A stretch of 64,000 nt of DNA, from positions 868,001 through 932,000 of the forward strand of contig NZ_CP072801.1 in assembly GCF_017901135.1 (NCBI RefSeq), in the 5' to 3' direction. Position 1 is the stretch's first letter, and every line of letters starts with the position of its first letter. This document shows positions 1-64,000 of this stretch, piece by piece. The notes beneath the pieces are model-generated. The model had not been told where the DNA came from. It did no database searches and was given only the letters and a program-made list of their open reading frames with translations. The DNA comes from Thiothrix litoralis (lineage in GTDB: Bacteria; Pseudomonadota; Gammaproteobacteria; Thiotrichales; Thiotrichaceae). The translations under genes were made by a program, and so were the position numbers.

Positions 1-655
1 CTGCTTCGGTTTTGTACATGTTCACCGGCAGCGGGATGTGGTCAGAATATTGGCGGATGATATTGCGCAAACGCCAGCCGTCTGCCAGCAGCTTTTCATC
101 TTCCTTAAGGTGCAGGACGATTTCAGTGCCACGCGTTGCTTTGTCGACTTGTTCCAATGAGTAACCGGATTGCGCGTCGGATTCCCAACGTACACCTTCA
201 GAGGCCGCAGCACCGGCACGGCGAGTCGTCAGGGTGACTTTATCCGCAACGATGAAGGAGGCATAAAAACCGACCCCGAACTGCCCGATCATGTGTGAGT
301 CTTTTTTCTCATCGCCGGTCAGTTTGCTGAGGAATTCCTTGGTGCCGGATTTGGCAATCGTGCCGATATTGGTGACAACTTCGTCGCGGCTCATGCCGAT
401 GCCGTTGTCTCGCACGGTGATAGTGCCTTCCTTGCTGTCGAACTCGACTTCTACACGCAGTTCGCTGTCATTTTCGTAGAGGCTGTCATTGCCAATCGCT
501 TCAAAACGCAGCTTGTCGCAGGCATCCGAACCGTTGGAGATGAGTTCGCGCAGGAAAATTTCCTTGTTGGAGTACAGCGAGTGAATCATCAGGTGCAGAA
601 GCTGGTTCACTTCGGTCTGAAATTGCATGTTTTCTTTGTTGGTCGTTGCCGTCAT
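1..655 (-). CDS. htpG: Chaperone HtpG (Hsp90), N-terminal part, cut by window edge
   Basis: Hsp90-family ATP-dependent chaperone of the cytoplasm. The visible 218 residues cover the GHKL ATPase domain: the start [16 protein letters not shown] is followed by the motif [16 protein letters not shown], then RDNGIGM and [11 protein letters not shown], the ATP-binding boxes N, G1 and G2. The ATG at 653-655 is preceded by GAGGAAT, an acceptable ribosome binding site. The gene runs off the left end, so the middle and C-terminal dimerisation domains are not seen. Only the reading frame opposite to a long spurious ORF is coding. Identification is firm from the ATP-binding motifs. Confidence 0.95.
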
Positions 656-732
656 GGGTTGTTATTCCTCACATCTATGTTCATTCAATGTCGGCAAGAT
701 GGGGGAACATGGCGTGATTTCAAGGGTAATGC

Positions 733-1734
733 TTAGCCTTGATGGTGAAGTTTGCCCAATTGTTGGGAAATTTCAGCGCCTGTTCCCTCCAGCATGTGCC
801 GCTCAGCCAAGGTGAAAACCCCGCAGGCTTCATGCCAGGCAATGCCTTGCGCCCAGTTTGGCAGTTCCACCCTGCCTTGACCTTTGCGCGGTAGGATATA
901 GCAGCCATCCGCCCGATACAGCAGGTTATACGGCTGCTTGGCTTGGTGCAGGGACTCGATCATTTGCCATGCATCCTGCGTCGAAGCGGTATGCCAGCAT
1001 TCCAGCGGGTAGGCTTCGTCCCCACCACGGTGTTGCCAGCGCGGTAATTCCACCGGGAGGCGTGTTTCGCGCACAAAGCCCTGAAAATGCAACTGATTGA
1101 TCGAAGCGTAAGCGCCAAGGCTGTTGAACGCCATGCCCAGCCCCGGCAGCACGCTGGCTTGTTCGGCAACCAGCGTCATCATGCGGGCGTGGTGCGTCTG
1201 GCTCAGGAATTGCGGCAGTGTTTGCGCCGGTTCGGGCACGACCAGCAAATGCCAGGGTGCGAACGGAAACTTGTTGTACAACACTCGTAGTGGCGAGCCA
1301 TGCCAGTCACCTTCCCACAAGATTTCCGGGCGCAGGAATGGTTTGTTGAAGTGGAATTTGTCCGGGGCAAACGGCTGGTGAATGTCCTTGAAAACCTCAC
1401 TGGAAACCCGCGCCGGGCGCAACGAACGTAGTGGGTTTACCACTAACTCCCAAGGTTCAAGGGCGTGATGTTCCCACCCGGAAAACTGTTGGATGCCCGT
1501 GGTGGTAAGGGCAGTGAAGACCGAAAGATCGTCTTCTGGGCCAGTGGCTTGCCGGTCTTGCAGTTCGTCGAAGTTACGGCGCAGGTCGTCCTGTAGTAGT
1601 TCAAACAACTCCGGGTCTTGCATACTGTTGGCAAGTACCAGAATGAGAGCACCCAAGCCATCGGTGGTGAGCATGTTTTTCAGGCCAGTGGCGAAGTGGG
1701 TTTTGAAACTGAGGAGGTCAGGGGCGATGAACAT
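733..1734 (-). CDS. HIT/GalT-superfamily phosphorylase-like protein (VTC2-like)
   Basis: Predicted soluble 333-residue protein. Two stretches resemble the plant VTC2 / GDP-D-glucose phosphorylase branch of the HIT superfamily: PWHLLVVPEP in the middle and FNSLGAYASINQLHFQGF about residue 215. The second is the catalytic-loop region; VTC2 proteins have H-x-H-x-Q there, whereas here the first His is Gln (QLHFQ). This suggests a nucleotide-sugar or dinucleotide phosphorylase/transferase, but the substrate cannot be read from the sequence. I chose the ATG at 1734 because AAGGA precedes it; a longer frame begins at 1782 without a good site. It lies between htpG and tRNA-Val on the opposite strand from thrS. 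Confidence 0.6.
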   Translation of the reverse strand: MFIAPDLLSFKTHFATGLKNMLTTDGLGALILVLANSMQDPELFELLQDDLRRNFDELQDRQATGPEDDLSVFTALTTTGIQQFSGWEHHALEPWELVVNPLRSLRPARVSSEVFKDIHQPFAPDKFHFNKPFLRPEILWEGDWHGSPLRVLYNKFPFAPWHLLVVPEPAQTLPQFLSQTHHARMMTLVAEQASVLPGLGMAFNSLGAYASINQLHFQGFVRETRLPVELPRWQHRGGDEAYPLECWHTASTQDAWQMIESLHQAKQPYNLLYRADGCYILPRKGQGRVELPNWAQGIAWHEACGVFTLAERHMLEGTGAEISQQLGKLHHQG

Positions 1735-1789
1735 GAAAGATCCTTGCAGGTTTTTTATAGTGTAACAGCCCTTTCTTCGCAAAAAAATC

Positions 1790-1817
1790 TTGCTTTACCC
1801 TAGATTATCGCTATAAT
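1790..1817 (+). promoter_or_regulatory. Sigma-70-type promoter of tRNA-Val
   Basis: TTGCTT (1790-1795), 16-nt spacer, then a perfect TATAAT (1812-1817). The tRNA begins 17 nt downstream of the -10 box, which fits. The same promoter could feed thrS downstream. Confidence 0.7.
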
Positions 1818-1834
1818 CTGCCTCCTTCAGCGAC

Positions 1835-1911
1835 AGGCGTATAGCTCAGTTGGTTAGAGCACCACCTTGACATGGTGGGGGTCGTTGGTTCGAGTCCAAT
1901 TACGCCTACCA
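1835..1911 (+). tRNA. tRNA-Val(GAC)
   Basis: Full cloverleaf of 77 nt with encoded CCA. The acceptor stem AGGCGTA pairs with TACGCCT. The anticodon arm is CCACC-TTGACAT-GGTGG, giving anticodon GAC (valine). The T-loop GGTTCGAGTCC is canonical. It sits immediately upstream of thrS. Confidence 0.95.
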
Positions 1912-1961
1912 CTTTTATATAACCATGTGATCCCTCGTATAGGTCACCACTGGAGCACAAT

Positions 1962-3890
1962 ATGCCAGTTATTACCCTCCCTGACGGAAGTCAACGTTCC
2001 TACGAAGCCCCTTTATCTGTACTAGCAGTTGCTGCCGACATCGGCGCAGGTCTTGCTAAAGCTACGCTTGCAGGAAAAGTTGATGGCGAATTGGTTGATG
2101 CCAGCCACATAATTGCCCAAGATGCTTCCCTCAGTATTATTACCGTGAAAGATGCCGAAGGCTTGGATGTTATCCGACATTCCTCTGCGCATCTGATGGC
2201 ACAAGCCGTGAAACAACTGTTCCCGGATGTGCAAGTCACCATCGGTCCGACGATCGAAAACGGTTTCTATTACGACTTTGCTTCCTCACGCCCCTTCGCG
2301 CCTGAAGATTTAGTGGCGATTGATGCGCGGATGCAAGATCTGATCAAACAGGACATCCCGGTCGAGCGCAGCACCCTGTCACGCGACGAAGCCATCAGCT
2401 TCTTCCTGAACATGGGTGAAAAATACAAAGCGGAAATCATCGAAAGCATTCCCGCCGACCAAACGCTGTCACTCTACCGCCAAGGCGATTTCATCGACCT
2501 GTGCCGTGGGCCACACGTCCCCAGCACTGGCAAAATTCCCTCTGTCAAGGTGATGAAAGTTGCGGGCGCTTACTGGCGCGGCAATTCCAAAAATGAAATG
2601 CTGCAACGCATTTACGGCACCGCATGGCCTAACAAGAAAGAGCTACAAGCTTATCTGACCATGTTGGAAGAGGCTGAAAAGCGCGACCACCGCAAACTGG
2701 GTCGTCAATTGGATATGTTCCATTTCGACGAACAAGCGCCCGGTGCAGTATTTTGGCATCCAAAAGGCTGGGCATTATTCCAGGAACTGATTGGTTACAT
2801 GCGCCAACGTCAGCAACGCGCTGGTTACGTCGAGGTCAACACCCCGGACGTGATGGATCGCAGCCTGTGGGAAACCTCCGGTCACTGGTTCAATTACCGT
2901 GACAATATGTTCACCACGACCACCGAAGACGAGCGCGTTTTCGCCCTGAAACCCATGAACTGCCCCGGTGGCATGTTGATGTTTTCACAGGGCTTGAAAA
3001 GTTACCGCGATCTACCGCTGCGTATGGCTGAATTTGGCAAGGTACACCGTTACGAACCCTCCGGTGCGTTGCACGGCCTGATGCGTGTGCGCCATTTCAC
3101 CCAAGATGATGCCCATATCTTCTGCACCGAAGGCCAGATGGCGCAAGAGTGCAAAGACGTAGTGGCGCTGGTGCTCGACATTTACAAAGAATTTGGCTTT
3201 GAAAATGTCCACATCAAACTGTCTACCCGCCCAGAGAACCGCATCGGTTCGGATGAAAGTTGGGATATTCTCGAACACGCACTCGGTGATGCGCTGGAAA
3301 GCATGGCCTTGCCATACACACTGTTTCCGGGCGAAGGCGCGTTCTACGGCCCCAAGCTGGAATTTGTATTACGTGATGCCATCGGGCGTGACTGGCAGTG
3401 TGGTACTTTGCAGGTTGACATGAGTTTGCCCGAGCGTTTTGACCTGACCTACGTGGCGGAAGACAATACCCGTAAACGTCCGGTTATGTTGCATCGCGCT
3501 TTGTTTGGCTCACTGGAACGCTTTACTGGCATCCTCATTGAGCATTACGAAGGCAAATTCCCGCTGTGGTTATCACCAGTGCAAGCTGTCTTGATGAATA
3601 TCACTGACAAACAGGCTGATTTCGTGCAAGATACAGTCAAGCAGCTACAGCAAGCGGGTATCCGCGCCGTAGCAGACTTGAGAAATGAAAAAATTGGCTT
3701 TAAAATCCGTGAACACACTATGCAGCGTGTCCCGTACCTGTTGGTAGTTGGGGATCGCGAAGTGGAAACACAATCTGTAGCTATGCGCACACGTTCCGGT
3801 AAAGACTTGGGAACCTTCCCATTGGTGGAAGTCCAACAACGTCTGACGGCCGAAATTGCATCGCGGCGCTTATTACTATCTGAGGATTAA
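1962..3890 (+). CDS. thrS: Threonyl-tRNA synthetase
   Basis: Class II aminoacyl-tRNA synthetase that charges tRNA-Thr and edits serine. The 642 residues match the family length and order: N-terminal TGS domain ([20 protein letters not shown]), the SAD/editing domain with [10 protein letters not shown], catalytic core with MNCPGGM (zinc Cys), motif 2 ([17 protein letters not shown]) and motif 3 ([11 protein letters not shown]), then the anticodon-binding domain. It is the first gene of the conserved thrS-infC-rpmI-rplT-pheST-ihfA cluster, and its stop codon lies within the infC initiation region. Confidence 0.98.
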
Positions 3891-3894
3891 ACTT

Positions 3895-4422
3895 ATCGCT
3901 CTCGAAAAAGAACATCGTATTAATGACGACATCAATGTACCTAAGATTCGTCTGATTGATGCGGAAGGTGAAAATCACGGTGTCGTTTCCTTGCGTGATG
4001 CAATGGAAATGGCTTTTGAAGCTGAACTCGATCTGGTGGAAATCGTACCCAATGCGAAGCCGCCGGTTTGCCGCATTATGGATTACGGCAAATTCCGTTT
4101 CGATGAAAGCAAAAAAGCCGCAATAGCCCGTAAGAACCAGAAACAAGTGCAGGTCAAGGAAATCAAGATGCGTCCGGCGACGGATGAAGGCGATTACCAG
4201 ATCAAACTGCGTAAGCTCAAAGAGTTTCTGGAAGAGGGCGATAAAGTTAAAGTCACCCTGCGCTTCAAAGGTCGTGAAATGGCCCACAAAGAGCTGGGGA
4301 TGGATGTCCTCAAGCGCGTTGAGAAAGAGCTGGAAGAACTGGCGGTTGTCGAACAGTTCCCACGTCTCGAAGGCCGTCAAATGGTCATGATGCTCGGCGC
4401 GAAAAAGAAACCGGTGGTTTAG
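3895..4422 (+). CDS. infC: Translation initiation factor IF-3, probable AUC start
   Basis: IF-3 binds the 30S subunit and rejects wrong start codons. The protein (about 175 residues) carries the expected [16 protein letters not shown] start region, [12 protein letters not shown] and the C-domain [18 protein letters not shown]. No ATG or GTG is available in the right place. An AUC at 3895 sits 9 nt after a TGAGG (3881-3885), whereas the AUU at 3886 directly abuts that site and the upstream TTG at 3856 has no site. E. coli infC starts at AUU and is autoregulated through it, so a rare start codon is expected here. The exact choice of AUC is my inference. Confidence 0.93.
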
Positions 4423-4444
4423 TTTTAATACAACACCGGAACAC

Positions 4445-4477
4445 CATCCTGTTAAGGCAAGGCACTCTTGCAGGATG
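4445..4477 (+). promoter_or_regulatory. Hairpin in the rpmI leader, possible L20 operator
   Basis: Between infC and rpmI the segment CATCCTG (4445-4451) pairs with CAGGATG (4471-4477) around a 19-nt loop. In E. coli the L20 protein represses rpmI-rplT by binding structured leader RNA, so a leader structure at this place is plausible. I cannot show L20 recognition from the sequence. Confidence 0.35.
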
Positions 4478-4507
4478 TTTTATCTACCTTATGAAAAGGA
4501 GACCAAG

Positions 4508-4708
4508 ATGCCTAAGATGAAAAGTAGCCGTGCTGCGGCCAAACGTTTCAAGAAGAGCGGCAGTGGCTTGTTTAAACGCAAGCAGTCACACCTGCGTCAT
4601 ATCTTGACCAAGAAATCCACCAAGCGTAAGCGTCATTTGCGTTCAGGCGACAACTTTGTTGTGGCTGCGGATCACGCTAATGTGCAAAAAATGTTGCCCT
4701 ACGCATAA
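4508..4708 (+). CDS. rpmI: 50S ribosomal protein L35
   Basis: Small basic ribosomal protein of 66 residues, [14 protein letters not shown] at the start and [10 protein letters not shown] near the end, both typical for bL35. The ATG at 4508 follows AAAAGGAGA; an in-frame upstream ATG at 4475 would add 11 residues not found in the family. It lies 17 nt before rplT and is expected to be co-transcribed and translationally coupled with it. Confidence 0.95.
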
Positions 4709-4725
4709 TCAGGAGGATTTGAAAC

Positions 4726-5085
4726 ATGGCAAGAGTTAAACGTGGTGTAACGGCACATGCCCGTCACAAGAAAATCCTCAAGCTGGCAAAAGGCTACTAC
4801 GGTGCCCGCAGCCGGGTCTATCGGGTTGCGCATCAGGCAGTCATCAAGGCTGGCCAATATGCATTCCGTGACCGCCGTCAAAAGAAACGCCAATTCCGCG
4901 CTCTGTGGATCGTGCGTATCAATGCCGGTGCTCGTCTGTTCGGTCTGTCTTACAGCCGCATGATGAATGGTCTGAAGAAAGCTAACATTAGTCTTGACCG
5001 TAAGGTTCTGGCTGATTTGGCCGTCCATGACATCGCTGCGTTTGGTGCAGTTGCAGAAAAGGCAAAAGCTGCCCTGACTGCTTAA
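4726..5085 (+). CDS. rplT: 50S ribosomal protein L20
   Basis: 119-residue bL20, essential early assembly protein of the 50S subunit that binds 23S rRNA. It begins [18 protein letters not shown] and contains the basic stretch [20 protein letters not shown], both diagnostic. CAGGAGG lies just upstream of the ATG. In relatives it represses its own operon through the rpmI leader; a candidate hairpin is seen at 4445-4477. A hairpin terminator follows before pheS. Confidence 0.97.
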
Positions 5086-5109
5086 GCTGCATTAAGATGC
5101 GCTGAAAAT

Positions 5110-6221
<1,112 letters not shown>

Positions 6222-6234
6222 ACGGAGTAACCTT

Positions 6235-8622
6235 ATGAAAGTCAGTGAAAAATGGCTGCGTGAGTGGATTAATACGCCGCAGACGCTGGATGCCATTGCC
6301 GACAAACTCACCATGTCTGGCTGTGAAGTGGAATCCCGCGACCCGGTAGCGACCGCTTTTACCAGCATCGTGGTTGGCCATGTGCTGGAGCGTGAAAAAC
6401 ACCCCGACGCCGACAAGCTGAGCGTGTGCAAAGTGGATGGCGGGCAGGGCGAAATCCTGCAAATCGTTTGTGGTGCTAGCAATGTACGGGCTGGCCTGAA
6501 AGTGCCGTTGGCATTAATCGGCGCAGTGCTGCCATTACCCGACGGTGCGGATCTGAAGATCAAAAAGGGCAAGCTGCGTGGGATAGAATCCTTCGGCATG
6601 TTGTGTTCTTCCACCGAACTGGGCATGTCTGACAAGTCCGATGGCTTGCTGGAATTGCCGGAAGATGCGCCTGTCGGTGCGGACATCCGCGATTACCTCA
6701 AGCTCAACGATGAAGTCATCGAACTGGCCATCACCGCCAATCGTGGCGATTGCATGAGCATGATCGGCGTGGCGCGTGAAACCGCGCTGGTGATGGATGT
6801 GCCATTGAACGTGCCGGAAATCCCCGCACAGACGCCCCAACATACCGATACCTTCCCGGTTGATTTGCAGGCAACAGATGCTTGCCCACGTTACGTCGGG
6901 CGCATTATCCGCAATATCAACCCGCAAGCTACCACGCCGATCTGGATGCAGGAAAAGCTGCGCCGCGCGGGTATCCGTAGCATTTCCGCGACGGTGGATG
7001 TGACCAACTACGTGTTGCTGGAACTCGGTCAGCCGATGCACGCTTTCGACCTCGATACGCTGCAATCCGGCATTGTGGTGCGCTACGCCAAAGCTGGCGA
7101 AACCCTGAAAATGCTCGATGGACAAACCGCCACCTTGCGTGACGACACGCTGGTGATTGCCGATGCTGACAAAGCCGTAGCAATGGCAGGCATTATGGGC
7201 GGCGAGCCAACCTCGGTGACGGATGCTACCCGTAATGTATTTCTGGAAAGCGCTCATTTTCGCCCGCACAAAATCATGGGCAAGGCACGTAGCTATGGCC
7301 TGCAAACCGATTCTGCTGCCCGTTTCGAGCGTGGTGTCGACCCGGATATGCCGGTCAAGGCGATGGAACGTGCTACCCAACTGATCGTGGACATCTGTGG
7401 TGGGGAAGTGGGAACCGTGGTGGATACCCTTGCAGCCCCCAGCTTGCTGCAACGCAAAGCCATTTTGCTGCGCCCGCAACGCATCCGCCGCGTACTCGGT
7501 GTGACGATGGATGCAGCAACAGTCGAAGGCGTGCTGGCACGTCTGAACTGCGAATTCAGCCAGAGTGATGCCGGTTGGCAGGTGCAAGCACCTTTGGCAC
7601 GTTTCGATTTGAATATCGAAGAAGATTTGATCGAAGAGTTGGCGCGGGTACGTGGTTACGATGCGATCCCGGCGGAATTGCGTCCGCGTGCGCCGCGCAT
7701 TACCCAGCCCAGCGAAACGGCTGTCAAGCGTGAACATTTGCGGCAGTTATTGGTGGCGCGTGGTTATCAGGAAGCAGTGACCTTCAGTTTCGTTGACCCC
7801 AAAATGGAAGCGACGCTGGCACCAACCACCGAGAGCATTGCGTTGGCTAACCCGATTTCAGCCGATTTGGGCGTCATGCGCAGCACGCTGTGGTCAGGTT
7901 TATTGCGTTCGGTGGCTTATAACCTGAACCGCCAGCAAAACCGGGTGCGTTTGTTTGAGATCGGCCCAGCGTTTTTCCAAGGCGAAGACGGCAAGCCGCA
8001 GCAAAAAACCATGCTTTCTGGGGTATTGACCGGAAATCTTTACCCGGAACAGTGGGGACAGGTGAACCGATCCGTCGATTTTTACGACTTGAAAGGGGAT
8101 GTGGAAACCTTGCTGGCACAAGTGAGCGGCTCGCGCTTCCATTTTGCCCCGGTTGCCCATGCGGCATTGCACCCCGGTCAGTCAGCGGAAATCATGACGG
8201 ATAATGCGGTGGTTGGCTGGATGGGTATGTTGCATCCCCGGATCGAGGAACAGCTTGGTCTGGAACAACCGACTTACCTGTTTGAACTGGATATGGCGCT
8301 GTTGATGCAGCGGGCGCTGCCAAAGTATCAGGCGGTTTCCAAATTCCCAGCAATTCGTCGTGATCTGGCCTTGTTGGTCAGGGAAGATACGTTAGCGGTT
8401 GCTTTGGAAAATGCTGTGAAAAAAGCAGCAATTCCACAACTAATGTCTTATTATTTATTCGATGTCTACACGGGTAAAGGCATACAGGAAGGTCAAAAAA
8501 GCGTAGCTTTAAGCTTGATTTTGCAAGACTTTTCGCGCACGCTTGAGGACGCAGAAATCAATCGGATCGTCGACGCAGTGGTTGCCTCGCTTCAGGAAGA
8601 AGTCGGCGCAATTTTGCGTTAA
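6235..8622 (+). CDS. pheT: Phenylalanyl-tRNA synthetase beta subunit
   Basis: 795-residue beta subunit, the family's normal length. In order: tRNA-binding OB fold (VVGHVLEREKHPDADKLSVC), B3/B4 editing domain, B5 domain, inactive catalytic-like core (TFSFVDPKMEATL) and the C-terminal FDX-ACB anticodon-binding domain (YQAVSKFPAIRRDLALLVRE). ihfA follows 15 nt downstream, as in other gammaproteobacteria. Confidence 0.97.
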   Translation: MKVSEKWLREWINTPQTLDAIADKLTMSGCEVESRDPVATAFTSIVVGHVLEREKHPDADKLSVCKVDGGQGEILQIVCGASNVRAGLKVPLALIGAVLPLPDGADLKIKKGKLRGIESFGMLCSSTELGMSDKSDGLLELPEDAPVGADIRDYLKLNDEVIELAITANRGDCMSMIGVARETALVMDVPLNVPEIPAQTPQHTDTFPVDLQATDACPRYVGRIIRNINPQATTPIWMQEKLRRAGIRSISATVDVTNYVLLELGQPMHAFDLDTLQSGIVVRYAKAGETLKMLDGQTATLRDDTLVIADADKAVAMAGIMGGEPTSVTDATRNVFLESAHFRPHKIMGKARSYGLQTDSAARFERGVDPDMPVKAMERATQLIVDICGGEVGTVVDTLAAPSLLQRKAILLRPQRIRRVLGVTMDAATVEGVLARLNCEFSQSDAGWQVQAPLARFDLNIEEDLIEELARVRGYDAIPAELRPRAPRITQPSETAVKREHLRQLLVARGYQEAVTFSFVDPKMEATLAPTTESIALANPISADLGVMRSTLWSGLLRSVAYNLNRQQNRVRLFEIGPAFFQGEDGKPQQKTMLSGVLTGNLYPEQWGQVNRSVDFYDLKGDVETLLAQVSGSRFHFAPVAHAALHPGQSAEIMTDNAVVGWMGMLHPRIEEQLGLEQPTYLFELDMALLMQRALPKYQAVSKFPAIRRDLALLVREDTLAVALENAVKKAAIPQLMSYYLFDVYTGKGIQEGQKSVALSLILQDFSRTLEDAEINRIVDAVVASLQEEVGAILR

Positions 8623-8637
8623 ACAGGGAGAAAGTGC

Positions 8638-8946
8638 ATGACAACAACATTAACCAAAGCAGACATGGTTGAACATCTGTTTGAAGAATTGGGCTTGAAT
8701 AAGCGCGAAGCCAAGGATTTGGTCGAGATGTTTTTTGAAGAAGTCCGTGATGCCTTAGAAACAGGCAAGAACGTAAAATTATCTGGGTTTGGTAATTTTA
8801 TGTTGCGTGATAAAACCCAGCGTCCAGGGCGTAACCCCAAAACGGGCGAGGAAATTCCGGTAACAGCACGACGTGTGGTTACTTTCCGTCCGGGGCAAAA
8901 GCTTAAGCAACGGGTAGAGGAATATGGAAGCAACAACGCCCAATAG
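8638..8946 (+). CDS. ihfA: Integration host factor alpha subunit
   Basis: 102-residue DNA-bending protein of the HU/IHF family, active as heterodimer with IHF-beta. Diagnostic parts are [20 protein letters not shown] and the beta-arm region [19 protein letters not shown], which differentiates IHF-alpha from HU. The ATG is preceded by CAGGGAGAAA. The 3' end overlaps the following merR-like gene by 23 nt, a link conserved in many relatives. Confidence 0.96.
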
Positions 8947-9304
8947 CCAATTGCCACCCATTCCGAGCAAGCGCTACTTCACCATTGGTGAGGTCAGCGA
9001 CTTGTGCGGCGTGAAAACGCACGTATTGCGCTATTGGGAACAGGAGTTTCCTTCCCTCAAGCCGATGAAACGGCGGGGTAACCGCCGTTATTATCAGCGT
9101 GAAGATGTGTTGCTGATTCGTCAGATTCGCGCCTTGTTGTATGAACAGGGTTATACCATCAGTGGTGCGCGTCAGAAATTGCTGGACGAGGTGCATACAC
9201 CACCAGCAGCAGTATTGCCATTGGAGCCTATTGTGGTCAACGGACACGACGTTGCACCTTTGGTAGAAGAGCTGGAACGTATTTTGTATATCCTTAAATG
9301 CTGA
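8924..9304 (+). CDS. MerR-family transcriptional regulator
   Basis: 126-residue one-domain regulator. The winged helix-turn-helix spans about residues 18-85: [25 protein letters not shown] followed by [19 protein letters not shown], the classic MerR DNA-binding signature. The C-terminal part is short and has no metal-binding cysteines, so it is not a metal sensor of the MerR/CueR kind. It overlaps ihfA by 23 nt and is followed by tRNA-Pro, the usual arrangement. Its targets cannot be inferred. Confidence 0.88.
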
Positions 9305-9311
9305 TTTAAGC

Positions 9312-9340
9312 TTGAGCTTACCAGACGATTACGGTATGCT
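9312..9340 (+). promoter_or_regulatory. Promoter of tRNA-Pro
   Basis: TTGAGC (9312-9317), 17-nt spacer, TATGCT (9335-9340); the tRNA begins 15 nt further on. Confidence 0.6.
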
Positions 9341-9354
9341 CTCATCCCTTCGGT

Positions 9355-9431
9355 CGGGGCGTAGCGCAGCCTGGTAGCGCACCACACTGGGGGTGTGGGG
9401 GTCGTAGGTTCGAATCCTATCGTCCCGACCA
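9355..9431 (+). tRNA. tRNA-Pro(GGG)
   Basis: 77-nt cloverleaf with encoded CCA. Acceptor CGGGGCG pairs with CGTCCCG (one G-U). The anticodon arm CCACA-CTGGGGG-TGTGG gives anticodon GGG (proline). The T-arm contains GGTTCGAATCC. Confidence 0.95.
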
Positions 9432-9449
9432 ACTATTCTTTTCAAATCA

Positions 9450-10463
9450 ATGTTATTGGTTTTGCCAAACAAGTCCCACATTCATTTCTTCCTACCCGGT
9501 TTATTTCAGCCGCTCGCACTCTGGCGTAAAGATTTTGCCTTTCAGCCTGTCGCTGAAAACTTGTTGCGTTTGTGTGCTGGTGCCACTGTCGAGACCTTGC
9601 CTGTGCAAGGGCTAGAAAATACCTTGTTCCACCAAGCCGGACATCCCGCTGATACCGAACTTCCTTTTGCCTATTGCCGCTACTTACTCGACTTTGGCGT
9701 GCCACCACCGCAAGCCTTGCTGTGTGCTGACCCGGTATTGTTAAAAAGTGGGCAGGATAGCGTGGTCATGCAACCTAGCTTGCCGCACCTCACTGAGCAG
9801 GAAATGGCAACCTTGCTGACCTTGCTGAACAGCCATCTGGCAGAAGATGGTCTGCAACTGGTGGCAAAACACCCGCAACGCTGGTATTTGCTAGGTGAAA
9901 GGGTGCAGGGCACAACACCCTTGTGCACTGTGCCGCTCTCGCAAGCCCTCGGACAAAGCATTTTCGCGCTACTACCCCAAGGCGACAAACGCTACTGGCA
10001 TCGCTTGCTGAATGAAATCCAGATGCTGCTGCACACCAGTGAAATCCCCGCCGTCAACGCCCTGTGGCTGTGGGGGGCATCCAGTTCTTCACTTCCCTCT
10101 TGGCAAAAGGGAGGCTGGGGGGGATTTCTCGGCTCAAGCACAACCGCCGAAGTCATGGCTTCAGCCACTAACACCCCGTATCACCCCGTCACCACGTTCG
10201 CTGACTGTCAGGTCGACGCAGGCAACTACGCGATCATCCTTGAAGACTTGCACATCCCCAGCGTTACTGACGATCTGCACCATTGGGAACAAGCCCTCGC
10301 CGAGCTGGAAACGCACTGGTTTGCCCCAGCACTGGTGGGCATGAAATCGGGTAAGTTCGACATCAGCATTAGTGCTTGCGACGGGCGTTTGCTGCATTGC
10401 CAAGCATCACCCGCCTGGAAATTCTGGCAAACCCGTGCTGCGAATTGGGATCAGCTTATCTGA
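9450..10463 (+). CDS. Conserved hypothetical protein, RpfE/COG4255-like
   Basis: 337-residue protein that resembles the RpfE/COG4255 group, sometimes annotated as phosphoglycerate-mutase-like; function unknown. Visible features are an N-terminal FFLPGLFQP region, FAYCRYLLDFG, a central LVAKHPQRWYLLGE and a conserved-looking C-terminal half with ILEDLHIPS. Residues about 214-227 are encoded by a dispersed GC-rich repeat (10088-10129) inserted in frame; the peptide LPSWQKGGWGGFLGS comes from it. The repeat sits between the HPQRWYLLGE half and the C-terminal half, so the protein may tolerate it as a loop. It starts 18 nt after tRNA-Pro and ends overlapping xseA by 8 nt, converging on it. No clear ribosome binding site was seen. 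Confidence 0.55.
   Translation: MLLVLPNKSHIHFFLPGLFQPLALWRKDFAFQPVAENLLRLCAGATVETLPVQGLENTLFHQAGHPADTELPFAYCRYLLDFGVPPPQALLCADPVLLKSGQDSVVMQPSLPHLTEQEMATLLTLLNSHLAEDGLQLVAKHPQRWYLLGERVQGTTPLCTVPLSQALGQSIFALLPQGDKRYWHRLLNEIQMLLHTSEIPAVNALWLWGASSSSLPSWQKGGWGGFLGSSTTAEVMASATNTPYHPVTTFADCQVDAGNYAIILEDLHIPSVTDDLHHWEQALAELETHWFAPALVGMKSGKFDISISACDGRLLHCQASPAWKFWQTRAANWDQLI
10088..10129 (+). repeat. Dispersed GC-rich palindromic repeat inside a coding region
   Basis: Contains CTTCCCTCTTGG...AAAGGGAGG followed by CTGGGGGGGATTT. Read on the other strand it matches the repeat at 55752-55802 (AAATCCTCCCCCAGCCCCTCC then TTTTTCAAAGGAGGGG). The insertion keeps the reading frame of the host gene. Confidence 0.65.
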
Positions 10464-11658
10464 CGCTGGTGACAATGCTCTCGAAACGGCCATCCTTGAT
10501 TTGGGTGATAACCGTTTCGCCCAGCCGTAAGGTGTTGGTATTGCGTACCACTTGCCCAGACTCTGCCATGCGGGTAATGCCGTAACCCCGCTCCAGCACC
10601 GCAAGTGGGCTGAGTGCATGAAGTTTTCCCGCCTGAATTTGCAGCTTGTCATGTCGCCGCCCAAAGTAACGTTGGATAGCCGCTTGCAAACGCATCTCCA
10701 GTTCATCCAGCCGTTGAACTTTTTGTTGTAAGCGATTGGTAGGACGCTGGTTTTCAAGGCGCTGCCGTAAGCGACGCAGGTGTTCGCCCGCGAGTTGTAA
10801 ACGGCGTTGCTGGTTGCGCTGTAATTGGGAGAATAGCCGTTGAGTATGGGTTTGCAGCGCCGCCATATCCGGGCTGACCAATTCCGCTGCTGCTGATGGG
10901 GTAGGGGCGCGAAGATCGGCGACGAAATCGGCAATGGTGAAGTCGATTTCATGCCCGACCCCGCTGATGATCGGCAAAGAACAAGCGTGGATGGCATGAG
11001 CCACCACTTCCTCATTAAACGACCACAGGTCTTCGATCGAACCGCCGCCGCGCGTCAAAATCAGTACATCGCAACGTTGCTCGCGGTCAGCCTGGCGAAT
11101 GGCGTTAACAATCTGTTCCTTGGAGCCTTCGCCTTGTACTAGCACCGGGTAAATCATCACGGGAATTTGTGGGCAACGGCGTTTCAGTACATTGAGGATG
11201 TCGCGGATCGCCGCACCAGTAGGCGAGGTAATAACCCCAATACAGCGTGGGAAGGCGGGGAGTGGCTGTTTGTGTTCGCTGGAAAATAGACCTTGCGCGT
11301 GTAATTGGCGTTTAAGTGCCTCGAACTGGCGTTGTAATACGCCCACCCCGGTATCTTCCATATGCTCGATGATGAACTGGTATTCGCCGCGTGGTTCGTA
11401 AAGGCCGACTTTGCCGCGTACCAATACTTTCAGGCCATTTTTGGGGGCAAGCTTTAAGGTTGAGGCGCGTCCCTTGAACATGGCGCAACGCACTTGGGCA
11501 CTGGCATCTTTCAGGCTGAAGTATAAATGACCAGACGAGGCACGGATAAAGTTGGAGATTTCGCCTTCCACCCACAAGGCAGGGAAGCCTTGCGAGAGCA
11601 ACTGGCCAACTTCGGCGTTGAGTTGGGAAATACTGAGGATGATACGTTCTGTTTGCAT
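10456..11658 (-). CDS. xseA: Exodeoxyribonuclease VII large subunit
   Basis: Catalytic subunit of ExoVII, which degrades single-stranded DNA from both ends together with XseB. The OB-fold N-terminus (LWVEGEISNFIRASSGHLYF), then RCIGVITSPTGAAIRDIL, LTRGGGSIEDLWSFN and GVGHEIDFTIADFVADLRAPTPSAAAE are strongly diagnostic. I start it at ATG 11658 (MQTERIILSISQLN, 400 aa), because a terminator hairpin lies between 11672 and 11703; the longer frame to 11811 would run through it. It sits downstream of the SoxK-like gene on the same strand but is separated by that terminator. Confidence 0.96.
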   Translation of the reverse strand: MQTERIILSISQLNAEVGQLLSQGFPALWVEGEISNFIRASSGHLYFSLKDASAQVRCAMFKGRASTLKLAPKNGLKVLVRGKVGLYEPRGEYQFIIEHMEDTGVGVLQRQFEALKRQLHAQGLFSSEHKQPLPAFPRCIGVITSPTGAAIRDILNVLKRRCPQIPVMIYPVLVQGEGSKEQIVNAIRQADREQRCDVLILTRGGGSIEDLWSFNEEVVAHAIHACSLPIISGVGHEIDFTIADFVADLRAPTPSAAAELVSPDMAALQTHTQRLFSQLQRNQQRRLQLAGEHLRRLRQRLENQRPTNRLQQKVQRLDELEMRLQAAIQRYFGRRHDKLQIQAGKLHALSPLAVLERGYGITRMAESGQVVRNTNTLRLGETVITQIKDGRFESIVTSVR

Positions 11659-11671
11659 AACATCACTGTAT

Positions 11672-11703
11672 AAAAAAAGCCGAGACATTGCCCGGCTTTT
11701 TTT
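11672..11703 (-). terminator. Bidirectional-looking terminator after the SoxK-like gene
   Basis: A-rich strand, GCCG / CGGC core and T-run (AAAAAAAGCCG...CGGCTTTTTTT) flank an 11-nt loop. It lies 22 nt past the stop of the 11726-12109 gene and just upstream of the xseA start. Confidence 0.8.
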
Positions 11704-11725
11704 GAACTGGCTTTGTGAAAAGTAT

Positions 11726-12109
11726 TTAGCTTTTCGCTTCTGGTGCTGCGACAGGGCCAGCATTTTTGGCTTTCTCAGCTTGTTCCAAACCTTGCGTGCC
11801 AGCAATTTCAACGGCTTTGGCGATTTTCATGGCATCATCTTTCTTGCCATCGTTCGCTGCCTTGATGGCAGCGTCCAGATGTTCGGAAGCCGTTGCATCG
11901 TCCCAATACCATTCAAATCCGGCTTTTTTGGCAGCAGTATTTGCAGTGCCAGCCGCTTCAATAGCCGCTTTGACGTCAGCATCGACCTTGGCTTTCAGTT
12001 CAACTTTGTCTTCTTTTGGTGCTTTATCTGCTTTTTTGTCATCAGCAGCGATAGCAGTAGCAGTCATTAGGGACAGTGCTGTAACAGCAAACAGTGTTTT
12101 TAAGTTCAT
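11726..12109 (-). CDS. Exported SoxXA-binding-like protein (SoxK/SAXB type)
   Basis: 127-residue protein with an N-terminal signal peptide (MNLKTLFAVTALSLMTATAIAA) and a lysine-, alanine- and acidic-rich mature part. The pattern AAKKAGFEWYWDDATASEHL then AIKAANDGKKDDAMKIAKAV and ending QAEKAKNAGP resembles SoxXA-binding proteins, which stimulate the periplasmic thiosulfate-oxidising cytochrome SoxXA. No other sox gene is close by, so the role rests on sequence resemblance alone. ATG 12109 follows GAGGAGGAACC; a TTG at 12112 is an unlikely start. It is divergent from guaB and ends at the hairpin 11672-11703. Confidence 0.55.
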   Translation of the reverse strand: MNLKTLFAVTALSLMTATAIAADDKKADKAPKEDKVELKAKVDADVKAAIEAAGTANTAAKKAGFEWYWDDATASEHLDAAIKAANDGKKDDAMKIAKAVEIAGTQGLEQAEKAKNAGPVAAPEAKS

Positions 12110-12191
12110 CAAAATAGGTTCCTCCTCTCCTAGATTACGTCAATGAGATAAATCAAATTGCTTGAATTACTCTGAGGGGTATTGATAGCAG

Positions 12192-12220
12192 TTTACCGAC
12201 TCAAGGTCAAACTCTATAAT
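12192..12220 (+). promoter_or_regulatory. Promoter of guaBA
   Basis: TTTACC (12192-12197), 17-nt spacer, perfect TATAAT (12215-12220). The expected start of transcription is near 12227, leaving a short leader before guaB. Confidence 0.65.
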
Positions 12221-12222
12221 GA

Positions 12223-13716
<1,494 letters not shown>

Positions 13717-13718
13717 GT

Positions 13719-13766
13719 ACCCCTCACCCCCAACCCCTCTCCCTCAAGGGGCGAGGGGAGCAAGAG
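13719..13766 (+). repeat. Dispersed GC-rich repeat between guaB and guaA
   Basis: Begins ACCCCTCACCCCCAACCCCT and ends AGGGGCGAGGGGAGCAAGAG; CCCTC/GAGGG arms can form a hairpin. Same family as at 15351, 22250, 22641 and 55752. Confidence 0.75.
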
Positions 13767-13773
13767 AGTTTTT

Positions 13774-15351
13774 ATGACACAGAATATTCATGCGGATCGT
13801 GTATTGATCCTTGATTTCGGTTCGCAATATACCCAGTTGATTGCGCGGCGGGTGCGCGAAGTGGGCGTCTACTGCGAAATTTACCCGTGGGATGTGGAGG
13901 CGCAAGCCGTCGCCGACTTCGGTGCTAAGGGGATTATCCTTTCCGGTGGCCCTGAGTCTGTGACGGGCAATGAGTCGCCGAAAGCCCCGGATAATGTGTT
14001 CACGCTGGGCGTGCCGGTGCTGGGCATTTGCTACGGGATGCAAACCATGGCGGTGCAACTCGGTGGCACGGTGGAAACCTCTGACCACTGTGAATTTGGC
14101 TACGCGCAAGTGCGGGCGCGGGGTCACACCGAATTATTGCGCGAAATCGAAGACCACGTTTCCCCGGATGGCTTTGGCTTGCTGGACGTGTGGATGTCGC
14201 ACGGCGATAAAGTTATCACGTTGCCGGACGGTTTTACGCTGATGGCGAGCACCGATTCCGCGCCGATTGCGGGGATGGCGGATGAGTCACGGCATTTCTA
14301 CGCGCTGCAATTCCACCCGGAAGTGACCCATACCAAGCAAGGCAAGCGCATTTTGCAACGTTTTGTGCAGGGCATTTGCGGCTGCGCAGGTTTGTGGACG
14401 ACGGCGAATATCATCGACGAAAATATCCGTCTGGTGCGCGAAAAAGTCGGCTCGGATGAGGTGGTGCTAGGCTTGTCTGGCGGGGTGGATTCGTCGGTGG
14501 TTGCGGCGTTATTGCACAAGGCGATTGGTACGCAATTGACCTGCGTGTTCGTGGATACCGGCCTGTTGCGTTACCGCGAAGGCGATCAGGTGATGGCCAT
14601 GTTCGCCGAACACATGGGCGTGAAAGTCATCCGTGTGGATGCGGAGGAGCGTTTCCTGTCAGCCCTTGCGGGCGTCACTGACCCGGAGAAGAAGCGCAAA
14701 ATCATTGGCGGGTTGTTCATTGATATTTTCGATGAGGAGTCTTCCAAACTGACCAATGCGAAATGGTTGGCGCAAGGCACGATTTACCCGGATGTGATCG
14801 AGTCAGCGGGCGCGAAAACCGGCAAGGCGCATTTGATCAAGTCGCACCATAACGTGGGTGGCTTGCCGGAAAACATGAAGCTGGGGCTGGTCGAGCCGTT
14901 ACGCGAATTGTTCAAGGACGAAGTGCGCGTGATGGGTGTGGAGCTCGGTTTGCCGCCAGAAATGGTGTATCGCCACCCGTTCCCCGGCCCCGGTTTGGGT
15001 GTGCGGATTCTGGGCGAAGTGAAGAAGGAATACGCGGATTTGCTGCGTCTGGCTGACCACATCTTCATCGAAGAATTGCGCAAGCATGACTTGTATGACA
15101 AGACTTCGCAGGCATTTGCGGTGTTTTTGCCGGTGAAGTCGGTAGGTGTGACGGGCGATGGTCGCCGTTATGATTACGTGATTGCGTTGCGGGCGGTGGA
15201 GACGATTGACTTCATGACGGCGCGTTGGGCGCATTTGCCTTATGAGTTGCTGGATCTGCTTTCTCGTCGAATTATCAATGAAATACGCGGGGTTTCTCGG
15301 GTGGTTTATGATATTTCAGGGAAGCCACCGGCTACGATTGAGTGGGAGTGA
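13774..15351 (+). CDS. guaA: GMP synthase (glutamine-hydrolysing)
   Basis: 525-residue enzyme that aminates XMP to GMP. The N-terminal class I amidotransferase holds the nucleophile in GICYGMQ and the His-Glu pair in LQFHPEVTH. The ATP-pyrophosphatase domain has the PP-loop [15 protein letters not shown]. The C-terminal dimerisation domain ends [12 protein letters not shown] as in the family. ATG 13774 lies just behind a GC-rich repeat, and ribosome binding is provided by GGGAGCAAGAG near the repeat's end. Confidence 0.97.
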
Positions 15352-15401
15352 AGACCCTCACCCCCCAGCCCCCTCTCCCGGAGGTAGAGGGGGAGTAAGA
15401 G
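15351..15401 (+). repeat. Dispersed GC-rich repeat after guaA
   Basis: AAGACCCTCACCCCCCAGCC, then CTCTCCCGGAGGTAGAGGGG and AGTAAGAG. Nearly identical to the copy at 22641-22690. It begins at the guaA stop codon and may act as a transcript 3' end. The rest of 15402-15487 shows nothing recognisable. Confidence 0.75.
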
Positions 15402-15487
15402 ACGGTGAGTGTTAGTCGTAGTGGTAGCGGAAGGCGATGATGGTTAGGAACATGCACGAACAACATCCCTGACTCGGCGCAACCGTG

Positions 15488-15555
15488 AAGAGGGCGTATG
15501 CAATACGCCCCTACAGCGGATGGTCTTTGTAGGGGCGTATTGCATACGCCCTCTT
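15488..15555. repeat. Perfect 28-bp inverted repeat (MITE-like)
   Basis: Arm 15488-15515 (starting AAGAGGGCGTATGCAATACG) is the exact reverse complement of 15528-15555, with 12 nt between. Each arm also contains an internal near-palindrome GGGCGTA..TACGCCC. No ORF is enclosed. It lies between guaA and the conflict-type operon. Confidence 0.85.
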
Positions 15556-15638
15556 TGGGAAGTTGTTTCGTGCACGCTCCTTAGGTATTCATCGCCTTGC
15601 CTTGACGGTGAGTAGTGTCAACTTCAAGTTATTATTGC

Positions 15639-15667
15639 TTGCGCATCCTTTGTTCAGCCGTTATAAA
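15639..15667 (+). promoter_or_regulatory. Candidate promoter of the Trypco2-trypsin-MoxR-FGE operon
   Basis: TTGCGC (15639-15644), 17-nt spacer, TATAAA (15662-15667); located 34 nt before the first gene of the operon. The surrounding sequence is A/T-rich compared with the neighbours. Confidence 0.45.
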
Positions 15668-15700
15668 TAAAAATAATTTTTACGGGCTGGAGAAATGAAG

Positions 15701-16024
15701 ATGGGGCAGAAACTTGAACTGGCAGCAGTGCTGGAAGCATTACGAGGAGAATTGAACCTTGCCAAGCGCGAAGGTGATGGGCATGACTTACGTTTTAATA
15801 TTGATAATGTGGAAGTGGAACTGCAAACCGTCGTTGAAAAAAAAGTGGCAGGTGAGGCAGGTGGGAAAGTCAGGTTTTGGGTATTGGATGCGGATACCAA
15901 AGCCAGTGGCGAGTACAAGGATGCTGTCACCCAAAAGATCAAGCTCACATTGAAAGTTGTGGATACCAGTAAACCAGCCGTAGATGGCAAGTCACCGTTG
16001 GCTCAGGTGGGTGGCGATAGCTAA
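15701..16024 (+). CDS. Trypco2-domain protein (trypsin-co-occurring domain 2)
   Basis: Small protein of about 107 residues. The order is a helix (LAAVLEALRGELNLAKREG), beta strands with LRFNIDNVEVELQTVV, GGKVRFWVLDADTKASGEY and a final QKIKLTLKVV strand, which is the pattern of the Trypco2 domain. That domain was named for co-occurring with trypsin-like proteases in NTP-dependent conflict systems; its biochemical role is unknown, perhaps adaptor or substrate. ATG 15701 has GGAG 8 nt upstream; ATG 15695 is only 2 nt from it. Its stop overlaps the protease start (TAATG), so the two are translationally coupled. Confidence 0.8.
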   Translation: MGQKLELAAVLEALRGELNLAKREGDGHDLRFNIDNVEVELQTVVEKKVAGEAGGKVRFWVLDADTKASGEYKDAVTQKIKLTLKVVDTSKPAVDGKSPLAQVGGDS

Positions 16025-17532
16025 TGAACCCTTACCCGATCGTCAAAATCACCGTATTTCGGACTGATCAGGATAAACATGGGAAGCAGCGGGAAAGGAC
16101 GGGAACTGGATATGTTATTGCTGATGGCCTGATTCTTACCGCTCATCATGTCGTTGAGTTTGCGGAGCGGGATAAGAGTCAGCCTATTCAGTTGGAATGG
16201 ACAAAACTATCCAAGGAAAACTCTCCATGTAAGGCACAAATGACGGATGTGATTTGGGCTAAGCATGATGTAGCTGTGTTGGCGTGTGTTATGCCTGATT
16301 TGCTAAAGGCGCATCTTCTGGATTTACCGAAACTGGCGGTAAGCAAGGTGGCTAGTTGTAAGCGTTGGGAGAGTGCGGGCTACCCCAAAATTAACCAGTC
16401 TCAACTCAAAGATGCCACGGGTGAGTTTGGGGTTGATTTGAGTGATCCGACTTTCAATCTCACGTTGGCAGATACTTACGGTCGAGATCAAGTTCCGAAA
16501 GAGTTGGTTGATACTGGGTGGGGCGGGATGTCAGGTGCACCTGTGTTCAGTCTGGAGAGTGGGCAGCTACAGGCTGTGATCACCGTGCATAACTTATGGA
16601 TGGAAAAGCAGTTACAGGCGGTTTCTATTCCTTATTTGTTGGCAGACAAGGATTTGGGTTTTCGTCAGGCGGTAGGGTTGGATGATAACGCCGTCGCCAT
16701 CCAGCAATTTTTTGATGGACAAAAACAGCAAATTCTCGAATTGCTGTGTGACATGAGGCAGGGCAAGCTATTTCAGGCGTTGGCGGCAAAATTACCGATA
16801 CCGCAGCCAAACATTACGCCGGATAGTGTGTATGAAAAACTGTTTGCGCTTTTCGACAAGGATTGTTTGGCGTTGTTTGATTGGCTGTTGCAAACCAGTT
16901 CCAGTGTTCTTAAGCAGGATATCAGCAAGGATACCTTGGAAAATGTCCGAACATTGTTTTGCCTGTTTGCCAGCCTGATGGCCTCTACCAGCTTGGTTGC
17001 CCGACAAAGTTACATCAAGTTGTCGGTCTATTCAAAAATGGCTTCCGAGCTTCATCTTGCCCCGCTGTATGAGACTAACCCTGATTTTACGACGGCTGAG
17101 GATGGTGAGTTGAAAGGAAGGTATTCGATAGATGCCTCTGTTTTTACTCGTGAAATAGGTTGGGAACAAGATGATTTCAAAAATGAGGCTACCAAGATCA
17201 TTTTCAAGGGGGTTAATGGCAAGGATGCACCCAAGGTGGTCAATGCCATTGAACTATGGAAGCTGAATGAGAAAATCAAGCAACGTCAGAATAGGAATTT
17301 GAACCAGTTACATCGTTTTGAGTTGAATCGTAGCGATGACGCATTGACAGGTAATCCCTTGAGCAATCTGTCTTATTGTCAGGCATTGAATGCAGGTGAC
17401 TGTTTGCCCGATTTGCCCATTATTCATTACGGCGAAGTGGATATGGATGCAACTTTGAAATTGGAACTGGCTTTGAGTGCCAAAATGGAAGATCTGTTTA
17501 CCATCCTGCAACAACACGGGTATAGCGCATGA
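16024..17532 (+). CDS. Trypsin-like serine protease with long C-terminal extension
   Basis: 502 residues, no signal peptide, so probably cytoplasmic. The N-terminal about 210 residues form an S1-type protease with an apparently intact triad: His42 in LTAHHVVE, Asp82 in KHDVAVL and Ser170 in GWGGMSGAPVF. The remaining 290 residues are mostly helical, contain QQFFDGQKQQILELLCDM and have no fold I recognise; in such systems this region typically couples to an effector-associated or regulatory module. The gene overlaps the Trypco2 gene by 1 nt and the MoxR gene by 4 nt (ATGA), so all are produced together. Inference: a protease activated by the partner ATPase or sensor that cleaves a cellular or Trypco2 target. 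Confidence 0.85.
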   Translation: MNPYPIVKITVFRTDQDKHGKQRERTGTGYVIADGLILTAHHVVEFAERDKSQPIQLEWTKLSKENSPCKAQMTDVIWAKHDVAVLACVMPDLLKAHLLDLPKLAVSKVASCKRWESAGYPKINQSQLKDATGEFGVDLSDPTFNLTLADTYGRDQVPKELVDTGWGGMSGAPVFSLESGQLQAVITVHNLWMEKQLQAVSIPYLLADKDLGFRQAVGLDDNAVAIQQFFDGQKQQILELLCDMRQGKLFQALAAKLPIPQPNITPDSVYEKLFALFDKDCLALFDWLLQTSSSVLKQDISKDTLENVRTLFCLFASLMASTSLVARQSYIKLSVYSKMASELHLAPLYETNPDFTTAEDGELKGRYSIDASVFTREIGWEQDDFKNEATKIIFKGVNGKDAPKVVNAIELWKLNEKIKQRQNRNLNQLHRFELNRSDDALTGNPLSNLSYCQALNAGDCLPDLPIIHYGEVDMDATLKLELALSAKMEDLFTILQQHGYSA

Positions 17533-18494
17533 CAACCTCAACCCTAAAAACCTTCCACCCCGGCGACATCATCGACTTCAAAACCTGTGGTTCATGGCAA
17601 GGTGGCAATTACCTGTTGGATAAGCCTTCTGCGTTTGCGCTGGAAATGGCGTTGGCAACCCGTCGCCCATTGTTGGTGAAAGGCGAACCCGGTATGGGCA
17701 AAAGCTATCTGGCTCGCGCTGCTGCTGCCAAGTTGGAGCGCAAGTTTGTCGCCGAAGTCATCAATATCAATACCGAAGGGCAAGATTTGCTGTGGCGTTA
17801 CGACCCTGTGGCTCGGTTGAATGATGCCCAATCCGGTGGTAAAGGGAGTGGATTAAATCCCGCGCACTATCTCAACCCCGGTGTATTGTGGTGGGCATTC
17901 GGTTGGAACAGTGCCGCCAAACAGTACAACGATTGCCGCCACAAAGTTTATCTCCCACAAGTCTCCGACGATGGAAGTTTGGACAAGGGCATCGTATTGC
18001 TGATTGATGAAATCGACAAAGCCGAACCTTCGCTCCCCAATAGCTTATTGGAAGTGTTGGGTAACGGTGGCTTTGAAGTCCCCATGCTAGGTGAAACGGT
18101 TGGCAGTGAGCCGCAGCAACAGCCGCCATTAGTGATCATTACCACCAATGACGAACGCGAATTGCCGCCCGCATTCTTGCGGCGTTGTTTGGTGTTATCC
18201 CTGAAAGTGGAAGAAAACCGTTTTGAAGATTGGTTGATCGAACGTGCCGATGTGCATGTCAGCAATGCGCAATGTAGCCAGGCCATCAAACGTTACGCTG
18301 CCCAAGAACTCAAAAAAGACCGTGATGAAGCCGAGAAACATGGCATGGTGAAAGCAGGTTTGGCGGAATACCTCGATCTGCTGACCGCGTTGCACGAAAT
18401 GACGGATGTCGGTCTGCAAAATGAGGCGCGTACTGCATACCAGCAGTCATTGCTCGACGATATTCGTGATTTTGTACTCAGGAAAGCAATCTGA
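17529..18494 (+). CDS. MoxR-type AAA+ ATPase
   Basis: 321-residue AAA+ ATPase. Walker A is GEPGMGKS (residues 52-59), Walker B LLIDEIDKAEP (D160, E161), sensor 1 IITTNDERELPPAFLRRC, whose LRR provides the likely arginine finger. It corresponds to the MoxR ATPases that work with vWA partners as chaperone-like remodelling machines. ATGA overlap with the protease gene and TGA-ATG contact with the next gene place it in one coupled operon. In ternary conflict systems MoxR acts with a vWA protein and a VMAP-like protein. Here the vWA-like partner is probably the N-terminal half of the following protein. Confidence 0.87.
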   Translation: MTTSTLKTFHPGDIIDFKTCGSWQGGNYLLDKPSAFALEMALATRRPLLVKGEPGMGKSYLARAAAAKLERKFVAEVININTEGQDLLWRYDPVARLNDAQSGGKGSGLNPAHYLNPGVLWWAFGWNSAAKQYNDCRHKVYLPQVSDDGSLDKGIVLLIDEIDKAEPSLPNSLLEVLGNGGFEVPMLGETVGSEPQQQPPLVIITTNDERELPPAFLRRCLVLSLKVEENRFEDWLIERADVHVSNAQCSQAIKRYAAQELKKDRDEAEKHGMVKAGLAEYLDLLTALHEMTDVGLQNEARTAYQQSLLDDIRDFVLRKAI

Positions 18495-21400
18495 ATGCAG
18501 CCCACCAGCCAGACCAGCCGTGCTGACCTGTTACGCTGGATGCGGCGTTGTCATACGCCCGCTGACAAACAACTGGCAGCACAGATACTGGGCTATGAAT
18601 GGTTAGAGCCGCAAGCTGACGTAAACCTCAAGATTGCTATTGGTGGCGGAGGTAAGAGCGATTCCAAGCCTGATTCACAAGATGATGAGGCGCTGCATCC
18701 GCAACTAGGGAAAGATGACGAACCCGCTGCAATAACGCGCCCACCCGAAGCGTTCTATGCCCTCAAACACCGCGAACAATACGCTGATCCTGATACCCCG
18801 GACGATGATTTACCCGATTGTTTACGCGGTGTCGAGCCGCTGTCAGCAGCAGATTTACGCCCGCTTGAACAGGGCGAGCCGCTAGCGCATCAGCCACTTG
18901 TGCCGCAACAGCGGTTAGTGCCTTTTTTGCGCCAAGCCTTGACCTACCCCTTGGGGCAAAAGCTGGATGTTCCCCGATTGGTGCAGCAAGTTGCCCGCTT
19001 GCAAGCCTTGCAGCGTATCCCGCGTCGTTCAAAAGTGTTACCCGCTGGACGGGTGTATGTATTGCTGGATTTGAATAAACGCCTGTTACCGTTTTGGCAA
19101 GATGCGCATGATTTGTGTGATTTGCTCACCCGTAAACAGGGCAAAAATGGTTTGGACATTCGCGTATTGGAAGATCAGCCGGGTGGGCGTTATTACGATT
19201 GGTTTGATCAGCAACAAGCCGTGAAAGCGTGGCAACCCTTGAAAGCCCCCAGTGTGGTGCTGGTGATCAGCGATCTGGGTCAACTCAGTGCGCAAGGCAG
19301 TGTAGTGTGCCAAGGTTGGTTGCGCTTTGCCCAGCAATTAGCGCGGCAAGGCATCCGCCCGCTGGTGTTAAGCCCGGTGTCACCTGCACAGCAATACGCG
19401 CCTTTTACAGCAGTGCTGGATCAAATACCGTGGGGGAAGCTGAGTCGTTTTCAGCCGCAAAAGCCTAATTCACAACAGCAAGAACATGCCAGCCATGTGC
19501 AGCGGGTGTTGGGTTTGTTGTCGGTAGCGGTGCATGTTGAGCCGGAATTGTTGCGGGCTATTTTGGGGTGTTTGCCTGCGATTCAGGCGGATAGTGGCGT
19601 GGAAGCAGCGGTGTATCTGCACTCGGATGTGGTGTGGGGCTATACCGCGATGACCTTGCGAGCAGAAAAGCGGGCGGCGTATCAGGCACTATTCCGGCAA
19701 GAGCCAGTCAGTTTGCAGCGGCAGGTGTTGGCACTGATTCGCCAGCAGCATATCGGGCAGTTTCCGGCAGTGTGGGCGGAAACGGTGTTAAATACCAAAC
19801 CGCTGACCGCGTTTGCGTTGGAAGAGGCCGCGTGGGCAGAGCAATTCATGGTGCGGTTTACGCGCAGTTTTGCGGGGCAGGGCGGGCATGAGGGGATGGC
19901 GCAGTTTGCGCAGCGGCATTTGCAGCGGTTGGGTAAAGATGCTGCGGATAAGGCATTTTATCGCGATAGTTACGCTAATGCCTTGCAGGGGTTGGCATAC
20001 CATGAGCAGTTGCGTGATGGCGGGGAGGTACCAGCCGCATATGACGCGGATGCAGTGTTGGCGGTAGTGCGGCAGCGGGTCGAGCCAAGGCGTTATGGGT
20101 TGATACAGCGGGGTGAATATTTAGAAGTTCGGGAAACCAATCTTGAACCGACGGCTTTAGTCACATGGGCGCGTTTGGCTGAGTTTGAAATGCGTCATGA
20201 CACGCTAATGATTCAGGCAGAACAGGCTTCTCGGTTCCGGTTACAAGACGTGGGGCAGGGGGTGAGAATTTATCATCTGCAAGGTCAGGCGGTAACGCTG
20301 GATACGGGTTTGGAAAAGCTGGTGATAACGCCGTTGGCCAAACCCAGTTGGGCATCTGACATTATCCGCACCCCGACAGGTTTGGAAGCGGTGATGCCGT
20401 TCGCAGGCAAGTCTTACCGATTCTTTTGGGGGGCAGGTGAATATTCACGTTCTGGTAATGGGTTTGCTGGTCAATGGGTATGCAATGCTAATGAGGGTGT
20501 TGGGTTTGATGAGTATGGTCTCTACGCCGATCTCAACATAAAAGGGATTACCCAGCGCTTCCGCTGGATCGAACCCGGCTCCTTCCTCATGGGTTCCCTA
20601 CCAGACGAAGCAGAGCGTGAACCCCATGAATCACTAAAAGGTACAGAAACCCAACATCAAGTTACCCTAACCCAAGGCTTCTGGCTGGCAGACGCCACCG
20701 TTACCCAAGCCTTGTGGCAAGCGGTCATGGGCAATAACCCCAGCCACTTCAACGGAGCGGTCACAATAGACGGCAAATCCATTTACGTGGACGGTGCTAA
20801 TCACCCAGTCGAACAAGTCAATTGGGAAGACACACAAAAATTCCTTACCCAACTTCAAGCGCTTATTCCCGGACTGGATGCCCGTTTGCCGACGGATGCG
20901 CAATGGGAGTACGCCTGCCGTGCGGGAACTTCCAGCGTATTTTCCTTCGGCGATAATATCACCCCAGAACAGGTGAATTACGACGGAAATTATCCCTACG
21001 CCAACGGCAAAAAAGGTCTATATAGACAGAAGACCGTTCCCGTCAAATCCCTTCCAGCCAATCTGTGGGGTTTGTATGAAATGCACGGCAACGTGTGGGA
21101 ATGGTGTCAGGATTGGTGGCAACAGGAAATGTCGGCGGAGCCGACAGTAGACCCGGAGGGTCTTGAAGCGGGCGTTGAGCGCGTCGTTCGCGGCGGTTCG
21201 TGGGACGGCAGCGGCGGGGACGTGCGTTCTGCCATCCGTGGCAGGTACGATCCCGCTGGCCGTGGCCACGACGTTGGCTTCCGGCTTGCCCTAGGTCTTG
21301 AGCTCAGGCCAGACCAGCAGGGCGGCGGAGCCGTAACACAGGAAAGAGCGGACGACGGGGACGCGGGCAGACGTGGCGCGGGCGACACGGCAGACCGTGG

Positions 21401-21590
21401 CAGCGTCGGGAGCGGCGGTTTGGCGGTGCCGACCCATGATGTGCTTTCCAGTAAAGAAATGAATGAATGGCTGGAAAGCCAGCGTCCACAAGGGGGGCTG
21501 AGTGTGGATGACATAGACCAACCCACCCCAGCAGAGCGTTTTGGCGAAGTAGTTAAAGGCTTGACGAATTTATTCAGGAAGAAAAAATGA
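18495..21590 (+). CDS. Giant vWA-like / FGE-sulfatase (C-type-lectin fold) protein with DGR-type variable region
   Basis: 1031 residues. Residues 1-170 are charged linker. Around 185-320 a vWA-like Rossmann unit is suggested by VYVLLDLNKR and VVLVISDLGQL; the MIDAS DxSxS is degenerate (DLNKR). About 320-640 is helical and not recognised. Residues about 675-935 are an FGE-sulfatase domain: QRFRWIEPGSFLMGS, GFWLADATVTQALWQAVMG, DAQWEYACRAGT, GLYEMHGNVWEWCQDWW. It ends with RVVRGGSW...DVGFRLAL, the variable region of DGR targets (21171-21333). A low-complexity Gly/Asp/Arg tail of about 95 residues follows, derived from sequence that is non-coding behind the second FGE gene. Inference: ligand sensor plus MoxR partner of a conflict system. 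Confidence 0.8.
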   Translation: MQPTSQTSRADLLRWMRRCHTPADKQLAAQILGYEWLEPQADVNLKIAIGGGGKSDSKPDSQDDEALHPQLGKDDEPAAITRPPEAFYALKHREQYADPDTPDDDLPDCLRGVEPLSAADLRPLEQGEPLAHQPLVPQQRLVPFLRQALTYPLGQKLDVPRLVQQVARLQALQRIPRRSKVLPAGRVYVLLDLNKRLLPFWQDAHDLCDLLTRKQGKNGLDIRVLEDQPGGRYYDWFDQQQAVKAWQPLKAPSVVLVISDLGQLSAQGSVVCQGWLRFAQQLARQGIRPLVLSPVSPAQQYAPFTAVLDQIPWGKLSRFQPQKPNSQQQEHASHVQRVLGLLSVAVHVEPELLRAILGCLPAIQADSGVEAAVYLHSDVVWGYTAMTLRAEKRAAYQALFRQEPVSLQRQVLALIRQQHIGQFPAVWAETVLNTKPLTAFALEEAAWAEQFMVRFTRSFAGQGGHEGMAQFAQRHLQRLGKDAADKAFYRDSYANALQGLAYHEQLRDGGEVPAAYDADAVLAVVRQRVEPRRYGLIQRGEYLEVRETNLEPTALVTWARLAEFEMRHDTLMIQAEQASRFRLQDVGQGVRIYHLQGQAVTLDTGLEKLVITPLAKPSWASDIIRTPTGLEAVMPFAGKSYRFFWGAGEYSRSGNGFAGQWVCNANEGVGFDEYGLYADLNIKGITQRFRWIEPGSFLMGSLPDEAEREPHESLKGTETQHQVTLTQGFWLADATVTQALWQAVMGNNPSHFNGAVTIDGKSIYVDGANHPVEQVNWEDTQKFLTQLQALIPGLDARLPTDAQWEYACRAGTSSVFSFGDNITPEQVNYDGNYPYANGKKGLYRQKTVPVKSLPANLWGLYEMHGNVWEWCQDWWQQEMSAEPTVDPEGLEAGVERVVRGGSWDGSGGDVRSAIRGRYDPAGRGHDVGFRLALGLELRPDQQGGGAVTQERADDGDAGRRGAGDTADRGSVGSGGLAVPTHDVLSSKEMNEWLESQRPQGGLSVDDIDQPTPAERFGEVVKGLTNLFRKKK
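21171..21333 (+). other. DGR-type variable region 1 (VR1)
   Basis: Aligns without gaps over 163 nt to 23450-23612. There are 16 substitutions; they fall in codons such as GGC/AGC, AGC/ATC, GGC/CTC, TAC/GAC, GGC/TAC and CAC/AAC, where the third base stays C. Invariant codons between them are identical at every base. This is what mutation of template adenines (AAC codons) would produce. The GC-rich CAGCAGGGCGGCGGAGCCG closes it like an initiation-of-mutagenic-homing end. Confidence 0.8.
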
Positions 21591-21628
21591 AGCACAAGTT
21601 TTTCATTATCTGAGCCGTTTTTTTTAAA

Positions 21629-21895
21629 TTAGGCTGCCTTTTTTAGAGATTGCAGCATTGCCTCTCGCAACAATTGGTTCAGCCGCGTCTGATACCCAGC
21701 CCCATCAGCTTGCAACCACGCCAAAATATCAGCATCAATCCTAACCGTAACCTGCTTCTTCACAGGGCGATAAAACTTGCCAACTTCGGCATTTTTCCAC
21801 ATCTCCGCTGTTGTTTTGGGGATGTCGCTAAAGTCGATGTCCTCATCTGGCATATTCACCAGATGTTCCCATTCCTTATCTGCCTCGGTTTTCAT
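21629..21895 (-). CDS. brnA: BrnA-family antitoxin
   Basis: 88-residue ribbon-helix-helix antitoxin. The middle holds the BrnA pattern FYRPVKKQVTVRIDADILAW followed by YQTRLNQLLREAM, the DNA-binding and dimerisation part. Its start overlaps the end of the upstream brnT remnant, the normal brnTA arrangement. BrnA usually neutralises the RNase toxin BrnT and represses the operon. Since the toxin here is internally deleted, BrnA may be an orphan regulator. Confidence 0.8.
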   Translation of the reverse strand: MKTEADKEWEHLVNMPDEDIDFSDIPKTTAEMWKNAEVGKFYRPVKKQVTVRIDADILAWLQADGAGYQTRLNQLLREAMLQSLKKAA

Positions 21896-22031
21896 AAAAC
21901 TTCCTCTCGTGTTTGGTGGCTTTTCGCGCTGATATAATGTGAATGTGGGTTACTTCGTCTTCAAAATCAACATGATGCTTGCGCAGATTGATTTCTGCTT
22001 TGGCATCACGCCAACTGAAGTGATACTCCAT
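21876..22031 (-). pseudogene. brnT: BrnT toxin gene with internal in-frame deletion
   Basis: Encodes only 51 residues: MEYHFSWRDAKAEINLRKH at the start, then DFEDEVTHIHIISARKATK and HERKFYEN. BrnT toxins are about 90 residues; the start and the C-terminal ISARKAT(K/R)xER(K/R)xYE motif are present, but the central strands are missing between DFEDEV and THIHIISAR. The frame stays open, so a short product could be made but should be inactive. It is read into brnA with a 20-nt overlap. It is the second gene of a toxin-antitoxin pair within the accessory island. Confidence 0.7.
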
Positions 22032-22249
22032 CACTTAATCCTTACAAAAGTGTAGTTACATAATACGCTGGTGCAAGTGGCAATGGAAGCCGCCTTGGCG
22101 GTATGATAACACTGGGTGATAAATGTGCGTTTTGCCATCCGTAATAACAGATCGTCATCCTGCCTTGCGGTTCGCCGTAAGCAAAAAGCAAGGTCAGCGG
22201 TGCGCTAGTAATGGGGTGGATGCCCCGTGAACGCTCACCGCATGACCGA

Positions 22250-22295
22250 AGACCCTCACCCCAACCCCTCTCCCGGAGGTAGAGGGGCTAAGAAG
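22250..22295 (+). repeat. Dispersed GC-rich repeat upstream of the DUF559 gene
   Basis: AAGACCCTCACCCCAACCCC then TCTCCCGGAGGTAGAGGGGC. Lies directly before the start of the next gene. The stretch 22037-22249 between the brnT remnant and this copy holds no ORF; CCTTGC/GCAAGG arms near 22164-22195 could form a hairpin but I can assign no function. Confidence 0.7.
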
Positions 22296-22304
22296 TAGAA
22301 GGCC

Positions 22305-22754
22305 ATGACGACAACAAACCGTGAGAAATCCCGTCTGCTTCGGCAACAGCAAACACCGGCAGAGCAATGTTTATGGCAGCAATTGCGGAATCGCCAATTG
22401 GATGGTTACAAGTTTCATCGCCAGTATGCTATCGGTCACTACATTGTGGATTTTGTCTGCCGGACGGAAAAGCTCATTGTGGAATTGGATGGTATCCACC
22501 ATGTAGAAGCTGATCAGGCAGAATATGACCAAATCCGTACCCAATTTCTTACTGCGCAGAACTTCCGAGTTCTGCGTTTCTGGAATACTGAAATCGAAGA
22601 ATCCATGCCAAGCGTTTTAGATAAAATCCACCTAGTGTTGAAGACCCTCACCCCCCAGCCCCCTCTCCCGGAGGTAGAGGGGGAGCAAGAATCCACATCT
22701 TCTCTTAGCCCCTCTACCTCTGGGAGAGGGGTTGGGGTGAGGGTCTTCTCATGA
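22305..22754 (+). CDS. DUF559 endonuclease-like protein (Vsr/PD-(D/E)xK type) with repeat-encoded tail
   Basis: 149 residues. Residues 1-112 match DUF559 proteins: QQTPAEQCLWQQLRNRQLDG, then YIVDFVCRTEKLIVELDG with the Asp and Glu of a PD-(D/E)xK nuclease, and FLTAQNFRVLRFWNTEI. The last 37 residues (TLTPQPPLPEVEGEQ and SPSTSGRGVGVRVF) are encoded by an inverted pair of dispersed repeats (22641-22748), so they are probably not part of the ancestral protein. The stop overlaps the start of the FGE gene (ATGA), implying co-expression. It might be the effector partnered with the variable FGE protein, or just a neighbour. Confidence 0.7.
   Translation: MTTTNREKSRLLRQQQTPAEQCLWQQLRNRQLDGYKFHRQYAIGHYIVDFVCRTEKLIVELDGIHHVEADQAEYDQIRTQFLTAQNFRVLRFWNTEIEESMPSVLDKIHLVLKTLTPQPPLPEVEGEQESTSSLSPSTSGRGVGVRVFS
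22641..22748. repeat. Inverted pair of dispersed GC-rich repeats
   Basis: Copy 1 (22641-22690) starts GAAGACCCTCACCCCCCAGC and contains CTCCCGGAGGTAGAGGGGGA. Copy 2 (22700-22748) is inverted: TAGCCCCTCTACCTCTGGGA, then GGGGTTGGGGTGAGGGTCTT. The pair extends the upstream ORF and places it against the next start codon. Confidence 0.8.
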
Positions 22755-23644
22755 CCTACCGCAACCACCTCTCCCCACCCACCTTCCCCTACGCTTGGGC
22801 ATCCGACTGGGGCGAAGACCGCTATGGCCTATGGCAAGCCTTCACCTACCAAGACGTGCGCCACGCCTTCCGCTGGATTCCACCCGGCACTTTCCAGATG
22901 GGTTCACCCGACGGGAGTGGAGAAGAAGGCGCTGAAGAAGGTCGTTGGGAAGATGAAACTTTGCACCATGTCACCCTCAGCAAAGGCTTCTGGCTCGCCG
23001 AAACCACTGTCACCCAAGTCTTGTGGCAAACCATCATGGGTGCAAACCCCAGCAGCTTCAAAGGCGATAACCGTCCTGTCGAACAAGTAAGCTGGGACGA
23101 TACCCAAACCTTCCTCGACAAACTCAACCAAATCCACCCCGATTTAAGCGTGCGCCTGCCATGGGAAGCTGAATGGGAATACGCCTGCCGCGCCGGAACT
23201 CAAACCCCGTTCAACTTCGGCGAAGAATTGACGCTGGACAAAGTAAATTATTCGGGCAAATGGAGCGAGTCTGGCTATGATGATAAAGCTAAAAAATCAA
23301 CGGTTGACGTAAAAACCTACCCCTGCAACGCTTGGGGCTTATACCAAATGCACGGTAACGTGTGGGAATGGTGTCAGGATGTGTGGCAAGAAAAATTAAC
23401 GGCTTCGCCGGTTATAGACCCGGAGGGTATCGCCGGAGGCGATAAAGCAGGCGTTGAGCGCGTCGTTCGCGGCGGTTCGTGGGACAGCATCGGCGGGGGC
23501 GTGCGTTCTGCCATCCGTCTCAGGGACGATCCCGCTTACCGTGACAACGGCATTGGCTTCCGGCTTGCCCTAGGTCTTGAGCTACAGCCAGCCCAGCAGG
23601 GCGGCGGAGCCGCAGGGCGCGGTGCGCCCCAAGGGAAAAAGTGA
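22751..23644 (+). CDS. FGE-sulfatase domain protein with DGR-type variable region
   Basis: 297-residue protein consisting essentially of one formylglycine-generating-enzyme/C-type-lectin-fold domain. It starts with the linker YAWASDWGEDRYGLWQAF seen in such sensors, then FRWIPPGTFQMGSP, GFWLAETTVTQVLWQTIMG, EAEWEYACRAGT and GLYQMHGNVWEWCQDVW. The C-terminus RVVRGGSWDSIGGGVRSAIR and NGIGFRLAL is the variable-region part. It is related to the C-terminal domain of the 1031-residue protein. No signal peptide, so cytoplasmic. Being coupled to the DUF559 gene, it may sense a ligand for that nuclease (inference). Confidence 0.82.
   Translation: MTYRNHLSPPTFPYAWASDWGEDRYGLWQAFTYQDVRHAFRWIPPGTFQMGSPDGSGEEGAEEGRWEDETLHHVTLSKGFWLAETTVTQVLWQTIMGANPSSFKGDNRPVEQVSWDDTQTFLDKLNQIHPDLSVRLPWEAEWEYACRAGTQTPFNFGEELTLDKVNYSGKWSESGYDDKAKKSTVDVKTYPCNAWGLYQMHGNVWEWCQDVWQEKLTASPVIDPEGIAGGDKAGVERVVRGGSWDSIGGGVRSAIRLRDDPAYRDNGIGFRLALGLELQPAQQGGGAAGRGAPQGKK
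23450..23612 (+). other. DGR-type variable region 2 (VR2)
   Basis: Second member of the pair described at 21171-21333. Homology between the two loci also continues downstream in diverged form: GAGCGGACG, GACGCGGGCAG and AGACCGTGGCAG recur here after the stop codon and there inside the coding tail. Confidence 0.8.
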
Positions 23645-23758
23645 GCGGACGGCTCTGACGCGGGCAGGCGTGGCGGGAAGCCGCGCCAGACCGTGGCAGT
23701 GCCGGGAGCGGCCTTGTGCTAAACTCCCTCCATAAACGCGTAACCTCACGAGCACCCG

Positions 23759-23833
23759 ATGAAAATCCCCTACGGCCTAAGCAATTTCAAGCAAGTCATC
23801 ACCGAAGGCCGGGAGAGGGGGCGTAGGAGATGA
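23759..23833 (+). pseudogene. N-terminal remnant of an AAA-ATPase-like/PD-(D/E)xK protein
   Basis: A 24-codon frame beginning MKIPYGLSNFKQVITEG, the typical N-terminus of proteins with the AAA-ATPase-like plus C-terminal PD-(D/E)xK nuclease arrangement that continue with FYVDKT. The match ends at 23809 where a piece of the GC-rich repeat (GGGAGAGGGGGCG) begins. The remaining 7 residues are unrelated. Inferred to be a deletion remnant. Confidence 0.5.
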
Positions 23834-23840
23834 GAGGCTT

Positions 23841-25508
23841 CTACTTCTTCTCCCAAGTATCCTTCAACCCAATCACCCGGTTAAACACCGGCTTCTCGGC
23901 GGTGGAGTACTTGGAATCCAACACAAAATACCCTTCGCGTTCAAACTGATAACGGTCTTCCAACGTCGCTTGCGCTAACCCAATCTCGCCCTTGCAGCCG
24001 CTGAGGATTTCCAGACTGCCGGGGTTGATGGAATCGAGGAAGTTCTTGCCGCCCGCATCCGGTGCTGGGTCGTTGAACAGGCGGTCATACAAGCGTACTT
24101 CGCAGTCCACATTGTCACGCGCTGATACCCAATGGATCACGCCTTTCGGTTTCACGCCATCTTCCGGGTTGTTACCGACCGTGCCTTCGATCACGCGGGC
24201 GCGAATTTCGATGATATTGCCGTCAGCGTCCTTGATGGCTTCGTCGGCTTCGATCACGTAGCTGTTACGCAGGCGTACCCGTTTGCCCAAGACCAGTCGC
24301 TTGAATTGCTTGTTGGCTTCTTCGAGGAAGTCGTCCTGATCAATGAAAACCTCGCGGCAGAACGGCATTTCACGCGTGCCCATTTCCTCATGCTGCGGGT
24401 GTACCGGCGCAGTCATGGTTTCCACTTGGTCTTCCGGGTAATTGGTCAGGGTGACTTTGAGCGGGCGCAACACACACATGGCACGCGGCGAAATCTCGTT
24501 CAGGTCTTCGCGGATGGCGAATTCCAGCATTCCCACATCGACCACGCCTTCGACCTTGGTCACGCCTGCCATTTCGCAGAAGTCGTTGATGGCTTTGGGG
24601 GTGTAACCCCGGCGGCGCATCCCCGACACGGTGGGCATACGTGGGTCATTCCAGCCGTCAACGTGCTTTTCATCCACCAGTTGCTTGAGCTTGCGCTTGC
24701 TGGTGATGGTGTAATTGACGTTGAGGCGTGAAAATTCGTACTGGTGCGGTTGCGCGGGGACAGGCAGGTTATTGATAAACCAGTCGTACAGTGGGCGATG
24801 TACTTCAAATTCCAGCGTACACACCGAGTGTGTAATACCTTCCAGCGCGTCGCCTTGCCCGTGTGCGTAGTCGTAGGACGGGTAAATGCACCATTTGTCG
24901 CCGGTCTGGTGATGGGTAGCGCGTTTGATGCGGTAAATCACCGGGTCACGCAGGTTGATATTGGGCGATGCCATGTCGATTTTGACACGCAAGGTACGGC
25001 TGCCATCGGCAAATTCCCCGGCACGCATCCGCGCAAACAGATCAAGGTTTTCCTCAATGGAACGGGTGCGGAACGGGCTATCTTTGCCCGCTTCGGTCAG
25101 GTTGCCCCGGTATGTGCGCATCTCTTCGGCGTTTAGGTCGCACACAAACGCCTTGCCCGCTTCGATCAGGTGCACCGCCCAGTCATACAACTGCTCGAAA
25201 TAATCGGAGGCGTAATGCACCTCGCCATCCCATTGGTAGCCCAGCCATTGCACGTCAGCCTTGATGGACTCGACGTATTCCTCGTCTTCCTTTTCGGGGT
25301 TGGTGTCATCCATCCGCAGGTTGCACTTGCCGCCGAATTTCTGTGCCAGACCGAAGTTCAGCCAGATGGATTTGGCATGGCCAATGTGCAAATAGCCATT
25401 CGGCTCGGGGGGGAACCGCGTCCGAATGGCGGGGGTTTTGCCGCTAGCGAGGTCTTCCTTGACGATACGCTCGATAAAATTAAGGGGTTTGCTGGTTTCT
25501 TCGCTCAT
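23841..25508 (-). CDS. glnS: Glutaminyl-tRNA synthetase
   Basis: Class I synthetase charging tRNA-Gln, 555 residues from ATG 25508 ([16 protein letters not shown]); a TTG at 25526 would add six residues without a good site. The HIGH motif lies in [17 protein letters not shown] and the KMSKR-type loop in [12 protein letters not shown]. The acceptor-binding and C-terminal beta-barrel domains follow at normal length. It ends on the side of the accessory island, separated from the preceding gene remnant by only a few bases. Confidence 0.97.
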
Positions 25509-25585
25509 GGGGGTAGTTCTTGTCAATTATTGCAATGCAGGAATTAGACTATTAAGCACCGCTGATGTCCAGCATCCCCTGAATG

Positions 25586-26560
25586 TTAATGCCCCAGCTT
25601 GCAAACATCGTTGCGGAAAACTGCCCTGAGCGTTAATACCACCAACAACGTCACCAATACCGTCAGCAACACCAATAAACCACTGGCTATCCACTGGTAC
25701 GCGACTACGTGCGACTTTTCATACATCACAAAACTGGCAATGGTGATGGCTGACAAAGGGAACGAATACGCCCACCACGGCAGGCCAAACTTCAATTTGG
25801 CAAAGCGCCCGAACTGGCTGAACAACAGCATCGTCAGGAACAGCCCAAAGAAATACAGCACCCGCGCAAACGCATCCAGCTCATTTTCCAGCCGCATATA
25901 AGCAATAAAGCCGACGGCAGGGGGCGCAATCAAAATAAACAGGCTCGGCAGCAAAAACGCATCAATCGCCTGATGGAAGATCATGCGGTTAAACACCAGC
26001 GTCATCAGAATCAGCCAAAAGAACATGCCGACGCTGAAGAAAAACCACGATACATCGACATAACCCAAGGTCACGCCAGTGATCGGCACGACCACATTAC
26101 CAACCGCCGGGATGAACCACGCCGGGTTAATGTGTTGAATCTGGAAATGGGCATGGTGCATCCATTTATTCACCACATACAGCGTAAAAACCAGATGCAA
26201 CAGCGCCCCGGCTGCCCACACCGGCAAGACAAAACTGACGTTCAACCCCTGCAAGGCGGTCGCAAGCAGCAGCAAACTGATTGAAATCGTCGGGAAAAAG
26301 CTGAGTTTGACCGGGTGTGACAATTCCTGAGTAACGCTTTGCGGGTGACGCACAACCTTGCCAAGGTAAAGCAACAACAACAGACCAAAGACGCTGGCAG
26401 TGAATGTCACCAGCCACACATTAATGCCTAAATCCACGTTGAACACATGCTGGGCTTTTTCCCACGCAATGGTTAAACCAGACAAGCCCATGATGACTGA
26501 AAAGAACGAGACGGGGAAAAAAGCCAGACGGCTTTGCGGTTGTGCCAGTGTGTTTTCCAT
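25586..26560 (-). CDS. SLAC1/TehA-family anion channel or transporter
   Basis: 324-residue integral membrane protein with about ten hydrophobic segments. The pattern FFPVSFFSVIMGLSGLTIAW and FIPAVGNVVVPITG is typical for the TDT/SLAC1 family, which includes tellurite-resistance TehA, sulfite exporter Ssu1 and plant anion channels. In a sulfur oxidiser, anion or sulfite export is a reasonable guess but not shown. It starts 1 nt after the stop of the 26562-26957 gene, so both form one operon read on the minus strand. Confidence 0.8.
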   Translation of the reverse strand: MENTLAQPQSRLAFFPVSFFSVIMGLSGLTIAWEKAQHVFNVDLGINVWLVTFTASVFGLLLLLYLGKVVRHPQSVTQELSHPVKLSFFPTISISLLLLATALQGLNVSFVLPVWAAGALLHLVFTLYVVNKWMHHAHFQIQHINPAWFIPAVGNVVVPITGVTLGYVDVSWFFFSVGMFFWLILMTLVFNRMIFHQAIDAFLLPSLFILIAPPAVGFIAYMRLENELDAFARVLYFFGLFLTMLLFSQFGRFAKLKFGLPWWAYSFPLSAITIASFVMYEKSHVVAYQWIASGLLVLLTVLVTLLVVLTLRAVFRNDVCKLGH

Positions 26561-26561
26561 C

Positions 26562-26957
26562 TTAGACAGCAGCCAGCCCTTTGACCCAGGCTTCCATCGC
26601 TTCGTTAGCGTGCGGCATGGGTGTTTCCAAAAAGCTGATCACGAATTTGTCAGCCATTTCTGCCACACCGATGGAACGCGGGCGGATAGCCAGCATTTGT
26701 GGGGTTGGCAGTTTCTGACCGAAGCAGAAGACCACATCACGGGCATCCAGAATCTCAGGGTTGATTTCACCCTTGTCACCCAGTGCTTTGGTGTGGGCGT
26801 AATGGTCAAACAGGGCGATACGTTGAGCAATCGGGTGCGCATCAATCTTGGCGAGGAAGTAGTCCAGAATGGCATCCATCGTCTTGTGGGCAATTTCGTC
26901 TTTACCGATTTCCAACGTGTAGATCGGGTATTTTTCCATTAGCATGGTCTGTTTCAT
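26562..26957 (-). CDS. Conserved small protein, DUF6858-like
   Basis: 131-residue soluble protein, MKQTMLMEKYPIYTLEIGKD at the start, ending FVISFLETPMPHANEAMEAW. It reminds me of the DUF6858 group found in sulfur- and nitrogen-cycling bacteria; no catalytic motif is recognised. It has few cysteines and no signal peptide. TAGGAAGT precedes the ATG. It is directly followed by the SLAC1-type gene, so a joint role in anion handling is possible but speculative. Confidence 0.5.
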   Translation of the reverse strand: MKQTMLMEKYPIYTLEIGKDEIAHKTMDAILDYFLAKIDAHPIAQRIALFDHYAHTKALGDKGEINPEILDARDVVFCFGQKLPTPQMLAIRPRSIGVAEMADKFVISFLETPMPHANEAMEAWVKGLAAV

Positions 26958-27046
26958 AGGTACTTCCTAAAGGTTCATAACGTAAGGTAAAAGTATAAAG
27001 ATTGTCAGAGGGTAAAGCATTGAGAAATAACAAAGTAAAGTAGTCA

Positions 27047-27081
27047 AGTATTAAAAAAGCCCGCTTTGGGTAAGCGGGCTT
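27047..27081 (-). terminator. Intrinsic terminator of the peroxiredoxin gene
   Basis: AAGCCCGCTT (27057-27066) and AAGCGGGCTT (27072-27081) form a 10-bp stem with a 5-nt loop, followed on the minus strand by a T-run (TTTTTTAA). It lies 33 nt past the stop of the gene at 27114. Confidence 0.85.
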
Positions 27082-27113
27082 GAGTAAGATGAGTTCAATG
27101 TCTCAAGTATAAA

Positions 27114-27761
27114 TTACAAGCTCTTCTTGCAGAAGTACCAGTCAGTGCATTCGTAGCCTTCGTTCATGCGAGCTTCGGCAGCGTCCACATCCTGTGGTGG
27201 CGGAACGATAACTTTGTCACCTGGCTGCCAGCCTTCTGGTGTGGCGATCTTATGTTCATCAGAGGTTTGCAGGGCAGCGACCAGCCGCAAAAACTCATCA
27301 ATGGAACGCCCATTGGTCATCGGGTAGTAAACCATTGCCCGCATGATGCCATTCGGGTCAATGATAAAAGTCGCACGTACTGCTGAAGTATCCCCAGCAC
27401 CGGGGTGGATCATGCCGTAAGCGCGGGCAACGTTCATGCTCAGGTCTTCAATGATCGGGAATTTAATCTCAACGCCGAATTTTTCCTTGATGTTGCGCAC
27501 CCATGCGACGTGGCTGTAATAGCTGTCGATGGAAAGACCCAACAGTTCGCAGTTCAGCTTCTGGAAATCCGCATGGCGCTTGGCGAATGCAGTGAATTCA
27601 GTGGTACATACCGGGGTGAAATCCGCCGGATGCGAGAACAGTACCAACCACTTGCCTTTGTAATCATTCAGATTTTTGACACCGTGCGTGGTGCGGGCTT
27701 CAAAAGCTGGCGCAGGTTCGTTGATGCGTGGCATTGAAGGTGTTGTGTTTGTCGTTTCCAT
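27114..27761 (-). CDS. Peroxiredoxin, Prx6 type
   Basis: 215-residue thiol peroxidase. The peroxidatic Cys is in DFTPVCTTEFTAFAKRH, with the Thr-x-x-Cys and an Arg in FIIDPNGIMRAMVYYP. The long C-terminal arm (EARMNEGYECTDWYFCKKSL) carries two more cysteines, as in Prx6-like enzymes of archaea and many bacteria, so a resolving role is possible. Start ATG 27761 is preceded by AAGGAAAC; the longer frame to 27854 adds unrelated residues. Probably defends against H2O2 or organic peroxides generated by sulfur metabolism. Terminated by the hairpin at 27047-27081. Confidence 0.9.
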   Translation of the reverse strand: METTNTTPSMPRINEPAPAFEARTTHGVKNLNDYKGKWLVLFSHPADFTPVCTTEFTAFAKRHADFQKLNCELLGLSIDSYYSHVAWVRNIKEKFGVEIKFPIIEDLSMNVARAYGMIHPGAGDTSAVRATFIIDPNGIMRAMVYYPMTNGRSIDEFLRLVAALQTSDEHKIATPEGWQPGDKVIVPPPQDVDAAEARMNEGYECTDWYFCKKSL

Positions 27762-27923
27762 GTCTTGTTTCCTTGTTAGTTCAAATGTTTCAGGTGAAGA
27801 ATATCCAGTGGCGATGCTCTGGGTTTCAGGCATTTCACTGTTGTTGATAAGCATATTATTAAATGCTGATATTTTTGTAAAATGGAATAATTGAATCGAA
27901 ACGATCTATTTTTTGTTTTCATG

Positions 27924-29156
27924 TCAGCCGTTTTCTGGCCGACTGGAAACGTCAGGGTAGGCTTGAACCGTCTTTTCCCGTGTCAACAACTTGCTGTTGA
28001 GGTTGAACATTGTCATCAAGGTCTGGATCTGTAACACGACCAGCGGAACCAGCAGAAAGAAGTAGGCCAGCGAGTTCTTTGCCAGTAAGCCAGTGCCCAC
28101 CAAGCCAATGTGAATGAAGAAGAAGCCCAGCACATAACCCGCTACTCCGGGGCAAATCAGGGCAAAAGAACCAACACTTTTCTCCTTGCCGAACACATAA
28201 GCGCTGAAATAGCCCATTTTATTCATCACCACGTAGCCCAGCAGTGCAAACAGTATTTGTACGCTGATCAGGACACTGAGCAAGCCAAGACTCTGGATGG
28301 GTTCAATATGCAGGCCAAAATTGTGGTGCATGGCCATCGACAGACGGTAAAGCGCGATTCCGCTGACACTGATGATGGGGATAATGACCCACAGCGTCAC
28401 CGAAGATTCACGATCAATCCCGTATTCCAACATCGCTCGGAAACCCAGGATCAGTTTGGTGGCTGCCAACAGCCCCGCCGTACTGATGAACAGCAGTGAC
28501 AGCATGAAGCCAATCCCGGAAGTGAGCGGAACGGTACTCATCGCGGCGGATGCCGAAAAGCCAACGCCCACCATACCAAAGGCAAAGATCGCCAGCATCT
28601 GGCTCAGGTTATTGTTGCTGGAACAATCAAAATGGCCTGTCACCAACACCCGGCTCATGAAGTCGATAAAAATGCGGGCGGCGTACCAGCCCACGATACC
28701 AAACGCGAGGATGGCGAGCGGGAACAGGTATTCCACGACAGACCACAGCCCCGGTACAAACAGTGCCCCGACGATGAAGCCGACGTTGATGGTCATGGCC
28801 AGCGTCAAGGGAATCGCCATCAATTGCACTTCCGCATTACTGCTCATCAATTTGCGAAAGGCTTCTGTGCGCTTGAAATACTGGTATTCACGGATGTTCC
28901 ACACCAGCAGGCGCACATGCAGCAGCGCAAGCAGGATGACACCCAACATGGATATGACTACCAATGTCTGCATCACAGGGTTGTTGCCCTGAAGGATGGC
29001 TTGCAGGGTTTCCCATGTCGGTAGCGGCAAACCCTCGTGCGGGGTCATGAACATCAGGTACATGAAGAAGGTAATGACCGCACCACCTGCCCCTAATGCG
29101 GATAGAAAATAGAGAGGGGAATACTCTTCCCCTAATTTACTGCGTAATTTGAACAT
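27924..29156 (-). CDS. Multi-pass membrane protein of unknown function
   Basis: 410 residues with roughly ten transmembrane segments; the first spans about residues 15-37 (PLYFLSALGAGGAVITFFMY). A region near residue 175 contains HFDCSSNNNLSQMLAIFA, with small polar residues between helices. The layout resembles TDT/SLAC1-like transporters, but I do not recognise a defining motif. It is preceded on the minus strand by a spacer shared with the divergent gene at 29361, which holds a palindromic site at 29222-29235. Candidate partner of the secreted thioredoxin-fold protein. Confidence 0.6.
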   Translation of the reverse strand: MFKLRSKLGEEYSPLYFLSALGAGGAVITFFMYLMFMTPHEGLPLPTWETLQAILQGNNPVMQTLVVISMLGVILLALLHVRLLVWNIREYQYFKRTEAFRKLMSSNAEVQLMAIPLTLAMTINVGFIVGALFVPGLWSVVEYLFPLAILAFGIVGWYAARIFIDFMSRVLVTGHFDCSSNNNLSQMLAIFAFGMVGVGFSASAAMSTVPLTSGIGFMLSLLFISTAGLLAATKLILGFRAMLEYGIDRESSVTLWVIIPIISVSGIALYRLSMAMHHNFGLHIEPIQSLGLLSVLISVQILFALLGYVVMNKMGYFSAYVFGKEKSVGSFALICPGVAGYVLGFFFIHIGLVGTGLLAKNSLAYFFLLVPLVVLQIQTLMTMFNLNSKLLTREKTVQAYPDVSSRPENG

Positions 29157-29221
29157 GTCTATGTTCTCCAGTCACAAAATCAAAGATGTGGGAATAATAA
29201 TTTTTTCCAATCGACGTTGTT

Positions 29222-29235
29222 TTGTAAAATCGCAA
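29222..29235. promoter_or_regulatory. Palindromic site in the divergent 29157-29360 spacer
   Basis: TTGTAAAATCGCAA, similar to TTGCGAAATCGCAA at 37824-37837. Such TTG...CAA palindromes are typical of Crp/Fnr-family operators. Assignment is an inference from two examples. Nothing else was recognised in the spacer. Confidence 0.3.
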
Positions 29236-29360
29236 AACTACCCATGAATAGGCAACAAAAGCGTGAATTTTTAAAAAATATCAAAGCAATACAGTCGGAT
29301 AAGCCCCATGCTTGCTGCTTATCCACTGTTAATGTTAATCCTTAGATTTTAGAGGTTTTT

Positions 29361-29828
29361 ATGTTGAAGAAATTATTATTAGTGGCACTGTTGTGCCTTG
29401 GCATGAATAGCGGCGTGTTCGCGGCAGAATTGCAGGTGGGTGATAGTCTGCCCACGATTACGCTGAAAGATCAGCACGATAAAGCGGTCACGGTCGCCGC
29501 AGATGTACAGACCTTGTTATTTACGATTGAAAAGCCTGCGTCTGATTTGGTGAATACTTACCTGCTTAAACAGGACAAGGCTTTTCTCGATAGTAAAAAA
29601 GCCTATTTCCTGGCTGACATCAGCGGGATGCCGAGCATGATCACCCAAATGTTTGCCATTCCCAAAATGCAGGAACGTCCTTACAGCATTTTGCTGGCGC
29701 ATGACGCTCTGGACACGGCCTTCATGCCGCGCCAGAAGGATCACGTTACCTTACTGAAAGTGAAGGCAGGCAAGGTCGAGAAAATTCTGTTCGTTAACGA
29801 TGAAGCCACGTTGGCACAGCATTTCTGA
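29361..29828 (+). CDS. Exported thioredoxin-fold (redoxin-like) protein without cysteines
   Basis: 155 residues with a cleavable signal peptide (MLKKLLLVALLCLGMNSGVFAA). The mature part begins ELQVGDSLPTITLKDQHDKA, the redoxin/AhpC-TSA start, and continues with TLLFTIEKPASD and a conserved AIPKMQERPYSILL. No cysteine remains in the mature chain, so it is not a classical redox catalyst. AGAGG lies upstream of the ATG. It converges, with 4 nt spacing, on the NifX-like gene. Role unknown; perhaps a binding or chaperone-like periplasmic protein. Confidence 0.6.
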   Translation: MLKKLLLVALLCLGMNSGVFAAELQVGDSLPTITLKDQHDKAVTVAADVQTLLFTIEKPASDLVNTYLLKQDKAFLDSKKAYFLADISGMPSMITQMFAIPKMQERPYSILLAHDALDTAFMPRQKDHVTLLKVKAGKVEKILFVNDEATLAQHF

Positions 29829-29832
29829 GTGT

Positions 29833-30234
29833 TTAATGAGGCTGGCTATGGTGATGATCGTCATCACCATGCTGGTGTGCATGATCATGTGGTGCCGCTT
29901 CCGGCAGAGTGCCAGCCAGTAAGGCTTTGACTGCTGTGATCGGATCAGTTTCGGAAGTGGCTCTGACCTGCACGCCACGGCTGCCCATCTTGCGGATAAA
30001 ACCGTCGCCACAACTGCCCGTGATCAGGATGTCGAGATCAAACAGTGGGTGTTCGCCCTGACCGTTCCATTCGTGCAATGACATTTCCTTGGGTAAATCC
30101 AGCCGCCCGATTTCCAGTATTTCTTCAGCATTAGTGGTTTCATACACCATAAAACGCCGACCTTTGCCTGCATGACCGGTAACTGTACGGAAGTTCTGGC
30201 TGCTGACACCAATTTTTAGTGGACCAATATTCAT
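29833..30234 (-). CDS. NifX/NifB-like dinitrogenase cofactor domain protein with His-rich tail
   Basis: 133 residues from ATG 30234 (MNIGPLKIGVSSQNFRTVTG). This matches the NifX-NifY-NafY superfamily used for iron-molybdenum cofactor or sulfur-cluster handling, with GRRFMVYETT and LFDLDILITGSCGDGFI. A histidine-rich C-terminus (DHAHQHGDDDHHHSQPH) suggests metal binding. In sulfur oxidisers such proteins occur near molybdoenzymes and heterodisulfide-reductase-like loci, and here it is divergent to a molybdoenzyme operon. The frame to 30261 would add nine residues with no ribosome site. Confidence 0.75.
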   Translation of the reverse strand: MNIGPLKIGVSSQNFRTVTGHAGKGRRFMVYETTNAEEILEIGRLDLPKEMSLHEWNGQGEHPLFDLDILITGSCGDGFIRKMGSRGVQVRATSETDPITAVKALLAGTLPEAAPHDHAHQHGDDDHHHSQPH

Positions 30235-30373
30235 GGGAGTTGCCTCATTAAGGTTATTCAATTCCGATTAACTTACTAGGTTATGCCGCAGCACGGCATT
30301 GATCAAAAGCAAAATCTGGAATTGAATGATTCGATTGATTTTTCTCAATTTTTCTCAGAAAACCATAGGTTAT

Positions 30374-30387
30374 TTGATTTAAGTCAA
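30374..30387 (+). promoter_or_regulatory. FNR-type box 1 upstream of the molybdoenzyme operon
   Basis: TTGATTTAAGTCAA, one mismatch from TTGATnnnnATCAA. It lies 102 nt before the operon start codon. Confidence 0.55.
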
Positions 30388-30405
30388 ATGAATAGTGTGC
30401 ATTAT

Positions 30406-30419
30406 TTGAAGTTGATCAA
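30406..30419 (+). promoter_or_regulatory. FNR-type box 2 upstream of the molybdoenzyme operon
   Basis: TTGAAGTTGATCAA, one mismatch from the FNR consensus. Its centre is about 40 nt upstream of a weak -10-like AAAATAAC (30443-30450), the geometry of a class II activated promoter. Confidence 0.55.
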
Positions 30420-30488
30420 AGTACTGGGGTTTGTATCAGTGCAAAATAACCATATTACAACCGCTAAACAGTTCGCTAGGAGTAAATT

Positions 30489-32789
30489 GTGCACAACCCT
30501 GACAAGCCGGGTAGTGTTTCGCGCCGTGGTTTTTTGAAAAGCATGGCGGGCGCTACCGCATTATCTGCCGCTGCCCTCACCACTGATGCGCAAGCACGCA
30601 TTAACGCACCCCATGACCTCGAAACCCTGAAAGATTACGAGGAACATTGGGGTTTCTGCGACATGTGCTACTGGCGCTGCGGGCTGAAAGTACGTTCCCG
30701 CGACGGCAAAGCCTTCAAGATTGACGGTAACCCGGAGCACCCGCTCAATCGTGGCGTCGTGTGTGGTAAGGGTAACGCCGGTATTCAGGTCGCGTTTGCC
30801 CCCAACCGTCTCAAACAACCGCAGGAACGTGTCGGTGCTCGCGGTGACAACAACTGGCGACCGATTCCGTGGGACGAAGCACTCGACAAAGTGGCGCACG
30901 AGCTCAATAAGGTCAAGGAAAAATACGGCCCGCAGGCGCTGGTGATGATCGGTCACGGTACGTGGGAAAAGCCTTATCACCGCCTTTCCCACGCCTTCGG
31001 CACACCCAATACCACCAGCCCGGTTTTCGGCCTGTGCTGTGGGCCGCGTGGTGTTTCCAATACGGTCATTACCGGGCGCAACCTGACCGGCAACGAAACC
31101 ATTGATCTGGAAAACTGCAAATACTTCCTGATGATGGGGCGCAACGTCACCGAATCGCTGCACAACGGCGAAACCCTCGGCTGGATCGACGGGGTGGCCA
31201 ATGGCGCGAAAGTGGTTTATGCCGACCCGCGTTACACCGTGACCGCCTCCAAGGCTGACGAATGGCTGGCTATTCGCCCGTTGACCGACCACGCTTTCCT
31301 GCTGGCGCTGATTCATACCGTCATTAAAGGTGAACTGTACGACAAGCAGTTTGTTGCTGAATACGTTGACGGGCTGGATGAACTGACCGCTAGGGTCGAG
31401 AAATACACCCCGGAATGGCAGGAAGAAATCACCACCATCCCGGCAGAAACCGTGCGCCGTATTGCCCTGGAAATGGCGCAGAAAGCCCCCGCCGTCTTCG
31501 TCTACAGCCCGCGCCGTCTTACCCGCAGCGCTAACGATCTCGGCACTGGCATGAGTATCACCATCCTCAACACGCTGTTCGGGGTGTGGGATCGCAAGGG
31601 CGGCATTTTCACCCCGCAAACCATCAAAGTGCCGGAAATTGATCTGCCGGAATTCCCGCACGCCCACGTAGCTCGCAGCGAAACCGGCGGCGATTTCGAT
31701 TTCGCACAAAACCCCTTCGCTACCGATGAAGAAGGCAAGGTGCAACGCGCCGACGGTGCAGGCGTACAAGGCCGTTGGCCACTCGCCAACCCGCAATACG
31801 GCCTTACCAACGAAATGTGGCGGGCGATGGCGGAACAAGACCCGTATCCGCTCAAGGCACTGCTGACCGCAGGCGGTAACGGTTTCACCAACAGCACCGA
31901 CTACGACACCGTGCGCAAAGCGCTGGTGAACATGGATTTTTACGTCGCCGCCGACGTGATGCCCAACGAAATGAACAGCTACGCCGACATCCTGCTGCCG
32001 GAAGCCAGCTATCTGGAGCGCTACGATGACCTGCAAATTGGCGGCGCACGCGAAGGTTTCATTGCCCTGCGCGAACCGGCGATGCAGCCGTTGCACGGCA
32101 CCAAAGGTTCGTGGGACATCTGCAAGGAACTCTCCAAGCGCATGGGTCTGGAAGCCTATTTCCCACACGAAACCGTCGCCGACATGCTGGATGACCGCCT
32201 GAAAAAAGCCGGGTATTCGCTGGCTGAACTGAGGGAAAAAGGCATCATCAAAAAACCTGCTGACCCGGCCATCAACTTCCCGCGTGAAAACGGCGGTAAG
32301 TCAGTCTTCCCGACTCCAAGCGGCAAGGTCGAGTTGATTCCCAGCCAGTTGAAAGCCTTGGGCATGGAAGACGCGATTGAGTGGGAGGAGCAGCCACGCC
32401 CTCAAGAGGGGCAGTTCCATTTCACTTTCGGGCGGGTCGGCTACCACACCCATGCGCGTACTCAGGACAATATCTGGCTAAACTATTTCATGCCGGAAAA
32501 CGTGTTGTGGATACACCCCGAAGCGGCTGAAAAACTCGGCATTGCCAACGGCGACATGGTGGATGTGCAGGACACCAAAGGGCGCGGCGGCAAGATCAAG
32601 GCTAAGGTCACGCCCCGCATCCGCCCGGATACGGTGTTCACGGTGCACGGTTTTGGTCACTGGGACAAGCGCATGACCACGGCGGTCGGTAAAGGCTTGT
32701 CAGATTCATTGCTGGCTTCGGACACCCGCGAAAAACACATTGGCAGCATTTCCATGGGCACATCCATGGTCACGCTCAGCAAGGCATAA
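30489..32789 (+). CDS. Tat-exported molybdopterin oxidoreductase, catalytic subunit (PsrA/PhsA-like)
   Basis: 766-residue DMSO-reductase-family enzyme. It starts at GTG 30489 after AGGAG. The twin-arginine signal SRRGFLKSM is at residues 11-19, so the enzyme faces the periplasm. An N-terminal [4Fe-4S] cluster is formed by FCDMCYWRCGLKV and VVCGKG. The likely molybdenum-ligand Cys lies in FGLCCGPRGVSN. The bis-MGD C-terminal part is complete. Together with an Fe-S and a membrane cytochrome b subunit it resembles polysulfide/thiosulfate reductases, or Fdn-like layouts without selenocysteine. The physiological substrate (sulfur compound, sulfite) cannot be read from the sequence. Two FNR boxes stand upstream. 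Confidence 0.85.
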   Translation: MHNPDKPGSVSRRGFLKSMAGATALSAAALTTDAQARINAPHDLETLKDYEEHWGFCDMCYWRCGLKVRSRDGKAFKIDGNPEHPLNRGVVCGKGNAGIQVAFAPNRLKQPQERVGARGDNNWRPIPWDEALDKVAHELNKVKEKYGPQALVMIGHGTWEKPYHRLSHAFGTPNTTSPVFGLCCGPRGVSNTVITGRNLTGNETIDLENCKYFLMMGRNVTESLHNGETLGWIDGVANGAKVVYADPRYTVTASKADEWLAIRPLTDHAFLLALIHTVIKGELYDKQFVAEYVDGLDELTARVEKYTPEWQEEITTIPAETVRRIALEMAQKAPAVFVYSPRRLTRSANDLGTGMSITILNTLFGVWDRKGGIFTPQTIKVPEIDLPEFPHAHVARSETGGDFDFAQNPFATDEEGKVQRADGAGVQGRWPLANPQYGLTNEMWRAMAEQDPYPLKALLTAGGNGFTNSTDYDTVRKALVNMDFYVAADVMPNEMNSYADILLPEASYLERYDDLQIGGAREGFIALREPAMQPLHGTKGSWDICKELSKRMGLEAYFPHETVADMLDDRLKKAGYSLAELREKGIIKKPADPAINFPRENGGKSVFPTPSGKVELIPSQLKALGMEDAIEWEEQPRPQEGQFHFTFGRVGYHTHARTQDNIWLNYFMPENVLWIHPEAAEKLGIANGDMVDVQDTKGRGGKIKAKVTPRIRPDTVFTVHGFGHWDKRMTTAVGKGLSDSLLASDTREKHIGSISMGTSMVTLSKA

Positions 32790-32800
32790 GGAGAAATATC

Positions 32801-33550
32801 ATGGTTGCGAAATATGTCATGCTGGCGGATACCACCCGCTGTATCGACTGCAAGGCGTGCGAAGTCGCCTGCCGTGCCGAGTGGGATACCCCGCTGGGCT
32901 ATTCCCGCGATTGGGTCAAACAGGTCGAATACCTGAACGATAAAGGGATGCCAGAATTACAGGTTTTTCCCGGACGTTGCCAGCATTGTGACGACCCGCC
33001 TTGCGTCGAGGTTTGCCCCTCCGGCGCGTCGTGGAAACGTGAAGACGGCATTGTGCTGGTGGACGACAGCACTTGTTCCGGGTGCGAGTTGTGCGTTCCG
33101 GCTTGCCCGTATGATGCCCGTTGGTTAAACCCTGTGACTAACACCATCAGCAAATGCACTTTCTGTCAGCCGCGTATCGACAAGGGTTTGCAGCCTGCTT
33201 GCGTGCAGACCTGTGTGGGTCATGCGCTGATTTTCGGCGATGCCAATGACCCGAACTCCGAGGTTTCCAAACTGTTGCAGGAAAAGGAATGGCAGCGTTT
33301 GGTGACGGATGAGGTCAACATCGGCCCCAACCATTATTACTACACCGCTGGCAAGGCGATTCCTGCCGACGTGATGCCGAAACTGAAAGAGCGTCATCTG
33401 GCAGGTAAGGCGATTGAAAACATTGTGAATCCGCTCGGTACGATCGGTATCGGCGGGATGATGGCGGTATTCCTCGGCGCAGGTATCAAGAAACTGGTCG
33501 ACCGCCGCAAAGATGTGAGTGCAAAGGAGAGTAGCCATGAACAGCACTAA
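32801..33550 (+). CDS. Fe-S subunit with C-terminal anchor (FdnH/PsrB-like)
   Basis: 249 residues with four [4Fe-4S] cysteine groups: CIDCKACEVAC, CQHCDDPPCVEVC, CSGCELCVPAC and CTFC...ACVQTC. A hydrophobic helix near the end (GTIGIGGMMAVFLGAG) anchors it, like FdnH of formate dehydrogenase-N. It transfers electrons from the catalytic subunit to the membrane cytochrome. The next gene overlaps its end by 14 nt, so translation is coupled. Confidence 0.88.
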   Translation: MVAKYVMLADTTRCIDCKACEVACRAEWDTPLGYSRDWVKQVEYLNDKGMPELQVFPGRCQHCDDPPCVEVCPSGASWKREDGIVLVDDSTCSGCELCVPACPYDARWLNPVTNTISKCTFCQPRIDKGLQPACVQTCVGHALIFGDANDPNSEVSKLLQEKEWQRLVTDEVNIGPNHYYYTAGKAIPADVMPKLKERHLAGKAIENIVNPLGTIGIGGMMAVFLGAGIKKLVDRRKDVSAKESSHEQH

Positions 33551-34262
33551 ATCGACCATCAAGGTTCGCACCAAAGATGTGATTTTCATCCACTGGTTCA
33601 ACGCTTTTTTCTGGCTGGCGCTGGTGCTGACCGGGTTTGGGATTATCTCCGGTGACTTTGTGCGGCTGGCTCCGGCGTTCTGGCCGACGTTCATGCAGAA
33701 CCTGTTGGGTGGCAATGACAATCTGGCCTTGATGCACGCGATTGGCGGCATTGTCTGGTCAGGGGTGATTGCACTCTATGCGCTGCTGAATTTCAAGCGG
33801 GTGGTGCTGCCCTTCCTGAAAAACGTGCTGGTACTGACGCCGAAAGCGGCCATTGCGGATTTGAGTTCCATGACCATTACGCTGGCGCATTTGTTTGGCT
33901 TGTTGAAGAACAAATCCGTGCCGCCGCAGGGGCGTTACAATGGGGCGCAGCGGCTGTTGGGAACGATGATTATTGTCTGTTCGGTGGGGATTGCTGTGAC
34001 CGGGTTGTATCTGTTCTTTGCACCGATGCTGTTTGAGTTTTCGAGTTCAGCACTGTTTGGGCTGGCGTTCCGCTGGGCATTGGTGATCCATGTGGCGGCG
34101 GTGCTGCTGGTGTTGCTGGGGCTGGTGGCGCATATTTATTTCGCCGTGGTGGAGGAGCCGGAATCGCTGGAAACAATGAAGTCGGGTGAGGCGGAAGTGG
34201 CTTTCATCAAGCATCATAATCCGTTGTGGTATGCGGAGTTGCAGCGCGAAGGGAAAGTCTGA
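33537..34262 (+). CDS. Membrane cytochrome b subunit (FdnI/PhsC-like)
   Basis: 241 residues starting at ATG 33537 after AAGGAGAG; the frame from 33519 is less likely. Four transmembrane helices carry the expected haem-b histidines: FIHWFNAFF, LALMHAIGG, LVIHVAAVL and LVAHIYFAV. It receives or delivers electrons at the quinone pool for the upstream Tat-exported molybdoenzyme. The operon ends here; the hairpin AGCCTGAT/ATCAGGCT at 34281-34313 is a possible but T-poor terminator. Confidence 0.85.
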   Translation: MNSTKSTIKVRTKDVIFIHWFNAFFWLALVLTGFGIISGDFVRLAPAFWPTFMQNLLGGNDNLALMHAIGGIVWSGVIALYALLNFKRVVLPFLKNVLVLTPKAAIADLSSMTITLAHLFGLLKNKSVPPQGRYNGAQRLLGTMIIVCSVGIAVTGLYLFFAPMLFEFSSSALFGLAFRWALVIHVAAVLLVLLGLVAHIYFAVVEEPESLETMKSGEAEVAFIKHHNPLWYAELQREGKV

Positions 34263-34398
34263 ACCGGGATTTTTCGGATTAGCCTGATTGGGGTGGTGAG
34301 CTTTGATCAGGCTGTTGAGTACAATTTCCCCGCCACCCTGAGCCGTAAGGTAGATATGCGTCAGGCGCGGCGTAGGGCGGCGAAAAAAGGGAAACATC

Positions 34399-34863
34399 CT
34401 AAAGCTGTTTCACCACATCGAGCATGGCTTGGGCGTGTCCCGGTGGGTTAACCTGATACAGCGCTTCGACCAGCATTCCCGCCTTGTTGATGACGAAGGT
34501 GGAGCGCACAATGCCCATCTTTTTCACCCCGTTCTTTTCCTTTTCCTGCCACACACCGTAAGCGTTACAGACTTCGCCAGAAGTATCGGCTAACAGATCC
34601 ACTTTCAAGCCAAACTTCTCAATGAATGCCTGATGGCTGCCGCAATCATCCTTGCTCACGCCGATCACAACGGTGTCATGCGCGGCAAATTCAGCCGCCA
34701 GTGCGGTGAATTCGTTGGCTTCGATGGTACAGCCGGGGGTGTCGTCTTTCGGGTAGAAGTACAGCACGACGTGTTGTTTGCCTGCAAAATCGGCCAGTGA
34801 CACAGTATCGCCGTGCTGGTTGGGGGAACTGAAAGCAGGGGCGGGCTGGTTGGTTAGTAACAT
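34399..34863 (-). CDS. bcp: Thiol peroxidase, BCP/PrxQ type
   Basis: 154 residues from ATG 34863, which follows GGAGAT. The motif YFYPKDDTPGCTIEANEF contains the peroxidatic Cys. The PrxQ resolving Cys normally five residues later is replaced (CTIEAN), so a 1-Cys or distant-resolving mechanism is likely. Reduces peroxides using thioredoxin. It is convergent with the molybdoenzyme operon. Confidence 0.93.
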   Translation of the reverse strand: MLLTNQPAPAFSSPNQHGDTVSLADFAGKQHVVLYFYPKDDTPGCTIEANEFTALAAEFAAHDTVVIGVSKDDCGSHQAFIEKFGLKVDLLADTSGEVCNAYGVWQEKEKNGVKKMGIVRSTFVINKAGMLVEALYQVNPPGHAQAMLDVVKQL

Positions 34864-34953
34864 CAGGGAATCTCCGTATACAGACAGGGGAATTCGCCGC
34901 ATTGTATAAGACCTAGCTTCCGTGGACGAATGCGGAGGTGCGCGATGGGGTTT

Positions 34954-35814
34954 TTAGTCGGCCGAGACGTTGAAACCGGCGCGTTGCAAGAACACCAGCA
35001 AGTCCGCTGCATGTTGCTCTATTTTATCGACGGATGCGTGCCCGGCGTCTGCTACTTCCAGCAGGGAAATGTTGTCGCGGCTGCAATGGGCAAGCATGGC
35101 GTGCGCATCAGCGAGAGGGACAACCTGATCAGCCGTGCCATGCACCAACAGCAAGGGGCAGTGTATTTTGCAGATGCTGCTAATGGGGGCGATGCTACTG
35201 AACGTGTGACCGATGACCCACTGGACATAGCGATTCACCAACCAGATGATTGCACCGGGTAGCCTGATTTGCTGCAAATGGCGGCGCATAACCCATTCCG
35301 GGTGCGCAAAAGCGGAAAGGCTGATAATGGCACTAATGTCAGCACGCCGCGAGGCTTCCAGCAACACCGCCCCAGCGCCCACCGAATGCCCCAACAACGC
35401 CAGCTTGCTACAGGCTTGCGGGTGCGTGGTTTGCAACCAGTCGATAGCGTGCCCTAAATCTTCGGCAAAGCGTGGCAGGGAAGAAAAGCTGTGTGCGTCA
35501 CTTTGCCCGTGGTTACGCGCATCCAACAGCAGCACGTTCAAACCTGCGCGGCGCAAAGGCGCGGCGATGGGTAACATCAATTCCGCATTGCTGCCCCAGC
35601 CGTGCAGGATAATGATGGTTTGCTCGGCATTCCCGGCAGGCAGGAACCACGCAAACAAGCGTTTGCCCGCGACGCTGGGAATCCACACCTGCTCAAAGGC
35701 AAAGCCGTGATCCTGCGGGGTTCCCTGTTCCCGTTGGCGCGGTGCGCGGAACCCCCAGTGGATCACCAGCATGAACAGGGCAATGACCCCGACGGCTAGC
35801 AACGCCAAGGTCAT
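34954..35814 (-). CDS. Membrane-anchored alpha/beta hydrolase
   Basis: 286 residues. A single N-terminal transmembrane segment (LALLAVGVIALFMLVI) is followed by an alpha/beta hydrolase with oxyanion region ILHGWGSNAE, nucleophile Ser in LLGHSVGAGAV, LLLVHGTADQVVPL and the His in DAGHASVDK. Substrate unknown. Its ATG overlaps the stop of the upstream outer-membrane protein gene by 1 nt, so it is the last gene of a Rieske-OMP-hydrolase operon. Confidence 0.82.
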   Translation of the reverse strand: MTLALLAVGVIALFMLVIHWGFRAPRQREQGTPQDHGFAFEQVWIPSVAGKRLFAWFLPAGNAEQTIIILHGWGSNAELMLPIAAPLRRAGLNVLLLDARNHGQSDAHSFSSLPRFAEDLGHAIDWLQTTHPQACSKLALLGHSVGAGAVLLEASRRADISAIISLSAFAHPEWVMRRHLQQIRLPGAIIWLVNRYVQWVIGHTFSSIAPISSICKIHCPLLLVHGTADQVVPLADAHAMLAHCSRDNISLLEVADAGHASVDKIEQHAADLLVFLQRAGFNVSAD

Positions 35815-36716
35815 CAGAAGTCGTAACCCGCGCCGATAAAGGTGCTGGAATGCTCAAAGTCTGCATCCATCACGCCGGGAACATTGAAGGCACCGACCGG
35901 GGTAGTCACCTCGGCGCTATCGTAATCCCAGCGGCTTTGGGTATGCCCGATGCTGATGAAAGCATTTTTCAGTGTCGGCTGGTGCAGTAATGCTGCTGGT
36001 CTGATTTTGGCGGACACTTCGACGGTGCGATAAGTGCCCTCCATATCAATGCCTGAGCCGATGATGCCGTTATCCATTTCCCCGGTTTGATGGTTGAGGG
36101 ATGCGCCACCAGCAACTTCCAGCCAGGGGGTAGCTTGATAACTGCCTTGCACGCTGACCCCGGCTTTGTAAGTGGTAATGTCGGTGTCAAAGGTATCCAG
36201 CGCATCCATGACGAAGTTGGCGGTCGCCAGCTTGAAGTTGCGCACTTCCATGAAAGGTGTGCTAACGCCGGTATTTACGCCCATCCCAATATGCCCTTTG
36301 GGGGTTTTGACCATATCATAGCCCATGCCCACATCCACATTCAGGCCGTGGATACGGTAATCCGCAGGCACGGGTAACGGGGTGTTATCCGCCACCAGAT
36401 CGGTAAGGCTGCTGTTGACGCCGGGGAGTTTGGTGCGTAACGGCAGGCTAGAAAAGTCTGTCATTTTGTTGACCGTATCCGAATCGAAATAATCGGCGCG
36501 GAACTGGTAATACAGGCGCGAATCACCCAGATTTTTATGCGGCTCGGCGAGGGTCAGAGTATCCACGGACAGCGTGGCATCCATGCTGACCAAGGGGGCA
36601 GCCATGCCCATGTCGAAATCACCGCTGCCGTAGCGCAATTCCAGCGCATGAGCGGGCAAGGCGCTTGCCCATGCAATACCAGCAAGCGCAAGCGATTGGC
36701 TGCTGGATAATGTCAT
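35814..36716 (-). CDS. Predicted outer-membrane beta-barrel protein
   Basis: 300 residues with a signal peptide (MTLSSSQSLALAGIAWASAL, cleavage near AHA-LEL). The mature protein alternates polar and hydrophobic residues, has GYDM and GVNTGVS repeats and ends in Phe (IGAGYDF), typical of outer-membrane barrels. Family not identified. The start overlaps the Rieske gene by 4 nt (ATGA), an unusual coupling of an outer-membrane and an inner-membrane redox protein. Confidence 0.65.
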   Translation of the reverse strand: MTLSSSQSLALAGIAWASALPAHALELRYGSGDFDMGMAAPLVSMDATLSVDTLTLAEPHKNLGDSRLYYQFRADYFDSDTVNKMTDFSSLPLRTKLPGVNSSLTDLVADNTPLPVPADYRIHGLNVDVGMGYDMVKTPKGHIGMGVNTGVSTPFMEVRNFKLATANFVMDALDTFDTDITTYKAGVSVQGSYQATPWLEVAGGASLNHQTGEMDNGIIGSGIDMEGTYRTVEVSAKIRPAALLHQPTLKNAFISIGHTQSRWDYDSAEVTTPVGAFNVPGVMDADFEHSSTFIGAGYDF

Positions 36717-37318
36717 GCAAGTTTCCCGTCTTCGCCGACCAACAAGGTGGAGTCATCCTTGAAGTAATAAGGCGGTACAACCAGATTGGTCGCAGCAGGG
36801 ACGTTTTTGTAAACCCGCCCGGCAAGGTCAAAGCGTGAACCGTGGCAAGGGCAATACCAGCCGCCTTTCCATTCCGCACCCAAGTCTTCGGGCGCAACTT
36901 CCGGGCGGTAGGTAGGGGAACAGCCCAAATGGGTGCAAATGCCGACCAGTACCAGATATTTCGGGTTGATGGAACGGTGTGCATTTTGGGCGTAAGCCGG
37001 TTGCTGTCCGACAACCTCTGAGGAGGGATCGCGCAAATTGGCATCGTTACCCGGCAGGTTTGCCAGCATTTCATCGGTGCGATTCACGACCCAAACGGGT
37101 TTGCCGCGCCAGATAACACGCAGCAATTGCCCCGGCTCTACTTTACTGATGTTGATTTCCACGGGAGCGCCCGCCGCGAGGGTACGGGCGCTAGGCTGCC
37201 ATGAGGAAATAAAAGGGGTAGCAACAGCGGCTACGCCTGCGGCTCCGACGACGGAAGTAGCCGCGACCAGCAGGCGGCGACGTGTCGGGTTGAATTCATT
37301 GATGGCAATAGTTGTCAT
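36713..37318 (-). CDS. petA: Rieske iron-sulfur protein of the bc1 complex type
   Basis: 201 residues from ATG 37318. An N-terminal Tat-like basic stretch (NPTRRRLLVAATSVVGAAG) and transmembrane anchor precede the Rieske domain with cluster motifs CTHLGC and CPCHGSRFDLAGR. The overall arrangement resembles ubiquinol-cytochrome c reductase subunit 1. No cytochrome b or c1 gene is near, so it is an orphan copy or works with a remote complex. Followed by coupled genes for an outer-membrane protein and hydrolase. Confidence 0.88.
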   Translation of the reverse strand: MTTIAINEFNPTRRRLLVAATSVVGAAGVAAVATPFISSWQPSARTLAAGAPVEINISKVEPGQLLRVIWRGKPVWVVNRTDEMLANLPGNDANLRDPSSEVVGQQPAYAQNAHRSINPKYLVLVGICTHLGCSPTYRPEVAPEDLGAEWKGGWYCPCHGSRFDLAGRVYKNVPAATNLVVPPYYFKDDSTLLVGEDGKLA

Positions 37319-37428
37319 GTGCAAAAGGCTCCAGAAAATGCTGTAAATAAGGTAATAACCAAGCAAACTACTCAGTTACGTCATCACCCGCATTGAAAAA
37401 TGGCAAACTGGTGCAAAGATTTTTTCGA

Positions 37429-37442
37429 TTGATTTTTGTCAT
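37429..37442 (+). promoter_or_regulatory. Weak FNR-type box in the Rieske/DUF3817 divergent spacer
   Basis: TTGATTTTTGTCAT, two mismatches from the FNR consensus, in the 37319-37541 spacer. Another TTGAT half-site is at 37454. No -10 box was obvious. Confidence 0.3.
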
Positions 37443-37541
37443 GAGCGTATGCTTTGATTTTGCACATATTTAGAAAAATCAACGTAAAATACTCGGAAAA
37501 TCTGCACTCTGAACGTTTAATCAGGGCTAATGGGAGTTCTT

Positions 37542-37817
37542 ATGTTGAGTAAAATTGCTATTTTGGAAGGCAGTACCTTGTTATTGCTGCTATTTCTGGC
37601 TGTTCCTGCCAAACGTTTGTTTGGTTATCCTGAAGCGGTGACACTGATGGGTTCCATCCACGGTGCAGCTTTCATCATTTATGTCGTGACCCTGCTGGCT
37701 TTTTTCGCGGGCAAGCACCTGAATGTGTCACAACTGGGGATGGGCTTGTTTGCTGCGTTCATTCCCTTCGGCAGTTTTGTGTTTGAGCACAAAGTGTTGA
37801 AACCTCGCAAACTCTGA
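37542..37817 (+). CDS. DUF3817 small membrane protein
   Basis: 91 residues from ATG 37542, which follows GGAG. Three hydrophobic segments, with the pattern LEGSTLLLLLFLAVPAKR, then SIHGAAFIIYVVTLLAFF and FGSFVFEHKVL. This is the DUF3817 family, sometimes seen next to or fused to transporters; function unknown. Upstream the sequence holds FNR-like half-sites. Confidence 0.78.
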   Translation: MLSKIAILEGSTLLLLLFLAVPAKRLFGYPEAVTLMGSIHGAAFIIYVVTLLAFFAGKHLNVSQLGMGLFAAFIPFGSFVFEHKVLKPRKL

Positions 37818-37823
37818 CATCGA

Positions 37824-37866
37824 TTGCGAAATCGCAAGTCCTTTTTCGATTTTTCCATGCTATAAA
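37824..37866 (+). promoter_or_regulatory. Palindrome TTGCGAAATCGCAA plus -10 box upstream of the porin gene
   Basis: The palindrome (37824-37837) is centred about 42 nt before the transcription start predicted from TATAAA (37861-37866), the position of a class II Crp/Fnr activator site. A weaker copy is at 29222. Confidence 0.45.
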
Positions 37867-37899
37867 GCGCAACTTGGTTGCAAATAAGAGAGTGGAAAA

Positions 37900-39222
37900 A
37901 TGAAAGGAAAAATCGCTTCAGGTTTATTGCTGTTATCGGCGAATGCTTCAGCGCTGGAGCTTGAACCCATGCTGTATGTTGATTCTGTGCTGTATGGTGA
38001 TTCGGAAGGCGGTGATGCAGGCAATTACGCATCAGAAGCCCTTGGTATTTACAACGTGCACAGCGATAGCGGGGCAGGACATGAAGGCCATTCGCACGGC
38101 AGTGGGTTGGAACAAGGGTTACATCTTCGCAGTATCGAGGCTGGTTTGACTTGGGAAGCCAGCGACAAGCTGGATGGGAGTATCAAGGGGGTGATCCTGC
38201 CGGAAACAGGTGAGGCTGAGCTGGAAGAAGCATGGGCACGTTACCACCTGCCCGCCAATACCAGCATCAAAGCGGGCAAGTTGTTGAGTGCTTTTGGCGC
38301 GAACAATATCCACCCGCATGAGGCTGATTTTGTGCAGCAAAACCTGCCAATGCAGATGTTATTGGATGGCGGTTTGGTCGAAAAAGGGATACAACTGGAA
38401 TGGCAGCCAGACGTTGCGGGAACGCACCTGACAACAGGCGTGGAGCTGTTGGATGGCGGTAATCGTGGCGTCGCTGCCAAGGAAGCGAGCGTCACTGCTT
38501 ACCTTACCAGTAAAGGTGGAATCGCCGACATCAATTTCCCGGAAAAGCCTGATTTCCCTCAAGTTTCGCATGTTTACCTCAAGGCAGAAAAAGACTTGAA
38601 TGAGAAAAATACCCTGAGCGGCGGGGTGTCTTACCTGAAATCCAGCCAGCATCAGGAATTACACCAATACCACCCCGGCATTAACGAGGCCGACCACGGG
38701 CTGAGTGGTAAGGCCAAGATGTGGAGTGCCAGTGCAGCGTATGCACACGCTGCTGGTAAAGCTGGCGACGTGGGCAACTTCAAGGTTGAGGGGGAATACC
38801 TCTACCAGAACAAGGCGTTGACACTCAATTTTCATGAGGACAAACCGAATTTGCTGGGGCAGCCCCGTGATTTGCATGTAGACGCTTATTCGGTACAAGG
38901 TACGTACCAGATTGCGCCAAAGTGGCAGGTAGGTTTGCGCCATGAACGGGTAGGCGGTACGCATGAGGCGCGTCGCCCCAGTGTTGCACCATTCCCGACT
39001 CAGACCAGCTATTTCAATGACATGAAGCGCAATACAGTTGCAGCAACATGGCAGGCTGCTAAACAGCATCAACTACGGTTGGAGATTGCGCATAATAATG
39101 TTGATGTGGGTGAAGACACCAATGGCGATGGGCGTACTGAAGCCGTCAACAAAACGTTTGACCAATTTATGCTGCAATACCAGTGGCGTTTGGATAGCGG
39201 GCATGAGCATCACAATCACTGA
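37900..39222 (+). CDS. Outer-membrane porin-like protein, His-rich
   Basis: 440 residues. The signal peptide MKGKIASGLLLLSANASA is short. The mature chain has the features of a beta-barrel porin: LEPMLYVDSVLY at the start, many aromatic strand ends, ending LQYQWRLDSGHEHHNH. It has a histidine-rich loop (GHEGHSHGSG) and histidine-rich C-terminus, which suggests metal-cation interaction; similar proteins have been linked to zinc-regulated outer-membrane transport. A Crp/Fnr-like palindrome and TATAAA lie upstream. Confidence 0.6.
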   Translation: MKGKIASGLLLLSANASALELEPMLYVDSVLYGDSEGGDAGNYASEALGIYNVHSDSGAGHEGHSHGSGLEQGLHLRSIEAGLTWEASDKLDGSIKGVILPETGEAELEEAWARYHLPANTSIKAGKLLSAFGANNIHPHEADFVQQNLPMQMLLDGGLVEKGIQLEWQPDVAGTHLTTGVELLDGGNRGVAAKEASVTAYLTSKGGIADINFPEKPDFPQVSHVYLKAEKDLNEKNTLSGGVSYLKSSQHQELHQYHPGINEADHGLSGKAKMWSASAAYAHAAGKAGDVGNFKVEGEYLYQNKALTLNFHEDKPNLLGQPRDLHVDAYSVQGTYQIAPKWQVGLRHERVGGTHEARRPSVAPFPTQTSYFNDMKRNTVAATWQAAKQHQLRLEIAHNNVDVGEDTNGDGRTEAVNKTFDQFMLQYQWRLDSGHEHHNH

Positions 39223-39269
39223 ATTAACCTGCTGTTCATCCCGGATGAAGCTGGGATAGTGGATAATTT

Positions 39270-39283
39270 TTGATTTTTTTCAA
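39270..39283 (+). promoter_or_regulatory. FNR-type box upstream of the haem lipoprotein gene
   Basis: TTGATTTTTTTCAA, one mismatch from TTGATnnnnATCAA (TTCAA instead of ATCAA); 79 nt upstream of the start codon. Confidence 0.5.
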
Positions 39284-39348
39284 TGCAAGCAAGCCGCGCT
39301 TTAGGCAGTTTGTTTGCAATGTTTTAGGTTGTTTTTCTAAAAGGTATC

Positions 39349-40005
39349 ATGATGAACAAGTATGTAGTAATGGTTAGCTTGGCAGTATTGCTAAGCGCAT
39401 GTGGCGAAAAAGCCGAGAAAGCTGAAGCTCCGGCAGAAGCCCCAAAAGCGGCTGAACAAGCACAGCAAGTAGCTCCGACTGCACAGCAAGCGGCTGCCCC
39501 AGCGGTTGATCAGGCTGCCCTGACAGAAGAAGCCAAGTCAGCCGTACAAGCTTTGGGCGGCACACTCAAGGGTGAACTGGAAGCCGCCATGAAAGCCGGT
39601 GGCCCAGTAGAAGCGATGAGTATTTGCAATACCCGAGCACCAGAAATTGCCAAGGCAGTCTCTGCGGAAAAAGGTCTGCAAGTCAGCCGTGTCAGCCTGA
39701 AAAACCGCAACCCGGTCATGGGCAAGCCCAACGAATGGCAAACCGCCGTGCTGAATGATTTTGAAGCCAAGAAAGCCGCTGGTGCAGACCCGGCAACGCT
39801 GGCTCATGCTGAAGTCGTGGGCGGTGAATTCCGTTTCATGAAAGCTATCCCGACGGCTGAAGTATGCCTGAAGTGCCACGGCACAGATCTTAGCCCAGCG
39901 GTAACAGCCAAATTGACTGAATTGTACCCTGAAGACAAAGCCACAGGTTACAATGCCGGTGATTTGCGCGGTGCATTTGTTGTTGTGAAAAATCTCACGC
40001 AGTAA
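39349..40005 (+). CDS. Tll0287-like (DUF3365) c-haem lipoprotein
   Basis: 218 residues. A lipoprotein signal (MVSLAVLLSACGEK, lipobox LSAC) is followed by an Ala/Glu/Pro-rich linker and the DUF3365 domain, including MSICNTRAPEIAKAVS and the haem-c site CLKCHGTD. Proteins of this fold are small periplasmic haem sensors or electron carriers. AAGG precedes two possible ATGs (39349 and 39352). An FNR box upstream and the adjacent regulator gene suggest oxygen-responsive expression. Confidence 0.85.
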   Translation: MMNKYVVMVSLAVLLSACGEKAEKAEAPAEAPKAAEQAQQVAPTAQQAAAPAVDQAALTEEAKSAVQALGGTLKGELEAAMKAGGPVEAMSICNTRAPEIAKAVSAEKGLQVSRVSLKNRNPVMGKPNEWQTAVLNDFEAKKAAGADPATLAHAEVVGGEFRFMKAIPTAEVCLKCHGTDLSPAVTAKLTELYPEDKATGYNAGDLRGAFVVVKNLTQ

Positions 40006-40020
40006 CGCTGGCTTCTTGCT

Positions 40021-40123
40021 ATACCCTCTCCATACACTTAGTCTTTGTTCTCAAGGTCGAACACAGTAATATTGACACTGGCCGTTTGACCGTGGCGGAA
40101 GCACAAAACTAAGGAGAGGGTAT
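40021..40123 (+). promoter_or_regulatory. Inverted repeat that can mask the ribosome site of the FNR-like gene
   Basis: ATACCCTCTCC (40021-40031) is the exact reverse complement of GGAGAGGGTAT (40113-40123), which contains the ribosome binding site and the first two bases of the ATG at 40122. The loop between is 81 nt. If transcribed from upstream, the 11-bp stem would block translation. Confidence 0.5.
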
Positions 40124-40826
40124 GTCAAATCTTAAAGGCAGGGGACACTGCCAATCCTGCCAGATCCGGCATTTGAGCATTTTTGCCCAATTGCCGATGG
40201 ATCGTTTGATTGAAATACAGGCGTTTCAGCCGTCTGTGGTGACTTATGCTGCCGATGAAACGGTTTACTATCAGGGGGATGCCTCCCTGAATGCCTTCAC
40301 CTTGCGCAAAGGCTTGGTTAAGCTGATTAAAACCCTGCCGAATGGGCGTACCCAGATTGTGCGGGTGCTGCGTACTGGCGATTTGTTTGGTTTCGACGGT
40401 TTTGCCGGGGAATCTTATAACCATACCGCCATCCCCTTGAGTGAAATTGAAGTGTGCCGTTTGCCGCTGGCTGAACTGACGGAGCTGAAAAAACAAAACG
40501 CTGAAATTGAAAACACCATGATGAAGCGCTGGATTCAACATTTGCGTGAGGCTGAAGACATGATGCTGGAGTTGGGGGCGAAAAAAGCCGCTGAGCGCCT
40601 AGCCTCTTTCCTGATCCGCTGGTGTGAAAACAATAACGGTGGCTGGGTTCCGTTACCGCTCTCGCGGGCAGAAGTGGGTGAATTGCTGGGCTTGACGATT
40701 GAAACCGTGAGCCGCTTTTTGTCTGACTGGAAGCGTCAGGGCTTTCTCAATGAACAGCGCGGCAGTATCCAACTGGAAAATGTTGATGGCTTGCGTAAAG
40801 CCGTTTGTGCTAATGGGAGCTGCTAA
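40122..40826 (+). CDS. Crp/Fnr-family regulator (FNR-like, three of four cluster cysteines)
   Basis: 234 residues: cyclic-nucleotide-fold domain, dimerisation helix and winged helix. Cys10 and Cys13 (HCQSCQIRH) and Cys112 (IEVCRLPL) stand at exactly the spacing of FNR Cys20, Cys23 and Cys122, but the equivalent of Cys29 is Ser19. The recognition helix GLTIETVSRFLSDW has E-x-x-S-R as in FNR, which reads TTGAT. So it probably binds the FNR-type boxes in this window. Whether it holds a [4Fe-4S] cluster with a non-Cys fourth ligand is open. Followed after 3 nt by bpt. Confidence 0.85.
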   Translation: MSNLKGRGHCQSCQIRHLSIFAQLPMDRLIEIQAFQPSVVTYAADETVYYQGDASLNAFTLRKGLVKLIKTLPNGRTQIVRVLRTGDLFGFDGFAGESYNHTAIPLSEIEVCRLPLAELTELKKQNAEIENTMMKRWIQHLREAEDMMLELGAKKAAERLASFLIRWCENNNGGWVPLPLSRAEVGELLGLTIETVSRFLSDWKRQGFLNEQRGSIQLENVDGLRKAVCANGSC

Positions 40827-40829
40827 GTC

Positions 40830-41561
40830 ATGAACCGGATGTCAGCGGAAGCAAGCCTTAACCTGTACATCACCGCTGTGCATCCTTGCCCTTATTTGCC
40901 TGATCGTGAAGCGGTGAACCTGCTGGTTGACCCGTGTTACCACATGACGGCCGACTTGTACGGGCGGCTGCTGGACAGCGGCTTCCGGCGTAGTGGGACG
41001 GATGTTTACCGCCCGCATTGTAAAGGTTGCAGTTCCTGTGTTTCCAGCCGGATCCCGGTTAACGATTTCAAGCCCAACCGTTCTCAGAGGCGTAACCTGC
41101 AACACAATCAAGATTTGCAGGTGATTATTCACCGCTACCGTTTCAAACCCGAATACCATGACTTGTACCGTCGCTATATCGGCCAGCGCCATGCAGGCGG
41201 TGGCATGGATACCGATAGCATTACAACGTTTGCCGGTTTTCTGCTGGCTGACTGGTGTAAGACAGCGCTGGTCGAATTTTGGGATAATCAGCGCCTGCTG
41301 GCGGTTGCAGCAGTAGATGAATTGAAAAACGGGCTATCATCCGTTTACACCTTTTTCGACCCTGAAGCCGGGGAGGCTCGGGGCTTGGGAACGTTTGCAG
41401 TGTTGTGGCAAATTGAGTATGCACGCCAGCGTGGTTTGGCGTTTGTTTACCCCGGTTACTGGATCGCCGAGTCCCCGAAAATGTGTTACAAAACCCGCTT
41501 CCAGCCCATTGAGGGTTTGCTTAATGGCAATTGGGTGAGATTACCACCCGCAGGCGCATAG
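40830..41561 (+). CDS. bpt: Aspartate/glutamate leucyltransferase (Bpt)
   Basis: 243 residues. It transfers Leu (or Arg) to N-terminal Asp/Glu, making N-degrons. Family motifs: YLPDREAVNLLVDPCYHM, DVYRPHCKGCSSCVSSRIPV, SSVYTFFDPE and GYWIAESPKMCYKTRFQP. Length and end match the ATE/Bpt family. It follows the FNR-like gene directly, a probable two-gene operon. Confidence 0.95.
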   Translation: MNRMSAEASLNLYITAVHPCPYLPDREAVNLLVDPCYHMTADLYGRLLDSGFRRSGTDVYRPHCKGCSSCVSSRIPVNDFKPNRSQRRNLQHNQDLQVIIHRYRFKPEYHDLYRRYIGQRHAGGGMDTDSITTFAGFLLADWCKTALVEFWDNQRLLAVAAVDELKNGLSSVYTFFDPEAGEARGLGTFAVLWQIEYARQRGLAFVYPGYWIAESPKMCYKTRFQPIEGLLNGNWVRLPPAGA

Positions 41562-41648
41562 TTGTTCATCGTTGGTTCATTAAAAAACTGTATCATTCAT
41601 AAATTTTATGATAGCTTGCTGCTATTGGCGGGTCACGGGAATACAACG

Positions 41649-42008
41649 ATGATTAAGACATTTACCCTGAATGCGATTGATCATGATCAAGCAACACCTG
41701 AAAGTGGTTTGATTGTCTGGCATGTAGTGGATGAAAATAACCGCAAGCGCCTGATCAAAGCCACGACTGAACTAAGCCGTCAAGGTTTCATCAAAACCGT
41801 TAGGCCACACAATGACCGGGAAATGCCTCTGGTAGAGTTGCTGTCTTATTATGTGGAAGGCGAAAGCTTCAGGATCGACTTCGCCATGTTCAATGAAACC
41901 TTTGGCTATACCCCTCGCGAAGTGTTCGCTGCTACGCAACACCAGTCCGAAACGGCGAGTGAGCGTATGAAAAAAGGCATCCGCCAGCTTTTCCACGCAC
42001 CGTTCTGA
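41649..42008 (+). CDS. Conserved hypothetical protein
   Basis: 119 residues from ATG 41649; an upstream frame to 41562 lacks a ribosome site. It begins MIKTFTLNAIDHDQ, contains ENNRKRLIKATTELSRQG and ends GIRQLFHAPF. No motif or family recognised; no signal peptide or membrane segment. It stands alone between bpt and purH. Confidence 0.6.
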   Translation: MIKTFTLNAIDHDQATPESGLIVWHVVDENNRKRLIKATTELSRQGFIKTVRPHNDREMPLVELLSYYVEGESFRIDFAMFNETFGYTPREVFAATQHQSETASERMKKGIRQLFHAPF

Positions 42009-42063
42009 TGGCTTAAAAGTAGAGGGGAAATCATTCACCCCCCCCACCTTGTTATTGATTTTA

Positions 42064-43650
42064 TTAATGGCGGAAATGGCGCATCCCAGTAAACACCATC
42101 GCCATGCCATGCTCGTTTGCTGCTGCAATGACTTCTTCATCGCGCATGGAGCCACCCGGCTGAATCACCGCCTTGATACCTGCTGCTGCTGCGCTGTCGA
42201 TACCGTCACGGAACGGGAAGAACGCATCCGATGCCATCACTGAACCCGGTACGACCAGCCCCGCATGTTCGGCTTTAATGCCTGCAATCCGCGCTGAGTT
42301 GATACGGCTCATTTGTCCTGCGCCCACGCCGATCGTCATATTGCTTTTCGCGTAGACAATCGCGTTGGATTTGACGAACTTGGCAACTTTCCAGGCAAAT
42401 TGCAGATCCAATAATTCCGCTTCAGTGGGCTGGCGGGTAGACACGACTTTCAGTTCATCCAGCAACGCAAGGTCAGCGGTTTGTACCAGAAGGCCGCCGT
42501 TTACCCGTTTGAAATCCAGACGCTCGGGAACTTCACCACTCCACTGCTCGATAGTCAACAGGCGCACATTTTTCTTGGCAGCTACGACTGCAACGGCTTC
42601 AGGGGAGACGCCCGGTGCAATAATCACTTCAACAAACTGGCGGTCGACGATGACTTTGGCGGTTTCGCCATCCAGCGGCTGGTTGAAGGCGATAATGCCA
42701 CCGAAGGCGGATTCAGGGTCAGTGCTGTAAGCGCGGTTATAGGCTTCCAGCAAGTTCGCGCCGACGGCCACACCGCAAGGGTTGGCGTGTTTGACGATCA
42801 CACAAGCCGGTGCACCGTCGAATTGCTTGACGCATTCCAGCGCCGCATCGGTGTCAGCGATATTGTTGTAAGACAGTTCCTTGCCCTGAATCTGGGTCGC
42901 GGTGGCAATGCTGCCTGCCGGGGCATTGTATTCGGCGTAGAACGCGCCTGCTTGATGGCTGTTTTCACCGTAACGGCAATCCTGCTTCTTTTCGACTTGC
43001 AGGCTGAAGGTGCGCGGGAAGGTGGCGGGTTGTTCATGGCTGGCTGTGCCGACCCGTGCGCCGAAGTAGTTGGCAATCATGCCGTCGTAACGTGCGGTAT
43101 GCTCAAACGCTTTGATGGCTAGGTCGAAACGGGTAGAAGGGGTGACACAACCTGCGCTGGCTTCCATTTCAGCCTGAATGCGGGCGTAATCACCGGGTTC
43201 GGTGACGATAGTGACGTGCGCATGGTTTTTCGCACTGGCGCGAACCATAGTGGGGCCACCAATGTCGATGTTTTCCACGGCATCTTCAAAGGTACAACCG
43301 GGTTTGGAAACGGTGGATTCAAACGGGTAAAGGTTGACGACGATTAGGTCGATGCGCCCGATATTATGTTCTGCCATGACCACATCATCCATGCCGCGTC
43401 GCGCCAGAATGCCGCCGTGGATTTTAGGGTGCAGGGTCTTGACACGCCCATCCATCATTTCCGGGAAGCCGGTATGGTCAGAAACTTCGGTGACAGGCAC
43501 GCCATTATCCGCCAGCAGCTTGGCAGTACCGCCAGTAGACAGAAGATGTACCCCCTGACTGTGCAGGAAACGGGCAAATTCGAGGACGCCGGATTTGTCA
43601 GAAACACTCAATAAAGCGCGGGTGACAGGCAGATTGGAGGCAGTTGTCAT
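42064..43650 (-). CDS. purH: Bifunctional AICAR transformylase/IMP cyclohydrolase
   Basis: 528 residues from ATG 43650 ([21 protein letters not shown]). Last two steps of purine biosynthesis. N-terminal MGS-like IMP cyclohydrolase ([27 protein letters not shown]); C-terminal transformylase ([22 protein letters not shown], ending GMRHFRH). An extended frame to 43698 has no support. The stop is close to the unlinked hypothetical gene at 41649. Confidence 0.97.
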
Positions 43651-43796
43651 CGTATGGGGTCTCAGGGGGTGGAAAAACCCGTTATTGTAGCAATACAACT
43701 ATCGCTTGTCATACATCAACATTTTGCCCTACACCCCCGCGCCGATAAGCGTTAAACTCTGCCTTTTTCCAGCTTGAACCCCCAGCGGAGACAGGA

Positions 43797-44579
43797 ATGC
43801 AGCAAGATTTACTGGCGTATGTGCCATCCGAAAATGCCTTGAAAGAGCGTGTGATTCTGGTAACGGGCGCCGCCGCAGGTATGGGCAAGGCGATTGCCAA
43901 AGCCTGTGCACAATACGGTGCAACCATTGTCATGCTTGACAAGGAAGTACGCCGCGCGGAAGAAACCTACGACGAAATCGTTAATGCAGGCTACCCTGAA
44001 CCAGCCTTGTACCCGCTGGATATGCAGGGTGCAACAGCCAAGGATTATTATGACCTTGCGGAGACTATCCGTGAAAAAATGGGTCGTTTGGATGGGCTGA
44101 TGCTGAACGCGGCTTGGCTTTCCACCTTTACGCCGCTCAGCCATTACGACACCGAATTATGGTCGAAAATGATCATGGTGAACCTGCACGCTAATTTCCT
44201 GTTAACCACTGCCTGCTTGCCGTTGCTGCAAGAGTCCGCTGACCCGGCGCTGGTGTACGCTAGCCATGAATCTAATAAAGCCTTTTACGGTGCGTTTGGT
44301 GTGGCAAAAGCGGGGATGGATGCCTTCTGCGATATTCTGGCGGCAGAACATGAAGACCCGGCACATTTTATCCGCGTCAATACCGTGGATACGGGGCCAG
44401 CACGCACCAGTATGCGCACCCTGAATTTCCCCGGCGAAAACCCCAATAGCGTGGCACGCCCGGAAGCACTGGTTGCGCCTTATTTGTTTTTCCTGGGTGC
44501 TGATGCGGGTAAGCGTACCGGTGAACATGTGGTATTCGAGCGCCAGCCTGCGGATGCACAGTGGGCGGGGGAAATGTGA
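43797..44579 (+). CDS. Short-chain dehydrogenase/reductase-like protein lacking the catalytic Tyr
   Basis: 260 residues, YciK-like SDR. Cofactor motif TGAAAGMG (residues 23-30), NAAW (104-107), Ser156 in YASHESN. The YxxxK motif reads FGVAK: Lys171 is present but the residue four before it is Phe167, not Tyr. Tyr164 lies three residues earlier. This suggests a non-catalytic or altered member, unless Tyr164 substitutes. The stop overlaps the GTG start of cmoB (ATGTGA), so both are translated together. Confidence 0.82.
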   Translation: MQQDLLAYVPSENALKERVILVTGAAAGMGKAIAKACAQYGATIVMLDKEVRRAEETYDEIVNAGYPEPALYPLDMQGATAKDYYDLAETIREKMGRLDGLMLNAAWLSTFTPLSHYDTELWSKMIMVNLHANFLLTTACLPLLQESADPALVYASHESNKAFYGAFGVAKAGMDAFCDILAAEHEDPAHFIRVNTVDTGPARTSMRTLNFPGENPNSVARPEALVAPYLFFLGADAGKRTGEHVVFERQPADAQWAGEM

Positions 44580-45556
44580 CTGATACCGATTCCTTATACC
44601 CTTTTCTAGAAGGCTCACGCCTTGCGCCTTGGCTGGATCGTTTGCCACAGCAACTGGAAGCTGCCGGGCAACAGGCGCACGGCAAATGGCAGGAATGGCA
44701 GCAAGCCTTGGTTGATGCGCCGCTATTGCAGACCGATAACGTGGACTTCAACAGTCGTGCGGTGCAAATTGGTGCAGCAACGGAGGTGGATGCGCTTGCC
44801 CGTGCGCAACTGCTGGCATCCCTGCAAGCGTTGATTCCGTGGCGTAAAGGGCCTTACGAACTGTTTGGTGTTGAGGTGGATACGGAATGGCGTTCTGACT
44901 GGAAGTGGGAGCGGATAGTGCCGCACCTGAGTCCGTTGCAAGGGCGCTTGGTATTAGATGTGGGCTGCGGCAGTGGTTATCACCTGTGGCGTATGCACGG
45001 TGCAGGTGCTGAGGCGGTGATTGGCATTGACCCGACTTTGCTGTTTCTGACGCAATTTCAGTTGGTGAAACGTTATGCCGGGGAACATCACCCGGTGTGG
45101 ATGCTGCCTTTGAAGAGTGAAGACTTGCCAGATTTGCGCCAGAAGGGTTTCGATACGGTATTTTCGATGGGTGTGTTGTATCACCGGCGTGATCCGCTGG
45201 GGCATTTGCAGGAATTGCGCCGCGCCTTACGTGCCGGTGGCGAATTGGTATTAGAGACGCTGGTGGTGGAAGGGAATGAGCATACGGCGCTAATGCCGCA
45301 TGACCGTTACGCTAAGATGCGTAATGTGTGGTTCATCCCATCCGTGCCCATGCTGGCGTTGTGGTTGAAACGATTGGGTTTCACCCATATTCGTGTGGTT
45401 GATGTGACGCTTACCAGTACGCAGGAACAACGTTGCACTGATTGGAGTAAGGGGGAGTCATTGGCTGATTTCCTTGATCCATTAGATAGTTGCCGTACTG
45501 TGGAGAGGTATCCCGCCCCACGGCGTGCGACGCTTATCGCCAATACCCCTGCGTGA
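44576..45556 (+). CDS. cmoB: tRNA U34 carboxymethyltransferase
   Basis: 326 residues from GTG 44576 (MTDTDSLYPFLEGSRL). CmoB uses carboxy-SAM to make the cmo5U34 wobble base. The SAM pocket is LVLDVGCGSGYHLWRM, followed by GIDPTLLFLTQF and FDTVFSMGVLYHRRDPL. The start is chosen because GGGGGA precedes it and it overlaps the SDR stop; a GTG at 44561 would add five residues. cmoA, its partner that makes carboxy-SAM, is not in the window. Confidence 0.96.
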   Translation: MTDTDSLYPFLEGSRLAPWLDRLPQQLEAAGQQAHGKWQEWQQALVDAPLLQTDNVDFNSRAVQIGAATEVDALARAQLLASLQALIPWRKGPYELFGVEVDTEWRSDWKWERIVPHLSPLQGRLVLDVGCGSGYHLWRMHGAGAEAVIGIDPTLLFLTQFQLVKRYAGEHHPVWMLPLKSEDLPDLRQKGFDTVFSMGVLYHRRDPLGHLQELRRALRAGGELVLETLVVEGNEHTALMPHDRYAKMRNVWFIPSVPMLALWLKRLGFTHIRVVDVTLTSTQEQRCTDWSKGESLADFLDPLDSCRTVERYPAPRRATLIANTPA

Positions 45557-45609
45557 TCTGGTCAAGGGAATATCACTAAATTACAATATGATTAAGCATT
45601 GAAATTAAA

Positions 45610-46317
45610 GTGAGCCAAGTGGATACGCTATTGCAAAAACCTGGGTTTATGTTCGCGATGGGAGAAACCAATCGCTTGCAGCAACAATTGACTTGTCGGA
45701 TGGGACAAGCCTACAAGCGCTTCCGCCAAAGTTGGAGTGGGTTGTTGCTCGACCCCTATTTACGGGATGGTGGTAATTACCGTTATCGGCGCTATTCTGT
45801 TTTTCATTGGAAAGATAATGAGTTGGAGGTTCTTCCTCATGAGCCACATTATCAAAGTAGCCATTACAACCGTGTTCACGGTGGTTTTAATCGTCACTTT
45901 CGGGGTTGGTTGCCAACGACTTTGAATAATCCCGTGCTGACAGAAATTATCCGCTGGTCGACGCAGCAATTTTCTCGTAGTCCTACGGAGTTATGGCGGA
46001 TTCAGGCTCACCAGTTCCGCATTATTGCTCGCCCGGATCAGCAAGGTAAGCCGACGCCTGAGGGGGTTCATAAGGATGGTGCGGAATATATCCTGATCAT
46101 GATGATGGATCGCCACAATATCAGCGGTGGTGTCAGCCGTATTTACGACAATACGATGCACCCCCTGGGGGAAGGGACGCTGGAACAGGCGGGGGATCTG
46201 GTGTTGGTGAATGATCACGCGGTGTATCACGGTGTCACGGAAATTAGCCCAGCAGACCCAACACAGCCCGCGTGGCGGGATGTGCTGGTACTGACCTTCC
46301 ATAAGGCGAAGGTTTAA
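45610..46317 (+). CDS. 2-oxoglutarate/Fe(II) dioxygenase family protein
   Basis: 235 residues, GTG start at 45610. The iron triad is visible: His154 and Asp156 in VHKDGAEY and His207 in VYHGVTEI. It resembles 2OG-Fe(II) oxygenases of the PF10014 group, which includes amino-acid hydroxylases. Substrate unknown. Two thirds of the chain are rich in Arg/His (RRYSVFHWKD). It converges with the lipoprotein gene, the two stops overlapping by 4 nt. Confidence 0.75.
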   Translation: MSQVDTLLQKPGFMFAMGETNRLQQQLTCRMGQAYKRFRQSWSGLLLDPYLRDGGNYRYRRYSVFHWKDNELEVLPHEPHYQSSHYNRVHGGFNRHFRGWLPTTLNNPVLTEIIRWSTQQFSRSPTELWRIQAHQFRIIARPDQQGKPTPEGVHKDGAEYILIMMMDRHNISGGVSRIYDNTMHPLGEGTLEQAGDLVLVNDHAVYHGVTEISPADPTQPAWRDVLVLTFHKAKV

Positions 46318-46889
46318 CCGGGGCCTTCAAAGTATTTCCAAGGGTATTGGAGATCTTTTTCAATCGTATTCCAGTACAGGTCGCCAGAATTGCGCCACGG
46401 GTCGAGCAGGATGCCCGTTTTGAACGGCTTGCCTTTGGCGGTGACAATCAGGGTGCTGTGTTCCCGCCATGGGTTGCCCTTGTAAGCCACACCCCAATAC
46501 AGGTCAAAGGTTTTCAGGTTTTTGGTGCGCATTTTTGCCCGCATCGCCCGTGCCCAGTCGACACATAAACCCGCTTTGCGCTGCTTGGAATTACGCAAGG
46601 TATTGTGGATGACCGGCGGCCAAGTTAATCCCCAGTCGTTGGCGAGGTACATAGGGTACACGAACGCATCGTGTGCAACGGATTGTGCTTCCTGCCGGTC
46701 GATGATGCTGGGGTCAAGGGCAATCAGCGCGGTGGTCAATTCGTCAATGCGCTGTTTCATCTCAGGGGTTAGTTGTTGCAGGCGCGGGCTGCCATCTTGG
46801 GCAAGTGTTACGTTGTCATACTTAACAGCACAGCCATTGATCATGAACAAGACTAATAAAAAGCCAATTAGTCGTTTAGCATCAAGCAT
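46314..46889 (-). CDS. Lipoprotein with transglutaminase-like triad
   Basis: 191 residues. Lipobox INGC places Cys20 as the lipidated residue. Family not firmly recognised, but Cys109 (AGLCVDWARAM), His144 (WREHSTLIV) and Asp163 (LLDPWRN) are arranged like the Cys-His-Asp triad of the transglutaminase/papain-like fold. Located between the 2OG oxygenase and ubiG; role unknown, possibly envelope peptide cleavage or cross-linking. Confidence 0.6.
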   Translation of the reverse strand: MLDAKRLIGFLLVLFMINGCAVKYDNVTLAQDGSPRLQQLTPEMKQRIDELTTALIALDPSIIDRQEAQSVAHDAFVYPMYLANDWGLTWPPVIHNTLRNSKQRKAGLCVDWARAMRAKMRTKNLKTFDLYWGVAYKGNPWREHSTLIVTAKGKPFKTGILLDPWRNSGDLYWNTIEKDLQYPWKYFEGPG

Positions 46890-46892
46890 TAA

Positions 46893-47603
46893 TCAGATTT
46901 CCTTCTTAAAATACATCAGGTAATTCACGTCGATATCTTTTCCCAGACGATAACTCTGGAACAGCGGATTGTATGTCATACCAGAGATATTGCGTAGTTC
47001 CAGCCCGACGGAACGCGCCCAGCGTTCTAATTCAGAAGGTTTGATGAATTTGGCGTATTCATGCGTGCCTTTGGGCAGCATGTTCATGATGTATTCTGCC
47101 CCCAGTATGGCTAGTGCGAAGGCTTTGGGGTTGCGGTTAATGGTGGAAAAGAATACATCACCGCCCGGTTTGACCAGCTTTGCGCACGCGGCAATCACTG
47201 ACGCTGGGTCGGGGACGTGTTCCAGCATTTCCATACAGGTCACGACATCGAATTGCTCGGGGGCTTCGGCGGCGATGACTTCGGCGCTGATCTGGCGGTA
47301 GGTGACGTCGACCTGTGATTCGAGGGCGTGTAACTCGGCGACTTCGAGCGGGGTTGCGCCCATGTCGATGCCGGTTACGTGTGCGCCGCGCCGTGCCATG
47401 CTTTCAGCGAGGATGCCGCCGCCGCAGCCGATGTCGATGGCCTGTTTGCCATTTAAGGGGGCGCGGTCGTCGATGTAATTCAGGCGTAAGGGGTTGATGT
47501 CGTGCAGCGGTTTGAATTCGCTGTCGCGATCCCACCAGCGCCAGGCAAGGTCTTCAAACTTACGGATTTCATTGGGGTCGACATTGGGTGTTGTGTTCAT
47601 CAT
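46893..47603 (-). CDS. ubiG: Ubiquinone biosynthesis O-methyltransferase
   Basis: 236 residues from ATG 47603 ([20 protein letters not shown]). SAM-dependent, acts on two hydroxyl groups of the quinone head group. SAM motifs [20 protein letters not shown] and [28 protein letters not shown] is characteristic. The frame extends to 47777 but residues before M are not family-like and overlap the opposite gene. It lies head-to-head with the disrupted acyltransferase. Confidence 0.96.
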
Positions 47604-47690
47604 CAAGTTTTTCCTGATAAATATAGATTTCACTTGTTCATGTGCGGTATTGTTGGCCAGAAATTTTTCAGTGGGTGTCTGGGGTGTCTC

Positions 47691-48130
47691 ATGGTAGCAA
47701 AGACGGGGCTTTCGTACTATCGGCCTGATATTGATGGTTTGCGGGCAATCGCGGTGTTGGCAGGATTGTTGTTTCAAGCCCGTGTGCCGGGTTTTGCAAG
47801 TGGTTTTGTTAGTGTCGATATTTTCTTTGTGATTTCAGGTTTTCTGATTGCAGGCATCATCTTACGGCAAATTCAGGAAGGCAAATTTTCTTTTCGCACA
47901 TTTTACTTGCGCCGATTCCGACGTATCTTGCCTGCCTTGGCTGTTATGTTGATAGGGACGGTGGGCTTGAGTTGGTTTGTATTACTCCCAGAGGATTTTA
48001 AACTCTTGGGACGGCATGTGGCAGCAACTGTCTTGATGATACCTAATATGAGTATTTGGCATTCTTCAAGAAACTATTTTGCCCCAACAGTCGATGCGAA
48101 TCCTTTGCTAGATCTATGGTCATTGGGAGC
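47691..48130 (+). pseudogene. OafA-type acyltransferase, N-terminal fragment (interrupted by IS)
   Basis: Starts [20 protein letters not shown], the signature of acyltransferase-3 proteins, then [20 protein letters not shown] and YLRRFRRILPAL. The frame ends inside the IS left end after VDANPLLDLWSLG; a family member would continue with HTWSLAVEEQFY-like residues and further membrane helices. About 147 residues remain. It modified a cell-surface polysaccharide before disruption. Confidence 0.75.
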
Positions 48131-49534
48131 ATCTCCTTATACACAAGTCCCAAGCTGATGTAAGATAAGCAATTTTCACCTATGAACTGGTCATCTAGCG
48201 AACTCACCGATCTTGATTTGGGAGACAAGCGCCTCGAAACACGCGCCGCCCATATTCTCAATGCCATGCTGAAAGCGCCCCAATCCAGCCTCCCCAAGGC
48301 TTGCCAGAGTTGGTCAAGTACCTTGGCGACGTACCGTTTCTTCTGGAATGAGGCGGTGAGCCATGATGCTTTGATGGCATCCCACTTTGAAGCGACAGAG
48401 TGCCGAATCCGTCAACAAGACTCGAAGATTATCCTGTGCATTCAAGACACCACCGAATTGGACTTCAATGGACAGGAAACCGAGGGCTTGGGGCGGTTAT
48501 CCTACGATAAGCAACGCGGGATGTACCTGCATCCGACCTTGTGTATCACCCCGGAACGCCTGCCGTTGGGCATCACCGATACGTGGATGTGGTCACGGGG
48601 CTTGAGCAAAGCCGCCGACCAAGCGAACCCCAGCATCAAAGAAAGCCGTCGCTGGATCGAAGGGTATGAACGGGTAGCCGAACTGGCGGCACGCTGCCCC
48701 GGACACCGGCTCATCTATACGGGCGACCGTGAAAGCGACTTTTACGACTTGCTCAAACGGGCACAAGCCTTGGATTACCCGGCTGACCTGCTGATACGGG
48801 CGCAACATAACCGTGCCTTAGGAGATGACCTCAAACTGTGGGATGCCATTGAGCAACAACAGGCGTTGACCCGCATCACCTTTACCAAACCGCGCAAGCA
48901 GGGTGAAAAAGCCCGCAAAGTGGTACAGGAAATCAAGGTGTTACGTTATACCCTGCGTCCCAAGAGCAAGCACCCGATGCTATTGACCTTGGTTCAAGCC
49001 AAAGAAATCAACCCACCCGCCGGAAAATCGCCCCTCATTTGGCGTTTAGTCACCAACCGTTGTGTAGAGACCGCCGATGCCGCTTGTGAACTCATCGACT
49101 GGTATCGGGCGCGTTGGGAAATCGAAATGTTTTTTGATGTCCTGAAAGTTGGCTGTCGCGTCGAAAAACTGCAACTGGACACTAAAGAGCGCATCGAAAA
49201 AGCCCTCGCGCTCTACATCATGGTGGCCTGGCGGATTATGTTTCTGATGCGGTTGGGGCGTACCTGCCCAGAACTTCCGGCTGAGCTGGTGTTTGACCCG
49301 CTGGAATGGAAAGTATCCTTCCGGCTCGGCAAAAAAGCACTGCCCGATGGCATACCTACCCTCAATCAAGTGATCCGCAATCTGGCAGAACTGGGGGGCT
49401 TTCTGGGCAGAAAATGCGATGGCGAACCGGGAGCTAAAAGTATCTGGTTGGGCTACTCAAGGGTGCTGGACTGTATTTATGGGATTCAGATGGCTAGTGA
49501 ATTGGGGGAAGGACTGATTTGTGTATAAAGAGAT
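48131..49534 (+). mobile_element. IS4-family insertion sequence (Tn5/IS50-like)
   Basis: About 1.4 kb. The ends ATCTCCTTATACACAAGTC (48131-48149) and the complement ATCTCTTTATACACAAATC (49516-49534) match at 17 of 19 positions. One transposase gene lies between. The bases beside the two ends (CATTGGGAGC and GGGTTAGAG) do not form a target duplication, consistent with a deletion next to the insertion or recombination between copies. Confidence 0.8.
48182..49528 (+). CDS. IS4-family (Tn5-like) transposase
   Basis: 448 residues. N-terminal DNA-binding domain (LTDLDLGDKRLETRAAHIL and ACQSWSSTLATYRFFWNE) is typical for Tn5-type transposases. DDE residues: Asp in CIQDTTELDF (residue 89), Asp in YTGDRESDFYD and Glu in RARWEIEMFFDVLK. 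The C-terminal dimerisation segment is present (YSRVLDCIYGIQMASELGEG). The frame is intact, so the element may be active. Confidence 0.93.
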   Translation: MNWSSSELTDLDLGDKRLETRAAHILNAMLKAPQSSLPKACQSWSSTLATYRFFWNEAVSHDALMASHFEATECRIRQQDSKIILCIQDTTELDFNGQETEGLGRLSYDKQRGMYLHPTLCITPERLPLGITDTWMWSRGLSKAADQANPSIKESRRWIEGYERVAELAARCPGHRLIYTGDRESDFYDLLKRAQALDYPADLLIRAQHNRALGDDLKLWDAIEQQQALTRITFTKPRKQGEKARKVVQEIKVLRYTLRPKSKHPMLLTLVQAKEINPPAGKSPLIWRLVTNRCVETADAACELIDWYRARWEIEMFFDVLKVGCRVEKLQLDTKERIEKALALYIMVAWRIMFLMRLGRTCPELPAELVFDPLEWKVSFRLGKKALPDGIPTLNQVIRNLAELGGFLGRKCDGEPGAKSIWLGYSRVLDCIYGIQMASELGEGLICV

Positions 49535-50208
49535 GGGTTAGAGGAGGGAGTCATGCTAACTCTATTGTTCCAGTTTTTAATATGTTAGCTGATCAATATG
49601 CATTAAAAGGAATTCAGGCATCATCAAGTTCCTCTCCTTTTTTAATCAGCGTACAATTTTCTCAGGCTTCGTCATCAACAAACGAAAAACGCGAAGAATT
49701 TGACTTGTCAATGTTACGGGTTATTGAGGAAAAATCTATAAAAAACATATTTCTAGCAGGAAATTGGGATGGGTATATTAGATCAGGTTTATTTTCCAGT
49801 AATAGCCTTGATTCTATGAGTGCTTTTCAAGAAGGGATGGAAAAGGCTGTTTCTATGTTAGTTTCTAAAGGTAAAAGAGTCTGGATTGTGTTGCAAGTTC
49901 CCTCTATGGATAGGCAGATACCTCGATGGCTAGCGCTCCACGCTGCTAATCAGTCAGATGTATGGATCGATAATCCTCATTCTGAAAATGCGACTAATTT
50001 ACACATGTTCTTTGAATACTTAAGCCAACAATATGGTGTTCATTTACTCGATCCGCTTCCGTACCTTTGTAGAATAGATGGTAAGTGTCGTATTGCCCAC
50101 GAAGGAAAGGCAGTGTATGTTGATGATAATCATCTTTCCGCCAGCGGCGCTTTGTTGCTGACAGAAATGTTACGCCCTGCTTTTGAAACAATGAAGCAGG
50201 ATCGGTGA
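49535..50208 (+). pseudogene. OafA-type acyltransferase, C-terminal SGNH fragment
   Basis: Coding frame continues from the IS end: GGSHANSIVPVFNMLADQY, DRQIPRWLALHAA and DDNHLSASGALLLTEMLRP, the SGNH-hydrolase domain fused to membrane acyltransferases. GDSH of the family reads GGSH here. Between the fragments some 250-300 family residues appear to be missing (all later membrane helices), an estimate from family length. The low-GC codon use here matches the N-terminal part. Confidence 0.7.
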
Positions 50209-50211
50209 TGA

Positions 50212-51528
50212 TTAGCTGATTTTTTGTTGCCAGTCGCGGGCTTTGGCAATCAGGGCGGTTGTATCCAGTGTGGTCAATTGGCGGTTTGCCATTAGCGCCT
50301 TGCCTGCCACCCACGTGTGCGTGACCTGTTCGCGGCTGGTGCAATATACCAGATGTGAAACCGGGTCGTACAAAGGGCTGGCTTCCAGTGTGCCGAGGTC
50401 AACCGCGATCATGTCGGCGAATTTGCCGACTTCCAGTGAGCCAATATCGGCATCCAACCCCAGTGCTTTCGCGCCGTTGATGGTTGCCATGCGCAAGGCT
50501 TGAGTCGCGGGGATAGCGCTGGCATCTTGTGCCACGGCTTTGGCAATCAGGGCGGCCGTGCGCATCTCGCCGAGCATGTCGAGGTCGTTGTTACTGGCAT
50601 TGCCGTCTGTGCCCAGCGCGACGTTGACCCCGGCAGCCGTCAGTTTGGCGACCGGGCAAAAACCACTGGCAAGCTTCAGGTTAGACTCCGGGCAATGGAT
50701 AACGTGCGTGCCTTTTTGCGCCAGTAAAGCAATTTCTGCGTCGCTCAGTTGGGTCATGTGGACGGCGAGGAAATGTTTGTCGAGCAGGCCAAGTTTTTCC
50801 AGACGCTCAAGGGGGCGCATCCCGGATTGTTCTTGGGCTTGCCCGACCTCGAAAGCGGTTTCGTGGACATGCATGTGGATGGGAATGTCAAGTTCGCAAG
50901 CCAGATGCAGCACTTTGTGCAGCGGGTCGTCGGAGACGGTGTAAGGCGCGTGCGGGGCAAACGCCGTGGTCAGCAGCGGGTTAGTTTGCAAGCGATCATG
51001 CAATGCCAAGCCTTTTTGCAAGTATTCTTCCGGGCCACTGCCCCAGCGCGTCGGGAAGTCGATCATGATCAAGCCGATACAGGCGCGGATACCCGCTTCC
51101 TCGGCTGCTTGAACGGTGGCTTCCGGGAAAAAATACATGTCATTGAAACAGGTCGTGCCGGAACGAATCATTTCGGCAATCGCCAGTTGCGCCCCGTCAT
51201 GGACGAAGGTGCTATCCGCCCAGCGAGCTTCCGCAGGCCAGATGTGGTTTTGTAGCCAATCCATCAAGGGTAAGTCATCCGCTAGCCCTTTGAGTAGCGA
51301 CATTGCCACATGCGTATGGGCATTTATCAAGCCGGGGAGTACAGCTTGTTGTGGTAATACGACAGTTTGTCGTGGGCTGTAGCATTTTTCTGCCTCAGAA
51401 GTGGGCATGATGCCAACAATCCTGCTATTATCAACCGCTATAGTGTGGTGTCGCAAAACCTGATTGTCTGGATCGACCGTTATAATCCATTCAGGCGTGA
51501 TGAGTAATTCAATATCCATTGGAACCAT
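50212..51528 (-). CDS. mtaD: 5-methylthioadenosine/S-adenosylhomocysteine deaminase
   Basis: 438 residues from ATG 51528 (MVPMDIELLITPEWIITV); ATG 51519 is a second candidate. Amidohydrolase with zinc ligands in NAHTHVAMSLLKGLADDLP, HMHVHETAFEVG and ALGTDGNASNNDLDML. It deaminates MTA to methylthioinosine or SAH to S-inosylhomocysteine. Divergent with mtnA, spaced about 50 nt; shared control in methionine salvage is likely. Confidence 0.9.
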   Translation of the reverse strand: MVPMDIELLITPEWIITVDPDNQVLRHHTIAVDNSRIVGIMPTSEAEKCYSPRQTVVLPQQAVLPGLINAHTHVAMSLLKGLADDLPLMDWLQNHIWPAEARWADSTFVHDGAQLAIAEMIRSGTTCFNDMYFFPEATVQAAEEAGIRACIGLIMIDFPTRWGSGPEEYLQKGLALHDRLQTNPLLTTAFAPHAPYTVSDDPLHKVLHLACELDIPIHMHVHETAFEVGQAQEQSGMRPLERLEKLGLLDKHFLAVHMTQLSDAEIALLAQKGTHVIHCPESNLKLASGFCPVAKLTAAGVNVALGTDGNASNNDLDMLGEMRTAALIAKAVAQDASAIPATQALRMATINGAKALGLDADIGSLEVGKFADMIAVDLGTLEASPLYDPVSHLVYCTSREQVTHTWVAGKALMANRQLTTLDTTALIAKARDWQQKIS

Positions 51529-51580
51529 TGGGTGTTGTAAGATTGCCACGTAAAACAACCTATTTATGCTGAAAATCATC

Positions 51581-52621
51581 ATGAGTCAACACGATTCGAT
51601 CCGTGCCGTAGAATGGAAAGATAATCATCTGGTGCTGTTAGACCAGCGTAAATTGCCGCACAACGAGCAGTTTATCGCCTTGTACAGTGCCGATGATACT
51701 GCCGAAGCCATCCGCAACATGGTGGTACGGGGTGCGCCTGCCATCGGGATTGCCGCCGCGTATGCCGTTGTCATGGCAGCCCGCAAAAGCTACAAGCAGT
51801 ACCCGCAGGACTGGCGTCAACGCTTGCTGGCTGAAATTGAAACCCTGAAAAATTCGCGTCCGACTGCCATCAACCTGATGTGGGCGCTGAATCGCATGTG
51901 TCTGGCAGCCGAACAGATTCAGGGCGACCCGGAATACCCGCTGCTGGAGCTTGCTAAAAAAATCCATCAGGATGACATTGACGCGAATTACCACATGGGT
52001 GAATTGGGCAGCGCCCTGATTGCGCCTTCACACGGCGTGCTGACCCATTGCAATACGGGCTCCTTGGCAACGGGAGGGTATGGCACGGCACTGGGTGTTA
52101 TCCGCAGTGCTTACAGCAACGGCAAAATCGAGCATGTCTACGCAGACGAAACCCGCCCGTGGTGGCAAGGTTCGCGCCTGACCGCGTGGGAATTGGCCAA
52201 AGACAAAATCCCCGCCCATCTGCTGTGTGACGGCGCGGCAGCGCACTTGATGAAGTTGGGTAAAGTCTCGTGGGTTATTGTCGGTTCTGACCGCATTGCG
52301 GCGAACGGCGATGTCGCCAACAAGATCGGTACCTACAGTCTGGCGGTGAATGCGCGTTACCACGGCGTCAAATTCATGGTGGTCGCCCCGACCAGCACCA
52401 TTGACCTTGCGACCTTGTGCGGTAATGACATTCCCATTGAAGAACGTCCGCAGGATGAAGTACTGAACGTCAGTAACCAGCGCATTGCTGCCCACCATAC
52501 CCAGGCGTGGAACCCGGCTTTCGACGTGACCCCCGCCTCACTGGTGGATGCGTTGGTCACGGAAAAAGGGGTGATAGAAAACCCAACTGCCGAAAAAATT
52601 GCGGCACTGATGGCTTCGTAA
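51581..52621 (+). CDS. mtnA: S-methyl-5-thioribose-1-phosphate isomerase
   Basis: 346 residues from ATG 51581 ([20 protein letters not shown]). Converts MTR-1-P to MTRu-1-P in methionine salvage. Catalytic Cys in [17 protein letters not shown] and Asp in [32 protein letters not shown] near residue 50. The gene has a divergent partner (mtaD), the pair supporting an MTA-to-MTI salvage route. Confidence 0.96.
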
Positions 52622-52625
52622 TGTG

Positions 52626-53888
52626 CTACGCGGTTCTGGCAACTGGGTACAAACGTCGGTGTAAACAGCGGTTCAGACGCTGCATGTCAGTATCCAGCCC
52701 GTAACGCTCTTTCCACAGGGTTTGCCGGAAAGGGCGTTCGCTGATGGGGAGCGCCGCGCATTCATAGGTTTTGCCGCTGCTGGTTCCGACGGATAAAACG
52801 CTGACAGGTTGCTGGAAATAACGCTGGTAAAGGTTTTCCGGCAAACGTTGTTTCAGGATAGCCAGTTCCGGCAAGGGCTGCTCGGTCAGCTCCAGGTGTG
52901 ACAGTTGTGTGTAAGGGTAGAATTCATGCTGTTCATACAGGAACTGGTTGGCTACCCGGTCAAAATAACCCCGCCCCATCAACAGGCCGTTCTGGGTCAG
53001 AATCCACACATGCAAATATTGCAGCCGGTAGAGGCTATGTCCTTTGCGTCCGTAAGGGTCATCCAGCATGGCGATCAAAGGTATATGGGCTTCATCCAGT
53101 AATTTACGGGTCAAGTCAGTGTGTTTCTGATTGGGTAATGGCAGTTGGAGGTGTCCCCAGCTTTCGGTAATAAAGCCTTCCCAGTGTTGTTGTGGCAAGG
53201 TTTGCGACAAATCACCCAACTCTGGCGGGTTAAGCAGGTGTAGCAAAGTGCCCCGGAACAGGTGTTCCACCGCTTGTTGGTATTGCTGGTGCAGTTGTTC
53301 CAGCCCGGCAGGTGGGGGCAGGCTGTCAAGCTGGTGTGCCATGCCTTGCTGCTGCTTTTCCAAGGCGTGCAGCTTATCCAGATGTTCATGCAAGTCCCGC
53401 TGAGTCTCGGTGATTTTCAGTTCAGAGCGATACCAGTACCAGCTCAGCGCGGCGATGGGCAGAGCGGGTAACAGGAAATGCCCGCGCATCACCAGCAAGA
53501 TAATGGCAACAAACGCCACAGCAAACAGGATCAGGCGCGGTGACGTCAGGTTCAGCATACGTTGCCGCAGTTTGTCCAGATGAGCTTCCATCTGCTGCTG
53601 GTATTCGATTTGGGGCAGTTTCCAAGGGTCAGGGGCGTAAAAAAAGCGCCAGCGCTCACAATAGGCTTCTTCCGAACCCGCTGCCAGTAACTCCTTGGCA
53701 TCGTGGTTGCGACAGGCGTGATTGGAAAAAATAGGGTAAGCCAGCACTTCATCTTCAAATTGCTGGTAGTCTAGTGTGTTCTCGACCTCTGCCGCGATAG
53801 CTGCCGCCTCCTGCTGCTTGCATTGCTCCTGAAATTCTCGCAGCATGTGATGGCTCATCGCCATGGTCTGGTATTCATTATTGGTCAT
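52626..53888 (-). CDS. Hypothetical membrane protein with coiled coil
   Basis: 420 residues. Two hydrophobic segments (LILFAVAFVAIILLVMRG and PALPIAALSWYWY, about residues 118-155) form a hairpin. Glu/Gln-rich coiled-coil sequences lie before and after them. The second half is soluble, with PLIAMLDDPYGRKGHSLYRL and SVLSVGTSSGKTYECAAL. No family recognised. Divergent from xerD; stop 4 nt from the mtnA stop. Confidence 0.6.
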   Translation of the reverse strand: MTNNEYQTMAMSHHMLREFQEQCKQQEAAAIAAEVENTLDYQQFEDEVLAYPIFSNHACRNHDAKELLAAGSEEAYCERWRFFYAPDPWKLPQIEYQQQMEAHLDKLRQRMLNLTSPRLILFAVAFVAIILLVMRGHFLLPALPIAALSWYWYRSELKITETQRDLHEHLDKLHALEKQQQGMAHQLDSLPPPAGLEQLHQQYQQAVEHLFRGTLLHLLNPPELGDLSQTLPQQHWEGFITESWGHLQLPLPNQKHTDLTRKLLDEAHIPLIAMLDDPYGRKGHSLYRLQYLHVWILTQNGLLMGRGYFDRVANQFLYEQHEFYPYTQLSHLELTEQPLPELAILKQRLPENLYQRYFQQPVSVLSVGTSSGKTYECAALPISERPFRQTLWKERYGLDTDMQRLNRCLHRRLYPVARTA

Positions 53889-53952
53889 TATTGTTAGCCC
53901 TTTGGATATTTAGTAGAAACTATGCAAATTTCCCTTTTCACGTAGTAAGACA

Positions 53953-54891
53953 ATGAAACCTGAAAAAAAATCCCTACCCGCTATCATTCGTACAAATTGC
54001 CTTAATCAGGCATTAATTGATCGTTTTTTGGACGATTTTTGGTCAGAGCGTGGTGTTAGCCGTAATACCCTTGCCAGCTATGAACGTGACCTGCGTTTGT
54101 TGTGTCACTGGTTGGATGAGCGCGGCGGAACCCTGGATCAGGCCAGCCGTGGGGAATTACTGGAATACCTCGCTATCCGCGTGCGCGATGGCGCAAAAGC
54201 GGCAACGACGGCACGCTTGCTGTCCAGTTTGCGGCGCTTTTACCGTTGGCAAGTTCGCGAAAACAAGCGTAAGGATGACCCGACTGCGCAGATTGAAGCG
54301 CCCAAACAAGGCAGGCATTTACCCAATACCTTATCGGAAGCCGAAGTGGATGCTTTGCTGAATGCGCCGGATACCGATAATCCCCTAGGCTTACGTGACC
54401 GGGCAATGCTGGAATTGTTGTATGCCACCGGCTTGCGGGTCTCCGAGCTGGTGAGTATCCGGCTGGGGGAATTGTCGCTGCAACACGGCGTTATCCGCAT
54501 TACTGGCAAGGGCGGCAAGGAACGCCTCGTGCCCATGGGGGAAGAAGCGCATGACTGGATACAAACGTATTTACGCGATGCCCGCCCGACCCTGATGCAA
54601 AGCAAGGCGATTACGGAGGATGTATTTGTGACCACACGCGGTAGCGGCATGACCCGGCAAATGTTCTGGGTCATGATCCAGCGTTATGCTGTGGAAGCAG
54701 GGATTGTGCGGCATATTTCACCGCATACCTTGCGCCATGCGTTTGCGACACACTTATTGAACCACGGAGCCGATTTGCGGGTCGTACAAATGTTGCTGGG
54801 GCATAGCGATTTGTCGACCACCCAGATTTATACCCACGTGGCGCAAGCCCGTTTAAAGGATGTGCATCGCGAGCACCACCCGCGTGGTTAG
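53953..54891 (+). CDS. xerD: Tyrosine recombinase XerD
   Basis: 312 residues. Resolves chromosome dimers at dif with XerC. N-terminal SAM-like domain (DDFWSERGVSRNTLASYERD). Catalytic residues: Arg in ATGLRVSEL, Lys in ITGKGGKERLVP, His-Arg in SPHTLRHAFATHLL, His in LGHSDLSTTQIYTH and nucleophile Tyr in the same motif. Upstream of dsbC as in E. coli. Confidence 0.95.
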   Translation: MKPEKKSLPAIIRTNCLNQALIDRFLDDFWSERGVSRNTLASYERDLRLLCHWLDERGGTLDQASRGELLEYLAIRVRDGAKAATTARLLSSLRRFYRWQVRENKRKDDPTAQIEAPKQGRHLPNTLSEAEVDALLNAPDTDNPLGLRDRAMLELLYATGLRVSELVSIRLGELSLQHGVIRITGKGGKERLVPMGEEAHDWIQTYLRDARPTLMQSKAITEDVFVTTRGSGMTRQMFWVMIQRYAVEAGIVRHISPHTLRHAFATHLLNHGADLRVVQMLLGHSDLSTTQIYTHVAQARLKDVHREHHPRG

Positions 54892-55014
54892 AAGGCTGTG
54901 CGAAAGTGGGGAAACGTATACACACTACAGTCAGCCATGATAATGTATGCTGCATTATGTGATTAAACAATAAGCATTTTTTACTTTCGATTTTCACTCA
55001 GGAATAGAGAAACC

Positions 55015-55746
55015 ATGTACAAGAAAACGATTATGGGCGTAATGGTTGGTATCGCGCTCGCAACATCCCTAGCGATGGCTGATGGTGTACCGGCTGATTT
55101 GGGCGACAAACTCAAGCCCATGTTTGGCGGCAGTGCTCCTGATTCCCTGAAAACCACACCGCTTGCCAATCTGTTTGAAGCCAAGTTTGGCGGCGAAATC
55201 ATTTATGTAAGCGGTGACGCGCGTTACGTGTTTGTCGGTGATTTGATTGATGCCCAGACTAAATCCAGCTTGACGGAAGCTTCACGCTCTGCTGATCGCC
55301 AAGGGATCATGAAAACCATTGATGCCAGCAAAACCATCGAATTCAAAGCCAAAGGCGATGAAAAACACGTTCTGTATGCCTTTACTGACGTTGACTGCCC
55401 GTTCTGCGTGAAACTTCACAAAGAAGTGCCAGCCTTGAATGAGGCAGGTGTCACCGTGCGTTATTTGGCTTATCCACGGGCGGGTGTTGGTTCACCGGCT
55501 TACAAGAAAATGGTCAATATCTGGTGTGCTGATAACAAGCAGGAAGCCATGACTAAGGTTAAAAATGGCGAAACCATTGAAACCAAGGAATGCACCAACC
55601 CAGTGGCGGATGATTTTGCACTAGGCCAAAAGCTGGGTGTGAACGGTACGCCTGCACTGGTAACGGCTGACGGCCTGATGATTCCGGGTTTCCGTCCGGC
55701 GGCTGATTTGGTCAAAATGCTGGATGCAGCACCAAAAGCCAAATAA
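55015..55746 (+). CDS. dsbC: Thiol:disulfide interchange protein DsbC
   Basis: 243 residues, signal peptide MYKKTIMGVMVGIALATSLAMA. Periplasmic disulfide isomerase. N-terminal dimerisation domain (YVSGDARYVFVGDLIDAQT) and thioredoxin domain with active site CPFC (ACVDCPFC type FTDVDCPFCVKLHKE); E. coli has CGYC. The cis-Pro is in NGTPALV. AGGAATAG precedes the ATG. Located after xerD, before a repeat-based convergent end with mutS. Confidence 0.92.
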   Translation: MYKKTIMGVMVGIALATSLAMADGVPADLGDKLKPMFGGSAPDSLKTTPLANLFEAKFGGEIIYVSGDARYVFVGDLIDAQTKSSLTEASRSADRQGIMKTIDASKTIEFKAKGDEKHVLYAFTDVDCPFCVKLHKEVPALNEAGVTVRYLAYPRAGVGSPAYKKMVNIWCADNKQEAMTKVKNGETIETKECTNPVADDFALGQKLGVNGTPALVTADGLMIPGFRPAADLVKMLDAAPKAK

Positions 55747-55751
55747 TATTT

Positions 55752-55861
55752 GAAGAAAATCCTCCCCCAGCCCCTCCTTTTTCAAAGGAGGGGAGCAAGA
55801 GTCCGGTATTGGTTCTCCTGCTTCCCCCTTTGAAAAAGTGGGATTGAGGGGGATTTTCTTC
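55752..55861. repeat. Inverted pair of dispersed repeats between dsbC and mutS
   Basis: Copy 1 (55752-55802) includes AAATCCTCCCCCAGCCCCTCC then TTTTTCAAAGGAGGGGAGCA. Copy 2 (55815-55861) is inverted and diverged: CCCCCTTTGAAAAAGTGGGA then TTGAGGGGGATTTTC. Strong hairpins in both directions, so it probably ends both transcripts. Confidence 0.75.
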
Positions 55862-55862
55862 G

Positions 55863-58439
55863 CTATTTCAATAATTTCCGCAGTCGATAAAGCTCATCCA
55901 GCGCCTGTCGTGGCGTGAGTTCATCCGGGTCTACTGCTTCCAACGCAGCCTTCACTTTTTCCGCAATTTCATCTTTTGGTTCGGTTGATGTGCTAAACAT
56001 CAGCGGCAAGGTTTGGCCTTGTTGCGGAGCTGCTTGCGAATCCTTTTCCAGCGATAACAGTTTTTTGCGGGCTTGCGCAATGACGGACTTGGGTACGCCT
56101 GCCAGTTGTGCGACTTGCAAGCCATAGCTTTGATTGGCAGGGCCTTCCTTCACCGCGTGTAAAAATACGATCTTGTCGCCATGCTCTATCGCGTCGATAT
56201 GCACGTTGACGATGGTGCTGATCTGTTCCGGCAATACCGTCAGCTCGAAATAATGAGTGGCGAACAGGGTGAAAGCCTTGCGGTCACGCGCCAGATATTC
56301 CGCGAATGCCCACGCCAGCGATAAGCCGTCGAAAGTGCTGGTGCCGCGCCCGATTTCATCCATCAACACCAGACTGTGGGCGGTGGCATTGTTGAGGATA
56401 TTGGCGGCTTCGGTCATTTCCACCATGAAAGTCGAACGCCCACTGCTAAGGTCATCGTGTGCGCCGATACGGGTGAAAATGCGGTCGATATTGCCGAGGC
56501 GAGCGGTTTGCGCAGGCACGTAACTGCCGATGTGTGCCAGCAAGACGATCAGCGCAACCTGACGCATATAGGTGGATTTTCCACCCATGTTTGGCCCTGT
56601 CACCATCAACATGCGGCGGCGCGAATCCATGTACAGGTCGTTGGGCACGAAAGGCGCATCCAGCGTGCGCTCGACTACCGGGTGGCGTCCGCCTTCGATC
56701 TGTATGCCTGCGCCATCGACTAGCGCGGGGCAGTTGTAATTCAGCGTGTTGGCGCGTTCGGCGAAATTGCCGAGTACGTCGAGTTCGGCGATGGCTTGCG
56801 CACTGCTGCGTAGCGGGTTGAGGTGTGCCAGCAAATCCCGTAACAGCTCTTCGTAAATGGCTTTTTCGCGTGCCAGTGAGCGTTCGCGGGCGGACAGCAC
56901 TTTGTCTTCAAACTTTTTCAGTTCGGGCAGGATGTAGCGCTCCACCCCTTTCAAGGTTTGGCGGCGGATGTAGTCCGCTGGAATCTTGCTCAGTTGGCTT
57001 TGCGGTACTTCCACGTAATAGCCGTGGACGCGGTTGTAGGCCACTTTGAGGTTATTGATGCCGGTGCGGACTTTTTCGCGGGCTTCCAGATCCAGCAGGT
57101 ATTGGTCGGCGTTTTCGCTGAGGTTGCGCAGTTCGTCGAGTTCGGCATCAAAACCGGGGGCAATGACACCGCCATCGCGGATGACCACGGGTGGGTTGTC
57201 GATAATGGCGCTGTCCAGCAAATGGCTGAGTGCTTCGTGCAGATCAATCTGCTGGTGCAGCGCTTGCAAGCGTGGGTTGTCGAGCGGCTGGAGGTGTGCG
57301 TGAATGCGCGGCAAGACGTGCAGTGAATCCCGCAGGGTGGAAAGGTCACGCGGGCGGGCAGAACCGAGCGCGATACGGCTGGCGATACGTTCGATGTCGC
57401 CAATGCCGCGCAGGGTGTCGAGCAGGTTTTCGTAGTGGTATTGCTCAAGTAATGCGCCGACGGCTTGGTGGCGGTTACGCAGGATATGACGGTCACGCAG
57501 CGGCTTATTGAGCCAGCGACGTAACAGGCGGCTGCCCATGCTGGTGGCGGTTTTGTCGATCACCGAAATCAGGGTGTTTTTGTGTTCACCACTGAGGCTG
57601 TGCTCCAGCTCCAGATTGCGGCGGCTGGCAGCGTCAAGGATGATGCCTTCATCGCTGAGTTCCACCGTCAGGCTATTGATATGGGGCAGGGCGGTGCGCT
57701 GGGTTTCCTGCACGTAATTGAGCAAGGCTCCGGCGGCAGTGATGGCGAGTGGCAGGTGATCGCAGCCGAAACCGGACAGGTCATGCGTGCCGAACTGGCG
57801 CAGCAGCAAGCGTTGCGCAGTGTCGAGGTCGAAGTGCCAGGTTGGGCGCGAAGTGCAATGCTGGGTGCGCACGAAGGGCGGCTTCCAGTCTTCGTCGTGG
57901 AGGATTTCGGCGGGTTGCAGGCGTTCGATTTCGTTGAGCAAGGTGGTGTCGGAATCGGCTTGCTGGACGGTGAAACGCCCGGTGCTGAGGTCGATGGCGG
58001 CAATGCCGTAGTTACCCCCAGTTTTTTCCTCACACACAGCCATGAGCAGGTTGTCGCGGCGGTCGTCCAGCAGGTAATCGTCAGTAACCGTGCCCGGTGT
58101 GAGCAAGCGGGTAATCTTGCGTTCCACGGGGCCTTTGGATTTGGCGGGGTCGCCAACCTGTTCGCAGATAGCAACCGATTCGCCGAGCTTGAGCAGTTTG
58201 GCAAGGTATTGTTCGACAGCATGGTAGGGAACACCCGCCATCGCTATCGGGTCGCCCGCCGAAGAGCCGCGTGCAGTGAGGGTAATGTCCAGCAGGGAAG
58301 CGGCTTTTTTGGCGTCATCCATGAACAGTTCGTAGAAATCGCCCATGCGGTAAAACAGCAGGATGTCAGGGTATTCCGCCTTGATCCTGAAGTATTGCTG
58401 CATCATCGGGGTGTGCTGGGGAGCCGACTTTTTATTCAT
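55863..58439 (-). CDS. mutS: DNA mismatch repair protein MutS
   Basis: 858 residues. Mismatch-binding domain with [13 protein letters not shown] at residue about 30 (contains Phe-x-Glu). Clamp and lever domains follow. ATPase: Walker [18 protein letters not shown] and Walker [16 protein letters not shown]. The C-terminal tail after the ATPase is about 50 residues shorter than needed for complex tetramer tails but within the family range. Long opposite-strand ORFs here are shadows. Confidence 0.97.
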
Positions 58440-58460
58440 TACGTGCCTGTAAACATCTTG

Positions 58461-59528
58461 TCAAAGGGGGCGTGGTATTTGGGTATTGCGCGGCCATGCA
58501 TTGATCACGGCATGGATCAACGTTGCCAGCGGGATGGCAAAAAACACCCCCCATATGCCCCACACCGCGCCAAAAAACAGCACAGCCGTGATAATCGCGG
58601 TGGGATGGAGGTTGACCATTTCCGCAAACAGCAAAGGCACAAGCAGGTTGCCGTCGAAGAACTGGATAATGGCATAAGCGATGATGACATACGCGAAATC
58701 GCTATTAAATCCCCACTGGAAATAAGCCACGACCGCAATTGGCAGCGTTACCACCGCAGCCCCCACGTAGGGAATCAGCACCGAAATGCCCACTAAAAAC
58801 GACAGTAACATCGAATAGCGCAAGTCGAAAGCAATGAAAGCGACAAACGACACCACCCAGACGATGAGGATTTCCATAAACTTGCCGCGTACATAGCCCG
58901 CAATCTTTTTGTTGACCTCGCGCCAAACCTGCATCACCAGCTCACGGTCACGCGGTAAAAAAGTGGAAAACCAGCCCAACACCATGTCCTTGTCTTTCAG
59001 GAAAAAGAACACCAGCAAGGGCACGACCACCAGATACACAATAAATGCCAGCAGGTTGAAGACGGATGACAGCGAAAAACTCAACACATGCCCGGACCAC
59101 TGGGTGAGTTCGTTACGCAAGCTGGTCAGCAGTTCCATAATCACCTGTTCGGAAAGAATCGTGGGGTATTTGTCGGGTAACAGGATCAAGGCGTTCTGTC
59201 CGGCTGCCACCATGCCGGGGATTTCCAGCACAAACTGAGTGGTTTGCTTCAATATCAACGGGGCAAGCACCACCAGCACCAAGAGCAACGCCAGCGCAAA
59301 CAGGCTGAACACCAGCACCACTGCCACAAAGCGGGGCAGTTTGTAACGGCGTAACCAGTCCACCGCCCCGTCCAATAGGTAGGCAATGATGATGGCTGCC
59401 AACAAGGGCGCGAGGGTTTGCCCGGCGAATACAATCATCCCCAAACCCAGCAGCAACAAGAGTGCGAGGATAGCGACTTGAGGGTTGGAAAAGTGGCGGG
59501 TATACCAGTTGTTCAACAGTGTAAGCAT
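58461..59528 (-). CDS. AI-2E family transporter (PerM-like)
   Basis: 355 residues from ATG 59528 (MLTLLNNWYTRHFSNPQVAI); a TTG at 59582 is less likely. Seven to eight transmembrane segments. Family parts: LLAAIIIAYLLDGAVDWLRR, VPLLVFFFLKDKD near the middle and FFDGNLLVPLLFAEMVNLHP in the end part. Some members export AI-2, others act as Na+/H+ antiporters. 21 nt upstream of mutS on the same strand. Confidence 0.88.
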   Translation of the reverse strand: MLTLLNNWYTRHFSNPQVAILALLLLLGLGMIVFAGQTLAPLLAAIIIAYLLDGAVDWLRRYKLPRFVAVVLVFSLFALALLLVLVVLAPLILKQTTQFVLEIPGMVAAGQNALILLPDKYPTILSEQVIMELLTSLRNELTQWSGHVLSFSLSSVFNLLAFIVYLVVVPLLVFFFLKDKDMVLGWFSTFLPRDRELVMQVWREVNKKIAGYVRGKFMEILIVWVVSFVAFIAFDLRYSMLLSFLVGISVLIPYVGAAVVTLPIAVVAYFQWGFNSDFAYVIIAYAIIQFFDGNLLVPLLFAEMVNLHPTAIITAVLFFGAVWGIWGVFFAIPLATLIHAVINAWPRNTQIPRPL

Positions 59529-59635
59529 AAAATATTGGTTTTCTAATCTTGCCGGTTTGATGTAGGGGATACTAGCAGACAACCCTGAAAAATGTCATAA
59601 ACCCCGTTCACCGTTAACATCTGTTTGATTGGATA

Positions 59636-60619
59636 ATGGAGAGTTTACTTATGTGGATGCCCTTGCTCGCCGTGTTGATCGGCTTTGCTTTATTGATGTG
59701 GAGTGCTGATAAATTTGTGGAAGGTGCTGCCGCCGCCGCCAAACATCTTGGTGTGTCTACCTTGTTGATTGGGATAGTGGTGGTGGGGTTTGGGACATCT
59801 GCCCCGGAAATGGTGGTGTCTGCGTTTGCGGCCTTGGATGGCAAGCCCGCTCTGGCACTGGGGAATGCTTACGGTTCCAACATTATTAATATTACGCTGA
59901 TTTTGGGTTTGTCCGCTGTGTTTGCCACGATAGCGGTGCATTCCAGTATTGTGCGCAAGGAAATGCCGATTCTGTTGGGCGTCACCTTGCTGGCGGGCTG
60001 GCAGTTGTGGGATGGCGTTATCAGCCGCAACGATGCGTTGGTCTTGGTGCTGTTGCTGTTTGGCATCATGGGCTGGATGGTGTACGCCGCCAAGCGTGGC
60101 AAGCAGGATGCTTTGAGCAGCGAGGTCGAAGAGGAAATGGCCGAACACCCCTTAACACCGAAGGCGGCGACGCTGTGGTTGGTGGTGGGTTTGTTGCTGT
60201 TGATGGCCAGCTCAAAAATGTTGGTATGGGGTGCAGTGAGTATTGCTCAGGCTTTTGGTGTCAGTGAATTGATTATCGGCTTGACGATTGTGGCGTTTGG
60301 CACATCTCTGCCGGAGTTGGCGGCTTCTATCGCTGCTGCACGTAAAGGCGAGGCTGATTTGGCGCTGGGGAATGTGGTCGGTTCCAATTTATTCAATACC
60401 TTGGCAGTGGTCGGTATTGCGGGGTTGATCTCACCGATTCAGGTCGCGCCCGAAGTATTGGGGCGTGACTGGGGTGTGATGTTGGCGGTTACTCTGGGCT
60501 TGTTCATTATGGCGTATGGCTTCAGGAAACCGGGGCATTTGACCCATTGGGAAGGGGGCGTGTTACTGAGCGCTTACTTTGCTTATACGGGGTGGTTGTT
60601 GTACAGCGTAGTTGGCTAA
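59636..60619 (+). CDS. Calcium/sodium antiporter (CaCA family, YrbG-like)
   Basis: 327 residues, about ten transmembrane helices. The two inverted alpha repeats are both present: GFGTSAPEMVVSAFAALDG with GNAYGSNIINI, and AFGTSLPELAASIAAARKG with GNVVGSNLFN. An acidic cytoplasmic loop (SSEVEEEMAEHP) separates the halves. Exchanges Ca2+ for Na+ or H+ at the inner membrane. Not clearly linked to neighbours. Confidence 0.92.
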   Translation: MESLLMWMPLLAVLIGFALLMWSADKFVEGAAAAAKHLGVSTLLIGIVVVGFGTSAPEMVVSAFAALDGKPALALGNAYGSNIINITLILGLSAVFATIAVHSSIVRKEMPILLGVTLLAGWQLWDGVISRNDALVLVLLLFGIMGWMVYAAKRGKQDALSSEVEEEMAEHPLTPKAATLWLVVGLLLLMASSKMLVWGAVSIAQAFGVSELIIGLTIVAFGTSLPELAASIAAARKGEADLALGNVVGSNLFNTLAVVGIAGLISPIQVAPEVLGRDWGVMLAVTLGLFIMAYGFRKPGHLTHWEGGVLLSAYFAYTGWLLYSVVG

Positions 60620-60668
60620 ATTTATAGCTTCATTTGCGTCTTATCCAGTGGGACCTGATCCGGTTGCC

Positions 60669-61382
60669 TCAGTACACCTGAAACAACTGCCGATGATGAT
60701 TGGTATGGGCGCAAATCTGGCAATACTGCCGCACGGTATTGCCATCCGCCGGGTAGTGGAAATGGCTGCCACACGCCTTACAACGGGCCTGCTCCAAAGG
60801 AATTTCCAAGAGGATTTCCGCGCTGTCCATCCGCTCCATCTGCCTGACCGTGACTGCATCCCGCTCACAAACATCCACACAAATCCCACACCCGGTGCAA
60901 CGTTCCGCCTGAATTTGGTAAGCCAGCGCCTGCCCGTCTTCGTGCTTCGCCAATTGCAGCGCCTGATGTGGGCAAAGCTGCACACAGGCATCACAGCCGT
61001 TGCAGTTTTCCACGCTAAATGTCGGTATGAGGGGGATTGGCGGCAATGCCACCGGTGCTGCCATGCTTTGCTCGGCGGAAAACGTGAGGGCTTTGCGTAA
61101 AAACTGACGGCGGTTGATAACAGGCGTGACTTTCACCGCCGGGGTATGCCCGACTAACGCCGACTCGGTACAAGCTGCGACACACAAGCCGCAGCCATCA
61201 CAACGCGCCGTATCTATCTTCAGGCTGGCGTCATCCAACAGCCATGCTTCATGCGGGCAAGCATCCACGCAGCGAGTACAGCTTGCCACTTCGCAATGGC
61301 TGTGGACGCAGCGTTCGGCGATAACCTCCGGGATCGTCCATTCCCGCTTTAATTGTTGCAACCAACCCAGTGATAAACTCAT
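60669..61382 (-). CDS. Polyferredoxin-type Fe-S protein (NapF-like) with zinc-ribbon-like tail
   Basis: 237 residues, no clear signal peptide. Cys motifs for [4Fe-4S] clusters: CTRCVDACPHE, CDGCGLCVAACTE, CNGCDACVQLCPH and CTGCGICVDVCERD. An additional CKACGSHF and CQICAHTN pair at the C-terminus looks like a zinc ribbon. NapF-type proteins help to insert clusters in cytoplasmic maturing reductases. It follows torD after 3 nt and so belongs to the DmsAB operon. Confidence 0.8.
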   Translation of the reverse strand: MSLSLGWLQQLKREWTIPEVIAERCVHSHCEVASCTRCVDACPHEAWLLDDASLKIDTARCDGCGLCVAACTESALVGHTPAVKVTPVINRRQFLRKALTFSAEQSMAAPVALPPIPLIPTFSVENCNGCDACVQLCPHQALQLAKHEDGQALAYQIQAERCTGCGICVDVCERDAVTVRQMERMDSAEILLEIPLEQARCKACGSHFHYPADGNTVRQYCQICAHTNHHRQLFQVY

Positions 61383-61385
61383 GGC

Positions 61386-62003
61386 TTACCAGCTTGGCGC
61401 AACGCCGGGGTAAAACTTCACCGGCTGGGGCTGCGATACCGCGAGTTGTTGCGCCCGTAACTGTGCTTCGATTGCCTCATGGCTCAAGCGCGGCACACCG
61501 AGGGTTTCCGCCAGCACGTCACGGGTGTGCTCGACATACACCGCCGTTTCCTGCGCCAATTCGGCATAAAAGGCGGTGGCACAGCGTTGCGCCACCCGTT
61601 GCGCAAACGGTAGCAGCCAGCGCAACAGGTGTTCATCCAGAAAGCGGGCAGCTTCTGCCAACCGTTGCGGGTTATGCTCCGTAGTGGATTTTTCCAGCAG
61701 GAAAGCCACGAACAGCAATTGGTTCACCAGATGGTCATCCGCCATGACGCGCCAGTTGGGGACTGCCAAGCCGTGCCGCGCATACCATTCGCGCACCTCG
61801 AACATCGGTTGTTGACACACCAGTTCCTCATCGTCCAGCCACACCGATTCCTGCGGTGAACTGTGAAATTTGCCGTGGAGGTAAATATCAGCGAAATCAC
61901 AGGCCAGTTCATCGAATTGCTGGTCGGAAAGAACCTGTTCCCGCGTCAATTCGGTGGCGTGCAAATCCGCCAGCAATCGCAAGTTATTGGCTATATCCAG
62001 CAT
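61386..62003 (-). CDS. TorD/DmsD-family molybdoenzyme chaperone
   Basis: 205 residues, all-helical: NLRLLADLHATELTREQVLS, DFADIYLHGKFHSSPQESVW and DDHLVNQLLFVAFLLEKS. Chaperones of this type bind the Tat signal and insert cofactor in DmsA-type enzymes. The ATG overlaps the dmsB-like stop by 1 nt. A cluster-cognate chaperone for the enzyme at 62752. Confidence 0.8.
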   Translation of the reverse strand: MLDIANNLRLLADLHATELTREQVLSDQQFDELACDFADIYLHGKFHSSPQESVWLDDEELVCQQPMFEVREWYARHGLAVPNWRVMADDHLVNQLLFVAFLLEKSTTEHNPQRLAEAARFLDEHLLRWLLPFAQRVAQRCATAFYAELAQETAVYVEHTRDVLAETLGVPRLSHEAIEAQLRAQQLAVSQPQPVKFYPGVAPSW

Positions 62004-62731
62004 TACTTGGGCTCCTTGGGGGCTGCATCCTTGGGTTCATCCACGCGCCCGTTGCTGTGGGCGATAAACACGATGGAAGGGTTGGTCAGTTCCGGGTTTG
62101 CCATGCTTTTGACTTGGCGTACCAGCTTATCTTTTTCGTGCGGCGCCATGGCTTTGGTGGGGTAAGTGGCGTCGCGCAGTTTGTCGATCGGGCCGATGTC
62201 CAGCACCCGCATCATGCACGCCATCACGCAATACGGCTTGCGCCCGGCATCAATCTCATCCACGCACATATTGCATTTGGAAACGATGTTCTGTTCGGGG
62301 ATAAACTGCGGCGCACCATACGGGCAAGCCGCTTCACAACGGCGGCAGCCAATGCACAGGCTGGAATCAATGTCGACGATGCCATCTTGCTTGCGCTTGT
62401 AAATCGCCCCGGTCGGGCAAACCGGCAAGCACGCGGGTTCGGCGCAATGGTTGCACGACATATTGACTTTGTAGGCATACACCGCCGGGTAAGTACCGCC
62501 TTCCACGTACATCACGCGGCGGAAACGCGGCCCCGGTGCTAGGCCGTTTTTGTCCTTGCAGGCGATTTCACAGGCGCGGCAGCCGATACAATCGACATTG
62601 TTGTGGATGAAACCGAACTGCTGCTCAGGTACTACCGGGGTATAGACTTCTTTCTTGTGGCGCGTGATGGCCTCCTTGAGCGTAGCCTTGTCCTGTAATA
62701 CCGGGTTTTTGGGTACTGGTTCGTTTGCCAT
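62003..62731 (-). CDS. Fe-S electron-transfer subunit (DmsB-like)
   Basis: 242 residues. Four [4Fe-4S] groups: CIGCRACEIACKDKN, CNHCAEPACLPVCPTGAI, CIGCRRCEAACPYGAP and CNMCVDEIDAGRKPYCVMAC. No signal peptide, as expected for DmsB co-exported with DmsA. The C-terminal 60 residues are extended (PKDAAPKEPK). Between the catalytic subunit and the chaperone gene. No DmsC membrane anchor gene follows in the window. Confidence 0.88.
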   Translation of the reverse strand: MANEPVPKNPVLQDKATLKEAITRHKKEVYTPVVPEQQFGFIHNNVDCIGCRACEIACKDKNGLAPGPRFRRVMYVEGGTYPAVYAYKVNMSCNHCAEPACLPVCPTGAIYKRKQDGIVDIDSSLCIGCRRCEAACPYGAPQFIPEQNIVSKCNMCVDEIDAGRKPYCVMACMMRVLDIGPIDKLRDATYPTKAMAPHEKDKLVRQVKSMANPELTNPSIVFIAHSNGRVDEPKDAAPKEPK

Positions 62732-62751
62732 AGGGAATTCTCCTCGGAATA

Positions 62752-64000
62752 TTACAGGTCACGCCGGAACACATGGCTGCGGGCAGTTGCCAGCCTGTCC
62801 CAACCGGGTTTGTGGGCAAGGTCGGTTTTCTGGATGCTTGCCAGCACCGTGTTGTAGGCAAACGAACCAGCGGGGCTGGGTTCATCCAGCGTCAGCATGT
62901 CGGGGTTGCCGGAACGGTCGATGCCGTTTTCATCCAGATCCAGCCACGCCCCTTCGTAGATCACCAGCACACCGGGCATACAACGTTCGGTCACGTAGGC
63001 AGGTACGACCACCTTGCCCCGGTCGTTGAACACTTCCACGGTATCGCCGGTCTTGATGCCGAGTTTTTTTGCGTCGGAAGCATTGATGGTGACTTCCTGT
63101 TCATAGGTTTCACGCAACCAGCCGATATTGTTGAAAATCGAATGGGTACGGTGGCGCGGGTGCGGTGAAATCAAGTGGAAGGGGTGCTTGGCGGTTTTTT
63201 CTTTTTCACCCAAATATTCCCACGGCTCAATCCATTTGGGGATGGCGGGGATTTCATACCCGTAAGCGGTTTTGGTCCAGTCGTCGTATTGTGCCAATTG
63301 CCCCGAAAAGATTTCGATCTTGCCGGAGGCGGTAGGCCACGGTATGCCTTTTTCCACGTTATCCTGAAACGCAACGTGCGGGCGATCCAGCTTGAATTTG
63401 TAGATGCCGTATTTCTGGAATTCCTCCCATGACATATCGACGTGCTGGTGTGCCATCACCTTGTGTTCCCACCATTCTTGCAGGTAAGCGTTATCCACCG
63501 CGTCGTTGTACAGGAAGTAATCGCGGTTGGCTTTGGGGTTATAACGCCGCCCGAATTGGTCGCCACCCAGCCGGTAAGCCAATTCGGTGTAGATTTGCAA
63601 GTCAGTCTTGCTCTCGCCCATTGGCTCAATCACTTTGGGGCGGTGGATGTAGTAATGCCCCTTGTACCACGGCAGTGCCACGTCATGGCGTTCAAAGTGG
63701 GTCGCTATCGGGAACAATACATCCGCGTACAGGCCGGATGGGGTAATGGTGGAATCATTGCACACCACCAAGTCCAGCTTGTTGATCGCTTTGATTTCCT
63801 TGTTGATATTGGTGAGCTGGTTAAACCAGTCCGAGCCTTGCCAGAAAATGCCGCGAATATTGGGGATAACCCCATCGCCCGCCTTGCCACCCGGCCATAA
63901 GCCGATTTCCTCGCGCTTCACATTCGGGTAATTCAGCACGCAATGCGCCCAGCGGTCAGACTTGATGGATTCGTAAAACACATTGGCGAATTCGTCGTAA
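62752..64000 (-). CDS. Molybdopterin oxidoreductase catalytic subunit (DmsA-like), C-terminal part
   Basis: Frame is open through the window end, so only the last 415 residues or so are seen; the N-terminal Tat signal and Fe-S cluster lie outside. Visible: NLDLVVCNDSTITPSGLYAD-like cofactor segment, HFERHDVALPWYKGHYYIHR, LISPHPRHRTHSIFNNIGWL and DARKLGIKTGDTVEVFNDRG-type C-terminal barrel. It resembles DmsA-type reductases or sulfur-compound oxidoreductases; substrate unassigned. With B, chaperone and ferredoxin it forms a second, unrelated molybdoenzyme operon in the window. Confidence 0.85.
   Translation of the reverse strand, partial: YDEFANVFYESIKSDRWAHCVLNYPNVKREEIGLWPGGKAGDGVIPNIRGIFWQGSDWFNQLTNINKEIKAINKLDLVVCNDSTITPSGLYADVLFPIATHFERHDVALPWYKGHYYIHRPKVIEPMGESKTDLQIYTELAYRLGGDQFGRRYNPKANRDYFLYNDAVDNAYLQEWWEHKVMAHQHVDMSWEEFQKYGIYKFKLDRPHVAFQDNVEKGIPWPTASGKIEIFSGQLAQYDDWTKTAYGYEIPAIPKWIEPWEYLGEKEKTAKHPFHLISPHPRHRTHSIFNNIGWLRETYEQEVTINASDAKKLGIKTGDTVEVFNDRGKVVVPAYVTERCMPGVLVIYEGAWLDLDENGIDRSGNPDMLTLDEPSPAGSFAYNTVLASIQKTDLAHKPGWDRLATARSHVFRRDL

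What the first reader, a model, noticed from the sequence alone, without database searches (positions are those of the whole stretch)
21171..23612. Two DGR-type variable regions in FGE-domain proteins without a reverse transcriptase in the window
Segments 21171-21333 and 23450-23612 align over 163 nt without gaps. They differ at 16 bases: 15 at first or second codon positions, one at a third. Varied codons end in C (e.g. GGC/CTC, GGC/TAC, TAC/GAC, CAC/AAC) or T; intervening codons are identical including synonymous positions. That is what adenine-specific mutagenesis of AAC template codons would give. Established knowledge: FGE/C-type-lectin-fold proteins are the typical targets of diversity-generating retroelements. 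I read no RT ORF and no AAC-rich template here, so both would be remote targets acted on in trans.
Basis: partly seen in the sequence, partly recalled or inferred. Interest (0 to 1): 0.95.

Follow-up and report, generated by a model that had tools for sequence, protein, structure and literature searches.

The report
Orphaned hypermutation targets, mutator cut out
A Thiothrix bacterium carries three protein segments bearing the adenine-only marks of a DNA-rewriting retroelement of which only scraps remain between two of them, so they were likely rewritten by a copy elsewhere, predicted to sit on a plasmid.

Summary
A template (TR) on a T. fructosivorans plasmid contig fits all three: 15-19 of 32-33 template adenines changed against 1-2 of 100 other bases. 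The assembly has no DGR reverse transcriptase (RT) or intact template; its one RT is a retron type XIII. Yet the VRs were not born remote. The plasmid locus has the same order (MoxR, long FGE, HRDC, RT, TR, short FGE), and the window keeps an HRDC stub, the RT's last codons, 23 nt of TR and its flank, with brnTA-like genes between. T. subterranea shares that scar, so the loss is old; but the genome's three VRs differ from one another at only 0-1 of 100 non-adenine template sites. A metagenome protein nearly identical outside the VR differs at 12 of 19 template-adenine codons and 0 of 25 others. I infer rewriting in trans after loss of the local core, probably from a plasmid; imported alleles or a frozen fossil remain possible.

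The parts
15350..15398 (+). direct repeat (GAAGACCCTCACCCC... type) after guaA; its partner is 22640-22688
   Evidence: T. lacustris DSM 21227 has one repeat unit where this genome has the 7.3 kb between the two repeats
15695..16024 (+). Trypco2 adaptor protein
   Evidence: Pfam PF19631, 74.8 bits
16024..17532 (+). trypsin-like peptidase protein (predicted effector)
   Evidence: Pfam PF13365, 33.3 bits
17529..18494 (+). MoxR-like AAA ATPase (AAA_5; the MoxR label is by analogy with the literature)
   Evidence: Pfam PF07728, 55.4 bits
18495..21590 (+). target 1: 1031-aa protein, long N-terminal extension plus FGE (C-type-lectin-fold) domain
   Evidence: Pfam PF03781, 165.5 bits, residues 691-932
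21166..21297 (+). VR1, template-covered part
   Evidence: aligned to G004 TR: 19/32 template A changed, 1/100 other bases
21320..21333 (+). GC-rich inverted element just downstream of VR1 (GGGCGGCGGAGCCG), predicted homing hairpin
   Evidence: kept in 12 of 16 VRs shown, lost or broken in 4; DNA folding z only -1.2
21587..21610 (+). stub of the DGR accessory gene (HRDC protein, MKHKFFII then stop), overlapping target 1's stop codon as in the intact locus
21629..22030 (-). BrnA antitoxin gene (21629-21898) and remnant of a brnT-like gene occupying the space of HRDC and RT
   Evidence: BrnA PF14384, 62.3 bits; brnT remnant named by eye from the translation
22093..22119 (+). last codons and stop of the lost RT plus leader to the TR (CCTTGGCGGTATGATAACACTGGGTGA)
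   Evidence: 25/27 identical to the G011 cassette; local alignment 46.0 vs shuffle maximum 26.0 (0 of 300)
22122..22144 (+). fossil of the template repeat
   Evidence: 21/23 identical to G004 TR
22148..22248 (+). DNA that lies just downstream of the TR in the intact locus
   Evidence: 94/101 identical to the G004 plasmid contig; found independently by genome search, 93 nt at 92%
22248..22754 (+). DUF559 gene (22305-22754) inside 46-nt inverted repeats (22248-22293 / 22703-22748)
22751..23644 (+). target 2: 297-aa FGE-domain protein
   Evidence: Pfam PF03781, 154.2 bits
23444..23576 (+). VR2, template-covered part
   Evidence: 15/33 template A changed, 1/100 others (one search gives 15/32)
23599..23612 (+). 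GC-rich inverted element downstream of VR2, predicted homing hairpin
   Evidence: folding z -0.6

Best explanation
These are the variable regions of three FGE-domain proteins bearing DGR adenine mutagenesis, two of them on either side of the remains of their own lost core (HRDC-RT-TR), and they were likely rewritten after that loss by a DGR acting in trans, predicted to lie on a plasmid. Inferred: that this genome's VRs were copied in trans after the loss; that the copying DGR is of the pTfr446 kind; that it sits on a plasmid not in this assembly. Proposed function, by homology and literature only: antigen-sensor domains of MoxR/trypsin and TIR conflict systems.
For: DGR writing: own VRs vs G004 TR, 19/32, 15/33 and 18/32 template A changed against 1, 1 and 2 of 100 other bases; the one non-A change common to all three is C to G at TR position 131, near the 3' end, where TR and VR of known DGRs also differ (IMH*/IMH, recalled). 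Lost core: same gene order as G004 plus HRDC stub, RT end, TR fossil and TR flank. Old loss: own and G012 share the HRDC-stub junction, brnA block and RT-end block at 89-92%; own vs G012 third-position identity is 0.73 in MoxR, 0.74 in the long-FGE N-terminus, 0.72 in guaA. Freshness: own1 vs own2 differ at 0/100 non-A sites, own3 from them at 1/100, own from G004 VRs at 0-2/100. If VRs were frozen since a loss of that age, 0 changes at 40 non-A third positions has p = 3e-6. Natural variation: P0005 vs own, 1/161 aa upstream, 12/19 template-A codons, 0/25 other VR codons, 1/22 downstream. Trans across contigs in T. fructosivorans: C6 VR vs the plasmid-contig TR, A 20/32, others 2/100. Second loss: G002, G008 and G014 share HRDC stub | DUF559 element, yet G002/G014 VR1s differ at 16/31 A and 4/101 other sites.
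Against: No RT or template was found that could be the trans source; G008's VR backbone also found no template in its genome, and VR DNA had no match in the plasmid and phage collections. The FGE domain next to VR1 is less similar to G012 (0.68-0.85 per 150 nt) than the upstream part (0.77-0.93), so units may have been swapped by recombination, which weakens the dating for VR1. G013 keeps a second, 58-nt RT-tail scrap on the other side of its brnA block and is probably a recombinant, so it does not date the junction. P0005's upstream DNA is unread; its strain could hold an intact core. The p = 3e-6 uses coding third-position divergence; with the roughly 10% divergence of the scar itself my own arithmetic gives about 0.015. 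G012's VRs, 16/99 and 21/100 from this template, may be decayed or written from other templates. The downstream hairpin folds are not significant (z -0.6 to -1.4). The T. lacustris VR carries 6/100 non-A changes, less fresh.
Confidence: 0.6

Rival explanations
1. Recent fossil: the cis core wrote all three VRs, was lost recently in this lineage, and the VRs have been frozen since; nothing acts in trans.
For: No RT or intact template found in the assembly; scar with TR fossil and flank of the same TR type; an orphan VR does look frozen elsewhere (G012 vs G013 second VR: A 2/32, non-A 5/100).
Against: The stub/brnA/RT-end scar is shared with G012 at 89-92%, so the loss is old, while own1/own2 differ at 0/100 non-A sites; P0005 shows VR change between near-identical genes.
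Confidence: 0.2
2. Import: FGE/VR units already diversified in other Thiothrix cells were brought in by homologous recombination after the core was lost.
For: Identity profiles are mosaic: the FGE domain of target 1 is less like G012 than the part upstream; G002 and G014 are 96% identical upstream but 85% across FGE to FGE2; FGE2 of own vs T. lacustris has third-position identity 0.82 against 0.97 in guaA.
Against: Three VRs in three unlike gene contexts share the non-A template sites (0-1/100 differences), while the DNA before VR1 and VR2 is 71% identical; the P0005 change stops at the VR (1/161 and 1/22 outside). Three separate imports would be needed.
Confidence: 0.15
3. Not a DGR: paralogous FGE genes with gene conversion and diversifying selection at binding-site codons.
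For: Changes fall at codon positions 1/2, as positive selection would give.
Against: A template with A at 21 of the 22 variable sites sits beside an RT with IGSLTSQ and YMDD motifs in a syntenic locus; selection does not predict almost no change at the other 100 bases, synonymous ones included.
Confidence: 0.01
4. Assembly error: the RT-TR core exists but was collapsed or misassembled.
For: Repeats flank the region.
Against: The same stub/brnA/RT-end junctions are in G012; one contig, completeness 100.
Confidence: 0.02

Closest known systems
DGR-diversified MoxR conflict loci of Thiohalocapsa PB-PSB1 and relatives, clade 5A type (Dore et al. 2024, PMC10907252; abstract, sections 8 and 13 and some passages read)
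   Same: [quoted passage not shown] Trypco and trypsin-like neighbours; that genome also has incomplete DGR loci, targets matching a TR elsewhere, and targets without a perfectly matching TR
   Different: there, intact variants of two broken loci were seen in long reads; here the loss is shared between species, recognisable template and RT scraps remain, and the matching template was found only on a plasmid contig of another species; 'Thiothrix' and 'HRDC' do not occur in that main text
Treponema denticola DGR with HRDC accessory gene, and isolates lacking the core (PMC4891356; passages read)
   Same: HRDC accessory overlapping the RT; target genes kept as remnants in isolates without RT and TR; one remote VR matching another isolate's TR type
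   Different: the passages read treat these as leftovers; a comparison of VR freshness with scar age was not met in them
VMAP ternary conflict systems (Kaur et al. 2020, PMC7159879; passages read)
   Same: MoxR ATPase, peptidase and FGS/FGE domains linked with DGRs
   Different: no vWA or VMAP domain was called by Pfam in the window proteins
BPP-1 phage DGR target site (PMC3240598; abstract and passages read)
   Same: GC-rich inverted element shortly downstream of the VR
   Different: BPP-1 has an 8-bp stem with a 4-nt loop; here only a short GC-rich inverted element was seen and folding was not significant

Membership tests
Diversity-generating retroelement (complete system) | VR differing from a TR at template adenines only | tested here: met
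   15-19 of 32-33 A vs 1-2 of 100 others, all three VRs, against a TR in another genome
Diversity-generating retroelement (complete system) | DGR-type reverse transcriptase in the genome | tested here: not met
   RVT_1: one hit, retron XIII; DGR RT profile: none at E<=1e-5
Diversity-generating retroelement (complete system) | template repeat in the genome | tested here: not met
   only the three VRs, the TR flank and a 23-nt fossil
Diversity-generating retroelement (complete system) | accessory gene (Avd or HRDC) | tested here: inconclusive
   only an 8-codon HRDC stub at the locus; no genome-wide HRDC or Avd search was run
DGR target (VR-bearing gene) | C-type-lectin-fold / FGE domain with the VR near the C-terminus | tested here: met
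   PF03781 in all three; best solved match of target 2 by sequence is T. denticola TvpA, 2y3c; target 1 continues about 97 aa past its VR
DGR target (VR-bearing gene) | 3' initiation site with a TR/VR difference | tested here: met
   CTAGCTC in TR, CTAGGTC in the three own VRs; that this is the IMH is by analogy
DGR target (VR-bearing gene) | hairpin downstream of the VR | tested here: inconclusive
   conserved GC-rich inverted element, folding z -0.6 to -1.4 in five sequences
DGR target (VR-bearing gene) | VR diversity in natural populations | tested here: inconclusive
   one near-identical metagenome protein with a different VR (P0005); no reads available
VMAP/MoxR ternary conflict system | MoxR ATPase plus peptidase and adaptor | tested here: met
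   AAA_5, Trypsin_2, Trypco2; the MoxR assignment is by analogy
VMAP/MoxR ternary conflict system | vWA and VMAP domains | tested here: not met
   neither called by Pfam in the window proteins; clade 5A targets lack vWA too (PMC10907252, section 13)
VMAP/MoxR ternary conflict system | anti-invader function | not testable with these tools
   needs experiment

The most novel reading that the evidence does not exclude
Thiothrix separates receptor from mutator: immune-sensor genes stay on the chromosome, have shed their own DGR core at least twice, and are rewritten in trans by mutators on plasmids that come, go and cross species, so that hypermutation is a communal, horizontally shared function.
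Probability: 0.35. Interest if true: 0.8.

Novelty: new variant of a known kind. Interest (0 to 1): 0.62.

Why it matters
DGRs are usually found by their RT, so targets without one are missed. Here the targets were found first, scraps of their core lie between them, and relatives show the core lost with at least two different junctions (stub | brnA in own and G012; stub | DUF559 element in G002, G008 and G014), plus one RT with its catalytic core deleted (G011), while targets were kept. This makes two open questions testable: does a DGR on one replicon rewrite targets on another, and is loss of the mutator a way to fix a good receptor? Fresh orphan VRs (own, G002, G014) and one that looks frozen (second VR of G012/G013) give natural cases for both outcomes.

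Tried and rejected
Retron RT at C1:1618718 as the DGR RT: rejected, RT_XIII 595 bits with a WGR_XIII partner. VR DNA in plasmid and phage collections: no match at E<=1e-5. DGR RT in viral contigs: 8 loci, 26-34% identity, no useful source. Template for the G008 backbone in G008/G002/G014: only VRs and weaker matches, no template recognised. Protein search with target 1's FGE region (120 listed): only P0181 (84% over the region, 76% overall) was compared. Of the 120 listed for target 2, 7 were aligned and 6 counted; P0003 covers only 4 VR codons, and P0023 was left out of the count because it is out of frame in the VR. RT protein search: P0241 is 95% identical to the G004 RT on a 2840-bp contig; no hit could be tied to this genome's contigs. 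Not every locus was tested. One search gave wrong values for minus-strand loci and is replaced; one search's rows G4_3 and G14 were misoriented for the same reason and were not used. No structure was predicted. Literature: no paper held both 'diversity-generating retroelement' and 'Thiothrix', none held it with 'pseudogene', 'template repeat' and 'deletion'; subscription papers and preprints are not covered.
Full report
WHAT WAS CHECKED. The window lies at C1:868001-932000 of a one-contig, 4,284,843-bp genome of the genus Thiothrix, judged by named relatives. A genome search with VR2 returned both window copies and a third, C1:432104-432267, at 87%, in a TIR-FGE protein. The other 16 matches of that search were short (14-25 nt, E >= 1.2).

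NO MUTATOR FOUND AT HOME. The only RVT_1 match in the genome is an RT that scores 595 bits to retron RT_XIII, next to a WGR_XIII partner. A profile of five DGR RTs gives no own match at E<=1e-5, while 7 of the 16 genus genomes searched (own included) have matches above 140 bits (G004, G007-G012). A template search gives the three VRs plus one 93-nt stretch, 92% identical, that is not a VR; that stretch proved to be the key.

THE TEMPLATE. Against this 133-nt template the own VRs differ at 19/32, 15/33 and 18/32 adenines and at 1, 1 and 2 of 100 other bases; 21 of 22 sites variable among the three are template adenines. G004's VR on the 1.94-Mb contig C6 also matches this template (A 20/32, others 2/100); it lies in a gene resembling the own TIR-FGE gene (76% over 906 nt). 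So in that species a template on the plasmid contig explains a VR on another contig.

THE SCAR. Between the window's two targets the same order is kept, but HRDC, RT and most of TR are gone. What remains: an HRDC start (MKHKFFII, stop) overlapping target 1's stop codon; the last RT codons with stop and leader (22093-22119, 25/27 to G011); 23 nt of template (22122-22144, 21/23); and the DNA that follows the template in G004 (22148-22248, 94/101). Local alignments to the intact loci of G009, G004 and G011 score 71, 50 and 42 on the left (shuffle maxima 39, 31.5, 39.5) and 38.5, 45.5 and 49 on the right (37, 37.5, 35.5); the RT-end core alone scores 35, 27 and 46 (maxima 25, 23.5, 26 of 300 shuffles). 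BrnA and a brnT remnant fill the gap; a DUF559 gene in inverted repeats lies between the flank and target 2.

AGE OF THE LOSS. G013 shares the brnA block (90%) and the right block (76%) but not the stub; its ATPase and long FGE are of another type, and it keeps a 58-nt RT-tail scrap on the left of brnA, so I take it for a recombinant and date by G012 alone. MoxR and the long-FGE N-terminus of own and G012 have third-position identity 0.73-0.74, close to guaA (0.72): the loss predates the split of these alleles. Yet own1 and own2 differ at 0/100 non-A sites, own3 from them at 1/100, and own VRs from G004's at 0-2/100, but from the G012/G013 VRs at 17-21 of 99-100. The second VR of G012 and G013 looks frozen: 2/32 A sites and 5/100 others differ. 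If own VRs had been frozen since a loss that old, 0 changes at 40 non-A third positions has p = 3e-6 at a rate of 0.27; at the roughly 10% divergence of the scar itself, my arithmetic gives about 0.015. Hence I favour rewriting after the loss.

STRAIN-LEVEL VARIATION. P0005, a metagenome protein, matches target 2 with 1/161 differences before the VR and 1/22 after it, but differs at 12/19 template-A codons and 0/25 other VR codons. Of the other five counted, P0001, P0002, P0004 and P0021 are more distant (24-53 differences in 176-231 residues upstream) and differ at 11-13 of 19 template-A codons and 0-2 of 25 others; P0003 covers only four VR codons.

OTHER LOSSES. Nine loci of this cassette family were examined: HRDC, RT and TR present in G004 and G009; RT residues 198-294, which hold both motifs, missing in G011; no RT beyond scraps in own, G002, G008, G012, G013 and G014. 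G002, G008 and G014 share another junction, HRDC stub then DUF559 element. G014 and G008 are 96% identical to G002 over 3.0 and 1.7 kb upstream, but G002 and G014 VR1s differ at 16/31 A and 4/101 other sites, and the two G008 VRs share a further backbone (A 16/30, others 1/101) for which no template was found in that genome. The stretch from FGE to FGE2 is only 85% identical between G002 and G014, so recombination plays a part there too. Of the 16 VRs whose downstream DNA was printed, 12 keep a GGCGGCGGAGCCG element (own 1-3, G4 1-3, G2 1-2, G14 1-2, G8 1-2; one substitution each in G4_1 and G4_3), and 4 do not (G12_1, G12_2, G13_2, G5). The 12 are those close to a template or, in G008, to each other. 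I read the element as a predicted homing signal; folding alone does not prove it, and the VRs of G001, G006, G007, G009 and G011 were not looked at for it.

AGAINST. The locus is recombinogenic: the FGE domain of target 1 is less like G012 than the part upstream, FGE2 of own and T. lacustris differs far more than guaA does, and T. lacustris looks like a recombination product between direct repeats flanking the locus. Import of ready-made VRs is therefore a live rival. No trans source was found.

KNOWN OR NEW. The locus type matches the clade 5A architecture of Dore et al. (PMC10907252; abstract, sections 8 and 13 and passages read), who also saw targets without a matching TR, and T. denticola isolates with targets but no core are described (PMC4891356; passages read). 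The fossil template, a shared scar that is older than the VRs appear, and a plasmid-contig template matching a target on another contig were not met in the passages looked at (searches). I call it a new variant of a known kind.

Noticed in passing
L002 (G000:C1:1609000-1628900), 5826-10879 (-): The genome's only RVT_1 match is a retron type XIII RT with its WGR partner.
   Followed up: partly
window 15350-15398 and 22640-22688; L060:9850-9962: T. lacustris DSM 21227 has guaA directly followed by the short FGE gene and one repeat unit: it looks as if 7.3 kb were lost by recombination between direct repeats.
   Followed up: partly
L259:8111-11044 (-): In G013 the long-FGE gene's N-terminus is fused to uracil-DNA-glycosylase-like sequence (named by eye) and VR1 is gone; a 58-nt RT-tail scrap lies beside brnA.
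   Followed up: partly
window 15695-17532 vs L149:12400-14217: Trypco2 and trypsin are only 36% and 31% identical to G012 while MoxR next door is 90%: effector genes appear swapped as a module.
   Followed up: no
P0003: A metagenome homologue of target 2 ends where the VR begins, as assemblies often break at hypervariable sites.
   Followed up: no
L141:7503-8291 (-): G011's DGR RT carries an in-frame deletion of its catalytic core while HRDC, TR and both targets remain.
   Followed up: partly
window 22248-22754: DUF559 gene within 46-nt inverted repeats; the repeat core occurs at 9 exact places in the genome, and related elements sit at the deletion junction in G002, G008 and G014.
   Followed up: partly
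window 21298-21590: Target 1 reads on for about 97 aa beyond its VR, unlike the usual C-terminal VR; the metagenome protein P0181 has a similar extension.
   Followed up: no
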